NCBI GenBank assembly: GCA_027923505.1
Contig: BROI01000022.1
Location: 496,001 to 560,000 of the forward strand
DNA from: Mayamaea pseudoterrestris
Taxonomy: Eukaryota; Bacillariophyta; Bacillariophyceae; Sellaphorales; Sellaphoraceae
Length of the DNA: 64,000 bases
Direction: 5' to 3'
Shown: positions 1-64,000 of the stretch, one piece after another
How positions within the stretch are numbered: the first letter of the stretch is position 1
Layout: each line of letters begins with the position of its first letter
The notes under the pieces: generated by a model
The model's database searches: none
Told to the model about the DNA's origin: nothing
The model's input: the letters and a program-made list of their open reading frames with translations, nothing else
Program-made: the position numbers and the translations under genes

Positions 1-30
1 TCAACGTAAACCGTCACGATCAAGACCAGT

Positions 31-2142
31 TCACCGTCGACATGCTTTAGAAAGACGCACGGATCCGTCTTCGACTGCACCAAGTTCATGTGCTTCGCAT
101 CCTTGAGCAGCTTGATAAAGTACTGCTGCCACAGTCTCGACGCGTTCACTTGTCCATACTGGGTCATTGACAGACGAATGCAGTGTCGTGCGATTGAATG
201 TCCTTCCTTGCGACTCGCAATAGTCTTCGTAAAGGACTGGCGCCTCGATGTACAGCTCCGTCTCCGCTGGCGCTTGCAAGAATGCCGCGCACACATCGAA
301 CACTTCCGCCACTTTCCACACTTCCGTTCGCTTCGCATTGACTCGCTTGCCTGCATCCAACTGCTTCTTCTTGTATAGCGACACACCAAGATGAGTGCGG
401 ATTGATTGATCGACTGGCGTCGACGCAAAACTCTCTTCAAAATCAATTCCTGGCACCATTTCGTATCCAAGCACTGTATTCCTTACGCGCGCTTCAATTT
501 CCTTTGTGATCGGGTTCATCTTGTACGTAAAGACGTTCTTCGTTCCAAGTGTCTTTCGATTAGGAGGACGAGGGACTTCAGTCCACGCTTTGCCATCAAA
601 CTTGCCATACTCAATGAACGTAGGCTGCTCCCAAGTGGCTCGATTCTGCTCATTGTACGCCTCCCTCCAGTTCTTCGGGACAGGCGGTGGCGACTTGCCT
701 GAAACCACAGCAAAGACTAGATCTGCAAGGTTAACTGGATCCTCATGGTCACTTGTGATGGATCCTCCCTCCTCGATTGCAATCACGGGCGCGCCAGCCG
801 TGCCCTCCTCGCCGCTAACGTCGCCAACTCCGATAGGTGCGCCACCATGTGCAAGTTGTTCTCCAGCTTCGATCTCCTCCGTTAAATCAACCACAGCTCC
901 ACGATCAATCACCTCGTTTAGTACGCGACCTTGCATCAACTGCTGTCCATGGTCAACTTCGATATCAGCAGCTGAATCCCTCCTCAAGGGAGCACCACGA
1001 GAACGAGTCATGATCGGCGAGCGCATCGGCACATTGCGCGGCGGGCGAGGGCCAGTGCGCGCCGGCGCAGTCGTGCCATCATCCTCCACTTTTCCATCCG
1101 GAGGCATTCCACCATGACCAAAGCTCCCCAACGATTCATCGTCAGACTCTTCAAAGAAACCTTCTTCATTGCCATCATCGTCGTCTTCTGTACCCTTTTT
1201 AACGAAAGGATAGACCCACCGAACATCTTTTGTGGCAATCACTTTACGTGTGGATCGCTTGTAAACCAAGCACGTTTCTGCAGCGTGGCGTGGAGCGTGT
1301 CCCACATAAAAGCATTCCTCCGCCTTGGGGACAAAATGGCGTTGATTCACCATGGGGATCTTGTAATAACCACGCGCTCCAAAGGGAAGCAGATTCTTTG
1401 CTCGCACAGGCACAGTCTCTTTGAAAGGGGTGTAAGCGTCGGTATATCCAAGGCGCGGAATCAAATTGTCCTTTACCGTCGCCAGCTCGAGGCAATTTCC
1501 CCACAACGCCATCGTCTCAGCGTGGGTCAACTGATTCTCCTCAGCCATCATACTTGCGTGTCCCTTGTTGCGGATTGTTGGAAACGCTCTCTCCACACGG
1601 CCGTTCTGCATTGGCGTGTGAGGCGCCGTCTGCTCTATCTTGATTCCTCGAACCAAGCATGGCTCGACAAGCAGCTCCCATTCCGGTGCGTTGTCGCAAC
1701 GAAGAAAACGACAACGGAACTCCTTCGCCTTTAACCAATCAATCAACGCAACAATCTGCTCGGTAAACTCGTTCTTCTGAGCGCCAAAGTAGCTCCACTT
1801 GCGACGAGTTGCATCATCGACGATCAAGCACCAGTAACGATTCTTGCCGAGAGACTCTTTATACGGACCGCTCAAGTCGAGAAACAAACGCTCACCAGGA
1901 TGCTTCGCCTCTATCTCCGTCTTCTTCTTCACGTTCTGCGACTTAGCTTTCGCCTTCTCGCAAGCAACGCAAAAAGCCAACGTTCCGACAAGCTTCCAAC
2001 CAAATTGCTTCGCCATGAGCTTCAAGTGCGACATACCAACGTGTCCCAAGCGACAGTGCGCCTCGTTGATCTCCATTCGACGCATGGTCCGGCGAAGAAT
2101 CTTCCTTTTCATCATCGAGCGCATTACCAGCAGCTTCTCCAA
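31..2142 (-). mobile_element. Copia element part: GAG-pre-integrase, integrase core and start of reverse transcriptase
   Basis: The segment starts with an HCRLGH...C..C zinc-binding GAG-pre-integrase motif. An integrase core follows, with its first Asp in LDLSGP and its second in RCDNAPEW, and then a proline-rich, acidic variable region. It ends in the N-terminal part of a copia reverse transcriptase (NVFTYKMN, FEESFASTPV, FDVCAAFLQAP). The RT catalytic YxDD box is not in view. Family assignment is firm; activity is not expected. Confidence 0.85.
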
Positions 2143-2395
2143 GTGAAAGAGACAACGTGCGCTGCGTCTGCTCGTCTCGCGATGCCTCCAAGTAAAAAAA
2201 GTTTACCGTCGGGGTCACGCTCAAAGTTGATTCCACGCTCCCTTCCCTTCGTTGTTGTCCAAGCGACTCGAATACACTCCTTGCTCACCGACTTGACGAA
2301 ACATCCTTTATCCAAAAGCTTGCTCAAACTGATAATAGTCGTGCGGAAACTGCGCCATGATCGGTACCTCAAGACAAAACGAGTACCATCCTTCG

Positions 2396-4027
2396 TCACA
2401 GCGGCAAGTCTCCCATCTGAGTTGCCACGCAGCGAGTTCCATCGGCAATGATCAAGGTACGGTTGCAAGCCCTCAAGTTCACCATCGCATCAGCGCAATG
2501 GACTCCGTGCGTTCCGCTGCCCGAGTCCAGCATGTACTTGTTGTCGTAAGCTTCGTCGCGATCCGAGACTGCAAAAACCAAGTGCTTCTCCTCTTTGTCG
2601 ACCTTCGATCCATTGGTAAGTGAATTGTTGTTATCGATGCTCTCGTTCGGGCGTAACAAGACGGGCATCTCACTCGAATCATCGCTATCATATCCACTCA
2701 GATTGCGAGGATTCAAGCTCGGAATTGATGATCCGCTTTCAGTGCTTTCGTCGTCCCAATTCGTGTCGCACGGGACCGAATCGCCATCTTCGCTATCCTT
2801 GAAGAAAGACCAGTCATCATCGTCTTCCTCAATCTCCATGGTCGAGCGCTGGTTGCAAATCCATTCGAGCGCGCCCATTGGCTCTCCATACGGGGCTGAC
2901 GTCAGATGCACCTCCGTCGGCAGCTCACACGATTCCTCTGACGTCACTGGCACCTCCATCGACTGCTCCTCCATGACGGCCATCAACCAAGGATCCTCGT
3001 CTTCCGAGTCTTCCGCATTAGAGCGACTGCCTTGACTGTTGTTGCTCTTCTTCTTCGGGCACTTGCTAGCGTAATGACCCTTCTCACCGCAAACGAAACA
3101 GGTAACTGTCTTCTTCTTGTCGCCGTTTCCTTTGCCGCCGCCGCCGCCATTGTTCTTCGCGTTGCCGCCCTTCTCACCCTTGTCATCCTTCTTCTTGTCA
3201 GGACAATCGCGCTTGACATGACCAAACTTGTTACACTTGAAGCAGCGTTTCAATGGTGGCTTGCCAGGCCAAGTAGCTAAAGCCAAGTCGTCGCCTTTCT
3301 TGCCTCCCTTGCCGCCTGGGTTTCCGCTCACTTTCCACTCCTCGACAATCAACTCCTTAAAGTCCTTCAAGGTAAACGTTTCCTTCATAACGTTGCCGCG
3401 ATGAGCTGAGCAGAAAGGCGCCCAAGCTGTCGAGCGCTGGAGACACTGGAAGATGGTCGACTTCTTCTGGTTTTCGTCGTTCATGTACTTGGGGTCAACG
3501 TCTCCCAAGCGAGTGTTGGCAAGCTCAAGATCCGCCAACCAATCATGCGCCGTTGTGTAATTCCCCGGGACACAGTCAGAATACTCCTTCTGGAGCTGCG
3601 GGAGATCCGATATCATGTTGCCAGCCTCGAACTCTTCCTTCAGGAGCTCCCACATGGCAAACGCGGTAGTCTGCGCGCTAACTCGACGCATCAGGGCATG
3701 ATTCTCAATGCTATTGACGATAGCAGCTTGAGCTTTGGCGTTCATTTCATGGAGACGCAACTCTTGGGTAGTCGCTTCGCGAGTGGTTTTCGTCCCAGTG
3801 CTTCTCCCGTTCGAATCCTTCTCCTCCTCCTCAATTTCCATCATGAGGTACTCATCAGGACTCAACAACTTGTGCTTCGCCAACTTAGACAAGTCCTTGT
3901 TCACCGCACCGAGCGCTCCCAACCCTTCAATCAACGCGAGGATCTGCGGCTTCCAGTCCTTCCACGTCTCCTTCAACCCGTTCCACGGGACTTTGCGTAG
4001 GTTCTTGGCTTCCATGGTGCTTGGCAT
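2396..4027 (-). mobile_element. Copia element part: gag with two CCHC knuckles and the aspartic protease
   Basis: The gag region opens with an acidic/helical capsid-like segment and carries two CCHC zinc knuckles of the CX2CX4HX4C type (CFKCNKFGHVKRDC and CFVCGEKGHYASKC) separated by a Lys/Gly-rich spacer. An acidic stretch follows, and then the protease active-site motif LDSGSGTH, the form usual in copia proteases. The CCHC knuckles would bind the element's RNA for packaging. This is a fossil part, not a host gene. Confidence 0.85.
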
Positions 4028-4259
4028 CTTGTCTTGAATCCTTTCTAAGTCGATCGTTTTAAAACGTGTTAGAAAGTACGGTTGTACAATACCAAATAAA
4101 GACTCTGCAATTGCTAACGATACTCGATATTATGACCTTATTCTGCTGCAAAACTACAATCGCTCCTCTCGCATCTTCAAGAGGTATCCTCTTCTGCAAC
4201 TTGCCTCAAGTTGCACTCAATATAGAGCATAAAGTAGCCATTCGGGCTGACGTTTGCAC

Positions 4260-4676
4260 TTAACCACGTAAGCTTGTAGACTGACGCAAGCTCTTCTTGC
4301 AATTCAAGTTGAATCGCACCTTGTTGCTTTCTTTGGACCGTTTTGGCTTCTTGCGGGTTACCTCAGTCCACTCATCGTTAGCTAACTCATCCTCATCCTT
4401 AAGTCGGTCCGAGCACCGTGAAGACTTGCTATTCACAACATGCTTCTTTTTTTCCTGACGTTTCCGGGCGCGCACTGCGGCAGGGTTTCGTCGTCGTGCT
4501 CCAACAGTCAGCGGTCGAACGGCAATATGCTGGTGTGCGTTGCTTAGCAGATGCAGAATGGTTCTTCGAAACGAAACATGTCCGTATAATGACATTACTT
4601 TTTCAAATGTAACGAAATCAATCGTTGATGAGCGATATTGCCATTGTGCTGTTCGTTGCTTGAACGATGCCTCCAT
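4260..4676 (-). CDS. Small basic orphan ORF beside the retroelement
   Basis: This is a 138-residue ATG-initiated frame with no family I recognise. The N-terminal half is mixed; the C-terminal half is Lys/Arg-rich with an acidic patch followed by EWTEVTRKKPKRSK. Trp-Thr-x-Val in front of a basic run is often seen near the ends of transposon nucleic-acid-binding proteins, so it may be a leftover of another mobile element rather than a host gene. It lies between the copia gag side and the NIFK-like gene on the opposite strand. Spurious coding is quite possible. Confidence 0.25.
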   Translation of the reverse strand: MEASFKQRTAQWQYRSSTIDFVTFEKVMSLYGHVSFRRTILHLLSNAHQHIAVRPLTVGARRRNPAAVRARKRQEKKKHVVNSKSSRCSDRLKDEDELANDEWTEVTRKKPKRSKESNKVRFNLNCKKSLRQSTSLRG

Positions 4677-4845
4677 GGCCGAGAACGAATGATGTGCGTC
4701 GTCGGTGTCGTACCTACGTCGTTCCGTTACTCAACTAGCAGTTTGTCCGTCGACCGAAATGCTTGCAAAAAGTCACTCCGTTACTAAATGGCAGCCAACG
4801 AAACGCATCATGTTCCTTGCAGCAAGGCACCTTGACAACATTACC

Positions 4846-6025
4846 ATGATCAAGCCTGCGTCCACCACCACCATGACCAAAGCAAACACGAAACAGGCGG
4901 CGGCAGTCGCAGCAAAAGGTACGGGAATGGCAGCAGGCGGTGACTTGAAGCAAGTTTTTGTCACACCGCAGCAGCGTCACTCACGACTGGATGGCATGTT
5001 CGTTCCTCTTGTGCACAGAAACAGCGCCCGCCGTTCACAGCGACTCGGATGACGATAGTCAGGATTCGTTGCTGGAGAATGCTACTGCGGCAAAGGGTTC
5101 CGTTTCCAAAGCGACGAAAACTAAAGAGTCGCAGCAGCAAAAACACCACAAGAACATTGAATCTACCATTATTTACATTGGCCACTTGCCCCGCCACTTT
5201 CAGGAGCACGAGCTACTTGTGCTGCTGAAACAGTTTGGCAGCGTCTTGCATTTGCGTTTATCGCGCAGCAAAAAGACGGGCGGCAGCAAGGGATACGCCT
5301 TTGTGCAGTTTGGCGAATCGAGCGTTGCCACGATTGTGGCCAACACCTTGAGCGGATACTTATTGGACGGCAAGCGACTTGTTTGTCACGTGGTGGCGCC
5401 GGATCAAGTGCACAAGCACATGGTGCACCAGTTTGTCAAGCCAAAGCGTGTCGTCCAACCAAAGGAGCGGTCGTTGGAAAAGGTGCAAGCCATTTCGCAG
5501 AAACTGCTCGAGCGACAGGCGCAGCGCAAGGAAAAGTTGGCAGCCATGGGAATTGAATACGAGTTTGATGGATATGCTGCAGTGAGCAAGAGCAAGCCAA
5601 CGACGGAAACGAAGCGTAAGGAATCAGTGGAGAGTGCCGCAGCTGCATCATCCAAAGTATTTCCACCCTCCGAGTCTGCCACGACAAGCAAGAAGCGCAA
5701 AACGTCCATGGACAGCTCCGACAAGACTACATCCAAGCGCAAGGGTTCCGTCGACTCGGCTCCATCAGCGACTGACACTGCCAGCGGCAGCAGCAAGACT
5801 GGCAGTGAGCGCAAGCGCAAGGACTCGATCGGTTCCGCCGCCACAACCAGCGAAACATTGGCAAGGAAGCAACAGAAGCACGTCAAAGAGTCTGTCGTCA
5901 TTGTCGATGGTTCTGTAGTGCAAGCCGACGTCAAACCAAGCAAAGCAGTAAAGGATCCACAGTCAGAGCGCAAGGCTGGCAAAAAGAAGGAGAAGCGTTC
6001 AAGTGATCGGAGAAAGTCAACGTAG
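4846..6025 (+). CDS. Nucleolar RRM protein, NIFK/Nop15-like
   Basis: Two exons, 4846-4918 and 5019-6025; the 100-nt intron splices in phase 1, giving 359 residues. A single RRM occupies roughly residues 70-150: RNP2 is IIYIGHLP, RNP1 is SKGYAFVQF, and the linker LRLSRSKKTGG is highly characteristic of NIFK (the Ki-67 FHA-interacting protein) and yeast Nop15. This family acts in the nucleolus in 60S ribosomal subunit maturation (ITS2 processing). The segment HVVAPDQVHKHM after the RRM also matches the family. The last ~150 residues are low-complexity, with repeated Lys/Arg-rich KRK(x)S(V/M/I)(D/E/G)S units that are probable phosphorylation sites. Start chosen at the ATG that gives a short basic first exon in frame with the RRM exon. 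Confidence 0.85.
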
Positions 6026-6479
6026 TAGGTTTTGATTAATTATTGCCCTCTAGTATGTAAGCCTGTCTTGAATCAACAAGCTGAAGTGACGGTCTCTGGC
6101 ACTTCTCCACACCTTGCCTGTCATTGCTGTAGAGTGTACCAACATGTGACAATGCTGCTGCTGCTGCTGCTGCTGCTACTACTACTTCTTGTGTAGTTCA
6201 TACACATTCCTTGGTCAGTAGGCAAAACTAGACTATTTCTTGATGGTAAATAATTGGTAGATGGTAGATAAGTGGTTGATGATTAAGGCTGCGTTACAAG
6301 ATGATATGCCTGGCTGGTGCCTCACAAGACTGCAATGTGGCTGGTGAGAACTTCTCACCAGTCGCAGCCCGCAGAAGCCGTGACATTCACTTGCTATAGC
6401 AATGATGTACTTACCGGTACATAGCGTTAAAAGAGCAGCAATCATGTACAATATCCATTGTATGGTCATATCTAGGACT
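6026..6479. other. Intergenic region between convergent genes
   Basis: No credible gene seen. It holds a CTG/CTA triplet run and one TACCGGTA palindrome at 6412-6419, plus the 3' ends of the RRM gene and the thioesterase gene. Confidence 0.6.
6153..6187. repeat. CTG microsatellite followed by CTA units
   Basis: About seven to eight CTG units are followed by three to four CTA units in non-coding DNA downstream of the RRM gene. Simple-sequence repeat; no other structure seen. Confidence 0.9.
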
Positions 6480-7667
6480 CTATGTTACAGTTGCTGCTCG
6501 AGCCAGCTTGGCTCGCTCGTACCGCTGCTGCCCCTCGTAGTAGGCTTGCATGTCATGTTCGGTTTCCAATCGCAACGATGGAACTGCCATGGGAAGCTTA
6601 CTGTCATTTAGACTGACAAAGGAAAAAATACCCTTGGCAACGACTGGATTGTTATTCTCACTGCTGCTGTCAAGTTCGTTTGTCATTGACTCCAAGCTTG
6701 TCACCGTCGCCACCACTTGCACCTCCATACTCTTGGCGGAGCAAAAGGTTACCTTGGAACTGACATTGACAATGGTGCCAAGCTTGACGTAGTTGGAAAA
6801 CTCAATGTGAGGAATGGCCACCGTGACAACACTGGCCGACCGCGCGTGGCGGACCGCACTGGCGCCGGCGCAATTGTCCATCTCCTTCATGACGAAACCA
6901 GCCAGTGCCACGTTGGCGGCAATCACATTGGAGGGAAGCACGACGCGGTGAATGTGTTGCGTCGAGTCGGATGGTGTGCGAGTAGTGTTGTCGTTGCTGT
7001 TGTTGCTGCTGGTGCTGCTAATGCTGCTGCTCGATGATAATTCTGGTGGCTTGTGATTGGCGCGACACGTTCTGCAGAAACAAGTGTCGGTCATGTGTTT
7101 GAAGCACTCGTCGTTCGCTTCTGCGTCATTTGCCTCCAGCTTGGCTTGCTTGCGAGCCTGATAGGACTGCAGTCCTGATTGGTAGTGCTTCCACTCCGTG
7201 GTGCCAGTGGCTGGAACCATCAAGGATGGGACGTTAATGACCTTGACATTCGTTTCCCCTTGCTGCAAGGCAACGTACCAAAGATCGCCCGTGTTTGTGA
7301 CGCACTGCTTAATTTCACCGCCCGTAAAATCTTCGGCTGTCACAGTCACCTTGACTAGCATGGAATGCTGCGACGTGTATGCGATTGTGGCTGACACCGA
7401 GGCAAGCTGTCCAACGTGGAGCGGCTTCCAGAAACGCATATGTTCCAATCGCACCAAGACGGAGTAAAGTTTAGTAGATGTGTCGTTGTTACCATTTTTA
7501 TTGCCATTTTCATGGACAAATCGCGTCGAAGCCACCACTCCAGCCTGCTCCATGAGTTGCAGGATGCATCCTCCATGAACGGTTCCTCCGGGATTGGCGT
7601 CTTCCGGAAGCATCAATCGCACAAGTACGGGAGTAGCTGATGTAGACATGGACATACTTGAAATCAT
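6480..7667 (-). CDS. Double-hotdog acyl-CoA thioesterase (BACH/ACOT type)
   Basis: A 395-residue protein that should hydrolyse fatty acyl-CoA to free acid and CoA. Two hotdog domains are visible. The first has the signature EDANPGGTVHGGCILQLMEQAG, where Asn and the GG(T)VHGG turn form the active-site and CoA region. The second starts near VLPSNVIAANVALAGFVMKEMD, with weaker conservation of the same helix. Between them lies a Ser/Asn/Thr-rich linker with a small Cys/His cluster. Start chosen at the first Met of MISSMSMSTS; the frame is open further upstream to 7841, and a longer N-terminus acting as a targeting peptide cannot be excluded. Ends in TAG. ACOT7 and ACOT11/12-like proteins share this two-hotdog layout. 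Confidence 0.85.
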   Translation of the reverse strand: MISSMSMSTSATPVLVRLMLPEDANPGGTVHGGCILQLMEQAGVVASTRFVHENGNKNGNNDTSTKLYSVLVRLEHMRFWKPLHVGQLASVSATIAYTSQHSMLVKVTVTAEDFTGGEIKQCVTNTGDLWYVALQQGETNVKVINVPSLMVPATGTTEWKHYQSGLQSYQARKQAKLEANDAEANDECFKHMTDTCFCRTCRANHKPPELSSSSSISSTSSNNSNDNTTRTPSDSTQHIHRVVLPSNVIAANVALAGFVMKEMDNCAGASAVRHARSASVVTVAIPHIEFSNYVKLGTIVNVSSKVTFCSAKSMEVQVVATVTSLESMTNELDSSSENNNPVVAKGIFSFVSLNDSKLPMAVPSLRLETEHDMQAYYEGQQRYERAKLARAATVT

Positions 7668-8191
7668 GCTGATTGATTGACAGTGAGTGATCTGATACAG
7701 TAGTGGTTGCGGTTGAACGACTGTTTTGTGACAAAAGTCGCAAGACGAAGCTTGCCTTCCGATGCGAAATGGAACAGGTTGGAAGCGGTTCGCTTCGTGA
7801 TGCGCGCCGAAGGCCGTCATGCCCGTCATCGTCGCGAGCAAATCATGTCACACCACGACTACAATATTATTTGGATCATCGCTTGGTTGGAAGCAAGGCG
7901 CGCGAATTGTTGGTCTTGGCACCAAGGCCCAGCAGACAATCTTGTTAAGTAAATCTTCAATTTGCAACTCCACGCAGGATTCGTCAGTCGTGAATACGAC
8001 AACGCACCCGTTCTTTACCAGTCATAATGACTTGACGAATGCGTTCCAACATTGCCTGCTGACCCAGATGGGTCACGATCTTGAAGCGACGGCGGAGTCG
8101 ATTGGCACGCACGCAAGTGTGATGGATCTCGCACCTCTAGTGTCACAAATCCGCACCGAAAGGCTCATCGCTTTGGCAGAAACAAAACAAC
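7668..8191. promoter_or_regulatory. Divergent intergenic region, probable shared promoter
   Basis: 524 bp lie between the start codons of the thioesterase (minus) and the acidic orphan (plus). No convincing gene or RNA seen. Promoter role inferred only from geometry. Confidence 0.35.
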
Positions 8192-8845
8192 ATGAACGAC
8201 TCTCTCCCCGACCTTTGGACATCTACCGTCACCATGCTCATGGATCTTGACGATGACGATGAAGACCCAGCAAGCAGCAGCAGCAGCAATGAGCAAGTCT
8301 TTGTCACGAGCGAAAGCTGCTACAACTACGACGATCCTGACGCCTTGTATTGGATCAACGCAGACGACAATGAAAATATCGACATGGAAGCAAGCAGCTC
8401 CACTCTCATTGACTTTCAATTACTTTCGCCGCCATGCAGCACCAGTTTTGGTGCATCCGGCCGCAAGACAAGTCTACTAAACCTGTATTCCTTGGGATTT
8501 CCCTTTTGTGTGTCGCCCGACGACTCGGACAGCGACGGCTGCTGCCCTAACGACGAGGAACGACTCTGCTTCGACAGTCTGCCGGCTCCTCCACTCTTCT
8601 TGTCGACGTCGTCATCAGCAACCAGAGCAGCAGCAGCAACTGCTGCCAACCGCAAGACTGTCACAGTGTCACCTCCATTATCACCATCCTACCAACTCTC
8701 CGCCCAAGCCTTGCTGGAAAAGATGCAGCGGACCGACGAGACCCGTCGCAAGCTTGGCGGCCACCAAACGTACGTGTCGCTGGACACTGGCACGCGCGAG
8801 CAGCTCTTTCACTGCCTTCAACGAGCGGCGGCGCAAATGGCGTAG
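8192..8845 (+). CDS. Acidic orphan protein with a conserved-looking C-terminal helix
   Basis: 217 residues, single exon, no family recognised. The N-terminal half is acidic and Ser-rich (a run of Asp near residue 20), with Tyr/Asp-rich stretches, and predicted disordered. The C-terminal part has a Ser/Pro patch (SPPLSPSYQ) leading into the helix LSAQALLEKMQRTDETRRKL. A short L-x-M-x-R-(S/T)-x-x-(S/T)-R helix after Ser/Pro sequence is something I associate with diatom orphan proteins, but I cannot verify that here. No signal peptide or membrane segment. Possibly a nuclear or regulatory protein; function unknown. Confidence 0.65.
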   Translation: MNDSLPDLWTSTVTMLMDLDDDDEDPASSSSSNEQVFVTSESCYNYDDPDALYWINADDNENIDMEASSSTLIDFQLLSPPCSTSFGASGRKTSLLNLYSLGFPFCVSPDDSDSDGCCPNDEERLCFDSLPAPPLFLSTSSSATRAAAATAANRKTVTVSPPLSPSYQLSAQALLEKMQRTDETRRKLGGHQTYVSLDTGTREQLFHCLQRAAAQMA

Positions 8846-9445
8846 TATAAACGTCATGAGTGAATTGAAAATCACGTTGAACCAGTGAATAATAAGCCAG
8901 CAGCAACTTTGACTCGACAACGCAGCAGCAAATACACACCTCGTTAGAATGATATACATGTTAAATTGCTGCCACGTAATCTTGTTACGACATGATTGTT
9001 TTTTATAAAAATGGAATTTGTAGTCGGCATTCGCTTCGCTCGCAACTCAATGCCGCGCATGATCTCATGGTCGCTGTTGCTGCACGTCGGAAAGCAGCAA
9101 GGTTCACGAAACAAGTGTCAACATTTTTTTGTCAACATGAAACAGTAGTCTTTCTTCTTAATGATGCGCAACTTGGTTTCCCACAAATCGGAACGCTGCG
9201 ATGATTGGTGAGTTACAAATTGTACCGTACCGGTAGGGTCCAATACAGTGCAGAACTGTGACGCACTCACGTCGGTCCGTGGCTCAAGCTACCTCACCCG
9301 CAGGACGGGTTAGATTCGTTGCGTCGCCTACTTGCCCTTCAAACGATTCACCAATTCTCCATTTTTGCATTTAAACTCAAAGCTTCGTCTGGTTGTCAAG
9401 CTCTCGCTGTGAGAAAGACATGTTGGAACATTTGCCTCTCAGGGC

Positions 9446-9605
9446 TGGCTGAGGAATGTGTTTGACAGTCATCATCATTTGCAATAAACTTTATGTCGCT
9501 TGCAGGGAAAGTGGTGTTCTTAAGATAGACAGTGCGTAGCTGCTCTGCACTTGCACAGGACACGGGACATTGAGCACTACCGTAAAAAGATCCCTCGAGG
9601 CGCGT
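9446..9605. repeat. Diverged direct repeat, copy 1
   Basis: Begins with TGGCTGAGGA and contains a TCATCATCA patch, GTCGCTTGCAG, GTGTTC, GACAGTGC and TGAGCACTACCG, all in the same order as copy 2 about 200 bp downstream. Spacing differs by a few bases through small indels. Confidence 0.7.
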
Positions 9606-9650
9606 CGCTGAGCATGCCATTGCTCCATTCATTAAAGCTACAGTTGCTTT

Positions 9651-9805
9651 TGGCTGAGGAATTTTGTTCGATTATCATCATCAGCTCAAGCATACGGTGC
9701 GTCGCTTGCAGAATAAGTAGTGTTCATAAAGGTGGACAGTGCATAGCTACGCACAGGGCGGGAAAGCATCGAGCACTACCGGTATAGGCGGCGCCTCGGG
9801 CTCTC
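9651..9805. repeat. Diverged direct repeat, copy 2
   Basis: Same ordered blocks as copy 1 (TGGCTGAGGA, ATCATCATCA, GTCGCTTGCAG, TAGTGTTC, GACAGTGC, GAGCACTACCG). The copies look clearly diverged, so this is an old tandem duplication rather than a recent one. Confidence 0.7.
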
Positions 9806-10697
9806 CATCCATTTTCGGCCGGACTATTTCCATGCAAGGATGTCTACAATTGAGTTCTACGTTCTACTTCTCTTCGGGTGCTGCCCTGCTTTGCGATTCT
9901 CCGTCCCCGGTCGTCAACTTCACGTGCCGGTACATACTCCTACTCCGCAGTTTGCATCCAACTCCGGCAACAGCTTTCGGTCAATCTACGAGCGGTAGTC
10001 CCACTGATCGACAACTCCAACGTGTCAAAGCGAACATTGCTCGAAAGTGAAAGCGCCATGTCACCACGGCCTTCAAGAATGGCAATTGCGTTAATCTTGC
10101 TTGCGTCAACGTGGAGCTAGCGAGGGGCAATGCTTATACTGGTAATTTGAATCATTCGTTCAAGCATCTCAATGTCCATGTGGCGTTCTTGTCATGCGGG
10201 GCATAGAATCAATTGAACGTTGTGAATGCATCTTCAAAGTGCGATTCAAGTTAGTCTGTATCATCATTGCCCTTTTTGAAGTGTCCCAATCAAAAGAAGT
10301 CTGCTGGGACGGATCGTTGGTCATGGATTGGAATGGCGAGATTTCTGGCGCACGATATTCGCCGCACTTGTGACACGAGGTTGCGTACGCACTTGATTAG
10401 ATGATGTCACCTACATTATGCTCCATAGTCAAATATTCCGAACAACAATATTTCCGAAAATGGCGTTCCAAGAATTCTGCAAGCCCTGACGTCAAACTCC
10501 AATGGGCTGTTGGTAGTCGTTGACGTAACCTCTAGCGTACCGCAAAGTGTACAATGGTTGATCCAGCTGGTTTCGGTCGCGCGACCAACGAAAATAGGAT
10601 CGCTCCAGCGTCCCTCTGTCGGCGAAAAACTGTTATTCCATTCCATTCTCATATTCGCCGCAACCAAATCCATCACTCTCTCACTCTCTCGACTACC

Positions 10698-10882
10698 ATG
10701 ACTTCTTCCACTACTACACTGATGAACAACAATACCAGTAACGACTGGACTAGCATCATATCGGCTGGCAACACTGGCAACCAGGACGAAATAATCATCG
10801 CCGACGACTTTCTCGACGTTCACTTTTTGGGGGACGACTTGCTGGACATTTACGGAGATGCCATTGACGAGGCCAATGAGCA

Positions 10883-10915
<33 letters not shown>

Positions 10916-12460
10916 AGTGAATCAGCAGTGTAAGTGTATACTACATGTATATATAATGAAGGTTGATGCAAGAGCGTTCAGTCGCTGACTCCTTCTTGCA
11001 CCTTCATCTGCATCACAGATTCGCACCAAACGATGATTGTTTCCGACGAGATTCCCATCTTGGCCAACAATGATTCCATACTCAATGGATTCGCCAGTCT
11101 TGTGAATCCGCCGCCAACCATTGTGGAGAGCGATGCGTTCGACAAGAGCAGCTCGTGGGTTCATTCGTCCCTCTTGCAGCAGCAGCAAGTGCCAATCAAG
11201 ACTGGCAAGCGCAAGTTTACGGACGCGGCTACTGCTGCTGATGGCAATAACAAGAAGAAGCGCGCGACGCCACCGAAAAAGGAGGCAAAAAAGATTCCGC
11301 AGACTCCGACACTGGCACCAAAGCCACTGCAGCAGCAGCTGCCGACATCACCCACATTTACATTAACCGTATCGCTGCCATGCTCGACGCTCCAATCGGC
11401 TGGCACGGCCGACGACGAGTTCAAGGTGCACGCCCAAGCTGCCGTCACGGAGTTTCTCGAAAAGAACCACCAGGAGCAGCAGGACAAGGTTGATACCACC
11501 ACGGAACACGTCAAGGCACTCACGGCCGACAATTGGGTGGCTGGTGGTGGTAACAACACTCCTACAACCACGGACGTTTGCAGTCTCTCCGAAAACGATT
11601 GCTGCTCCGAAAGTAACAACAAACTCCCCCGCAACCGCCGCTCCGAAATGAACGCCGAGGACCGGGCCAAGCAGAACCGCGACCGCAACCGCGAGCACGC
11701 CCGCAACACGCGCCTCCGCAAAAAGGCCTACGTGGACGAACTCAAGTCGACGCTGCTGCAAGTGGTGGCGCAGCGTGACGCCGCCGCGCTGGCGAAACAG
11801 CATGCTGCCATGCGCGACCAGGAGCAGCGCGACGTGCGGTACCGCGTGGTGCAAGAGTTTATGACGCTGCGAGGTGCTCACGTCAAGGATGTGGCACGGT
11901 GGTCGGCCATTTTGGAGGACGACTTTTGCTTGACGCTTCCGTCGACGCCGTATAGGCGCATGGTGCAAAGCAACAGTGTCTGCGGAAGCAGTATTGGGTC
12001 CAAGCAAGTAATCACTGGCGTTGCGGAATGCATGTCGGATGCTTCCAACTTGTCAAGCTTTCTCCAGTCACTTGGTAGTCATGGAGGCGACGATTGTCCA
12101 GTGACGCTACAGTACAAGTGCGACCGCCAGGCCTTTTTAATGGACGGAGCATCCGCCATGGTTGACTGGGAGGCCGAGGCGGTGGGAGCTGCCGCAACTA
12201 CAACCTTTGCCGGCTTTGTTCGTTGCACCTTTTCGCCAGTCACCAACAAGCTTCGCGCCGTCAACATGTTTTTCGACACGGGCGTCGTCACCACCAAGAT
12301 TAACTCGGTCGCTGTGACCGTTGCAGGCAGCGCATCGTCGGCTGCCTCCATCTCCAAGGAGGAAGATTCGTCATTCGAAGAGGAGCAAAGCGTGCAAGAC
12401 GAGGAAACTGCCGGACGAGTTCCATCTACGATTGAACTATCGTCGCCCGAGTTTCATTAG
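10698..12460 (+). CDS. bZIP transcription factor with polyQ and stramenopile-type C-terminal domain
   Basis: Exons 10698-10929 and 11019-12460 (89-nt intron, phase 1), 557 residues. The N-terminus is acidic (DDFLDVHFLGDDLLDIYGD, activation-like) and then has a Gln run just before the splice site. The basic region is NRDRNREHARNTRLRKKAYV, carrying the N-x7-R pattern (NREHARNTR) that contacts DNA, followed by a short leucine zipper (L at heptad-like spacing from DELKSTLLQVV). After the zipper come RWSAILEDDFCLTLPSTPYR and a C-terminal segment with FAGFVRCTFSPVTNKLRAVNMFFDTG. I associate these blocks with a bZIP subfamily expanded in diatoms and haptophytes; the last resembles an NTF2/SnoaL-like fold. 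Target genes unknown. Start is the ATG at the end of a CT-rich leader. Confidence 0.85.
10881..10916 (+). repeat. CAG tract encoding polyglutamine
   Basis: About 12 consecutive CAG/CAA codons lie in the first exon of the bZIP gene, just upstream of the exon-intron junction at 10929/10930. Likely length-variable. Confidence 0.9.
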
Positions 12461-12877
12461 GCTACGCGATGGTTGGACTGCACAGCTAGGCGTCCATCAT
12501 TTTTACTTATACAAATCAAAACAAACAAACATTTTAACATAATCGCACCCTTTACTATGTAAACCAGAAACTTTGCTGCATTAACTTTTACGCTCCAGTA
12601 TTTCAAACCTTTGCATGCTTCTTGACGGTGGAACCTTCTAGCTTTATACTGCAGCACTTGCATCAATCACGTACATGTACTGTACAGCACAGCATGTCAC
12701 AACACTGTAATTATATTTTAACATGCGACCATGTTGACCAGCAATGTATATTTGAAAGGAGAAGTTCTTCATTCGCCTCACCATTGATGTAGACCTCATG
12801 GAAAGCCTATTCATCTATTACATGCGGTTAAAATGTTTTTACATTTTAGTTTAGAATGCGACTATAATAAGATTTTT
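12461..12877. other. Intergenic region between convergent genes
   Basis: 417 bp of AT-rich sequence between the 3' ends of the bZIP and transketolase genes. No gene or repeat seen; presumably the 3' UTRs. Confidence 0.5.
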
Positions 12878-15400
12878 TTACATGGATGAGATTTCCTTGG
12901 AAAGGTTCTCCGCCGACATGCCAAGCTCCTTCATGACAATGTCTCCTGGGGCGGAGAATCCAAAGCGGTCGACGCCAACAACCTTGCTAGCGTACTTGTA
13001 CCAGAGTCCAGTGACACCGGCTTCCATGGCGATGCGCTTGGTGCATGATGATGGAAGGACCGACTCCTTGTAGTCCTCCGATTGACGCTCGTAGAGCTCC
13101 ATGCATGGCATGGAAACAACGCGAGCACCTGGTAGTGACTCGGCGGCGTCAAGTGCATGCTGGACTTCAGATCCAGTGGCAATAATGATAATATCCAAAT
13201 CTTCAGTCTCCTTCTTGGCAATGTAGGCTCCCTTCAAGGCACCCTCACGGCGCTCCATGTATGGCATGGCATCGTTTTGCTTGACGTTCTGTCGGCTAAA
13301 GATGAGCGCCGTTGGGCCGTCCTCGCGGGTCACAGAGTGCACCATGGCGGCAACAGTCTCCTCGGCATCACCCGGTCGGAAGACGTCAAGGTTGGGGATG
13401 ACTCGGAGTCCAGAAACAGTCTCGACGGGTTGATGGGTTGGTCCATCCTCACCGACACCGATGGAGTCATGGGTCAAAATGTACGAAACGCGGTTTAGTT
13501 CCGACAAGGCAGCGACACGAAGGGTCGCGCGGAAGTAGTCGACAAAGACCAAAAACGTGGATCCCGAAATCTTAAAGAGTCCATGGTAGGCGAACCCGTT
13601 CAGGATAGATCCCATGGCGTGTTCGCGGATACCAAAGTACAAGTTCTTGCCCGAGTACGACTTGTCGAAACCAGCTCCAAAGTTGCCAGCGCCATCAATG
13701 TAGTTACGGGTGGATCCGTGAAGATCAGCTGATCCGGAAACGTAGTGGGGGACCAACCGGGAAACATGCTGAATGGCCTTGTACTGCGACACGCGGGTGG
13801 CTTCGGCGCCCGACTTGAGCTCCGGAATGTCCTTGATCATGGCCTCGGCGCCAATGGTCTTGTCATGAACGGCATTGTTCAATTGCTCAGCGAGCTCTGG
13901 GTTGGCCGCCTTCCACGCGTCAAAGGTCGACTGCCACTCGTCGTAGTCAGCCTTGTTCTTCTTCTGAATATCGGTGAAGAATTCGCGGGTTCCCTCGGAA
14001 ACGAACCACTTTTCGCCGTCCGGAAGACCAATGTTCTTCTTGGCCTTTTCAACATATGGGACACCAGCCTCTCCGTGGGCAGCGTTGGTTCCCTCCGTCT
14101 CTTCCATGCCCTTTCCAATAATGGTGTTGCATTTGATAAACTTGGGCTTGCCATTGTCGCTAGCCTTGGCCTTGGCGATGGTCTCCTCGACGAGCTTAAG
14201 GTCATGTCCATCAATGTCAAAGGTTTCCCATCCATAGGCATCGTAACGCTTGATAATGTCTTCGGACTGCGTGTACTCGGCCATCTTGTCGAGCGTCACT
14301 TCGTTGGCATCATACAAGACAATCAAATTGTCAAGCTTCTCGTGGGCGGCAAAGGCAGCCGCTTCGGCGGAGACACCCTCCTGAAAGCAACCATCTCCCG
14401 CCAAGGTGAAAATGTGGTGGTCAAAAATGGTATGTTCCGGAGTGTTGTACACGGCGGCGGCCATTTTCTCCGACGCGGCCATGCCGACGGCGTTGGAAAC
14501 ACCCTGTCCGAGCGGTCCCGTCGTGGCTTCCACACCGGGCGTGTTGTGCTCGGAGCTTGGGAATTCGGGGTGACCGGGCGTCATGGAGTGGTGCTGACGG
14601 AACTGCTTGACTTCGTCCAAGGGAAGGTCATATCCGGCAATGTTGAGCCAGGAGTAAAGGAACATGGAACCGTGTCCGGCCGAAAGGATGAAGCGATCGC
14701 GGTTGATCCATGTGGGGTCCTTGGGGTTGTACTTCATCTAAGCAATTAAAAGGTATGACGTAGCTAAAGTGAGATCAATTCACATGCAGTACTGCCTACA
14801 CCACATCCACTTATTACATTTTGTATATCACATACCTGACTACCCCAGAGAACGGATCCAATCTCGGCGGCACCAAGGGGAAGACCCATGTGTCCCGAAT
14901 GTGCGGCGGCGATCGAGTCCATGGCAAGACCACGCGCCTCATTGGCGGCAGTGGCAAGGGCGGCCATCTTGTCGGTGGCAACCTCCGTGCTCATCTTCAA
15001 TGATGTCTGTATAAGAATCAATTAGGTAGTATAGCGTGAGAAGCTGGTATTGAGCAAGCAGTATGATTTCTACGGCTGAATCGACGAGGAGAGCAAGTTC
15101 GACGGCAAATTCTGTCGTAGGTATGACCTCACCCATCGGCAATTAAAGATGAATGAGGCTCGAAGCGACGACTGTCCAGCAATCATCAGCCATGGCTCAT
15201 CCCCCTGCAAGTCTGTCTTTCTCTCTCAATGTCACAATTACACGAATCTATACTCGTCGCTTCGCGTCGTTTCATGCAAAATCTTCTCTCATTCTCACAC
15301 GCACCTGCATTCCAAACCGCGGCGCCGGCGCCATGGCCGTAAAGGCGTTGGCGTGCGCCGAAAGGCAAAAGGCGGCAACGGTGAGTGTCGAAAACTTCAT
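12878..15400 (-). CDS. Plastid-targeted transketolase
   Basis: Three exons on the minus strand (15305-15400, 14836-15006, 12878-14737), all phase 0, 708 residues. It transfers two-carbon ketol units with thiamine diphosphate in the Calvin cycle and pentose phosphate pathway. Exon 1 is a clean signal peptide ending SAHANA followed by FTAMAP, the ASAFAP-type motif for import through the four plastid membranes. The mature part is full length: [12 protein letters not shown], the TPP-binding stretch [10 protein letters not shown]...YDANEVTLD, the pyrimidine-domain signature FGIREHAMG, and [18 protein letters not shown] with the catalytic His region. The exon boundaries separate the targeting peptide from the enzyme, as is common for imported proteins. 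Ends in TAA. A divergent promoter is shared with the gene starting at 15956. Confidence 0.95.
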
Positions 15401-15955
15401 GTCTCTGCTGCTTCTTCTAATAGATGCAAGTAGTGTGGTGGACGACTGGCTGCTGCAGCGACGAACTAATGTTGTGGAGGTAGATCCAACAACCAACATC
15501 AACGCGACGACGACAACATGGAACACACGCACGATGACAACACATGCATGCTTGGTTGGTGGCGCGCCGTGGCAAACACTGACGTACGTCTTTAGTAACG
15601 CGAACCTTAACTATATCAAAGAATATCAATCGACGTCACGCGAGTTTTCATGAAAAGGGCCCAACAAGATTTCTCCGACAAAGTGCGCGCCAAGACTGGC
15701 AATCCTTGTCCTCCATGACCAACAAGAAAACATGTTGACAGCAGCAGTAACAGCAACTAGTAGCTAGCTTGTTGGATCCATCTCACAGACTATAGCTGGT
15801 AGAGTATCCTTGAAACGTTGAGAGAGGATATTGGCATTGCGACTCCTCAGCGCACCTCTGCAGCCGACGCGGCGCGAGTTTGCAATTGTTCTTTGGCACA
15901 AGGTCACATTACACATTGACAAGCAACGCAACGACCATTATTACGCACTTGCAAC
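15401..15955. promoter_or_regulatory. Divergent intergenic region, probable shared promoter
   Basis: 555 bp between the transketolase start (minus) and the basic disordered-protein start (plus). No gene seen. Regulatory role inferred from geometry only. Confidence 0.35.
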
Positions 15956-18577
15956 ATGAATCGCAGTCTTGCCATTCTCGCTCGCAAACACAAGGAAGCC
16001 CAAGGCAATGACCTGAACTTTCAGTGCATGGATGACGGTGGTGAATCCGTCGTCTCCTTCGACATCTCCTTGGCGCAGAGTCGACGCAACTTGATGGCGC
16101 AAATCAATCAAGAGCAAGAGCAAGATGAGGAAACTGCAGTCATGGCAATGGCTAGCGCGCATGCTGTGCCAAACAGATCAATCAGTAGTTCCATGTTTCA
16201 GCGGGGCGTGGCGTCGCTGGCCCGCAAGGTTTCCTCGCGCATGAGCAACTTTCGCGACAAAGAGTCTACTAATGAGAGAAATGAACTTGTTTCTGCTGCC
16301 AATGCAGTAGCAGGAACGAGCAGCAATAGTAATAATGTCAATCAGCAAGATGAGCATGATCAAAACAATCAACAGCTAGCGCATCACTTGCATCATGGCG
16401 AACAGACTCATCGCCGACGAGCTAGTGCTGCCGGTGGACTGTCGCCGCCCTCCATCATTTCGGACGAAGTAACCATTGATGACGAGCATGGACACAACCT
16501 TAATGATGATGCAGCAGCAGCCAAGCAGCGGCGGAGTCAGTCCGTGCCAAGCACCATCGCCAAGCGACGAGGACGCCGCAGTCGAAGCGTCACGACCACC
16601 ACGCGCGTGCGTCGGACGGATGTTGACTCGTCGGATCGACGTTTCAGCAGTGGCAGCAAAACGTCGTCGAGTGGGGCCGAGTCGGACTCCAAAACGCAGC
16701 AGCAGCAACGGTCCTCGTCCAAGCTGGTTCGAAGGAGTCACCATGGGCGTGTGCGTGAAAGTAACAGTAGTGCATCGGATCATGAATTTTCGGCGTCAAT
16801 GAGTGATTTGGAGCGGCGACGCAAGGTGATTCAACATGCCGACGACGTTGAGGATGATGACGAAGATGATGAAGCTGAACCAAAGAAAAAGACGCGGCGA
16901 AGAGTCATTGTCAAGGTTCGAAGTACGAGGGTGGATCCGGAGCATCCGGCAACTGAAGGTAACCAAGACAATGAAGAATTGATAAGAGACGCGCTGAAAC
17001 ATCGGAGTCGCAAAATTGATCAACTGTTGCATGCAAAACTTTCTTCAAGCTCTGGGCGGCCGCGTCGCCGCGGAAGCAATGGCGCTCAGAGTTGCGTCGA
17101 ACTGCAATCCACCAGTCGAGAGTCACTCTTGGTAGCAGCAAAGTCGCCGGCTGCTGCATCCAAGAGTCCGTTAAGGGTGAAAATGTCGCCGGGTCGTAAC
17201 CTAGAGTCGCCAACGACATTGCCTTCGGTGAAAGTGTCAAGGATATGCGTGGAAAAGCCAGAGCGGTCGTCATCATCTAACTTGCAGCACGAGGACATTG
17301 ACGCTCCGGTTGGTATTTTGCACCATCGATCATCGCATCATAGTCCTGCCAATGACTCGCTTCGTCGATCCCGAAGCAAGTGTAGGAGCGACAAGGACGC
17401 GGCTCGTAGCTCGAGCGCTCCAAAGGACAAGGAGATGCGCGTCGGTTCGAGACACAAACTGGCGCAGTCTCCAACCATTTCGCCAGCCAGATCCGAGTCT
17501 TCGCGGTCGAGAAAAGGTGATTCACCAAAAGATGTGCATAGCCGCAGGGAACACCGCAAAAGGTCAACCAAGCTAGAGGAGATTAAAAACATAGTTTTGG
17601 ATGTCGAGGATGATATTGATGGAGATCTTGCTTCACCAAAGCCGAGGGACGGCACGCGGAGGAAACATGGGTTGGTTGCTACCCCGCCCTCGCAGAAAAC
17701 TATCGTTCGTGGCATGACAAGATCGACCCATTCACCAAAATCAATGAGTGCAAAGCGAAGCGAACATTCGCCAAAAACCACCAGTATTCCGAGTCGTTCG
17801 AAACACACTTCTGCAACAATACACAAGTCGCCGGACGGTGGCCTCGTCGAGGATTTAAAGAAGGAAATGTCGGAAGCTAATCAGAAAAGTCGCGAACAGC
17901 TGATGAAGTCAAAGCATGAAAAGTCATCACACACTCCTAAAAGTCGGCCACGAAAGGCATTGAATTTGGAGGATAGTTATCCCGCCTCCAAGAATGGGAA
18001 GGAATTGACCGATGAGGTTTCTTTGGCGGAATCTGTCGGAACGGCCACAGGGACACCCAAGTTATTGAGACGAAAACGTGTTTCTGCTAGGAGCCCTGCC
18101 AGTGACAGGGTAGTCCGTTCCGCGTCAAAGTCCAAGGGAAGTCCAAGTGAGAAACGTGTTTATTCTGATGCGCAAAGTAAAGTGCACACAACGCGAAGGC
18201 GTAGTAAAGGTGTCAGCGAACCAGATGCGCCAGAGCTACCCAACCTGCAGAGTAGTAGCACGAAGCTTGGCAGAAGGTCGAACAGAAATAACGATGCACA
18301 CAGATCCCCGCAAGACCATTCAGACGCTTCAGATACCGAATCTACTGATGTAGATTTGCACTCAGGTGATTACGGTTATGGCTCCAAAGTCGACTATGAA
18401 ATGGATGATTATGGTGACGATGACATTATAAAAATGAAGCCGACAGGCAGCAAATCCAAACCTGTCGTCGCGGCACAGCTACAATTGCCGGGTCTGTCTC
18501 CTACAGTATTTGATGGTGACGAAGTGTCGGTACAATACCAAGACGTCGTCGCGTACAGTGATACCAATGCATTTTAA
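15956..18577 (+). CDS. Large basic, Ser/Arg/Lys-rich disordered protein
   Basis: 873 residues in one exon, no recognised domain. The N-terminus (MNRSLAILARKHKEAQGNDL, then FQCMDDGGESVVSFDISLAQSRRNL) is the only part that looks ordered. The rest is low-complexity: Ser/Arg/Lys with many SP and TP sites (KSPLRVKMSPGR, THSPKSMS, SEHSPKTTS), basic clusters such as AKRRGRRSRS and DEPKKKTRRR-like stretches, and acidic patches. The composition suits a phosphorylated nuclear or cytoskeleton-binding protein, but that is inference. No signal peptide, membrane segment or coiled coil of note. The tail is acidic, Tyr/Asp-rich (DYGYGSKVDYEMDDYGDDD). Stop is TAA. Confidence 0.7.
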   Translation: MNRSLAILARKHKEAQGNDLNFQCMDDGGESVVSFDISLAQSRRNLMAQINQEQEQDEETAVMAMASAHAVPNRSISSSMFQRGVASLARKVSSRMSNFRDKESTNERNELVSAANAVAGTSSNSNNVNQQDEHDQNNQQLAHHLHHGEQTHRRRASAAGGLSPPSIISDEVTIDDEHGHNLNDDAAAAKQRRSQSVPSTIAKRRGRRSRSVTTTTRVRRTDVDSSDRRFSSGSKTSSSGAESDSKTQQQQRSSSKLVRRSHHGRVRESNSSASDHEFSASMSDLERRRKVIQHADDVEDDDEDDEAEPKKKTRRRVIVKVRSTRVDPEHPATEGNQDNEELIRDALKHRSRKIDQLLHAKLSSSSGRPRRRGSNGAQSCVELQSTSRESLLVAAKSPAAASKSPLRVKMSPGRNLESPTTLPSVKVSRICVEKPERSSSSNLQHEDIDAPVGILHHRSSHHSPANDSLRRSRSKCRSDKDAARSSSAPKDKEMRVGSRHKLAQSPTISPARSESSRSRKGDSPKDVHSRREHRKRSTKLEEIKNIVLDVEDDIDGDLASPKPRDGTRRKHGLVATPPSQKTIVRGMTRSTHSPKSMSAKRSEHSPKTTSIPSRSKHTSATIHKSPDGGLVEDLKKEMSEANQKSREQLMKSKHEKSSHTPKSRPRKALNLEDSYPASKNGKELTDEVSLAESVGTATGTPKLLRRKRVSARSPASDRVVRSASKSKGSPSEKRVYSDAQSKVHTTRRRSKGVSEPDAPELPNLQSSSTKLGRRSNRNNDAHRSPQDHSDASDTESTDVDLHSGDYGYGSKVDYEMDDYGDDDIIKMKPTGSKSKPVVAAQLQLPGLSPTVFDGDEVSVQYQDVVAYSDTNAF

Positions 18578-18690
18578 CAACCTTTTACACAAGGATATAT
18601 GACTTTCGAAGGCGAAGACGTACATTGCCGAACGTTTTGTGAATGGTCGCAACGCATTTTAACGTAAATGTATTGTACCGCAATCTAGTT

Positions 18691-21600
18691 TCAGTTTTTA
18701 CTCATTAACTGTGAAGGTGGATTCTTCTTCTTCGCGTATGCTTCGGTCGTTGTTGTCTGGAGCCGTTCAAATACGTCTTGCTCTATGTATCCACTGGCAT
18801 TGCTTAAGGCTGTAGACAATGGCGGCACAACTGGTAACGAAGGCTCCTTGGATATCGCATTTCGGCTGGACGATATTTCTTTCGTGTCGTATGCGATTGC
18901 TTCAAGCTGCTTGACAGCATACGCCTGCGTTGTAGTTTTTTGCAAACGCTCAAACACATCCTGTTGCGTGTACGAAGCGAGTTTACCGCTGCATGTGTCT
19001 GCGTGACCTTTTGGAGAGTCGCGATCGCTTGCTGAAAGGCCAGCGTCGCTGTCACTGACGAGTAAATCATCGAGCAGTCTCGTCGCAGCATCACGTGGAT
19101 CAGTCCTTCCATAGTTTGAAGAATGAGGAGCATGGTGATCGTGCTCCTTCTCGTTATCGCTCTGCAGTAAGCTGTCAAGTTCTCTAGATGCGCGGTCTTT
19201 TTCCTTTTGAGCAGCAACATGGGTCGAGCGCGATACTGTGTAGTGTGATGGACTCCCGAGCCGATCGAAAACCGATTTGTGTCTCACGTCTGGGTTCTTT
19301 GGTGGTTTGCGGCTCGCATTGCTTAATGCACGAACACCGTTCTTTCCAATATCGTTTCGAACCACAATCTTTGAGAGTTTCTCAGTGACTTGCTTCGTCA
19401 TCGCCCGACGATTTGCCGAGCCGCGATTTGGACTGTTTCCCGATCTTTTTATCGGCGAAGGAGGGCTTGACAATTGCTCACCAGCAACAGGTGCTAGCGA
19501 GAAATCTTCATATTCGTAGGAGGTACCTTTAAGCGAGGGAGGTACTCTTCCTTCAGCGATAATCGCCAAGTCAGCCATTATCTCACTCGACCAATCGACA
19601 GGTTCGCTCCCACCGTCGCTATCAGAAGTATGCATTAGTTCGACATGCTTTTTCAAGCGAGGGGAGAATAGTCGATGCTTACTCCGACCTGTGCCAAATT
19701 GCCTTCTTAACGCCTTAGAGGCGGTCACCGAATGCCGAGCATGGAGAATATCGTCGACCAACTCGCAAATCGTATGAAATGTAGTCCTAAAATCACTCGC
19801 GCCGTCTAACTGCGTAGCAGTCAATTCACGTATTTGTCGTAAGACGGCGCGATGGTGCGCCAGGTCTTCTTGCTGTTCATCGTAAAGGGTCGACTTTTGA
19901 ACGTTAAGCGAGTTAAGTTCAGCTACCTGCGCGCGATAGTTGTCAATGGATTGATTTTCGGAACGCAACTCCTCAATCTGTTGCTCTAACAAAGAAATTT
20001 GTTCATTTGCAAGAAGCAGAACATTTGGTGCGATACGGTCGTCCGAACCAGTTGGTTGTGTCGCTCCAATTTCAGAAGTCTCCTTGACAATTCCCATCAG
20101 TGATATGATTTGCTCACGCTGAGCCTGCGTTAGCGATGCTATTTCTTGTCGTTGTTCCTCCATATACGACTGCAGTGCCGCTTCATTCCCTGCTGCTGCC
20201 TTTTCTGCTATCTGGGCTCGCTCGTCGAGCGAAGATGCCGTCCTTGCCAAAACCGATACACGCCGACGTTCTCGTACTATCATGCCAAACAATACGCGAG
20301 CAACAATAATTTTTGAGTGATTATCGATGCTGCCACCAAATATTCTCGCCAAATCCCCATCAAACAGAAAATTATCACTATTTGAACTGGACAGATCGTT
20401 CGTATCTCTAACAGGTTGCTTGTCCCTCCCAAGTCGTTGTGCTAATTGTCGGATACGACTTTCTTTAAACTTTATCTGGATTGACAATGACTCAACTTCT
20501 TCCGATCCCTCCCCATATGTTGCAACCGCTGCTTCACGATCGCTTGTTAATTGAAAGTGCTCTTCCCATTCCTCGGCAAGTTTATCAACGATCGCCTCCT
20601 TCCTTACGACAGAAGCCACCTTCTGGTCGAAATGATCGCGCAATCGGTCTACATCGACGTTACGTGATCGGGAGGACGCTTCATCCTGCCGCTTTTCTCG
20701 TCGTCCAACGAGTATGGGATCTAATCCAGCCTTTGCCATCACTCCCTTCTTTAGCGACAAAACTCGAACTTTCTTCTCTGCGTCTTTGTACTTTGACCGC
20801 AAATGCCCTAACTCTTGCAATCTAGCCTTAGCCACCTGCTGAGCCTTCTCCTTCTCAATCTCGCGTTGGTTTGACACTTGTTTCCATTTATTCAGCTCCC
20901 TGTCTTTCTGCATCGCATCTTTTTGGAACTGCTTTTTTTCGTTCGCAAAACTCTTTCGCTCTTCCACCAATTGTTTCTGCATGTCGACCTTCTTCCGCTT
21001 CATAGCCGTCACGTCATTTTGAAGTCGATTGATCTCAGCCAAGTTGCGAGATGAAACGGCGGTAAGATTCCGAAGTTCCTTTTGCTTCTTTCTCAAATCC
21101 GCAATGTGTCCTTCCTTTTCTTTTAACTGAGTTGTCAGATTAGTGTGTGACCTGTGTCCTTCCTTAGTTTTCTGCAACTCCAGGAGTAGCTTCTCTCGCT
21201 CCGCCTCTTTTGCGCTAAGCGTTGACTCCATCTGCCGTAACCGCTCGTCGTAAAAGTCTTTCATTCCCTGCAGACCATAGTTAAAAAGTTAGATACAAGA
21301 ATCATACCTCGGGCTGAGGAGTAGTAGGAGACAGACTGATGCATGCACTTACCGCATACTTCTCGTGACTGAGGCGCAACTGTTCTATCAAGTCCTCCTT
21401 TGCGGCGATGCTTCGGGAAAGTTCACTGAGGCCGGTCTCAAGCAGCCGATGACGTTTTGCTGGTGATTCCATAACTTCTTGCTCTTCTTCATCGTTCTCG
21501 CCACCCGCGTCCAACTCCTCATGATCTTCAAACGACTCGTTTCCACTAAGATACTTCTCGGTGAGCTTGTGGATTTTACTTTGTTCTTCAATCTCCTCAC

Positions 21601-23446
21601 GCTCGATTGCCTCAGGACTCGACTGATCATCCGCTGAGAGGGTCGACTTTAAACTAGCAAGCCGTTCCCTGTCAGCTTCCAAAGCTTTCCTGGCCCTTTC
21701 CAGCGCCAGCTGCTCTTGCTCAACGTCGACAGTCGCCCAAGCCATCTTATTAGCCTTTGACTCTGCATCACGTAGAGCGGCTTTTAACTCTCCAATTTCC
21801 GCTTCGTAACTCTTGGACTTTTCCAAAAAGGCTGCTTGCTCTGCTGAAAGGCTAACATTTCCGTCCGGAGAGACGACCGAGAGTTGTAACTTTAACAATT
21901 CGCTCTGAGCCTTGGCAACGTACAATTGCTCTTCTGCAGTATCGTGGTTGACTCTAGTCTCCCGAAGCTGTTCACGAGTTCGGTCAAGCTCCAATTGTAT
22001 ATCTTCCAGCTTTGAGTCGGTTGTTGGTGCCGAGTAAGCCCCGGGAGTTGCCGGCGGCATGGCCTTTTGTGGCGACATTGCACTTGCTAAACTAGTCGAT
22101 TCTCCGGATGCCAACGCTCTCAATTCCTGACGCGTAAATTGTAGCTTCACTTTATCTTCGTCCCAGCATTTCAGCAAGTCTGTTGCAAGCACTTGTATAC
22201 TGTTTTGCAGCTCGGCCACAAGCTTGGAGCTAGCATCCATGTTGACAACGGCATGATTTTGTATATTCTTGGCGCGATTGGCGTACCGCAGACAGTTCAA
22301 TGTTTCATCCAAATTGGACGAGCTCGGCGAAACGCAGGCAATCATGAGCGTCTTGTGGTTGCCACCCAAGCTTCCCTTGAGCAGACGCGTGAGTTTCGAG
22401 TCGCGATACGGAACATGCGTCTTGCCCCGCTGCTTGGGGTCGCCAAGTGCCGAAATAACGTTTCCCAACACCAAAAGACCCTTGTTAATGTCAATGCCTT
22501 CCTTTAGCCTCTTTCCTTCTGCTTGCGTTCGCTTTTGTCGTTCCGCGCCAGCCAAGTCTATAAAATTAAACTTGCTCCGCTTAATCTGCACATGCTCATT
22601 GTTACCTTGCGCATCGCCCTCATCGAGCACCACCGACTGCTCAATCAAGACTGACAGTATCGCATGCGACCGACTACTCGCCTCATTCATGGCGGTGGCT
22701 CCGGTGACGCGCCGCAGCTTGCCATGCGTCAACGCCCGCAACGCTTCCGTCGCCGTCGAAACTTGCTTCTGCGTCGCCCCCAGCACTTCGGGTTCACCGT
22801 CGGTTCCAACGTCGCGAATCGACAACTTGACGCAGTGGTTGCTCGTGAGCAAGTCGCGAATCTCTTCGCCGTAAATTTCCAGAAACTGCAAACGAATCAC
22901 GGACGTCTTTTCGTCATTGTTTAATCTGTCAAAGAGTGCTTGAATGGCGCGGGGAATGACGCCGGCGTGCTGCGAATCGCCAGCAACTGTTTCACTGCCT
23001 TCGTCGCCCATGATGGTGTAGGTTTTACCACTACCAGTTTGTCCGTAGGCAAAAATGGTTGCATTGTATCCCATCAAGCATGACTCGACGAGTGGTGCCA
23101 CGCAGGCACTGTATATTTGGTGCTGCGTTGACGTCAAGTCAAAGACTTGGTCGTAGGTGAATCGCGGCCCGCCTCCTGACACTTGCAGTGAACTGATCGA
23201 TTGCTGTTGCTGGTGCTGCACGACGCGAAGACAAAGGTCTGTGCCATCCTCCATGGCAAGCAGGGGACGAACTCGGACGGCAACCAAAACGCTGCTGGAA
23301 GCGTCGCGCTCCATAGTCATGGGTGCGGCGGCTGTTTCTAAAGCATCATCATCGTCTTGTATGGTTTCATTTTGAAGTTGATCTGCAATGTAGGATTCAT
23401 TCATCGAGTCATTCTCGGGTGCATCTTGGTCCATGGGAGCGCTCAT
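18691..23446 (-). CDS. Kinesin-4-like motor protein
   Basis: Two exons (21353-23446 and 18691-21267) joined in phase 0 across an 85-nt intron, 1556 residues. The motor domain is N-terminal (about residues 52-410): P-loop GQTGSGKT at ~135-142, switch I NEASSRSHAI, switch II DLAGAERQKRT and the SLGGNHKTLMIACVSPS stretch. Neck and stalk are long coiled coil. Blocks such as LTAVSSRNLAEINRLQNDVTAMKRKKVDMQKQL and a second helix rich in KQVSNQREIEKEK resemble the KIF4/KIF21 stalk, so kinesin-4 (plus-end motor on spindle or other microtubules) is the best fit. The C-terminal ~350 residues are disordered and contain repeated DVFERLQ-type motifs (separate finding). Start is the ATG preceding an acidic leader; stop is TGA. 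Confidence 0.88.
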
Positions 23447-23934
23447 TGTTTAATGGGTTGATGATTGTTGCGTCGAAAGCGGTAGGGAGAGAAAAATAGA
23501 GGGCTCGTCGTCCTCTAAATGACATGCGACTGAAACAATGATGAATTTTCTATGTTTATATAACTTTATTGTAAAGGTGAGACGAAAAGGTCTTCCGATG
23601 GACTTGGTAGCGACGGCTCAACCGCCATGGTGGAAGTGATCGTTCATCCATGTGAGCGGAGTGTTGTCGCTTTGCGAGTCGTAACGGCATCGAAACGTCA
23701 CTCCCAACTAACGGTGCGACATGAAACGCTCCACGCGGCAAGACCGTCCATCTTGCTCCACCATGACGCACATCTTTGTGCAGAGCTTGGAAAGAGCAGA
23801 TCTTTGGTCAATCTTTGCTGCTGAACTCAAGTAGCCAAGGTACAAGCCGATTGACTCTACCTAGATAAAGTTTTAGTTGCTTCATCTCCAAGACTACAAC
23901 CAATATAACCATAAAGACTCTATCAAAACACAAA
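23447..23934. promoter_or_regulatory. Divergent intergenic region
   Basis: 488 bp between the kinesin start (minus) and the GET4 start (plus). No convincing gene, repeat or RNA seen. Shared promoter inferred from geometry. Confidence 0.35.
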
Positions 23935-25252
23935 ATGTCAGCCGCTTCCGCTCGCCGCCGCAAGCAGCTCGCCGCACGGTCGGCCGGAGAGGGAGGCCAC
24001 GGCGCCGTCTTGAAGAAACTGGAGCAAGCCTTGGAGGCTCCCAACATGGATGAAACGACCGCCTACGAGGCGCTCCAGCTCGCCCAAAGCATTATCCGCA
24101 AGCGCATCAAGCAGGGAGATTTTGACGCGGCGTGCGTCTTGTGTAGTGACACGTCGTTGCGTCTACTGCAAAGCAATCGCGTCTCTGTCGCGTCGCAGCT
24201 ACTGAGTCTCTTGGTGGAAGCGCTGCGCGAGACGCACATGGTGGACTCGCAGGAGTGGATTGATCGCATTGTGGCGCTGCAAGCGGCGCATGACTCCGCC
24301 ATGGATGCGACTTTTTCCGGCGACGCTGCCAGCAGTATCGAGGCCTTGCGCCTGGCCCGTTTGCAGCGCGACTGGCTCCGCGATGTGACGCACTGGAGCT
24401 CGGACTTTGGGAAGATTCACTATGGCGCCAATGTGTTTCACGAGCTCTTTGCGCAGCAGTCGCATCGCCTCGCCATGATGTTGACGGGCAGCAGCTCTAC
24501 GAGTAGCAACAACGCGACGAATGATAATGACGACGACGACGCCAACGAGCGCGTCGAAGCTTGGTGCGACGCCGTCCAGCACATGGCCTTGGCGGAGCAG
24601 CCGGACAAGATTGTCGCGTGGCTGGCCACCTTGCCGGCGCCGACGGATGTTGAATCCGCTTTGGGTCACTTGTGCGCTCCCGCCTTGCGCGACTCGCTCC
24701 TGACGCGCACCGTACTCTTGCTGGCGGCGATTGAAAACTTGCGCGACGCCAACCAGTTGGTGCGCGGCTACATTAACCAAGTGGAGGAACCATCGGGTCG
24801 CACCATGGCAGCCTTGGTCAAGTCGTATACCAGCAAGGACGATGGCAAGGCGCCGACTCATGTTGTCTTTTGCTGCATGCTGCTGCGTGTCTTGGAAAAG
24901 GATGCTTCGGCTGGTCCTTTGTACTCGTGGTTGTTGCGGTCGTTTAAAAAGGAGTTGGAGAAGTTGCCCAAGCCGCAGGTGGGACTTGGTTTTACGACAA
25001 AGATTGGGCAAAAGTTTTTCAACATGCAGCCGCCGCCAAACATGTTGAGCATGGTACGTGAACGTTGGTTGGAGACTTTTGTTTGAGTCTTCCAAGTTGC
25101 TGGCAGCCTTCATCTTACACTTTGCCTCTCGCACTTTCACGTTACAGGTTGAAAATATGATGGGCATGATGGGCGGAGGAGGTGGCGGTGGAGGCATTAA
25201 CCCCGCCATGATGCAAGCCGCGTTTGCGCAGATGCAGGGAGGCATGATGTAG
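23935..25252 (+). CDS. GET4-like component of the tail-anchored protein targeting pathway
   Basis: Exons 23935-25053 and 25148-25252 (94-nt intron, phase 0), 407 residues. GET4 (TRC35) is an all-helical cytosolic adaptor that, with Get5 and Bag6/Sgt2, hands tail-anchored membrane proteins to the Get3 ATPase. Family marks seen: EALQLAQSIIRKRIKQGDFDAACVLC near the start, FGKIHYGANVFHELFAQQ in place of the usual Gly-x-P region, and the C-terminal GQKFFNMQPPPNMLSM, the strongest GET4 signature. The second exon adds ENMMGMMGGGGGGGG and a Met/Gln tail, typical of GET4 C-termini. An acidic insert (NDNDDDDANER) is lineage-specific. Start chosen at the first ATG after an AT-rich leader. Confidence 0.88.
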
Positions 25253-25548
25253 AATGATTTTCTTAAGAGTGTTGGAGCAAATATGTTAAGTTTGAGCGAT
25301 GTGTCCAGTGATGTGTGCAGGTGCGCTTATGCTGTGCTGTGGTGTTCGATTAGTGAATCACAGTTGAACTAAGTTACTGGCTAATGTAATGACTAACAGT
25401 AAAACATATTGCAAGTAGGCTATCATTCTCATCTATCAAGTATATGGTGTACACGACGGTTGCATCACTCGCGTGGCTACAAAGGAGGGCATGGCGACCG
25501 ATCGGGCAATCGTTCAGTCTCCACTATACGCACACTCGGGTAAGGTAC

Positions 25549-27260
25549 TTAATTGAATAAAGTGCGCTCGGCTGCTGGGTTCTGTTCAAGCTCCAGCTCT
25601 GCCTTCTTCGTCTTTTTGAGCATGACGGCGCCTTCACGGAGAATGTTCAGCTTGCGATACATTGCAATGCGCGCATCAGCACTAGCCCGCTTGCTCGCCG
25701 CAGCTTCCTTCAGCGCCTCGATCTCCTTGCCCAAAGTAGCTGCCTGCTCTTTGAGCTCCTTGATGCGGAGGACAGCTGACTCGTACTGCGTTTTCTCTTC
25801 GCGGACCTTGACCAGCGCCGCCTCCGCCTCTTCAATGCCAGTTTTGAGCGTTTCAAGTTTCGTATCCATCTCTTCCTTGTGCTTTACCAATTGCTCCGTC
25901 TCTTCATCCATGAGCTTGGCTTCTTCGTTCGTTTCGGCCGTCTTGGCCGACTCGCGCAAGCCCTTTACCATTTCGACAAGGTTCTTGTAGTCAACGTCCT
26001 TTCCAACATTGTCAATCTCCATTTGATTATTGGCCGCTTGCAAAGGTTCAAGCTCCACTTCAAACTTTGTTTCCAACGCGTGAATTAGCTTGACCTTTTC
26101 ATCCAATTGCATCTTGGCAGCGGCAAGGGCGGCGCCAATCTCCTCCTGCTTGGTAAAGAGCCCGTTGCGTTCCGCACGCGCCGCTTCAATGGCTTGCTTG
26201 TGACCATCCCGCTCATCCTTCAGCTTCTTGTAAGCAGTCAGTTGATCGTTAATGTCTTGACTAAAGGCATTGGTTTTGGCCGTGGCAGCGTCAATGTCGT
26301 GTGCCTTCTTCTTGAGGGTGGTGAGGCGAGCCTTGGCATTGTCAATCTGCTTTGCCTGAGCGGAGCGTGCCGCAACGCCGGCGCCCTTCTTGTCGGCAAG
26401 TTTCTTCTTCTGTATATAAGAAGAGAGGCAGTTAATAAAATAATTCTACATTGAGCGAAGTAAGAGATGAAAGCGACATCATTTTGATCACATACCAATG
26501 CGTCCAGCTTCGTCGCGACCGCCACCTCCTCCTTCTTGCTCGCCGCCAGAGTCGTTTCCAAATGCATTAACCGCTGCTTCTCGTCGTGAATTTCCTTGCG
26601 GCGATTCTCCGCCAGTGTCTTGGCAGTCTCCAACTCGTCGCGCGCCCGCTGCAACTTGTCATTGCCGGCACTAATGCTCGCCTCGAGCTCCGCCTTCTTT
26701 TGAATGCAATCTCGGAGCGTCGCAAAAGCGCTCTCGCCGTCATGGAAATTCTTTTCAAACATTTCCTGTTTGGCGGCTGAGCTTTTGCGAGAGGCAGGGA
26801 GAGACTTGCCACTCGATGCAGCGGCCGCAATCTCGTTCTTGTCGTTCAACTTGACATTTTTATCGTCATCATTCTCCAAATCGAGCAACATGCCAGTTTC
26901 GCTGGACAGCGTCGCATCAACGTTGCGCAACATTTGCTGGTTCATTTTATATTGATCCGCCAGTCGCAGTCCATCCCGCAGCAATCCAGCTTGCTCCTTG
27001 GCGGAGTACATCTTGTCCTTTTGCAGCGACTTGGCAAGATTCTGTTCCAACGTGATACTCTTTTCAACGGCAGCGCAGTTTTGGTTCAACTTTTCCATTT
27101 GCTTGACAATGTCGCGGCGGCAGTCCTCCGTGACGGATGGATTGTTCATGCCGAAATCGAGAAAGTCGTTGCTGGCGATGGCGTCTGGGTTGCTGCTGAC
27201 TGGAGTAACGTGAGGGACAGAGGTCTGCTGCCGCGATGGAGTGCTTCCGGTGTGACGCAT
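25549..27260 (-). CDS. Coiled-coil protein of unknown family
   Basis: Exons 26496-27260 and 25549-26409 on the minus strand (86-nt intron, phase 0), 541 residues. The N-terminal ~50 residues are Ser/Thr/Pro-rich; then helical sequence rich in Lys, Glu, Gln, Ala with heptad-like spacing runs almost to the C-terminus, interrupted by a short disordered patch (SGKSLPASRKSSAAKQ) near residue 150. No head domain, zinc site or membrane segment is visible. Length and layout would suit a structural or kinetochore/spindle-type coiled coil, but nothing in it identifies one. Stop is TAA. It is divergent to the PPR gene and convergent with GET4. Confidence 0.75.
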
Positions 27261-27601
27261 CTTGAAAGATCAGTTAGTAGTAAGGTTGCAGTAGAGTGCG
27301 ACAGTGTCGGTAGTTTGTGTGCTGTGATGGCTGCAGACGAGGCTGTCACAACTATGGCCAAAATGAAAAAAATGACGCCGATTCGCGGAGTCAAGATCCG
27401 GACAAGTCTTACCGGTACTGAATGCCCGTTGTCGTCGCCGCGCCGCTCGAATGGATGGAGATTCATTACAACCATCGAATCCATCCCAGCAGCAGAGTCG
27501 CACACTCTTGGAGCAACAAGGACAAGTCAAGAACAAGATCATCTTGCATATTAAAGTATCCGTGGCTCAAGACATTTGTTACAACGAAGCAACCCGCAAA
27601 A
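27261..27601. promoter_or_regulatory. Divergent intergenic region
   Basis: 341 bp between the coiled-coil start (minus) and the proposed PPR start (plus). Contains one TACCGGTA palindrome at 27410-27417. Shared promoter inferred from geometry. Confidence 0.35.
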
Positions 27602-30600
27602 ATGAGGTGAGACAATTCGCAACTCAGGCCGCTCGGACGGCACGCAACAATTTTTTGTTCTTTGCGTTGGATGACCTTCATTTTAGACTTGATTACGCAG
27701 CGCCACAAGTGACTTTACACAATAAGACCATGATAGCTTCATGAATGTGCAATAGAAATTTGGAACAAACGCTTGGACTCACTCACTCGACAATCTCATT
27801 CACTTTCGGCCCATTACCCAATTCACAGCAATCGAGGACGAGACAGTCATCATGCTCCTCATCCAAATCACAATCAGCAGCAGCATAATCCAGTCCAGCC
27901 TCTCCACCCGCAGGACGAAACCCGCGCCTCCAAGGGGTTGGACCACTTCAAGCGCGGCTACCAGGAGCGCGCCAGCACGAGGGACCGCGAGTTTTACTCT
28001 CAGCAACGCACCAAGCGACTGGATCGCAGCGGCAACATCAACGACAACCATAACAACAACAGCGACCCATGGGCCAATCGAGACCGCGTCACTATAGTCT
28101 TTGGATTAGATTGCAACCAGTTACTGGATGAAATGCTCAAAACGAGGGATCGGCGCACCGTCTTTGACATTTTGGACAAGGCGCGGCAACAATATGCGCA
28201 AGGGTTCGAATGCGGCAAGGCAATCACGGCTCTCATTTCGGCGTCGGCTCGTCGACGCCACACGCAACTGGCCTATACGATTTGGGACTGGGTGCTGGCG
28301 GTCAAAATTCCGTTGAACGTGTTTCACTACAATGCCATGATTGCCGTGGCGGCGACGGAGCGGGCACCGGAAAAGGCACTTGGTTTAATGGACGAAATGA
28401 CGCGCTTCAAGATTCCCAAGAATGAAGTCACGTGAGTAGACACGACAATAGTGGCATCTGGCTCAATGTTGAATCTCTGCTGTTTCACACAAACAATCAA
28501 CCATGCTCACAAATTTACAAACATTTTGCAATCAACTTTATAACAATTCACAGCTTCTCCAGCGCCATTACCGCCTGCGAAAAGAAGGGCGACTGGCGAA
28601 CCGCCATGGACTTGCTGGATGGCATGGAGCGGGAAGGCTTTCCGCGAACAGCCATTGCCTACAATGCAGCCATTTCGGCCTGCGAAAAGGGCATGGTGCC
28701 GGCCAAGGCGTGCGAAGTGTTTAACCGCATGAAGCGAGAAGGTATTGTTCCGAGCGTAGTGACGTACTCGGCCTTGATTAGTGCGGCCGAGAAGGGTGGT
28801 CAATGGAGACTTGCCATGGACATTTTGGAGGATATGAAGCGCGACGGTCATCGTGGCAACGTCATAGCTTATTCGGCCGCCATTTCCGCGCTAGCCAAGG
28901 GTCAACAGTCGGAACTGGCGCTGCAGCTGTTTCGCGAGATTCAATCTTGTGGACGCGAACCAAGCATTGTAACATATAATGCTACGATGACAGCCTTGGA
29001 GAAGGGCTTGGAATGGGAAAAGGCTCTGGAGCTGTTTGACGAGATGAAGACGAGGAACCTCCATGTCACGGTTGTCAGTTATGGTAGCGCGATTAGTGCC
29101 TGCGACAAGGGATTGCAGTACCGACAGGCTCTCGAGTTTTTGGACGAAATGACGGAAATGGGAATCCAAAAGAATGTTATCATCTTTGGCGCGGCATTGT
29201 CTTGCATGGAAAAGTGTTGTCGCGCCGACATTTGCTTTTTGCTGATGGAGCGCATGCGTCAAGAAAAGGTTGCTCCAAATGTACACATTTTTAACAGCGC
29301 CATCTCGGCGTGTGCTCGAAGCAACCTTTGGGAAAAGGGATACGAGCTATTTAAGGAAATGGAGGCAGCCAATGTTGCTCGCGATGTTGTTTCCTATAAC
29401 GCAGTGCTCGACGCAGTGCAGACTCAGATCCGTCTTGGTCGGACGCTGTTCAGGGAGGGCGTCGACAAGGGGTTCTACGCTCGCGTGTCTCGGATTACCA
29501 ACCAATGGTTCGAACTAGACGTACATTTCATGTCGCTTGGTGGCGGTGAAATTGCGGTTGGCTGGTGGTTTGAGGAGCGCCTCGTTGAATTCATGGAGGA
29601 CCTTGAGAAGCTGAGGGATGTCAAGTCAATTTCTATTGTTACCGGCTATGGCAAGACTCGGACGAGAGGCAGGCGACTTGGCGACGACGGTATGAGAAAG
29701 CGCGTCAAGGCCATGCTGACATTTATGGATATCAAAGAGCAGGAGCAACCAAACCTTGGGCGAATTCACATTGACATGGATGCTTTCATCGCTACTATCA
29801 AGAAGAATGGCGGCCGAATCATTTTTGATCTTGACGGATATATTGGCTGGAAGGAAGCTGAGACCACGACCAACTCTGTACCTGACGTTGAGCAGAAGAT
29901 TCGACCGAGGTACCGGCCTATCAATGCTGGGTCAAATGGTCCTCCATTTGAGCGTATCGAAACTGATCAGACATCTCCAGAGTACAGATTGGAGAACATG
30001 AAAGGATTAATGGTTCAAGAATCCGATGGGCGCGCCGCCGACAATATGGATCGGCGCGTAAACGACGGCCGGGGTGGTCCACCGCCGCATGGACGTGACG
30101 CTGAATACACCCGCCGCAACGGTGATAGAGATGGGCCCCGTGGCGACTCGCATGGCGGTGCTCCTAGACGTGGAGGTTTTGACGATCGTTCGAGGGGCGA
30201 AGGTGGAGCTCGCGAGGACCGCAGGAGCAACGATGACTTTCGCGACGGGCCGCGAGGCAATGAACGCGATGGGCGAGAACCTAATCGTCAAAATGGAGGA
30301 TATGATAGTGGCCGAGGAGATTTTCGTGAGAGTAGGCCGACCCGCGGTGGTTTTGGTGGCGGCCGCAATAATCATGACAATGCTGGGCCAAGGGACGACC
30401 AATACAATCGCGACGGTCGCTTTCGCGATAATGGCGGAGACGGCAGGGGCCGCGCTGATGGTCGCTACGAGAATGACAGAGATAATAGCCGAGTCGATGG
30501 TCGAGATTCAGGTCGATACAACGACGACGCTCATGGGCGCTCAAACGGCTCGCGAAACTACGATGCTCGTTTCAACGACCAATCCGGCCGAGTTAGTCGC

Positions 30601-30720
30601 GAGAATTCTCAAGGAGGAGAGAATGTTCAGCGCAAACGCGGCTATCAAGATGTTGAAGCCAGTCAGCCGCAGACGCGTGGATATGATTTGGAACCAAACC
30701 GGCAAAAGCGACGATCTTGA
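27602..30720 (+). CDS. PPR-SMR protein with an RG/RD-rich tail
   Basis: Proposed exons 27602-27606, 27829-28431 and 28554-30720, 924 residues. The second exon has no ATG before its PPR-like region, but an ATGAG ending at a GTGAG donor joins it in frame at CAG/CAATCG, so the start codon appears to sit alone in a 5-nt coding exon. About nine PPR-like 35-mers follow (NAAISACEKG, VTYSALISAAEKG, VTYNATMTALEKG and so on), each a helical hairpin that reads RNA bases. Then comes an SMR domain (ELDVHFMSLGGGEIAVGWW ... VTGYGKTRTRG), and a 230-residue tail dominated by RGG, GR and DR repeats that should bind RNA non-specifically. PPR-SMR proteins act in organelles; targeting is not obvious here. Confidence 0.82.
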
Positions 30721-31140
30721 AGAGTTGATTCTGCGAGTGCAATTGCTGGGACAATGTTCACCAGTCTCATAGCGTTAACTATGAGTTTCATATACAGTGA
30801 ATACAGTATACTTGCATTTAACGCCTACCGGTAGTCGCGACGAATGCGTCTTGCAGACTTGGCGGAAAGCAGATAGCTGAGGGCTCGCCCATTTTGGGTC
30901 GTGCGAGCCGTTGCAACGTCGTAACGCGACTGACAAATTTGCGCCCTCGACGAAATTCTGATCCAATCTCACTGCTGCCGGACCTCAAGGCCCTGAAGGA
31001 GACTGCGGCAACTTGTCCTTTTGCAGTGTCAAGCAGCTGTAACAAGCGTAGGAATTGAGCGAAAGATTTAGTTATTGCAAACTTTGTCGCAGGTTCTTGT
31101 TTCGTGTTTCGATTCCGATTGCCGACTGACCATCCTGACC
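30721..31140. other. Intergenic region upstream of an orphan gene
   Basis: 420 bp in tandem orientation between the PPR 3' end and the next start. One TACCGGTA palindrome at 30826-30833. No gene seen. Confidence 0.45.
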
Positions 31141-32595
31141 ATGGAGTTGCCGATGAAAACAAGAGAGGCAAAGGCCGATTCAGCATTGCACCATCAGCAA
31201 CCAGCAAAGCAAAAGAGTTCAGGCACAAATTCTTCATTAGCGAAATGTGATTCGTTAGTGCTGTGGAACCCTTCGTTTCCAGATGTCCTTCCTACGCCTC
31301 TTGCTATAGCCAGCAGCAGCGTCGCACTCGTGCCGACAAACGTTTGGGGACTAGACTTTTTTGATGCTCAAGATTCTAAAATACCTGGCAGCAACAAACA
31401 TCGATCAACGGCAGATACTATTGTCACGTATCAGTCGGACCAAAGCGTCAGTTCACATTTCAAACCATGGACGCAAGCAATGATTCTCAGCAGTCGGCTG
31501 CCCCTACACCCTCAGCCACCGACGGACTGCGACGATAGCATTGGCTGTACAAGGAGGAAGGCGCTGCTTTACCGAGAGGAAGATGCTGATGAAGATGATT
31601 GCACTAACAGTCGCGCCATTGTGGCAAGCACCAGTTACGCTACCGATGTTTCGCAATCACACGTTCGAACGCCAATTGTCATTCTTCTCATGGACCCGGC
31701 GCAAAAGTCGTACGAGCTAATGCAGCTTTGGATCGACCCTCAGGTTGATAGTGTCGGAGACGTTATGCAGGCGATGCAAAAGCAGTTGCACGACAAGGAC
31801 GACTGGAAGACTGACTACGAAGGTTTGTTTCATATTCGCAACTCGCAATGTACGCAGCTCACTCACAATGTCCGCATGGACCAGTACAATGCACAGCCGT
31901 ATCAAGTCTATATTGCCAAGCCATGGAGCATGAATGTAAAGTTGGCGCAGCAACATGCCAGCGAGCTTGTGCACTTTCTACAGGAGCTTCAAGTACTGGA
32001 AGCTGGTCCAACTGAGCCGCCGCTGTGGCTTTCACAACAACCCCATACGCCAAACGCGATGACCGTGCGGCAGGACTCGGTCTTGCTGCTCAGCAGGCAA
32101 GCTCGCGCTCGCATCTTTGTATCCGATGGAATATTGACCCATTACCATGCATGTCAGTTTTTATCGTTTTGTCCGCCGTTTGAGCTGCCCGTTCAATCGC
32201 TCCTTTGCCTGGACGTTTTGGGTAATACTTTGGCGATTGGCAATGACGACAGTGAAAGCGTCTTTAGTGACGATGCAGAGCAACAACGCAAACCAAAGGT
32301 CGCGTCAAAGGTCTGCCACAAGGCGCATCAAGATGAACAAGCGAGCTTGGCAGTCTGCCACATGAAAGGCCAAGCAAAACCAAGCCCACAAGACAACGAC
32401 GACGGCTATTTAAAAATTGGGCATGTTGCTGGTCGAGCCGTCAACTTGATTTCGTCATTGACGGCGGAAGCTTGCCAACCAACTGCGCGACCTCGCTTAT
32501 GGAAGATTCAATGCGGAACAGCAATAGCAACAGTGACGACGACGATGATGTGTCCACAGCGGACATTTCGTATGCTTCCGCGTCCATGCCGCTGA
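31141..32595 (+). CDS. Orphan protein with an ordered middle domain
   Basis: 484 residues from the ATG in a good context (GACCATGG) to a TGA or similar stop at 32595. The N-terminal third is Ser/Gln-rich and disordered. A more ordered block starts at TPIVILLMDPAQKSYELMQLWIDP and continues through VGDVMQAMQKQL...YEGLFHIRNSQCTQL...QPYQVYIAKPWSMN; the alternation looks like a small alpha/beta, possibly ubiquitin-like, fold, but no motif proves it. The 3' end is uncertain: another frame stays open to 32654 and encodes a typical disordered acidic tail (SNSNSDDDDDVSTADIS), so a small intron or an indel near 32430-32480 may join it instead. Convergent with the SecA-like gene. Confidence 0.6.
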   Translation: MELPMKTREAKADSALHHQQPAKQKSSGTNSSLAKCDSLVLWNPSFPDVLPTPLAIASSSVALVPTNVWGLDFFDAQDSKIPGSNKHRSTADTIVTYQSDQSVSSHFKPWTQAMILSSRLPLHPQPPTDCDDSIGCTRRKALLYREEDADEDDCTNSRAIVASTSYATDVSQSHVRTPIVILLMDPAQKSYELMQLWIDPQVDSVGDVMQAMQKQLHDKDDWKTDYEGLFHIRNSQCTQLTHNVRMDQYNAQPYQVYIAKPWSMNVKLAQQHASELVHFLQELQVLEAGPTEPPLWLSQQPHTPNAMTVRQDSVLLLSRQARARIFVSDGILTHYHACQFLSFCPPFELPVQSLLCLDVLGNTLAIGNDDSESVFSDDAEQQRKPKVASKVCHKAHQDEQASLAVCHMKGQAKPSPQDNDDGYLKIGHVAGRAVNLISSLTAEACQPTARPRLWKIQCGTAIATVTTTMMCPQRTFRMLPRPCR

Positions 32596-32687
32596 TGTAT
32601 AATCAATCACTGCAGACGATACAATGGACAAAACTAGATAATACAGAAATGTAAGCTACAAATAAGAATTCAAAAACTCTTTTCCAC

Positions 32688-35600
32688 TTAGTCTTCCCGC
32701 TGAGCGTCGCGTCGACTAATGTAATCGACTCTCTTACCGTCGTCAAGAAGAACGTCCCTGGCGTTCTCCAAGGCCTGGAATATCGTTTGAGCATCCTCGC
32801 TCTCGTTCTTGTCGGGGTCAAACAAATTAGCAAGTTTACGATATGATTCTTCAATGATTCCGACAGGAGTTTCAGTATTTACGTCCAGCAGCTCGAAGTA
32901 ACAAACTTCAGTATCGGCGAGGATCAAACGGATGCGAGCCATTTCCTTCTCTTGAATACTAGCCTTAATTTTGGCTGCCAAAGGTTCCTCCTTAGCAGAA
33001 TCATCTCCCTGCCACTTTCTTCGTACTCCAGCAAATGATTTCTCTAACCGCTTTCGTCGTTCACTGAGCATCTTCGCTTTTATGTTTTTGACACCCGACG
33101 AAAAGACTCGATTTGTGCCTTTCATCCCGTTGAGTTCCTCGAAAAATAACATGGCTTGTTTCTGTCTATCACCATCCAACATCGTCTCCAAGCATGTATG
33201 TGAACGATAGTGCAACTCTTCCTTCTCATTGACTGCCTCCAGTCGCTTTTTAAACTCATTTGTGGCCATCGCAGACCGTTTCTGATCTAGGTGCTTCCAG
33301 CGCTTTTCACCGTTAATAATGCCACGAATCTCGTCACCCGACAATCCAAGATCATTTGTAAGCTGCTTGGCATTGATAACCATACTGTAAGATCCGTCTG
33401 CACCTTGCCGTGCACACCGCCCCTTAATCTGAGTCTCCTCTGACGCATCTGAAGAGAAGAATGCTTGGATAACGTGGACACCTCCAGCTTGCAACATCGT
33501 CTTGTCTAGACATTTGAAGTCTGTCCCACGCCCAAAGTCGCGGATCATCAGCGTTATTGCGCCTCTTGTCGTCGCCTTTTGGAACAAAGTTGTACGCTCA
33601 TGCAAAGGAGCACTTTCCGTAATTGTTCTTGTCTTACTTTTGAGCACTTGCATATAGGACGACTCATAAAAATCTAACAACGCTCGTTTAGATTCAAAGA
33701 AGACCATGACGGGGCGGTCTACCTCCTCGAGACCTCGTCTTGTCATAGTACGGCGACGGTGGATTTCATGCTTCAATTCAAGAAAGTGGTCTTCTCTCTG
33801 GCTGCAAATAATAACATCTTTGGCAACGGAATGTGAGACTCCATTCTAGCATTGTATCACGATCTCTGCTTGCATGGGACAGTACTCACCGGTCGCCGAC
33901 TCTGGAGCAAAATCGAGTCTGTTTTCGCCAAACACAGATGGAATGCACGAATATTTGAATATGTCGTATCGATCTTCCAGCACGCAGCGCTCTTCCTTAC
34001 TAAGAGCAGAAAGAGTACCAGTGACACCAAGAATCGCATCATATTCAAATGGGATTTCGGCGTTTGACAAGCGAGCAATAGCAGGACACAGGTTCACCAT
34101 TGAGTTCATGGTTGCTTCGGTGACATTGCCGATTTCGCACTCCTTTATGTATGCAAAACTGCAAAATGAAGAACAATAGTGAAAGGCCAAACCGTCGAAC
34201 ATCTAGCGATAAAAATTAAATGGAGTCAGGGAATACATCAGTTTTTGTGAGAGTTTGTCAGTGGACGCGGCATGTCATGTCTCACCTTGTAGCCAAGTAA
34301 TCCATCGGATACAACATAGTCGGCTCCTATTCCATCCCTTAAACCCTTGGCCGAAGCAACTAGCGGTTTGATTACCTTCTTCAGAAGTGGGTGGGCAATA
34401 CTAGGAAATCCAGCGAGAACATTGGTCACCTCCTGCGACGCCAGCAGCGATGCAGTCGTCAAGTTGGATGAGTTCTGCCACACATGTTGAAACAAGCGTA
34501 CGATCGAGTCATTGCATAGATCTAATCCAAGGTTACGTTCAGATCCAAAAGAGTTTGGACCAAAAAATACGTCAACTTCATCGACAAGCAATACTCGAGG
34601 ACGTGTTTTGTCATTGGGAGCCAACTCCCGGGCGCCGTTGGCCGTGCCGGTGAAAGCCTTTCTTGCAAGCTCACAAAATCCTTCAATGGAATCTGTCATC
34701 AACTTGTCGATTGTACCATAGGATATGTAGTCTTCGACTTGAAATGCTTGAAACAAAGGTCGGAATGCAGCAATATCTCGATCACTTAGATATTTGCTGT
34801 AGCAAACGCAGCATACTTCGTAGTCCAGGAGTGCGAGCACAGTCGCTGTCACGCCTAGCACTACCGACTTGCCTTCGCCAGTTTTCAGCTCCAGCAAATG
34901 ATTTTGCAGTGCTCGTTGGTCCTCTTCAATCACATTCAACAAGGTCAAAATCGCCACGACTTGGGCGGGATGAGGCTTCATCAGAAAATTTGTTTTTGTT
35001 GTGGTCAGAGCAAAAGCATTGCTACTTTTTAGAGACCAATATGCGAATGTATGCGAAGACAACGCAATTACTTGAGCCTCATATGTCAAGGAATTATCCT
35101 TCGACAACTGCATAGTTGCTTGGGCCAAGTCCGCGAGACTGTCAGTCCTGACGGTTAAAGCCTGCGAATTCGCATTGGAGCTAAACCGGCTTCCAAGATG
35201 CGCAGTAATTATACTGACGTACAATTCTTCAAAGTCTTCATACATTGATCTCAGACGTGACGAGCTCTTGCTGCTCAGGCTTAGGCCACTGATTACATAA
35301 GATATATCCTGACCAGCGGTTGCATCGTTGAATGCCGCATGTACCGCACCCTCAAAGCATTTGTGATCGGTAAGCAACTGCTGGCCAATATGCCCATCAT
35401 CATCCTTATCAAACTTTTGGAGAGCAAGTGAAAGATCAAGGAGGAAAGTGGTATTCTCCGAAGCGGACGATGCCATCTCAATAAATTGATCGATGCTTCT
35501 GTCGATTGTTAGTCGCCAACATGGAACGTCGCGGCTAGCTGTTTTCAACAACACGAGACCATTGACCATATCATTAAATGGCAATGACAAACCAATGGAG

Positions 35601-38600
35601 ATGTAACAGTCAAGCGCTTCACGCGCCGACTGAAAAGTACCTTCGCGATAGGAAAGAGACAGACGAGCCAGAGTCGGTTGCACCCTCGTTAATGCCTTTT
35701 CGATTGACTGCAAATTTCCGGAGAGAGCATATATGCAGCTAAAATTAGCCTTGTTTGTTGGAAATTTAGCGCAAAGACACGTTAGCTCGCGTCCTGCAGC
35801 ATTGATCTCTGCTTCAACCTTCTGTACGACCAGCGGATACAGATCCAGCACCCTCGACCCTTCATCCATATGCTCCTTTAGCTCGTGGACGGTTTGAGCA
35901 GCAGTCATGATTGCTACGATATCCGCGTAAAAGGTCTCTCGGGCATCTTCGTTAACGCAGGCTAGAATTTCGTTGAAAGATAAGCCGTGGATCTCCTTTT
36001 CCAGCTGGACTACTTCTAGTGCAGCATCTTCTTGAAGAATCTCCAGCTTTGGCCATGTAATGAGGCATAATTGTAGAGCTTTTAGTTGATGAAAATATCG
36101 ATCGGAAAGAACGAAGCTAACATCAACATTGCAGAAGGACGCGAAAGTTGAATGCAGCTTCTCAGCGTTCTTGTACGCCGACAAAATTCGACCAAAGTTT
36201 CCAAAGCTTCGTTCACTCACTTCTTTTCTGGGAGTATCTTTTAAACTCCTGATACAGTCTGTGACCGCATTAAGCGCTTCACACAGATGTTTTTCGAAAG
36301 CAGTGCGATTTTTGAATGTAAACAGAGACTTCAAGAGGCTGGAGTCCTTTGGTAACTGAACAAATGCAAATAGGAGACAAAGGGCAGGATGGACGTCGTC
36401 GTGGCCCCTCAAAAGGGACATAAGTTGACTTAATGCATTGCCTGTTGCACTGAGGCGCTGGACGATCCATAGTGCTTGGTTTATCTGCCCATAAAAATGC
36501 CGAATCAATGCTTGCTGAGCGTTCGTCAGTTCAGAACGTGCAGTGTTCATACCAAACAAACTTCTCGCGTTATTCATAAACCCAGACATAACGCCAGACT
36601 TCTGTGTTTTGATGACTTCACACCAAAGGTCCCAGTGTTCCGGCTCACTTAATTCCACCAGCAGCTTTCCAGCATCTTCGTTCCCGCATTTGAGGCGATG
36701 TAGTAGCGAGTTTGCCGCCGAAGTTGCATCTTGTAATCCGCGAACAAGATTCTGCGCTTCTTCCGCCAATGCGTCATCCAGCAAAGAGTGCTTTGAGATG
36801 CTCAACGAAAGAGATTCTTGAATGCATGTGGCCTCCATATCGTCGAAGCCTTTCCATTTGACGATTGTTTGTAAGCCACGGCGCACACAGCAAAGCGTTG
36901 CCCCAATAACATCCGACTCTCGTTTTTTCATACTAATGTCAGCAGTCGACTCAACGATTTGGCCAAGTTTCTTTCCACACAGTTTTGTAATTCTTGCAAG
37001 GTAGAGCAGCGTGCATGTATCAAAGTCTTGTACTAGCTCTAGCCAACCCGATAAATTTGGGAAACAAACGCCTGGAGCTTTTAAAGTCTCCTCGCTCGAT
37101 GCGAGACGCGACAGAAGGAAGGCACGGGCACATCCAAGATACTCAAAGTCGATAGTCTCGCATGCTTCGAAACAGCGCTTAGTGTCAGCAAACCCGTGAC
37201 AGTCGCTGACAAACTTGCTCAGGGCAGATTCTGCTCTCTCGCTCGCCTTGCGCAATGATGTCATGATGAAACTAAAAACATCGTGATAAAACACATGGGT
37301 CCGCGACTCAACGATCCTCTCCCCGGCAAGAAAGTCGCTAAAATTAGCAGCTAGGTCAATGCAGGCTGCATTGTTGTCAACAATAATAGGAAAATGGTAT
37401 GGGTTGTTGCTAATTACCGCGGCGATGTCGGTAAGAGTATTCGTTACCCAAGCCACGCCCATGTCGATGTTTCGTGTCATGGCCGCTCTGACTGCCTCGT
37501 CCAAAGCTGTTCCTCCAAATGTAAGACTTAGAACCTTCAGTCGCAAGATTGAACTGAAAAGTAACTGCTGGCGCAAGCCAACATACTCTAACCCCTCGCT
37601 GCAAGCCTTCGCTGTATCCGCGAGCAGTGCATCGGTCAATGTTGCGCTCACCAACCGGATAACAGTCGAGAGCCTATTTCGGGCAGCAGTGATTCCACAA
37701 ATATCTAACAACGGAGCGAATAGAAGCAACCCGTCAAAAGTTGTCTTGACCTGCATAACATAATGCGCAAAATCATCATTGAATCTACCGAGGACGTCTC
37801 GGGTCTCGCTAAGCAGAACGTTCGAGCAACGATCGAATGCGAAAGTCACAGCCGACGTTGCACGGATCCAAAAAGGGTTAATGTCGGGCATTGCAGTTGC
37901 GAGGCGATCAAACAGTGCCATTAATTCCAGAGCTCGAGGGAAGTCGCGTTCCTCCAACGAAGCCGAAACTTGTTCCAAAAAGTCGTAGAGTTGCAGATGC
38001 AATTTTTCCATCGCCATTTTCGACTTGCGATCCTTTATGCTCAGGCGAGGATTGTCAATACAGTTTAAATTCCCTTTCCATAGGCTGCGCAACAGGTCCT
38101 CGTAATTCCCCTCTTCCAAATCGACGCATCGAGCGCACGGAGTCGTTTTAACAATCATATCGTGGACAAAACTCGAAAGCATCTCATTAGCGGCGTCAGC
38201 ACCACAGCGCTCCCTGAAGAATTTAGTCAGCTTTAAGTGAAGACGCTTGGCGTCTTTTGGTCCGCACTTCGTGAAGACATACCGGAAAGGAGCAAAACCA
38301 CCGGATTGCATACCGTCAGCAAAGATACGATTGTACGCGTCGAGTGCGTCCGACAATAATTTGCAACGACCCGTTGTCAGTTCAGGAACGCTCATTACCA
38401 AGACCGGTCGTACGCTCTTAGCTTTGCGGAGAGCAGAAATAATGCCTGTCTGGTTTGCTATTTCCATCTCCACCCCAGAGGTGTCGAGGAGTCCGGGGAC
38501 GTCACAAATTACAAGTGCCTCTCCATCAATGCTCGTTTGCACAGCTTGAATCGTGCTAGTTACTGATGTTGTACCGGACGCAACGGCGAAGCCTGCAAGA

Positions 38601-39774
38601 TTGGGGGGAGGATCTCGTGGTAGAAAGTGATCGTCACCGTCGGCGTCTTCATACTCAAAGCCTACACCGCAAAGATGCAGGAGAGTCGAAGTCTTTCCTG
38701 AACCCGTGTTTCCAAGCAAAAGCAAGATGTCTCGCCCTTCGATTTCGTCCGCGGCAACCTTGTTCTTTTCCAACAAGATGCAAAGCTTTGTAAGGTCCAC
38801 CACGTCCTTTTGTGCAGCATGGCTTTTGCCTCTGCTATCGCTGTAATTGATCTCGTCAGATATGGCAGAGCCGTCAAAATCCAAAGCGCCGCCTGATTGT
38901 TCTACCTCCATTGCAACAGTCACTGACTCTTCTCCATTGCGTTCCGAAGTTCCCGCCGCTTCCCAATCCATCTCACTTGAAACTGTATGTTGCTTGTCAG
39001 GCGAACCATCAGCGAGAACAGTGACTTGCGGAACCATTTCTCCGCATGGCGAAAGTTTCGCACGACAGTAGTCTTCTTTGACGTCCATGCCGTCGTATTT
39101 AGCAGGCTTGCCGATCTGTCGGTGAATCAAAGAACTTTCCACCTGGTGGCCCGCTTCAGCGAAAGCACGCTTCGCCGTGACATCGTTTGTAAATTGCTTG
39201 GTCACCATAGCCGCATTCCAGTGTCCTTCCAAAGTAATTTTCTCGCCATCAAACGGGCTCGCAATTGCAGCACCACTATCGCTCGGCCCATCTGCATGTT
39301 TACTGTTTGGCGCAGCTCCATCGCCGACTCCATGTACAAACGGAGATTCTTTATAGCAGTATTGACTGTGATAGTTTCCTTCCTGTTTAGGGGATTCTCG
39401 TCATCGATCGCACCTCCCGAATCGGTGTGATCTCCGGATGTTGCTACCGGTAAGCCAGATTCCTTGCCCGCAGCCAACGCGCCAGGAAGGAGCACCTCGC
39501 CCACCAAATTCGCACCGCCATCCGTCGCATCACCCAGCTTGACTGTACCCGCAAACTTGACACCAACTGCCAAATCATCAGAAATTTTGGTGTCTTCCAA
39601 CGACGAGATCGCTCCATTATTCGCCGAGCTTACTTGAACTCCCAGCAAACCTTCCTCCATGCTTGAGGATGCATCGCCAGCAGCATCCATCATATCAACA
39701 TCCTCCGCATCCGACGAGATCACGACTGGCTCGTCGTAGGAGCTCCAGCTCTTGTCGTCTTCAATCTCAACCAT
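32688..39774 (-). CDS. Giant GTPase / SecA-like motor / J-domain composite protein
   Basis: Four minus-strand exons: 39448-39774, 34286-39382, 33890-34202 and 32688-33838. Introns of 65, 83 and 51 nt keep the frame, giving 2295 residues. The N-terminal ~300 residues are acidic and disordered, with no signal peptide. A P-loop GTPase domain follows: G1 GNTGSGKTS at ~332-340, then ICDVPGLLDTSGV (G3, DxxG) and a FTKCG element where the G4 should lie. About 1,200 helical residues have no recognised motif. A SecA-type DEAD motor starts near 1600 with ELKTGEGKS (Walker A), VDEVDVFF (Walker B) and ILGVTGTL. The second motor lobe has GRGTDFK and KGRCARQGADG, equivalents of the SecA GRGTD and GRSGRQG motifs. 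The end is J-domain-like (ELLDVNTE...YRKLANLFDPDKN) with DPD in place of HPD. Ends in TAA. The domain order is very unusual; function unknown. Confidence 0.82.
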
Positions 39775-40328
39775 GTTGGAACTGCTAAATACGAATAATG
39801 CATGAGCGTGTGAGCTGAACCTTACCACGACGATAACTCAAGCCTCAAGCTCTGCGAATTGATTTCGAAAAACACAACCACCGGTCGAAAACTTACCTTT
39901 GATTGCTCTTGCTACTTTTTTCTTTATTATTACTATATCACTTGCTGCCTATACAAATAAAAAGCTCCTACGTCCTTCTACTTGTGTGCGTGGTCGCAGC
40001 CGTGGACGCAGCGCAACGTTTACGGCAAAACCGGTGCGTGCTTCACTTGAAAACCTGCACAATGGTGCTTTGCAGGGCTAATAGTCGGCCAAGTAGAGCT
40101 TCGCAAAAGATGGGAAAGCTAGTAATACACAGAGTCTCGCACTCTCGACAGTCTCTCATGGATCTCACTTTGACGGCAGCGTGTGGCGCACTTCATAAAG
40201 ATCTTCATTTTAGAACCGCTGTGATACTGGTGGATGTCACAACTGAAACGTCGTACTGGTTTTGCGTGATGACGCATCCTTGCAGACCGCAAAACGACGA
40301 AAGCAGCGCGCGGCTGAGGAATTCAACC
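39775..40328. promoter_or_regulatory. Divergent intergenic region
   Basis: 554 bp between the SecA-like gene start (minus) and cytochrome c1 start (plus). An open frame on the plus strand runs through it into the c1 first exon, but it lacks family content and is probably not translated. Confidence 0.35.
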
Positions 40329-41393
40329 ATGGCTAGCCAGCTGAGAGCAGCGGTACGTCTGTGTTCTTTTCTGTAATGTAACGTGATGAACTAAATGTAT
40401 AAGAAGCAATTCGCGTGATTTACTAAAAAGTTGGTTGAAAAGTAATAAGTGGATCCTCCATCGTCGGTCGGCGCATGGTCGATTGCTTGATTCTCTGGGA
40501 TTCCAGATTCCGTTTCGTGGTTGGCACGCGGAAGGCGCAACTTCGTCGCGGCACGGAATCTTCCTCTCCTCATCCTCTGTCATTCTTCTTTCCAGTTTCA
40601 ATCTAATCGCCATTTTATGGCAGGAGCACTAGTGGCAGCAGCATCCGTCCCAGCTGTCACACTGCTCAGCGACGACATTGTTCATCCGCCGGCTTTTCCT
40701 TGGAGACACCGCGGATATTTTAGTTCGTACGACCACGCCGCCCTTCGTCGAGGCTTTCAAGTCTACCGAGAGGTTTGCGCGTCATGTCACTCTCTCGAGC
40801 GCATTCGCTGGCGTGAACTAGTGGGAGTGACACACACCAAGGATGAAGTGACAAACTTGTGCAAGGAAGTTGATGTTTTGGATGGACCAAACGATGAGGG
40901 CGAAATGTTTGAACGACCGGCCAAGCTTTTCGACAAACTGCCCAAGCCATATCCCAATGACGAGGCTGGAGCAGCGGCAAACGGTGGTGCGCTGCCTCCG
41001 GATCTTTCCTTGATGGTCAAGGCTCGGCATGAGGGACACGACTACATCATGTCCTTGTTGACTGGTTACATGGAACCGCCTGCCGGCAAGGTCATGATGG
41101 AAGGTCTCTACTACAATCCATACTTTCCTGGAGGTGGAATTGCCATGCCTCCTCCATTGCAGGATGAAGGTGTGGAGTATGAGGATGGAACTGTTGCGAC
41201 GGTGGCCCAGCAGGCTCGCGACATTGCTCAATTCTTGAACTGGACGGCGGAACCGGAAATGGAGGAGCGAAAGAAGAATGCTGGCTTGAACATGCTTGTG
41301 CTAATGTTCCTGGTCATTGGATCTGGCTACATGAAGCGTCTAAAGTGGTCGCCGCACAAGACGCGAAAGATTGCCTATGTCAAGGGCATGTAG
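40329..41393 (+). CDS. Cytochrome c1 of respiratory complex III
   Basis: Exons 40329-40352 (24 nt) and 40596-41393, phase 0, 273 residues. The haem-bearing subunit of the cytochrome bc1 complex passes electrons from the Rieske centre to cytochrome c at the mitochondrial inner membrane. Haem c attaches at VCASCHSL (Cys69, Cys72, His73). Other family blocks are ALRRGFQVYREVC, GGALPPDLSLMVKARHEG, PPAGKVMMEGLYYNPYFPGGGIAMPPPL with the axial Met, and TVATVAQQARDIAQFLNWTAEPEMEER. One C-terminal membrane anchor follows (LNMLVLMFLVIGSGYM) with a basic matrix tail. The presequence is short (about 30 residues, MASQLRAAFQSNRHFMAGAL). The start in AACCATGG is favoured over the open frame upstream. Confidence 0.93.
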
Positions 41394-41512
41394 TACCGGT
41401 AGATGTAGATATGAATTAGCGAGTAATGATACATCATCTTAGACACATATTGCCTTTGCAAGCTTCCTACTAGTACATACAATTTTATGCAGGATCTAGT
41501 GAAAGTTTACAG

Positions 41513-41851
41513 TTATTGCGTTGACTCTGACTCATTGTGATTTTGTCGCTGTGCCTGAATTTTTTCCAGTTCACGCTGATAATCCTTGTCCTTCTCCAAA
41601 TACTCTGCAAATGTTTCCTGCTTTTCAAATGCAGTCTTGATAATGTCTTCCTGTCGAGCTCGTCGTGCCGGGAAGTCCTTGTCCATTTCGCCCAAGAGTC
41701 GCTTCTTTTCCTCCTTGAGGCAACCGTCAAGTCGGACTTTGATATCATTGCAGCCACCCAAGTATTTCAGTCGCCAGTCAGCATGACATTTTCTAAGCTC
41801 TTGGATGACTTGGTCGCAGTCGGGATGAGGTCGGTCGAGTGGAGGATGCAT
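41513..41851 (-). CDS. CMC2-like twin CX9C protein for cytochrome oxidase assembly
   Basis: 112 residues, single exon. Two CX9C motifs (CDQVIQELRKC and CNDIKVRLDGC) form the CHCH hairpin that is oxidised by Mia40 in the mitochondrial intermembrane space. The opening MHPPLDRPHPDC and the KYLGGCND spacing match CMC2, which helps assemble complex IV. A charged, coiled C-terminal helix (EMDKDFPARRARQEDIIK...) is longer than in the ~80-residue metazoan protein. Start chosen at the ATG of MHPPLD; the open frame upstream has no family content. Only 120 bp from the cytochrome c1 stop and 186 bp from the NDUFA12 start. Confidence 0.85.
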   Translation of the reverse strand: MHPPLDRPHPDCDQVIQELRKCHADWRLKYLGGCNDIKVRLDGCLKEEKKRLLGEMDKDFPARRARQEDIIKTAFEKQETFAEYLEKDKDYQRELEKIQAQRQNHNESESTQ

Positions 41852-42037
41852 AATGTAGAAGGTTGTGGTGGCGCGGTGAATTTTGTGGCGAGCGAGAGGA
41901 CGAAGAGATGGACGACTTGATAGCCACTGCGACATGACAAATGCCTCGCGTCGCACAATCCAAGTTGCCGACGTACCGTACATCTCGCCTCGTCTTGATC
42001 CTGTGACTTGCACCTTTTCACTGCATTCATCGCCATC

Positions 42038-42874
42038 ATGACAAGCATTATACAAAACTTTCGATATGCACTCAAGTATCGGGGAGGATGGCGAGGACTT
42101 TTGGAGCACATGTACACGGTGAGTCAACATTGGAAAAAGACGCTGACGAGAGTTGCATGATGCAGCAAACATCAGCCTAAATTCAACCAAACTGATTACC
42201 TTGATGCTCTCTTTCAGAATGGCGACTACCCCTTTAAATTTGGAACCTACATGGGAAGCGATGCTGCCGGCAATTGCTACTATGAAAACATTGTTGATTA
42301 TCAGCTCGGCCAGCATCGCTGGGTGGAGCCTGGCGACGCAGACAATTTCGACTCGTCGCAGGTTCCGCCTGAGTGGCAGGGATGGTTAACCTGCATGAAC
42401 GATGCGACTCCTGCCATGGAGGAAAATTACATTGATGAGAAGATGAAGAATTTAAAGGTTGGAGAAGTCTCGCATGCGCCGTACCGCAACATTGTTGGTC
42501 ATCAGGAGCCCTACTTCAATTTTCATCACATGCACAATCAGTCGCAGATTCGCTCGCGCGGCTACAATATTGGAAACCATGTGGTTGGCTTGCCACCGGG
42601 TGCGCCGGATGCCTACTACACGCAGCCAGGGTCACCTTATAATGAAGCCTTTTTGCGCAAGCGTCAAATGATTGGAAGTCTTGATCAAGATGGTGGGCGA
42701 GCTTACAAGAGCAAAATGTGGAAGGAACGCTTAAAGACGGTGGCTGAAAAGGAGGCGGAGAAGAAGGCGGAACGAGAAACATGGACCAAGCCGTATGAGA
42801 CTGCCAAAACAATCGAAAGGCTTTCGGCGCGAGAGCAAGCAATTTTGGCGCGTGGTGGTTCACTCGCCAAGTAA
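42038..42874 (+). CDS. NDUFA12 (B17.2) subunit of respiratory complex I, extended
   Basis: Exons 42038-42118 and 42218-42874 (99-nt intron, phase 0), 245 residues. NDUFA12 is an accessory subunit on the matrix arm of complex I. Seen: ALKYRGGWRGLLEHMYTNGDYPFKFGTYMGSDAAGNCYYEN, RWVEP, and PPEWQGWLTCMNDATP, the family's core blocks. Usual length is ~145 residues; this one continues for another ~110 with PYRNIVGHQEPYFNFHHMHN, a Pro/Gly/Tyr segment and a long charged helix (WKERLKTVAEKEAEKKAERE). The extension is in the same exon and frame and looks genuinely coding. Start is the first ATG in the divergent gap from the CMC2-like gene. Confidence 0.9.
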
Positions 42875-43034
42875 ATTGGTCAATATGATTTGTCAACAAC
42901 ACACGGACGACAATTATACTTTAGATAGCAACTACACATGTGTCTAAATTTGATCATTTTTCTAATGCTTACTCGTAAGGCATCTCCTTCGTATTCCGGA
43001 AGCATGATTGAGCCGCACTGCTTGCGCTTACATG

Positions 43035-44324
43035 TCAGATTGTACAGTGGCTCATGGACAATTGTCGTTCGTTCGCTCCTCCGACAATCGCAGTGACTCT
43101 TGCCTCGAGCTTGCAGAGGCTTTTGGTAATATCAACAAAGTCGGGCATGTTGGGATCCGGCTTGGTAAGATGTTGCGACTTGTGTAACAACTTCTGCAGC
43201 ATGTTACTCTGAGATGACGACTCATCTTGGCTACCCACTGTCTCAACAGGTCCGGCTTGACGATCTACTCCGCAAAGTTTGGCAAGCGCATCATGCAGCA
43301 TATGTCCTGCTACAAGATACTTGCGCAGACAACGATCGCGTCCGGTCGCAACATCGAGGTAGGCATCGCCAAGGAGCATGTGCGTCTCGGCGACCAAACA
43401 GAGTAATGGCTCTCGGCAATCCTTTTACGCACAAATCGTCAATGCATCCGTCAAGACTTTGATTGCCTCGTCGTGATTGCCCCTGACACGCAGCGTATAC
43501 GCGGCATGGTGATACATGCCAAACAGTCGCTTTCGAAGCAAGATTTCCTGCGAACGAGAAAGGTCCGACCGCTCCAGCATGCCAGACACAATGATGCGGG
43601 CACATATCAAATAATCGTAAGCGATGGCCATGTCATACAGGACGCCGCCGTTGTTTGTGATCCCACTGTTCGTTTACACAGCAAGGACCAGTGCCGTTCC
43701 ATATAGGTCGTAGAGCGGGGCCAATGACTCGTGATCTCCGCTAGGTTGCTGTTCGAGCTTGTGGATAATGGCGTTTTTAGTTTTGCTTTTTGCTTCTTCG
43801 AAATCACCTGAGTTGATCAGGTTCAATATATCCTTGTAATCAGCAGAATCGAAGACATCAAAGTACGTTGCAAGTGGCGTCACCGAGGACAACGACGAGG
43901 GCGGTAAGACCGTGCCAGGTGCATCCTCATTAGCTTGAACCTTTTCCGCATTCGTGACTTTCAACTTTTTCAACCTTAACGTAGAAACAGCGTCCAAGTC
44001 CGCTTCATTCGACGTCGCCTTCGCCAACTCCAACGACGACATAGTGTGCTTTCGAGAGATGGGCACTGTTGAGGCCTCAGCCCCATCCTTTGACACAAAG
44101 GGTCCAGTACCAGCTCGTTCATCCAAATTAATACCGGCTCCACTCCTCGAATCCTCCATACCATCCGACATCGACGCAACTCCAGCTTCAGCTTCGATTT
44201 CGTTTACGACCAAGGCTGACAACGAAACAATCAACTCCTCCTCCTCCTCCGACTTGCCTCCTCCTTCATTCAAAACAGAGTCGGCTTCCGAGCTCCCGCT
44301 TTCGTTGCCCTTGGTCTCAGCCAT
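43035..44324 (-). CDS. NASP/Hif1-like histone chaperone, interrupted by two in-frame TAA codons
   Basis: One frame of 430 codons, from an ATG (MAETKGNESG) to a stop at 43035, but with TAA at 43674-43676 and 43425-43427. NASP/Sim3/Hif1 proteins carry histone H3-H4 with SHNi-TPR repeats. Family blocks persist across both stops in one frame: NSGDFEEAKSKTKNAII, SLAPLYDLYGTALVLAV, then MAIAYDYLICARIIVSG, the TPR YHHAAYTLRVRGNHDEAIKV, and LVAETHMLLGDAYLDVATG. The N-terminal ~150 residues are acidic/Ser-rich, as is normal for NASP. No canonical intron I tried removes either stop in frame. It could be a recent null allele, a pseudogene or a read-through gene. Confidence applies to the family; integrity is doubtful. 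Confidence 0.75.
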
Positions 44325-44899
44325 GATGGTGCTGAATGGGGAAGCCCAGAAAGCACAGCGTGAGAATGAAGCTGCATAACGCGCCACTTAAAAAATACTA
44401 GACGGTGACCATCAACCTCGCTGCTCGATTTAGAGTGCATGACCTTTAAGCATACCTCGTCATGATATTTTCTTGCTGCTGCTTGCTGCTTGCTGTATCA
44501 ATCACGCGTTATCGCCACTACAATAATGCTCGTCTCTCCTTTGTCACTCGTGAAGAGCTGTAACGTTCCGTTGCCGACGAACCGACGAAACTCCGCCGTT
44601 TCGTCGCAGCGACCGGTAGTGCTCCGGCGAAACCGGTGCGAGGTTCGGCAACAAATGATTTGTATGCTAGAATGTGAACTCGGTTAACAGTAAAACAGAT
44701 GATCTTTTCTATGAAATTTGATGCGAAAACAACTTGATCATCATCAAGCATCATGGCGGTCAGCCGGACGCCGTCGAATTTGAATCCAAAACCAGTGCGA
44801 CTACCTCGTCACATAACCGCTGCGCCATCATGACGTTTCAGGCTCGAGTGTCACGTTTTCGCACCACACATCAACTTTCATTCCAATCTATCATCCACC
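44325..44899. promoter_or_regulatory. Divergent intergenic region
   Basis: 575 bp between the NASP-like start (minus) and the EttA start (plus). No gene seen. Shared promoter inferred from geometry. Confidence 0.35.
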
Positions 44900-47495
44900 A
44901 TGGCGATCCTGCGTCTATTGACAACACTATCGCTTCTATCGAGCAGCCATGCCTTTTATGTCGATACAATAACCCAAAGACATGCTTTGAAGTATGTCAA
45001 GAAAGCTAACGACAGCATCCACGCCTTTCGAATCAATAATATAGCAACTCGACAATTCACCTCCACTATACTCTTTGGCAAAAAGGCTGCCCGCAAGGGC
45101 AGCGGCGGCGGAAAGTCGTCCTACAGTAGCAGCAAACAAGTGCCACAAGAAAAGCAATCGGTCAAGGATCAGCGCTTTGACGCGGCGACGCGACAGTTCA
45201 TGTTCACCATGCTTGGCTTGACCAAGATTTTGCCCGACAAGTCCAAGACGCTGCTCAAAGACATTAATCTGTCGTTCTATCCCGGTGCCAAGATTGGAGT
45301 CGTTGGCTTGAATGGATCAGGTGCGTGATGGAACTGTGGTGCGAAGAGACCTATTTGCTGTTCAGCGTTTAAAACTCACCATAATCTCGCCTCACATACA
45401 GGCAAGAGTACATTGTTGAAAATCATGGCTGGCATTGACACGGAATTCGACGGCACGGCCCGTCCACTACCGGGCGCCAGCATTGGCTACTTGGCGCAGG
45501 AACCAGTCTTGGAGTTTGAAACGGTGCAGGAGTGCGTCGACCAAGCGGTGCAGTCGCAGCAAGCAATATTGGACGAATTCAACTCACTCAGCATGAAACT
45601 GGCTGATCCAAACTTGACGACGGACGAAACGAACAAGATTATGAGTCAAACGGATCTATTGACGAACCAGATTGAGGCTGGCAATCTGTGGGATCTGGAT
45701 CGGGTGGTGGAGCGCGCCATGGACGCGCTCCGCGTGCCGGCCGGTTCGGCCAAGGTTGCCAATCTTTCCGGAGGCGAGCGTCGACGAGTAGCGCTCTGTC
45801 GACTACTGCTGCAGAATCATGACATGCTACTACTTGATGAACCAACGAACCATTTGGATTTTACGTATCTATTGTTGTGATTGGTTGTGTTGTTGGAGTG
45901 TTGTGCAAATGTTGAGAGGAGTGCCGAGCGATCTTGCGTGGCGTATTGTTTGATCGTCGTTCGTTGATTCGTCACAACATTATGCGTGACGTGTACATGA
46001 TTTCCTACTCATGCCTTTCATTGTCTTCTTAATTACAGGGTACGATATTACAAATCCGTCTTCTTTTCATAAAAGCCATGATAGCCCTTGTCTCACTAAT
46101 CTTTCTTTCTCTGCCGCAGCGAGTCCATTGCATGGCTGCAAATCTTTTTACAGAACTTCAAGGGCACTGTTGTTTGCATTACTCACGACCGTTACTTTTT
46201 GGAGGAGGTGGCTCAATGGATATTGGAGCTGGATCGAGGAGCTGGTATTCCGTTCGAAGGCAACTACTCGGCGTGGCTGGAGGCAAAGAATAAGCGTCTA
46301 CAGGAGGAAAAGAAGAAGGAGACTGCGGCTTCAAAAGCCGTTCAAGCTGAGCTGGAGTGGATCCGGAGCAACCCCAAGGCGAGGGGTAACAAGAGCAAGG
46401 CTCGTTTGAATCGCTACGATGACTTGTTGGCGGCGGCTGCACCAAATGAAATGCGAAATGCTGGACAAATATACATTCCGCCAGGCCCAAGATTGGGGAG
46501 TGTCGTCATTGAGGTGGGGAATCTGCGCAAGTCGTTTGGCGAGCGCCTGTTGATTGACGACCTCAGCTTTAGCTTGCCACCCGCTGGCATTGTAGGAGTG
46601 ATTGGCCCGAACGGCGCGTAAGTTGACATGACGAAGGTTTCAGTAGCTGCGCAACAACTGTTTGTTCCCCGTTTTGACTCATTATTTTTTGATGGTGTTG
46701 ATACATTGCAGTGGTAAATCGACGTTGATCAAGATGCTACTCGGCCAAGAGCAACCAGATGAAGGCAAGGTTACGATTGGAGAGACTGTTCGCCTCGTGT
46801 CCGTCGGGCAGGAGCGCATGGAAAGTCTCAACCCGGAAAAGACTGTGTTTGAGGAGATTTCAGACAATCTAGATGAGATTGAACTTGGCACGCAGACTGT
46901 CATGTCTCGAGCATACCTTTCATGGTTTGGTTTCAAGGGCGGCTCGCAGCAATCGCTCGTTGGCAACCTGTCTGGTGGAGAGCGTAATCGAGTACAGCTC
47001 GCCAAGGTTCTCAAGGCTGGTGGCAACGTCATAGTACTAGATGAGCCCAGCAACGACCTAGATGTACGTATATCAAATGCGTTTGAATGGTGATAAGTTT
47101 GTTGAGCTGTAGTGTTTGTGGAAGCTGCTTCATTATGTCATTTAACACCCCTTTCGTTATATTCCACAGGGTACGTTATCTATCTCTGCTAAAAAGGCTA
47201 TATTATAACAGTTACTAAAGTGTCGACTCACACTTTCTTCTTATCGCTCCTTACCACAGTCGAAGTACTGCGCAGTTTGGAGGAGGGCTTGCTGAACTTT
47301 GCCGGATGCGCCTTTGTGGTATCACACGACCGCTTCATGCTGGATCGCATTGCCACACACATTTTGGCGTGCGAAGGAGACAGCAAGTGGTTTTGGTTTC
47401 CCGGCAACTATGCCGAGTACGAGCAGAATCGTTTGGAGCGATTGGGCGAAACAAGCATCAAGAGAATTACGTACGCGCCATTGATAAATGTTTAG
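44900..47495 (+). CDS. Plastid-targeted EttA-type ABC-F translation factor
   Basis: Exons 44900-45320, 45402-45864, 46120-46617, 46712-47063, a single base at 47170, and 47260-47495; total 1971 nt, 656 residues, frame kept throughout. ABC-F proteins bind the ribosomal E site and gate translation by ATP state. A signal peptide ends SSSHA followed by FYV (ASAFAP-type), indicating plastid import. Two ABC cassettes: Walker A GLNGSGKST and GPNGAGKST, signatures [13 protein letters not shown] and [13 protein letters not shown], Walker [12 protein letters not shown] and [10 protein letters not shown], and H-loops ITHDRY and VSHDRF. EttA-specific spacing and C-terminus ([39 protein letters not shown]) fit. 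The exon 2/3 join adds one residue relative to the bacterial family. The 1-nt exon restores the invariant NDLDVE; see finding. Confidence 0.88.
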
Positions 47496-47950
47496 GATCT
47501 TTTAAGTAGTTATTATTATTGTTTAACTGTAAGCTTCATTTGCAGCCTTCATGTCGTTCGATTGATGCGCTCGCGCTTGCACCATCAAGGCTTTCCCGAG
47601 CAAGGTAGGCGTGACTCGCATGAAAAGGCCACATGTAGCCGTGAAGCCATGCTTTTGATAAAGTATCCAGTAGGCAAGCGAACACACGACCGGTATTGTT
47701 TGCGTGCATTTGTATTTCAAAGCTTACTCTTTAGCTCGAATGCGAACGTTCTTTTCGCCGCCGTTCACACCAATGAAAACTCTCATTTGACGTCTGGTCA
47801 GACACTTTTCGGTTCTTGTCCTCGTCCCTCGATCGAACACGACACACAAAAATTGTGTCCCAAGTTTTAGCTGTCAACTACCGCACCACATAAATACCAT
47901 AATCACTACACAGATGAAGCTCTTTCCAACACTTTCGCTGATATGCCGCC
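47496..47950. other. Intergenic region
   Basis: 455 bp between the EttA 3' end and the cystatin start, both plus strand. An ATG at 47914 opens a different frame and is not part of the cystatin. No gene seen. Confidence 0.45.
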
Positions 47951-48373
47951 ATGTACAGCGACTTTGCCACCAGTGTGGGAGGCTATTCGGAAGCCCCACT
48001 CAACGACCGCAACCACCCTCGACTGCAGCAGGCGGCCGAGTTTGCCGTGACGGAGGCCATTGCCACGCAACAATACTCGTTCATGACGAGTCTGAGTAGT
48101 AGTAGCAGTGGCGGCAGCAATGGCGTTGCTGTTCCGTTTGTCATTTGCAAGGCGTTTCAGCAAGTTGTCGCCGGCATGAATTTGCGCATGGTCATTATGA
48201 TTCAGGACGACAACAAGAACTGTCTGGGGGCGTTTGCGACGACTGTCTACGATCGATTCGGAGACTTGAGCGTCACTGACTGGAGCCCTGAGCCTGTGTC
48301 GTGCGAGATTGCGCAGCAAATGCTGGCGGGCGAGTATGTAGGGTCTGGAGCGTTGGAGTCATTCTTCAATTAA
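47951..48373 (+). CDS. Cystatin-like cysteine protease inhibitor
   Basis: 140 residues, single exon. The cystatin fold is marked by an N-terminal Gly pair (VGGYSEAPLND), the helix HPRLQQAAEFAVTEAI, and the QxVxG inhibitory loop QVVAGMNL, followed by strands RMVIMIQDD and CLGAFATTVYDRFGDLSVTDW. The QVVAG loop would wedge into papain-type proteases. No signal peptide in this frame, so it is stefin-like and cytosolic. A Ser/Gly-rich insert (SLSSSSSGGSNG) sits between the helix and the QVVAG strand. Its target protease is unknown. Confidence 0.8.
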   Translation: MYSDFATSVGGYSEAPLNDRNHPRLQQAAEFAVTEAIATQQYSFMTSLSSSSSGGSNGVAVPFVICKAFQQVVAGMNLRMVIMIQDDNKNCLGAFATTVYDRFGDLSVTDWSPEPVSCEIAQQMLAGEYVGSGALESFFN

Positions 48374-48465
48374 CTTGCGTATTTTTTATAGTATTCATGT
48401 TTATATAATTTTTAATCTATTCCTTCCCATATGTATATCTTTATGTATCAGTCTTTGATATTCAA

Positions 48466-49695
48466 TCAATGCTCATCGCTCGTCATTTCGTCAATCACCG
48501 ACCCCAGCACGGATAGAATATCCGGAGCCGTCATGGCGCGCCGCTTTTCCTCAAACGCACGCTTGGTCGCTCGCTTGACGAAGCAGCAAGCCGTCCATGC
48601 GACCAAAACATCGTGGTTTTCGCGGCACGTCGTTCCTTCTTGTTGCTCGTCCATGAGGGCTTGCCATGCCAGCAACGTACCGGTGCAGCCACTCAGTATA
48701 TCGCCAATGCCGCCGGATCGCTTCAACCCTCCTGGTTCGTGACATTCCATGCAAGTTGTGCCCTTGCGAATCGTGTCGACGCCGCCCTTTTGCAAAATCA
48801 CCAAGTCGCGCGCCCACGAGAGTGCTTCGCTGGTAAAGTCTGGATTCTCGCCAAACAGTCGCTGGTGCTCCATGACGTTTGGCGTCAAAATGATGCGTCG
48901 CCGTTTCTTCAAGCCACCATCTTTTGACTCTTGCATTCCGTTTGTTGCTGCTTCATCTTTGCCAAAGATTGCTTCGGCATTGTCGTTTATTGAAAGCATG
49001 TAGAGTGCATCCGCGTCCAGCACCATGGCCACTGAATATTGCAACTCCATGACGATGCGCTTGATTGCCTCCAGCACCATTTCGTCGCGACCCAGTCCTG
49101 GTCCAATCACGAGGGCGTGCAGTCTTCGCTGGTGACACAAGTCGACGACGGTAGTCACCATGTCTTGTGTTAGTTGCTCCATGTCGTTGCTCCATTGATT
49201 ATTGTTTTCACGTTTGTTTCTTTGCGCCGCTGCAAATTCCTTGGCGCAGTACACACTCGACACCATGAACTCCGGACTATACGTCTTGACGACAAACGTC
49301 GCTTCCTGCGCCGTCCAAACATATGATAAATCGCAACCCGTTTGCAGACACGCCGTGGCGGCGTAGTAAGGCGCACCAGTGTAGTCGACGCTGCCGCCCA
49401 AGACGGCCACGCGGCCGCCACTGGTGCCCTTGTGTGAATGGGGTGATAGTGGAAGAATCACGTGGGGTTGAATGCTTGCTTTGGACTCGATGGTCCATGT
49501 TTGGAACGAATGTTGCTGCATGTTCTTGGCGTTGTCGCTGTTGGAGTTTGGTTGGCTCATGGTCGATGAAAATGCGGCCACTGGTTTTGCAAACAATGAG
49601 AGAATGGAGTATACCAAAGTTGCTGGATGAATATTGTATAGCGGAACGCTTGCCAGGAACAAACTGCCACGGAACGATCGTCGCATCATCGTCAT
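48466..49695 (-). CDS. ATP/ADP-dependent NAD(P)HX dehydratase (NnrD/CARKD family)
   Basis: 409 residues, single exon. It repairs hydrated NADH/NADPH (S form) using a nucleoside triphosphate or diphosphate. Family blocks seen: GGRVAVLGGSVDYTGAPYYAATACL near residue 95, ALVIGPGLGRDE, MVLDADAL, ILTPNVMEHQRLFG and the RSGGIGDILSGCTGTLLAW catalytic/phosphate loop. The N-terminal ~55 residues (MTMMRRSFRGSLFLAS... VAAFSSTM) form a targeting region with basic start and hydrophobic core; VAAF could be an ASAF-like plastid cleavage motif, though mitochondrial targeting is equally possible. A divergent gap of 191 bp separates it from MCTS1. Stop is TGA. Confidence 0.88.
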   Translation of the reverse strand: MTMMRRSFRGSLFLASVPLYNIHPATLVYSILSLFAKPVAAFSSTMSQPNSNSDNAKNMQQHSFQTWTIESKASIQPHVILPLSPHSHKGTSGGRVAVLGGSVDYTGAPYYAATACLQTGCDLSYVWTAQEATFVVKTYSPEFMVSSVYCAKEFAAAQRNKRENNNQWSNDMEQLTQDMVTTVVDLCHQRRLHALVIGPGLGRDEMVLEAIKRIVMELQYSVAMVLDADALYMLSINDNAEAIFGKDEAATNGMQESKDGGLKKRRRIILTPNVMEHQRLFGENPDFTSEALSWARDLVILQKGGVDTIRKGTTCMECHEPGGLKRSGGIGDILSGCTGTLLAWQALMDEQQEGTTCRENHDVLVAWTACCFVKRATKRAFEEKRRAMTAPDILSVLGSVIDEMTSDEH

Positions 49696-49886
49696 GGTGC
49701 GGTCCGTTTTTCTTTCGGATTCGAATCAGATCCGCATGGTGAAGCGGGAGTGAAAAGATAGAAAGATACTTAAGGGACTTCGCACGAGCCATCGATCAGT
49801 CGTTCGTTCACTCGATGCACCATCATCCATGCCCACAAGCACCAAATCACTTGTGTCATACAATACAGTTAAAAGCGACAACACAG

Positions 49887-50611
49887 ATGTTTCGAAAATT
49901 CGATCCCTCCACTGACGTTTCCACCTCCACGCAAGTGAAATCCAGCGTCGTCCGATCACTCAAGAGTCAAATACTGGACCATCACCCTTGCATCACGGAG
50001 GAGCAACTGAACGAGCTCCTGCCGAAAAAGGCGGCGCTCGTGCAGTACAAGGTGGGACCTCACTTGAAGTTGTACTGTCGGCATGTTGTATCTGACGAAG
50101 ACGAAGACATTAATCACCGCGGCCCGTACGACGAACCAGTGTTATTTCAGCACCGCGACGGCCCCATCTTGCCGTGTTTGAAGTTGGCGCACCAGTATCC
50201 AACGCTTTCGTTTCAGTCCGTGACGGTTGATTCCGGCGCCATTCCCTACCTGCTGGGCGGCGCCAACGTGATGTGTCCCGGCTTGACGAATATTGGTGGA
50301 GCCATGCCGGATGATGGACAAGAGGTGGATGCACATGGTTTCGAAAAGCCGGGGTTGGAGAAGGGAGCGGGAGTTGTCATTTACGCGGAGGGAAAGGAAT
50401 ACGCGATTGCGGTGGGAGTCATGACCATGAGTAGCGCGGATGTGTAAGTGTGTGCAGGAGACGTGTTTGGTTTGATTCGGACTGCTGCTATGGTACCTCA
50501 TTGCTCATTGTGTTTACTCGCTGGCACTACAGTCGATCAAAAAACAAGGGAATTGCAATTGAACTCATGCACAATCTTGGTGATGGGCTCTATCAGACGG
50601 AGGAGATATAA
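49887..50611 (+). CDS. MCTS1/MCT-1 translation re-initiation factor
   Basis: Exons 49887-50443 and 50533-50611 (89-nt intron, phase 2), 211 residues. MCTS1 acts with DENR to recycle and re-initiate 40S ribosomes. The MCT-1 N-terminal domain (FRKFDPSTDVSTSTQVKSSV...LLPKKAALVQYKVGPHLKLY) precedes a PUA domain (VDSGAIPYLLGGANVMCPGLT...GVVIYAEGKEYAIAVGVMTMSSADV). The second exon supplies the family end (SKNKGIAIELMHNLGDGLYQTEEI). About 30 residues longer than the metazoan protein, mainly through an acidic insert (SDEDEDINHRG). Start at the Met of MFRKFD; the open frame upstream is not family-like. Confidence 0.93.
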
Positions 50612-50666
50612 CGGTGTCGAGTATTAGAGCTGGCTTGGAAATTACAGTACAAATTAATCTTGTATT

Positions 50667-50962
50667 CTACTTCTTTTTATTCTTTTGACGATCCAAGTAT
50701 TGCGAAAGGTAGTACAAGGTGCTGGCGCGCGTCTTTTTGTCTTCCACGTCGTGCTTGTCGTAGCAGTCCTGCATGTCCTTCACGTACTTCCACAGGGGCC
50801 GGATCGAGTAGTCGGCCGCCTCCATGGCGTTGGTCACCTTTTCAATTTCGGCGGCGCATGGATTCACTTTGCGTGATCTTGTGTTCTGTGATGCGACAAA
50901 ATGAATAACGCAGTGAGTAAAATGTATTGAACCAAATAGTGGCAGATGAACGACGCATCCAT
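50667..50962 (-). CDS. Small unknown protein, about 82 residues
   Basis: Tentative two-exon gene on the minus strand (50933-50962 and 50667-50885, 47-nt intron, phase 0). The second exon encodes KVNPCAAEIEKVTNAMEAADYSI...MQDCYDKHDVEDKK...YYLSQYLDRQK, a charged helical protein with a basic tail. Its NPC...C pattern recalls CX9C mitochondrial proteins, but the paired cysteines are missing (one Ala and one Leu at the expected positions), so this is only a resemblance. The donor GTTCAA is weak, so the first exon and start are unsure. It is convergent with MCTS1 and ends 56 bp from its stop. Confidence 0.4.
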
Positions 50963-51429
50963 CTCCGTCTATGCGCCGCCCTAAAAATGTCTAGGCTCGC
51001 TTGAACGTAACAAACGAACCATCGAAATACAATATGCACATGCACGCGCCATTCGCGCGTCTCACTCACTCGTGCCGCCATTCGCAACTGATCAAGCGTA
51101 ATTTTATACGTTCGTGGTGTCATTGTTGTTTGCTAGCGAATGATAATCCGAGGCAGCGTATAAAAAAGAGCAACAGCGCAGGGTGCATCACCATGGTGCT
51201 TGCCGCAGCTTTCAGAAACGGAGGGGCGTCGAAGCAGTCACGGAGCGACAGATGCCATCTTCGGTGCGACGTGGCGAAGTTGCCAACGGTTTTTACGTTG
51301 GCGATCATCACCATGGCACAAGCAACGACCATTTTGCTCTCATCAGTAGTATACAAGTAACAACGGTATATTCTACAGCGGCAATACACTCATTCATTGT
51401 TCCAGTCTAGTGTCTGTTAGTCACTCACG
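50963..51429. promoter_or_regulatory. Divergent intergenic region
   Basis: 467 bp between the small unknown gene (minus) and the NmrA-like gene (plus). No gene seen. Role inferred from geometry. Confidence 0.3.
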
Positions 51430-52669
51430 ATGAATTACGGCGGCGCTCCTATGGTTCCCACGTACGACTACGGTCCGTCGGATCGAAGCCTTGGCATTGG
51501 CGGTGCAAGCACTCGATCCTTCGAAAGCGGCGGCAACAGCACCCTCGCTGACACGGTCATTAACCAGGAACGCAGCAGCAGCCAACGCGCCAACGTTCCT
51601 TCTCGTACAAATTACCAAGCCGAGCCCAAGGCGCAGCGTAACAAAGTGATCGAGGGCGGTGATGAGCAAGAGGATTACGTATACGATGACAATAAAGTCA
51701 AGCGCAACAACACGCCTCCGATAGCCAGCAACAGCCCTGAGTACAGTACTACAAGCAGCAATTCCAAGTCTCCAGAACAGCAGTACCATGACAATCAGCG
51801 CTACTCGTCCGCTTCCTATTCTCCAGCAGCTTCCGAAACCAACAGCAACCTGCTCGAACACAGCACCATGACTGCTGCTGCAAGTACCATTGCCGTCTTT
51901 GGCGCCACAACAAAGACAGGCCAAGCCTTTTGTCGCCTCGCGCTCGATGCCGGCTACTTGGTGCGCGCCTTGCTCGGCAATTCCAAGAAACTGAACGAGC
52001 AGACGAATTTGTCGTGGATTGTTGGCAGTCTAAACGACGACGAGGCCGTGCGCGCCTGCGTGTGCGGCGCCGACTACGTCTTCTGCTCCTTGGCCGAGCA
52101 CCAATTCAAAAAGCAAAAACACTTGCTGCGCGAGTTTGTGCAGCGACTGTATCCCATTATGAAGGAGCAAACGACGATTCAAGTGTTTCTATTTCAGGTA
52201 CATGATAAATTGATTTCAGTGCTTGCATCTGTTTGAATCTTGTATCTCATGACTCACCACCTCTTCATCTCAAACACAGTCTTGCTCACTCGCGACTGAC
52301 TTGAACGGAAAGACTCCGGTCCTCTCCAAGATTGTCAAGTCGGTGACCAAGCGCGGCAATCAATCCATTCGCGATCAAGACTTTATCGTCAAGTTCATCA
52401 ACGCGCAGCACCAGCCAGACGAACAAGAGAATGTTGAAGGTAGCAGCAGCAACAATGACAGCACCAAGCCACTATTTTCCTTTCTCATTACCCGACCCAC
52501 CGTCTTGATCAAAGACGGCCCATCCTCCAAAAAGTTGGCCCCGTCAAAGTCGCAGCCTGGCTTCTTTTCCATTACGCACATTGACTTGGCCGAGTTTTCG
52601 CTCAACGCGTTGCGCAACCGCAAGCTGTACAACACGTGTCCCTACGTGGTGGCGGACTGCGGGTTGTGA
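51430..52669 (+). CDS. NmrA/SDR-like NAD(P)-binding protein with a disordered N-terminus
   Basis: Exons 51430-52197 and 52280-52669 (82-nt intron, phase 0), 385 residues. The first ~145 residues are Ser/Asn/Gly-rich and disordered. A Rossmann start, IAVFGATTKTGQAFCRLALDAGYLVRALLGN, gives the GxxGxxG-type nucleotide loop of NmrA/atypical SDR proteins, followed by GSLNDDEAVRACVCGADYVFCSLAE. The second exon carries the rest of the fold (SFLITRPTVLIKDGPSSKKL, then ITHIDLAEFSLNAL). No catalytic Tyr-x3-Lys is visible, so it may be a nucleotide sensor rather than an enzyme. No targeting peptide seen. Confidence 0.75.
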
Positions 52670-53026
52670 AAATGAAACAAATACAGCAGCAGTCGCGTGG
52701 TTGTATATGTGGCACATGCGTTAGCTCACGTTTCGCTCGAGGCACGGAACAATAGCTAATGTTTTTACATATAACAGGTAGCTATTAAGTATAATTACAC
52801 GCTACTGTAGCAATGGATGCGTAATGTACTTGTAAAGCTGGCTTTGGCGTTCTGCTATCAATAGCTAGAAATCGTAACGGTACTCAATGCTCCAGAAACT
52901 GTGCGACACGGAAGATTTCGCACGCACCAAACGTTTCACCATGGGAGAAACGCAGCGGCAGAGATGTCATGTCAGTAGTCTCTTTCCGCATCCATCTACT
53001 ATACCTTAACATTTAGCAGTAGAACA
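52670..53026. other. Intergenic region
   Basis: 357 bp in tandem orientation, AT-rich, with no gene, repeat or RNA seen. Confidence 0.45.
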
Positions 53027-56000
53027 ATGAAACGCCGCACGCGCAAAGGAATTTTCCGCGGAGGATCTAGCAAAAACAAGGGACCCGATGAAAGTGGTGC
53101 AGAAGCTGTCATGGATGACGTTGAGGAAGGAAACGAGGAGGATGAGGAGCAAGACGTTGCCGCAACCTTCAAGTCGGCGCGTAAACCGACAGTCCGGGAC
53201 CATGTAGCGTCCCCTGCTTCCAGTGTTTCGACTCCCGCCGCCGCGTCGCATGACGAAGACGCTGTTTCGATTGATCCGTCGGCGGCAGCAAACACCAACA
53301 GAACCAACATGCCCTCCACCTATCGAAACGCTTCCTCCGCAGCATCCGCTGCCAACGACTACAATACCGCAACCGCGGAGCGTCCATCCTATCGCATGGG
53401 TGGTTTGAACGAACGAGACGATATTGACGATGACGACGACTACGATGAGGACGATGACTTTCAGGACGGCGGCAACCACCACAATCGACTCTCGCAATCG
53501 GCCGTCAAGGCCAAGCTCATTGAAGCTTCGGCGGGAACGCATCGGTTGCAGCGCATCTTGAACAAGACGGCGGCAGCGGCAAACACGAGCGGACAACATG
53601 ACGCAGCTACTAGTAGTAGTACTGCCATGAACGATGCTCATCACGTGAGCAACAATGACGCCTACTTGCTAGACTCGCGCATGCAGCAGCAGCAGCAACT
53701 GGCGACGAACCATCAAAACGTCAAGCGCAACGTGCTGCAGCAGGAGCGCATTTTGAGCGTTTCCAACGTGGATCAAGTTTCGCGGTTCATTGCGCGCATT
53801 GTCTTGCCTCCCATTCGTGTGGATGCCTACAGCAAGGGTGGGCAATTTTTGCATGCCAATCTGGATGCGAGTACATTGGGAGCCAGCATGACGGCGGCCA
53901 TGAACGCATCATCCAATCCAGCGGCAACCGCACAACCAACCATGGCGTACCACTTGATTCCCAACATGCAGCAGGAGTGTCTCCTGATACTGCCGTGTCA
54001 CGCGTTTGAATCGACGGGAGCGCAAACGGTCAATCTAGCGAGCCTGCAGTACCCTTCCGACTGGGCCAAGCACAAGCGCGCGCTGTCCCTCTTTGGTGGC
54101 ACGACGACGAGTGCGTCCATGTCCGTCCATGGCGCGCTCAAGCGCAAAAGCAAAATGAAGTGGGTCGTCTTGGCGCGCAGCACCAACAAGCCGTTAATGG
54201 CGGGTACTAGTAGTGGCATGGGGCAGTTTTTGGCTGGAATTTACCCACATGTTGGTGGTGCTGGAAATGACACGAATGACGCGCAAGAGTCAACGCAGCA
54301 GCAGCAATCGCAGCAACAGGATGAAGGGACGGATCGAGGATATGACACAATGTTTGCCGACGGAGACGATGACGAAGATAACAAGCTGGACATTTCCAAT
54401 GCCAATAATTTGAGTGGGGAAGGATCGCCCATTGTCAAGCGCTCCAAACGAGCTGACAGTGCTGGCGTTATGAATTTGCTTTCGGGTCATTCGGTGGATG
54501 ATACGACGCAGGACGGAGATTCCGAAATGAACACCACTGCGGATGACGACGATATCACAGAAGCAACGGGAGATGATAATGATAATGATGAAAATGTTCT
54601 CGATCAAGATGGAACTGCTGCATCTCGGCGTCAGAAATCAATTAATACCATTCAAGCCGACGAGGCTCCGGATGATGAACTCTTGGCGCCAGCAACCAGC
54701 AATGACGATGGTATGGATGAGATTTCCTCGTTTCCGGTCCTGGTTTTGATGACGCTCAACGCCGACGGCACGTCTCCCGACGTTCGCAAGCTCATTCCTG
54801 TCCAAGACTTGACGACCATTCAGGATTTGCACGCGACTGTTTTGCAACTTGCGTTTGTCAATGGCGACACCATTCGCCTCGAGTTTGGTCAATCCAGCAA
54901 CGATGAATCCAAAGCAGCGGAAGGCTCTCTCGACAAGGAACGTTTCGTTTGGTCGCTTTTGCAGGTGCACGCCATGTTGTGCGTTTCCGTGGTGGAGCGC
55001 AATTCAATGGATTCGGCTGGCCGCAAGGGACGCATGATATTACCGCCATTGAATGTGTTGAATCTGGATCGAGCCGAGTTGCAGTATGTTGCGACTGTGA
55101 ATGGATTTTTGCGCAAGTCGGCCTCGTTTCGGGCATTGTTTGATCGGCATCGCATGCTCATTGCGAATGACGAGGAGAATCAAGTGTTACACGGAAGCAA
55201 CAATGAGGAGGAAGGAAAGGTGGACTTGGATGAAATGGATCGCATTGCGTATGATTTGATCATGGGCAATTTCAACATGCGCATTTCCTTGTTCGCGTCT
55301 GAAGAGGAGCGCAAGGATGCCGAAGAGATACTGAATTCGACCGAGTGGACTAGTTCGTTGAACCGCGAGGAAACGGCGGCTGTCAGTGTGGCGGAGCGGT
55401 TGGGGTTCATGCTGCAGGCCAAGATGCGCGATTTGGAAGCAGAAACCTGCCGTCGGTTGATTGCATGGGAGGATGAGAAGCACCTATCCGTGACGGGCGA
55501 CTCTAAGCTTTTTACGGCTTCGGACGAACGCGATACTGTTGATGCATTGGCACTGGCGTCCTTGTTCAAAACATTAGAGGCGCTCGATACGGAACTCAAG
55601 TCTATGGAGGATTGGCTGCAGGCGCGAGCTGCTGCAATTAAACCCCTGACAGATGATTGCGCCGATATCGAGGAAGAAAATAGACAACTCGAGCAGCAGT
55701 GGAAGTCGTATGATATGCTGCAGACGGAGATGAAGCGATTGCTGCAGGGTGCTTTAATCGACGAGAATGTGGAAAAGATCTTGAAGAATCCGGCGTCTGC
55801 TCTGGTCTATGACGAGGATGGTCGCGTCGATGTCGAGGAGAGTGAGCCTGGCATTGAGGAAATTTACGATGCAGGCAAGGCCTTGCAGGAGGCAATGGAA
55901 TATCCGCGACGCTCTGGCGGACTGCACCTGGAGGCGGTGAGCGAACGCGCCGATGGTCTTGCTACCATTGCGAATTCTTTCTGTACGGCTCTGGCGCACA

Positions 56001-57718
56001 TTATCGTGACGGTGATGGAGCAATTTAACCAAGAAGTTTTGGCTGGTAGTGACTACGGAAAAGTGTCCAAAAATGATACGCATTCCATGATTGCGAAGAA
56101 AATTCGCGACACGCAGCGCAAGTTCCAGTCCGCGCTTCTTGGTTACATCAAGCTGATTGAGATCTTGGCAGCGCTTAGTCCGGAGATGCTGCCAGCTTTG
56201 CGTGATGCATACTCGGAAATGGTCGCTGAAAGCATTTTGATGAAGAAACGCATGAAGGGATATTTTCAGGCGCTTCCTGGAAACAATGCAGCGTACATGA
56301 ACAAGGCCGGTAAAGACTTGAAGGACTACATCGCATTTAGCGAGGACGGACCTGGTGTTTTGGAGACTGTTAACGCCCCGGACATTCGGAATGCATTCAG
56401 TGAACTCCTTCCAGTGATTGCCAGAGAGGCGTACTTTACGTCGGCGTTGTTTGGATCGGCAACAAAAGACCAAGATGGGCGCGAGAAGAAGCGCAACTTT
56501 GAAAATACGCGATCAGCCGTTGACAACGCATCGCAACACTTCCGTTACTATATTGAAAGAACTTGCGGCATTCTGCCGGATCAGATTGGCGGCAAGTCGA
56601 CATTCGACAAGGGAGTTAAAGGTGATCCTCTACTCTGCCTCGTCGGTTCAATTTACCTCAACGAAGCCATGGACAACTACATTGATCGCGAAAAGAAGGG
56701 CGGCGACCACTCTTTGTCACTGGCGTACGTTCGTGCCACCATTTTAGACCTGCGCAAAAAGGCTGACAAGCAGTGGGTTGGCTGGGTAGAGAAGCAAGTT
56801 GAATGGATACGATCAAGCGACGGAGTACCACTCAATGGCAAGCGCGCTGGAATATTTCCCAGCTTTGGTCGGTTTCCACTATATCTTGATCATGTGATAC
56901 TCGCTTGTCGCGAAGGGCGCGATGAAAGCTATGCCCCAGATATCGTCAACATCAAGGTCATTAACTACTATCTGCAGAAAATGGCAGCTGCATTGTTGGA
57001 AAGTCTCAGGGAGTGTGCAAGTCGCGACATGACGGACCAACAGGTACACAATGGGTATGCATTGCCAGAATGTTCATGAAGTGTTTGTTTACTTACCGGT
57101 GTCAATTTTTCGTTGCAGTATGCCTCACATGTTATGCAGATGGAGAACACCTACTTTTTCACGCAAGCTATCAAGCAGCGCGGACCTATGTTCACCGAGC
57201 TCTTTGCCAAGCAGACCTTGCGGGCAAACGCAATTTGCAAAGATAGCACCGATGCCTATCTTGGTTGGATGATTAAGCGCGAGTTTGTTACGCTGCATGA
57301 ACTTTTTTCGAAGGTGTCAAAGCTGCGCAAGGAGGTTGGCGACAAGCAAGTTGGATCGCATGTTCCGAAACCTCAATTTGTACGGACCTTGCAAAAGGAA
57401 GCGAACAAGGATACAATGAGGGAAAAAATAAGCACCATGTTTGCACGCATGGAGAAACACCTGTCCGAGGAAGGAAAACTCTTACCAGTCGCTTGGAAAG
57501 CACTCGTCAAGGTATTGTACGAGTGGTTTGGTCGCTGGGAAAAGATGAGCACCCAAATTTATGGCCACAAACTGAGCCCCACAGCGGTTGACATTGTCCG
57601 CATTGCAAAGGCTGCGGGTGGACAAGCGAAACCCAAGACGGATACTGGTGCAGCGACTGGGGACTTTGGATTTAAATCTATTCTATCAATGAACCAAAAC
57701 AAGCAAGATGCAAAGTAA
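53027..57718 (+). CDS. Exocyst complex subunit Sec3 (EXOC1)
   Basis: Exons 53027-57043 and 57119-57718 (75-nt intron, phase 0), 1538 residues. Sec3 is a landmark subunit of the exocyst tethering complex, which docks secretory vesicles at the plasma membrane. The N-terminal ~200 residues are acidic and disordered; around residues 600-700 lies a WSLLQVHAMLCVSVVERN region probably part of a PH-like phosphoinositide-binding module. The C-terminal two thirds are helical CorEx/CATCHR repeats with YAPDIVNIKVINYYLQKMAAALLES and, across the splice, YASHVMQMENTYFFTQAIKQRG, then a final FGRWEKMSTQIYGHKLSPTAVD, all Sec3-like. A Gln run and acidic runs add length. Start at the ATG of MKRRTRKG. Confidence 0.85.
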
Positions 57719-57972
57719 CAAAGCTCAACGAGTGTGTTGTAACCCGTCGATTGCAACGTTAATCGTTAAGACGTCGAAAGCATCACAGTAAGTGCATTCG
57801 ACGTGGCAACTACCGATAATTATTCAAAGATAAGTCAGACGTAAGTTGTTTTATTAGTCAAAGAGAAGTTGTTGTTCATACATTAAATCGCATTGGCTAA
57901 GACGTTGGTTTAATTTGATAGCATCTACAACCAGATCCGGTCGGTTTTCCATTACTACTTTGCCAAGACTTA

Positions 57973-59703
57973 CTACTCATTGCTCCCTTCACCTTCGTCT
58001 CTATCTGTACCGGTAGCGGCCCCTGCTGCATCATCTGCCTCCGCCTCTACATTGTCTCGAGTCGTTGTAGTCGTCGCATCATCCGTAGATTGGGCCGGAT
58101 GCAACAGTAGCCAATCAACGGCTCGATTGACATTGCCTCCAACGGTCGTCAGTGCTTGTACATTGCGATCATCTTGATCAAATCCCATGTCGCGCAAACT
58201 CTGCAATTGTCTCTGAAACCGAGTGGTAGGGTCAATTGCTGGTTGCGATGATCCAGTCAGCGACGGCGACCGTTGCTGCGCATTCAAGAGCGAACTAATG
58301 TCAAGCGGAACATGAGGCACCGCGGCACTGTCGTTTGTTGCAGCAGCTGCCGATTCACTACTTCCAATAGTCGCCCATGGATTCGCTTGTGATGTCACTG
58401 GTCCTCGAGCAGCATTCGGCATCACAAAATCGTCCATCATCATTATTTGCTGCAGCATTTCGTCCACTCCGCCAGCGCCATTTTGTTGCTGCTGCATCAA
58501 GGACTGCATATTTCCCAGTGGCGCTGATGCTGGCGCACCCCAGTTCGAAACAATATTTTGAATAAACTGATTGGCTTGCTCCGTCGACATGGTTTCAAAA
58601 AACTGCCCCAGAAACGAGTCCTGCTGCATTAAATGCTGTCGAATCCTGTCTGGATTATTTTGCGCGTATTGCTGCAGCAGCTGCTGCGAAAGGCCCAACG
58701 AGTCAGCTTGCATTGGAAAGGGAGGTGTCGGTAGTTGCGACGATCCAGCGGCACTTCCATCCATCATGCGCATGGCCTGTGCAAGCGGATTGCTATTGTC
58801 ACTATTATTTGCCGCAAACGGATTTGCTCCTGCCGAGGAAAATGGGTTTGCAAACGGAGTCGTTACAGTTTGATTCGGATATGTCGCATTGTTCGCGTTC
58901 GTATTGCTGCTGCTGCTTCCCCAAGGATTTGGCATTGCTGTACCCGCTGCTCCTGCATTTACCCCTCCTGCTGCTCCACTATTCGAGCTACTACTACTAC
59001 TACTACTACTCGTCGTCGGCAAGTACAAGTCATCCTCGAGCGAATGCATGGAGTCGTACATGCTGCGCAAGGCGCTAAAACCCCCCGGCATGTTTTCCAA
59101 CTGCGACATGGCCAAGTCCTGCTGCCGCATGGCTTGCGCCAAGGCGTCGGGGTTGCGCATCATTTCCATGGCCTGCTGCATGGCGCCCGGGTCGTTGAGC
59201 ATTTGCTGCAAGTGGGAGTTGGTGTTGCTGCTGTTGCGAGCGCTGTTTCCGTCGCCGCCGCCAAGCATGTTTTGCATGAGTGCAGATAGTGAATCGGCAG
59301 GAGGAGACGGATCTAGCGTCGTTGTTGCCGTTGCTGCAGCTGCAGACTCTGTCGTTTTGCAGTCAGCAGCAGTCGTCGTTGTTTCTTGTTTCTGCAGGGG
59401 CGTCTGACTGGCGCTACTGACAATCAAAAATAGTGTACATTGCGATACAATGCCAAATTCTTGAAGATTCTTGTCATTATCTAGAATGCGTCCCTTGTAA
59501 ATGAGCTTTTGACTCGTCACTGGAGTCTCGGGATGCGACTGATGAAAGGCTTGCTTGACGTCATGCACCGTGTATCCCGGTAGTGGAGGAGGAGACGGTA
59601 GAATGACTGTAAACTTGACGCCGCTTGATAGCTTGATGATTAGCGTAAAATTATTTGCGTCCATAGCAGCAATATTCGTAGCTTCGTTCGTCGTCGAGGA
59701 CAT
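57973..59703 (-). CDS. Ubiquilin/Dsk2-like ubiquitin shuttle protein
   Basis: 576 residues, single exon. UBL domain at ~16-95 (FTLIIKLSSGVKFTVILP...VTSQKLIYKGRILDNDKNLQEFGI), then Met/Gln-rich STI1-type repeats (MEMMRNPDALAQAMRQQDLAMSQLENMPGGF, and MSTEQANQFIQNIVSNWG), and a C-terminal UBA domain (RFQRQLQSLRDMGFDQDDRNVQALTTVGGNVNRAVDWLL). It delivers ubiquitylated or membrane-mislocalised proteins to the proteasome. Inter-repeat linkers are rich in Ser/Asn/Ala, with a Ser run encoded by a short triplet repeat. It also contains one of the TACCGGTA palindromes. Stop lies close to 57973. Confidence 0.92.
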   Translation of the reverse strand: MSSTTNEATNIAAMDANNFTLIIKLSSGVKFTVILPSPPPLPGYTVHDVKQAFHQSHPETPVTSQKLIYKGRILDNDKNLQEFGIVSQCTLFLIVSSASQTPLQKQETTTTAADCKTTESAAAATATTTLDPSPPADSLSALMQNMLGGGDGNSARNSSNTNSHLQQMLNDPGAMQQAMEMMRNPDALAQAMRQQDLAMSQLENMPGGFSALRSMYDSMHSLEDDLYLPTTSSSSSSSSSNSGAAGGVNAGAAGTAMPNPWGSSSSNTNANNATYPNQTVTTPFANPFSSAGANPFAANNSDNSNPLAQAMRMMDGSAAGSSQLPTPPFPMQADSLGLSQQLLQQYAQNNPDRIRQHLMQQDSFLGQFFETMSTEQANQFIQNIVSNWGAPASAPLGNMQSLMQQQQNGAGGVDEMLQQIMMMDDFVMPNAARGPVTSQANPWATIGSSESAAAATNDSAAVPHVPLDISSLLNAQQRSPSLTGSSQPAIDPTTRFQRQLQSLRDMGFDQDDRNVQALTTVGGNVNRAVDWLLLHPAQSTDDATTTTTRDNVEAEADDAAGAATGTDRDEGEGSNE

Positions 59704-60214
59704 AATGCTTGCTTGCTGCGTGTAAAAAGTAAGAGTTGCGAGTTGGATGCGCCTGCTGTGAATGATTATTTCGGCGTTTCAAATATAAGTTCAGCGTCTT
59801 GGAGTCTTCAAATATGAAAGAATGATAATTCTGCCTAGTGCTGTTACGCTGCGGTGGTTGTCAAGGCGGGTTGCTTTGCGAGAGAGAATAGTCGTGAAGC
59901 CAACGATTCGTTCGATGTGGTTCTGCCATGGTCGAATCGCGTGCGAAGACTTTCATCCGGTACTCGAGTCGCGCTACGACAGATTGGCAAAGGTTCCTGG
60001 CCACTCGATGCACGATTTCATGCGACGTACACGCCCCTGCCTTCGCCCTTGGTCCCGCCCCCACTGTCATTGCTTTTTTGCTTACAGCAATCGAATTTGT
60101 TTTCTCTCATATATATAGGCTCAAGACAAGCGATAAGAAAGCATAAAGCTATATCAAATACTTTTGACGACAACCATCATTACGCAATCAGTACTCGTAA
60201 GCAGCAGCAGCAGC
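59704..60214. promoter_or_regulatory. Divergent intergenic region
   Basis: 511 bp between ubiquilin (minus) and the orphan gene (plus). No gene seen. Role inferred from geometry. Confidence 0.35.
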
Positions 60215-61410
60215 ATGGACGACTCGACCAACATGGAAGGATTCACAGCCGGCGGCGACGACAATGACTCGATTGGCAATCAGCAGGAGGAACATCATGG
60301 ACGAAAGCAACGAATGCATAGAAGTCTTCCGCGCGTCAAGATGATATTGGAGGATGAATCGGTGCGTATAGAAAGTAGTAGTGTGAAGATTTTAGGTGAA
60401 CATTCCATGACACCTCACATACGTTATTTCTCCCGCAGTACTTGTCGGGCATTTTAAACGCACTCGAATCATCCGGATGTAGCAAATTATCGTACGCGAC
60501 GGTCAACAATTCGTGGAACGATGCCTTTCAGCAAGTATACGCCACGGTAGCATCGGATTGCCACTTGCCGCAGGGAAAGAATCGACACCACAAGTTCAAG
60601 GAAAAGATTGTGGAACTATGGGCGGCCATGGAGCGAGACGTTTTGGATGCTTCCAAGCCGGACAAGTGTATGGAGCATGCGCTCTACGCGCTCGGCATGA
60701 AGCAACTGGCCGAGTATCGATCCATTGCCAAGAGTGTTGATCGGAAGCGACAGGCTGCGGGCTTTTCGCCAATCATGGAGGATGGCCCGGAACATGCTGG
60801 ATTGAACATGGATGCCACCGGTACTGCTGGAAACTATGGCTTTGACGGAAACCTTTCCTCGCACAAGAAGGCAAGGTTCAACAACAATGGCACGCACCAT
60901 CATGTCCAAGGCACCACCCTGTTTGCCACGTCTCAGCAGCAGCAGCCGCACCAAGCGACGGAGTCACTGCTGACGCAAATGCAAAGCACCATCAAGCGCA
61001 TGGAGCGCGTCGCGCATCATCAAAACGGCGGTCCACCAAAGTTGCCCAGTCCCTTGGCCGACTTGCATCGCATCATTTGCGGAGAAACCTTGGTGAACGA
61101 TCCATCCAACCAGCAGCTCGTCATGCCCTACTACACCAAGTGCTTGACTGCCTTTTTGACGCTGGCGCAGGAGCAGGCGAACCACTTTACGACGCCAAAT
61201 CTACTGGCGGGTGTACTGGAAGGACTGGAAGTGCTAATGCAACACGATTTCGCCAACAGTCAACAAGACATGAAGCAGCGCATTCAGTACACTTATACTT
61301 ACGTTTTAAAGGCGTATCTGAAGCTGATTGATCCGCAGGTCAAGCGCACCTCCGATACGAGCGACAGTTACGGGAATCACGATGGGACCAATGGCAGCAT
61401 TGACATTTAA
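60215..61410 (+). CDS. Orphan protein with two ordered helical regions
   Basis: Exons 60215-60361 and 60439-61410 (77-nt intron, phase 0), 372 residues. The first exon is acidic and disordered. Ordered-looking parts are the block after the splice (YLSGILNALESSGCSKLSYATVNNSWNDAFQQVYATVASD...FKEKIVELWAAMERDVLD) and, after a Gln/Asn/His-rich linker, PLADLHRIICGETLVNDPSNQQLVMPYYTKCLTAFLTLAQEQANH. No family, catalytic motif or targeting signal recognised. Possibly a nuclear regulator, which is a guess. Start at the ATG of MDDSTNMEG after a CAG-rich leader. Confidence 0.65.
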
Positions 61411-61713
61411 ATCAAGACGGGCGGCTGGGTGTCAATTTAAGCGCTGCAGCTCCGTGCATGCTCCATAAGCTCGATCGTTATAACAATCATGCACACTAAT
61501 ATATAAAACATGGCTCGACCTTTGGCTAGCGGTAATAGTAGTCGCTCTCGAGATCGAGAAAGGGTCGTGCAAAGTCTAGTCTGTCGGATCGGTTTTAAAA
61601 TCTTTGCCGTCGCGATCGTATCCTCTTGTCGCCACCTCGATGATCGAAAAGCATTCGACGCCATTCTGCTCCATTCTTTCAGGCTGGCTGCAGCCGCAAC
61701 AATCAAATCTGCC
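61411..61713. other. Intergenic region upstream of SohB
   Basis: 303 bp. The SohB frame is open upstream to 61510, but that stretch lacks targeting or family content, so it is treated as 5' leader. Confidence 0.4.
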
Positions 61714-63801
61714 ATGAGAGTTTTGACGACCTTGTTTCTGATCCAATCCTTGTCATCATGTTGTCATGGATTCCTATCAAGTCCCGCCGCCTCATATCGT
61801 CGCAGCGCTGGTCCGTCGTTCCATGCTCAACCATTGGCACGTTTCACATTGCTTCCTTTAACGCCAGTGCTACCATCCACTAGCAGCAGCGCCCTATCGG
61901 CGTCATCATCCATACTCACGTCTGCTGCCACGGAAGCAGCTGCAACGTCTAGCGGCATCATGTCGGATCACTTGATGAATTTCTTTTTCGAGACGCTCAT
62001 TTCCTTGGCCGTCCCAGCCGTCGTTGGATTGATTGGACTGTTTGTGGCGGCAAAGATTCTGCGGCCCAGTCGCAACCGAAAGCGCAACGCCGACATGGAT
62101 AACGAAGATAGTGCTCTATCGTCACTCTACAGCGACTTGTACGGCGATCAGGAGCGTCAAAGCAGCAACAACAACGACAAGTCTCTATTAAAGCAACTCT
62201 TTGGTATGCAATCGCAGTCATCCAACAATCTACCAAAAAACGTTGGCGTTCCGGCGCTAGAGTACATTACCATTAAAAACGTCAACCTCAAGCTGCAATC
62301 CTACCAGTACAGTTTAACGGCGGCCACGCAGACCAAGGCCAAGGCGGCGAGCGACTATCGCAACGAAGCGCTGCGATTGGCGCTAAGCAAGAGTCTTGCT
62401 AGTGGCAAGTTGTCACTGACAAACCATTAACTGTTTCAACTTGCTCACGCGGAAAAGGAATTTTTGAAGAATGGCATGGAGCTAATCAAGCGTTTGAACC
62501 AGCAGCAGGCGGAACTGACGGAACTAACACTCGACGAGGAGCTTGACAATATGGGAATGGAGTCGGTCTACGAACTAGATCCAGCTAATGATAACGCCAC
62601 AGACACGAACAAGAGTAACAAGTTCAAGAGTCTCATGGAGCGCGTGTCGGGAGGCGGCGACACCAAAAAGCGACAAGCCGTCCTGCTGAAACAGGTTGCC
62701 GCGCTGCAGTTGCAACTCACCAAGCTGGAGCTTTCGTTTCGACAGGAACTCGTCAACGTTTGCGGTCCCACGCATGCGGCGAGTCTGCGCGCAACACTCG
62801 TCGGAAGCACCACGACGAGTCTGCTGACGGCCCTGCAGGATCGACCACTGTCGCAAGTGCTGTCTGCCGGCGGCGGTGCAGCCGAATCGAATCATGACGC
62901 TTCCAGTATATCATCCACGCATCGTCGTGCACCCAACTTGTTCGTCACATACTTTCCCGGCGACGCTTCCGCCAGCCAAGTCAAGGAGCTGCGCGAAGAA
63001 GTCACGGCCATTTGCCAGGCGGCGCAACCTGGCGACGAGGTTTTGGTGGTGCTGCAAACGGGCGGCGGCACGGTGACTGGCTACGGTTTGGCCGCGGGTC
63101 AGTTGCTCCGACTCAAGGAAAAGAAACTAAAACTAACCATTGCCGTGGAGCAAGTGGCGGCGAGTGGTGGATACATGATGTGCTGCGTGGCGGATCATAT
63201 TGTCGCCAGTCCGTTTGCAGTGTTGGGAAGTATTGGAGTCATTTCCGACATTCCCAACGTTTACGAGCGACTCAAGACGGAAGGAATCGAGTTTCAGACA
63301 GTCACGGCTGGCAAGTACAAGCGCACGCTGACTCCCACCAAAAAGGTGACCAAGGAAGATTATCAAAAGACGGCCAAGGATATTGAGAGCGTCTACGTGT
63401 TGTTTCGCGACTTTGTGGCCGAGAATCGTCCGCAACTCGACATTGAGAACGTTGCGACGGGCGAAACGTGGTTCGGCACGGCGGCGCTGGAGCGCAAATT
63501 GTGCGACGAGATCAAGGCGGTGGACGACGTCATTATGGAGTACATACAAAAGGGATTTCAGGTATTGGAAGTTGATTACACCCCGCCTGTTGAGACATTA
63601 TTTGGAACGATATCCCCGGCGCGAGCAGAACGAAGCTCTGGTGGATTCATTGCAAATAGTATCCGATGGCTAGTCAAGACGGTGGCAATGGAAGTCAAGG
63701 GCGAGTTTGGGAATGGATTTATGTCCTCGACGGAACAAAGTGTTGATAAAAGAGTCATGGCAAGTGATGACACTGCCGAGACAACTCGAATGGAGAGCTA
63801 A
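61714..63801 (+). CDS. Plastid-targeted SohB-type (S49) protease, with one in-frame TAA
   Basis: 696 codons in one frame from ATG to TAA at 63799, with an internal TAA at 62428-62430. The signal peptide MRVLTTLFLIQSLSSCCHG ends before FLSSPAAS (ASAFAP-type), then a Ser/Ala linker and a membrane anchor LISLAVPAVVGLIGLFVAA, equivalent to the bacterial SohB N-terminal helix. The protease domain is full: LQTGGGTVTGYGLAAGQLLRL, nucleophile loop VAASGGYMM at ~63155, FAVLGSIGVISDIPNVYERLK, and general-base region AGKYKRTLT at ~63310, ending FRDFVAENRPQLDIENVATGETWFG. This matches SohB more closely than plant SppA. A long linker of ~180 residues precedes it. Whether the TAA is a null allele, error or read-through is unknown. 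Confidence 0.8.
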
Positions 63802-64000
63802 TAAATGTTGCTATAAAATAATGTTGAAAGCGTCAGCGCATGGGTAGCTATTCGTTGTATGAGTTTTTTTTACCAGGACATCGCCATGGAAATAACAGTA
63901 AAGTCTAAAGTCACTTTCCGTCGTGGCACGCGACTGTCGGCTGGTTTCTTCCACACATCAATTTTGTCTGTTCCTGTCATTTACTGCATTCGTTGCGATT
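63802..64000. other. Right edge of the window
   Basis: 199 bp after the SohB stop; no gene start seen before the edge. Confidence 0.4.

Follow-up and report, generated by a model that had tools for sequence, protein, structure and literature searches.

The gene lies on the minus strand of a 64,000-nt window (the whole stretch of DNA analysed), which covers positions 496001-560000 of contig C22 in the 30.6-Mb, 41-contig assembly of Mayamaea pseudoterrestris. It starts with an ATG at 39774 and ends at 32688, and splicing yields a single frame. The predicted features, in window coordinates and with their basis in brackets, are:

32688..39774, minus: whole gene, ATG to stop, 2,288 aa (splicing script and relatives)
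39774-39414, 39348-34286, 34202-33890 and 33817-32688, minus: four exons (splicing script, relatives)
39349..39413, minus: intron 1, 65 nt, alternative 39383-39447 (splice-site reading)
34203..34285, minus: intron 2, 83 nt (splicing and public protein P0001)
33818..33889, minus: intron 3, 72 nt (P0001 and relatives)
38738..39774, minus: acidic, Ser-rich N-terminal region, residues 1-324, containing intron 1 (sequence)
38123..38737, minus: TRAFAC-type, AIG1/GIMAP-like GTPase domain, residues 325-529, with P-loop, DVPG and FTK (profile and fold)
38713-38690, minus: GNTGSGKT P-loop (motif)
38503-38480, minus: DVPGLLDT (motif)
35003..38122, minus: middle region, ~1,040 residues (530-1569), helical by sequence (between the GTPase and motor HMM matches)
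33354..35002, minus: SecA-type motor, residues 1570-2067, with NBD1, clamp (PPXD) region and NBD2, crossing introns 2 and 3 (profile, fold)
34882-34865, minus: TGEGKS (motif)
from 34582, minus: DEVD (motif)
34028-34014, minus: GVTGT (motif)
33536-33519, minus: FGRGTD (motif)
33422-33402, minus: GRCARQG (motif)
32904..33353, minus: long scaffold-like helix and linker after NBD2, residues 2068-2217 (model, tail alignment)
32721..32903, minus: J domain, residues 2218-2278, DPD for HPD (Pfam, alignment)

The gene has ordinary nuclear neighbours in the window, including genes for cytochrome c1, transketolase, kinesin, PPR and ubiquilin-like proteins, which agrees with its earlier assignment to the nucleus. 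Reverse transcriptase, integrase and gag-type matches, spread over two reading frames, mark a copia-type element at 31-4129 (minus strand). At 18691-23449, also on the minus strand, a kinesin motor ORF precedes one that carries a KIF21A-like domain, and the two are probably one split kinesin gene.

A sequence-only reading of this DNA had placed a GTPase, a SecA-like motor and a J domain in one gene. All three were recovered in one frame after splicing, and the strand, the gene ends and the named motifs were found where that reading had put them. Its estimate of ~2,300 residues compares with 2,288 aa for the spliced product with a 72-nt intron 3. Among the three in-frame introns that it proposed, those of 65 and 83 nt were retained, whereas the 51-nt intron (33839-33889) is better read as 72 nt, because in P0001 ESAT runs directly into DVIIC and the relatives pick up again at DVVIC, DVKLC or DVILC. 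The predicted model is least secure in exon 1 and intron 1. Two 65-nt choices exist for intron 1 (39413-39349 and 39447-39383), besides further in-frame GT-AG pairs, and N-terminal comparison with relatives, in which similarity was weak and limited to other diatom N-termini, left the choice unsettled. Translation might also start inside exon 2, without intron 1.

The search for relatives recovered the gene's own product, MPSEU_000923500 (P0001). This public model begins at an internal Met, residue 415 (window 38467), so that the deposited protein lacks the GTPase P-loop. Such a late start could suggest that two adjoining genes had been read as one, but this is extremely improbable: the GTPase, the middle region and NBD1 all lie within one open exon, and the same chain is carried by Seminavis P0005, Thalassiosira exigua P0006 and the MMETSP-derived P0002, the last of which runs from the GTPase through NBD2 in a single frame. 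The relatives thus support the predicted single chain.

Residues 1-300 contain 54 D/E vs 20 K/R, and this acidic N-terminus fits the earlier claim that there is no signal peptide (the leader was judged by eye). The following domain shows the P-loop, DxxG and GTPase fold of a TRAFAC GTPase in sequence and model. Its Pfam AIG1 match lies below the cut-off of 27 (3.7e-4; 20.3 bits for the whole protein, 24.8 bits for the domain), and a weak AIG1 match was obtained in 9 of 9 GTPase segments scanned. GIMAPs are among the tied fold matches of the GTPase model, but HflX and Nog1-type GTPases match equally well (VIA list), so the modelled fold does not resolve GIMAP kinship. Guanine specificity of the predicted GTPase is not assured, because Mayamaea has FTKC as its fourth GTPase motif. 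The weak sequence match and the comparable fold are shared with AIG1/GIMAP GTPases; those, however, are small proteins, whereas here the domain is one part of a giant. The middle region measures 990-1,059 aa in nine diatom-clade sequences (two of them from the Mayamaea gene) and is longer in 90 other relatives, at 1,474-2,150 aa (median 1,627). P0132 (Seminavis robusta) and P0131 (metagenome), of 1,267 and 1,383 aa, share the GTPase region and have no SecA motor.

Pfam SecA_DEAD passed its cut-off of 24.6 on the spliced protein (7.4e-10, 39 bits). The motor has the hallmarks of the SecA superfamily, namely a two-lobed NBD1/NBD2 ATPase core, the SecA motifs and a PPXD region between the lobes. 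Solved SecA structures were the nearest folds to the motor model, with identities of ~14-20% in structural alignments. Profile and model together establish that the predicted motor is homologous to SecA across NBD1, the PPXD clamp region and NBD2, and then in a long helix, modelled with 42 residues. Beyond NBD2, about 90 residues of the model align within a stretch of ~220 residues in SecA; this part is thus shorter than in SecA, and the helical wing is probably missing, judging by the lengths alone. A generic helicase was ruled out by the SecA profile and the fold of the motor core.

SecA is the textbook motor of export in bacteria and plastids, and diatom secA is usually plastid-encoded. A separate canonical SecA (E 1.3e-94) with a leader-like N-terminus was found in the same genome, on the 724-kb contig C18 (G000:C18:182794-184030, L001/L002, minus strand, at least one intron). 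Export therefore does not need the giant protein. This chromosomal copy deserves a check, given the usual plastid location of the gene. The SecA part of the giant, which had been expected to stand apart from plastid SecA, was placed apart from the leader-bearing SecA that this genome also encodes; the motor trees and this second SecA rule out plastid SecA as its identity.

Giants with a GTPase, a helical region and a SecA core, reaching ~3,000 aa or more, were found in rotifers, ciliates, Hexamita, Diplonema, Arcella and a few bacterial MAGs. With a threshold of E <= 0.01, the motor search yielded 247 proteins. Further work used the best 120 of these, which came from diatoms, the rotifers Rotaria, Adineta and Brachionus, Hexamita, Tetrahymena, Blepharisma, Arcella, a gammaproteobacterial MAG and numerous metagenome contigs. 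P0121-P0134 were added from two further searches, one of which brought Diplonema and Epithemia. These searches detect only relatives with exact words in common: in one of them, run with a J-bearing query, P0001 and P0006 went unlisted, so J-tailed proteins outside diatoms may have escaped detection.

Domain content was counted with local HMMs built from members of the set itself (10 GTPase, 8 vWA, 4 J and 8 motor seeds) over the 134 proteins and the spliced query, 135 in total. GTPase, motor and vWA occurred together in 81, motor and vWA in 27 and GTPase and motor in 12. Six combined GTPase, motor and J (the query, its own record P0001, P0003, P0005, P0006 and P0007). Five had the motor only, two the GTPase only, one the J only, and one had motor and vWA with a doubtful J-like match. 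Hence a vWA domain follows the motor in 109 of 135 by this HMM, which missed P0111 and P0128, both called vWA by other annotations, and a J domain follows it in 6 of 135, with the query counted beside its own record. Among the 134 relatives examined, a vWA domain forms the end of 108, and the J tail was found only in five proteins, all from one diatom clade. A J-like match in P0112 (2.8e-5, before the motor) was judged to be chance, and P0129 is a different J protein rather than a family J member. Pfam vWA exceeded its cut-off in P0080, P0089 and P0111. In three bacterial members no Pfam vWA match was obtained at E <= 1, so the call there rests on the family HMM and a DATGSM motif.

The sequence-only reading knew of no described system with this domain order. 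The order is not peculiar to the Mayamaea protein: GTPase plus SecA is the norm in a broad family, with vWA as the usual tail and J as a diatom variant. Because relatives from other genomes keep the order, its conservation is more than chance. The Mayamaea protein itself has the GTPase upstream and the SecA core downstream, as in the giant family, but carries J in place of the C-terminal vWA. Literature searches within one collection found no paper describing the GTPase-SecA-vWA/J architecture by title or abstract; this widespread protein family is apparently undescribed. A genome search with P0001 gave, besides its own gene, three weak matches to the J part only, indicating a single copy in Mayamaea.

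The first motor tree comprised 138 rows; L009, L020, L023, L024 and short segments were left out. The eight diatom-type proteins P0001-P0008 formed one clade (SH-aLRT 100), and five canonical SecAs formed a separate group. The named diatoms in this clade are Mayamaea, Seminavis and Thalassiosira exigua, and the others are diatom-type by the tree. The five J-bearing rows interleaved with P0002, P0004 and P0008, whose predicted proteins end before the J position. In a second tree of 48 hand-picked rows, run with a careful search, the diatom clade and the five canonical SecAs each received 100/100, and the diatom clade was nested among vWA-tailed proteins. Common descent of the predicted Mayamaea protein with the vWA-tailed giants is shown by sequence. 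In an alignment of 14 tails, the common sequence ended after one helix, to be followed by either vWA or J; the part shared with vWA-type relatives ends inside residues 2068-2217. Given the nested position of the clade, replacement of vWA by J at this same boundary, a putative domain swap, is the simplest history. P0128 of the diatom Epithemia clementina (3,449 aa) is a vWA-type giant outside the J clade.

Pfam DnaJ passed its cut-off of 27.8 on the spliced protein (2.9e-9, 37.3 bits). The HPD histidine is needed for Hsp70 stimulation. HPD is kept in the four best J-bearing relatives (P0003, P0005, P0006 and P0007), whereas in Mayamaea a GAC codon turns it into DPD. The proposed Hsp70 recruitment is accordingly plausible for the clade and doubtful in Mayamaea itself. 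Additionally, the Mayamaea J match was weaker than those of the relatives (4.1e-12 vs 1.6e-28 to 1.7e-37, the latter being seeds of the J HMM). Both features would suit a family that works elsewhere and a decaying local copy that is losing its function, but the frame is open across 2,288 codons and the P-loop, the SecA motifs and the arginine-finger region are intact, making decay improbable.

Scanning of GTDB contigs gave 61 pattern stretches, of which 8 were confirmed as loci. Three of these are in Chlamydiae MAGs and two in gammaproteobacterial ones; Legionellales, Actinomycetota and Marinamargulisbacteria MAGs hold one each, the last being weak. L004, L005 and L010 adjoin genes for dnaE, aconitase and a Na+/H+ antiporter, and these contigs therefore look bacterial. 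Next to the giant gene of the Legionellales MAG, L004:15846-18179 encodes a protein that combines ankyrin repeats with a PARP-type domain. In the order of this MAG, 2 of 36 genomes matched at 1e-10, one of them more strongly than 1e-20; in the Chlamydiae phylum, 5 of 116 did so, two of them more strongly than 1e-20.

We tentatively favour, with somewhat less than even confidence, a cytosolic single-chain polypeptide-handling machine of the giant SecA-motor family. The GTPase would act as a nucleotide switch for dimerisation or docking, and the middle region as an arm or scaffold. The motor would clamp an unfolded polypeptide and drive it by ATP hydrolysis as SecA does, unfolding, extracting or remodelling cytosolic clients instead of pushing them through SecY. 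The C-terminal domain would be a client adaptor, a role taken by vWA in most members and by an Hsp70-coupling J in diatoms; in Mayamaea, DPD may mean that the coupling step is lost, altered or decaying. Here, polypeptide handling is inferred from the SecA core, the switch from the GTPase and the adaptor from the tail. The SecA profile and fold, the retained catalytic motifs and the same architecture in independent relatives argue for such a machine, as do the tail exchange at one boundary, HPD in four relatives and the separate export SecA. The ~14-20% identity to SecA, the shorter post-NBD2 region, FTKC and DPD argue against it.

A factor of cell-autonomous immunity or host-symbiont conflict is a less likely alternative. 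A GIMAP-like GTPase would sense or coat an intruder or its compartment, the motor would dismantle foreign proteins, and related genes would have been exchanged with intracellular bacteria. The weak AIG1/GIMAP likeness in sequence and the GIMAPs among the tied folds are consistent with this, as are the patchy occurrence, with rotifers and Hexamita holding many copies, the U-box or GBP-type domains of some relatives, and the presence of bacterial members in MAGs of Legionellales, gammaproteobacteria and Chlamydiae, one of them next to the ankyrin-PARP protein. However, the gene is single-copy in Mayamaea and kept across pennate and centric diatoms, GIMAP kinship is not settled by fold, and the PADLOC matches among three proteins scanned were weak (mads_8, 6.7e-3; PDC-M43A, 3.9e-3). 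With these two matches only, assignment to a defence system was rejected.

Toc GTPases belong with AIG1-like GTPases, and SecA and J proteins both serve import. An import or extraction motor at the complex-plastid membrane or ER, uniting a Toc-like GTPase, a SecA motor and J-recruited Hsp70 in one chain, could be imagined on this basis. It is very unlikely, since rotifers, ciliates, Hexamita and bacteria all have family members but no such plastid, no leader was seen by eye, and the plastid-like SecA is a different gene.

The cytosolic machine can be set beside known systems. SecA and SecA2 of bacteria and plastids share the NBD1-PPXD-NBD2 core, the motifs and the long helix after NBD2; here, however, the motor sits inside a giant chain with a GTPase and J or vWA, the post-NBD2 region is shorter, and a very long branch separates the motor from canonical SecA. 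Midasin/Rea1 is a giant motor with a C-terminal vWA built on an AAA+ ring. The non-diatom relatives resemble it in combining a giant motor with such a tail, but they have a SecA core and a different chain, with only a P-loop match in common. In large DNAJC-type proteins, too, a J domain sits at one terminus of a large and otherwise unrelated chain; the Mayamaea protein differs in DPD and in having a SecA motor as partner. Planctomycetes and other bacteria possess secondary, likewise non-housekeeping SecA_DEAD proteins linked to type I secretion genes, for which the accessible part of that report mentions no GTPase, vWA or J fusion (PMC4452313).

More broadly, and with slightly greater reserve, the family may be a class of non-secretory, non-plastid SecA-motor threading engines across eukaryotes and associated bacteria, GTP-switched and with an exchangeable C-terminal adaptor. 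Diatoms would have exchanged vWA for J and gained Hsp70 coupling, a link that Mayamaea might be losing or re-using. The role of the machine may be either proteostasis or conflict with intracellular bacteria. If true, giant eukaryotic proteins with a SecA threading core outside export would represent a second, unstudied use of the motor. The natural vWA-to-J swap offers a direct experiment on the role of the C-terminal adaptor, and the family would allow a test of whether a SecA-type motor can unfold or extract proteins away from a membrane channel.

Two scans of viral contigs gave 1 and 7 pattern stretches and confirmed no relative, and on this ground a viral or mobile origin was set aside. 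For P0123, a shorter vWA-type relative, there were matches to 4 Listeria phage records (24.3% over 33% of the protein) and to 12 plasmid records; of the latter, several carry a SecA or SecA2 annotation and two come from Euplotes-associated symbionts. Plasmid CP113870.1 of Candidatus Megaera polyxenophila (Euplotes culture) encodes a SecA-like protein of ~5,225 aa (L039:347-16024) with HEAT-like repeats, a SecA core that includes a preprotein-binding match and, close to the end of the protein, a weak RickCE-like match; its gene adjoins a second SecA-like gene.
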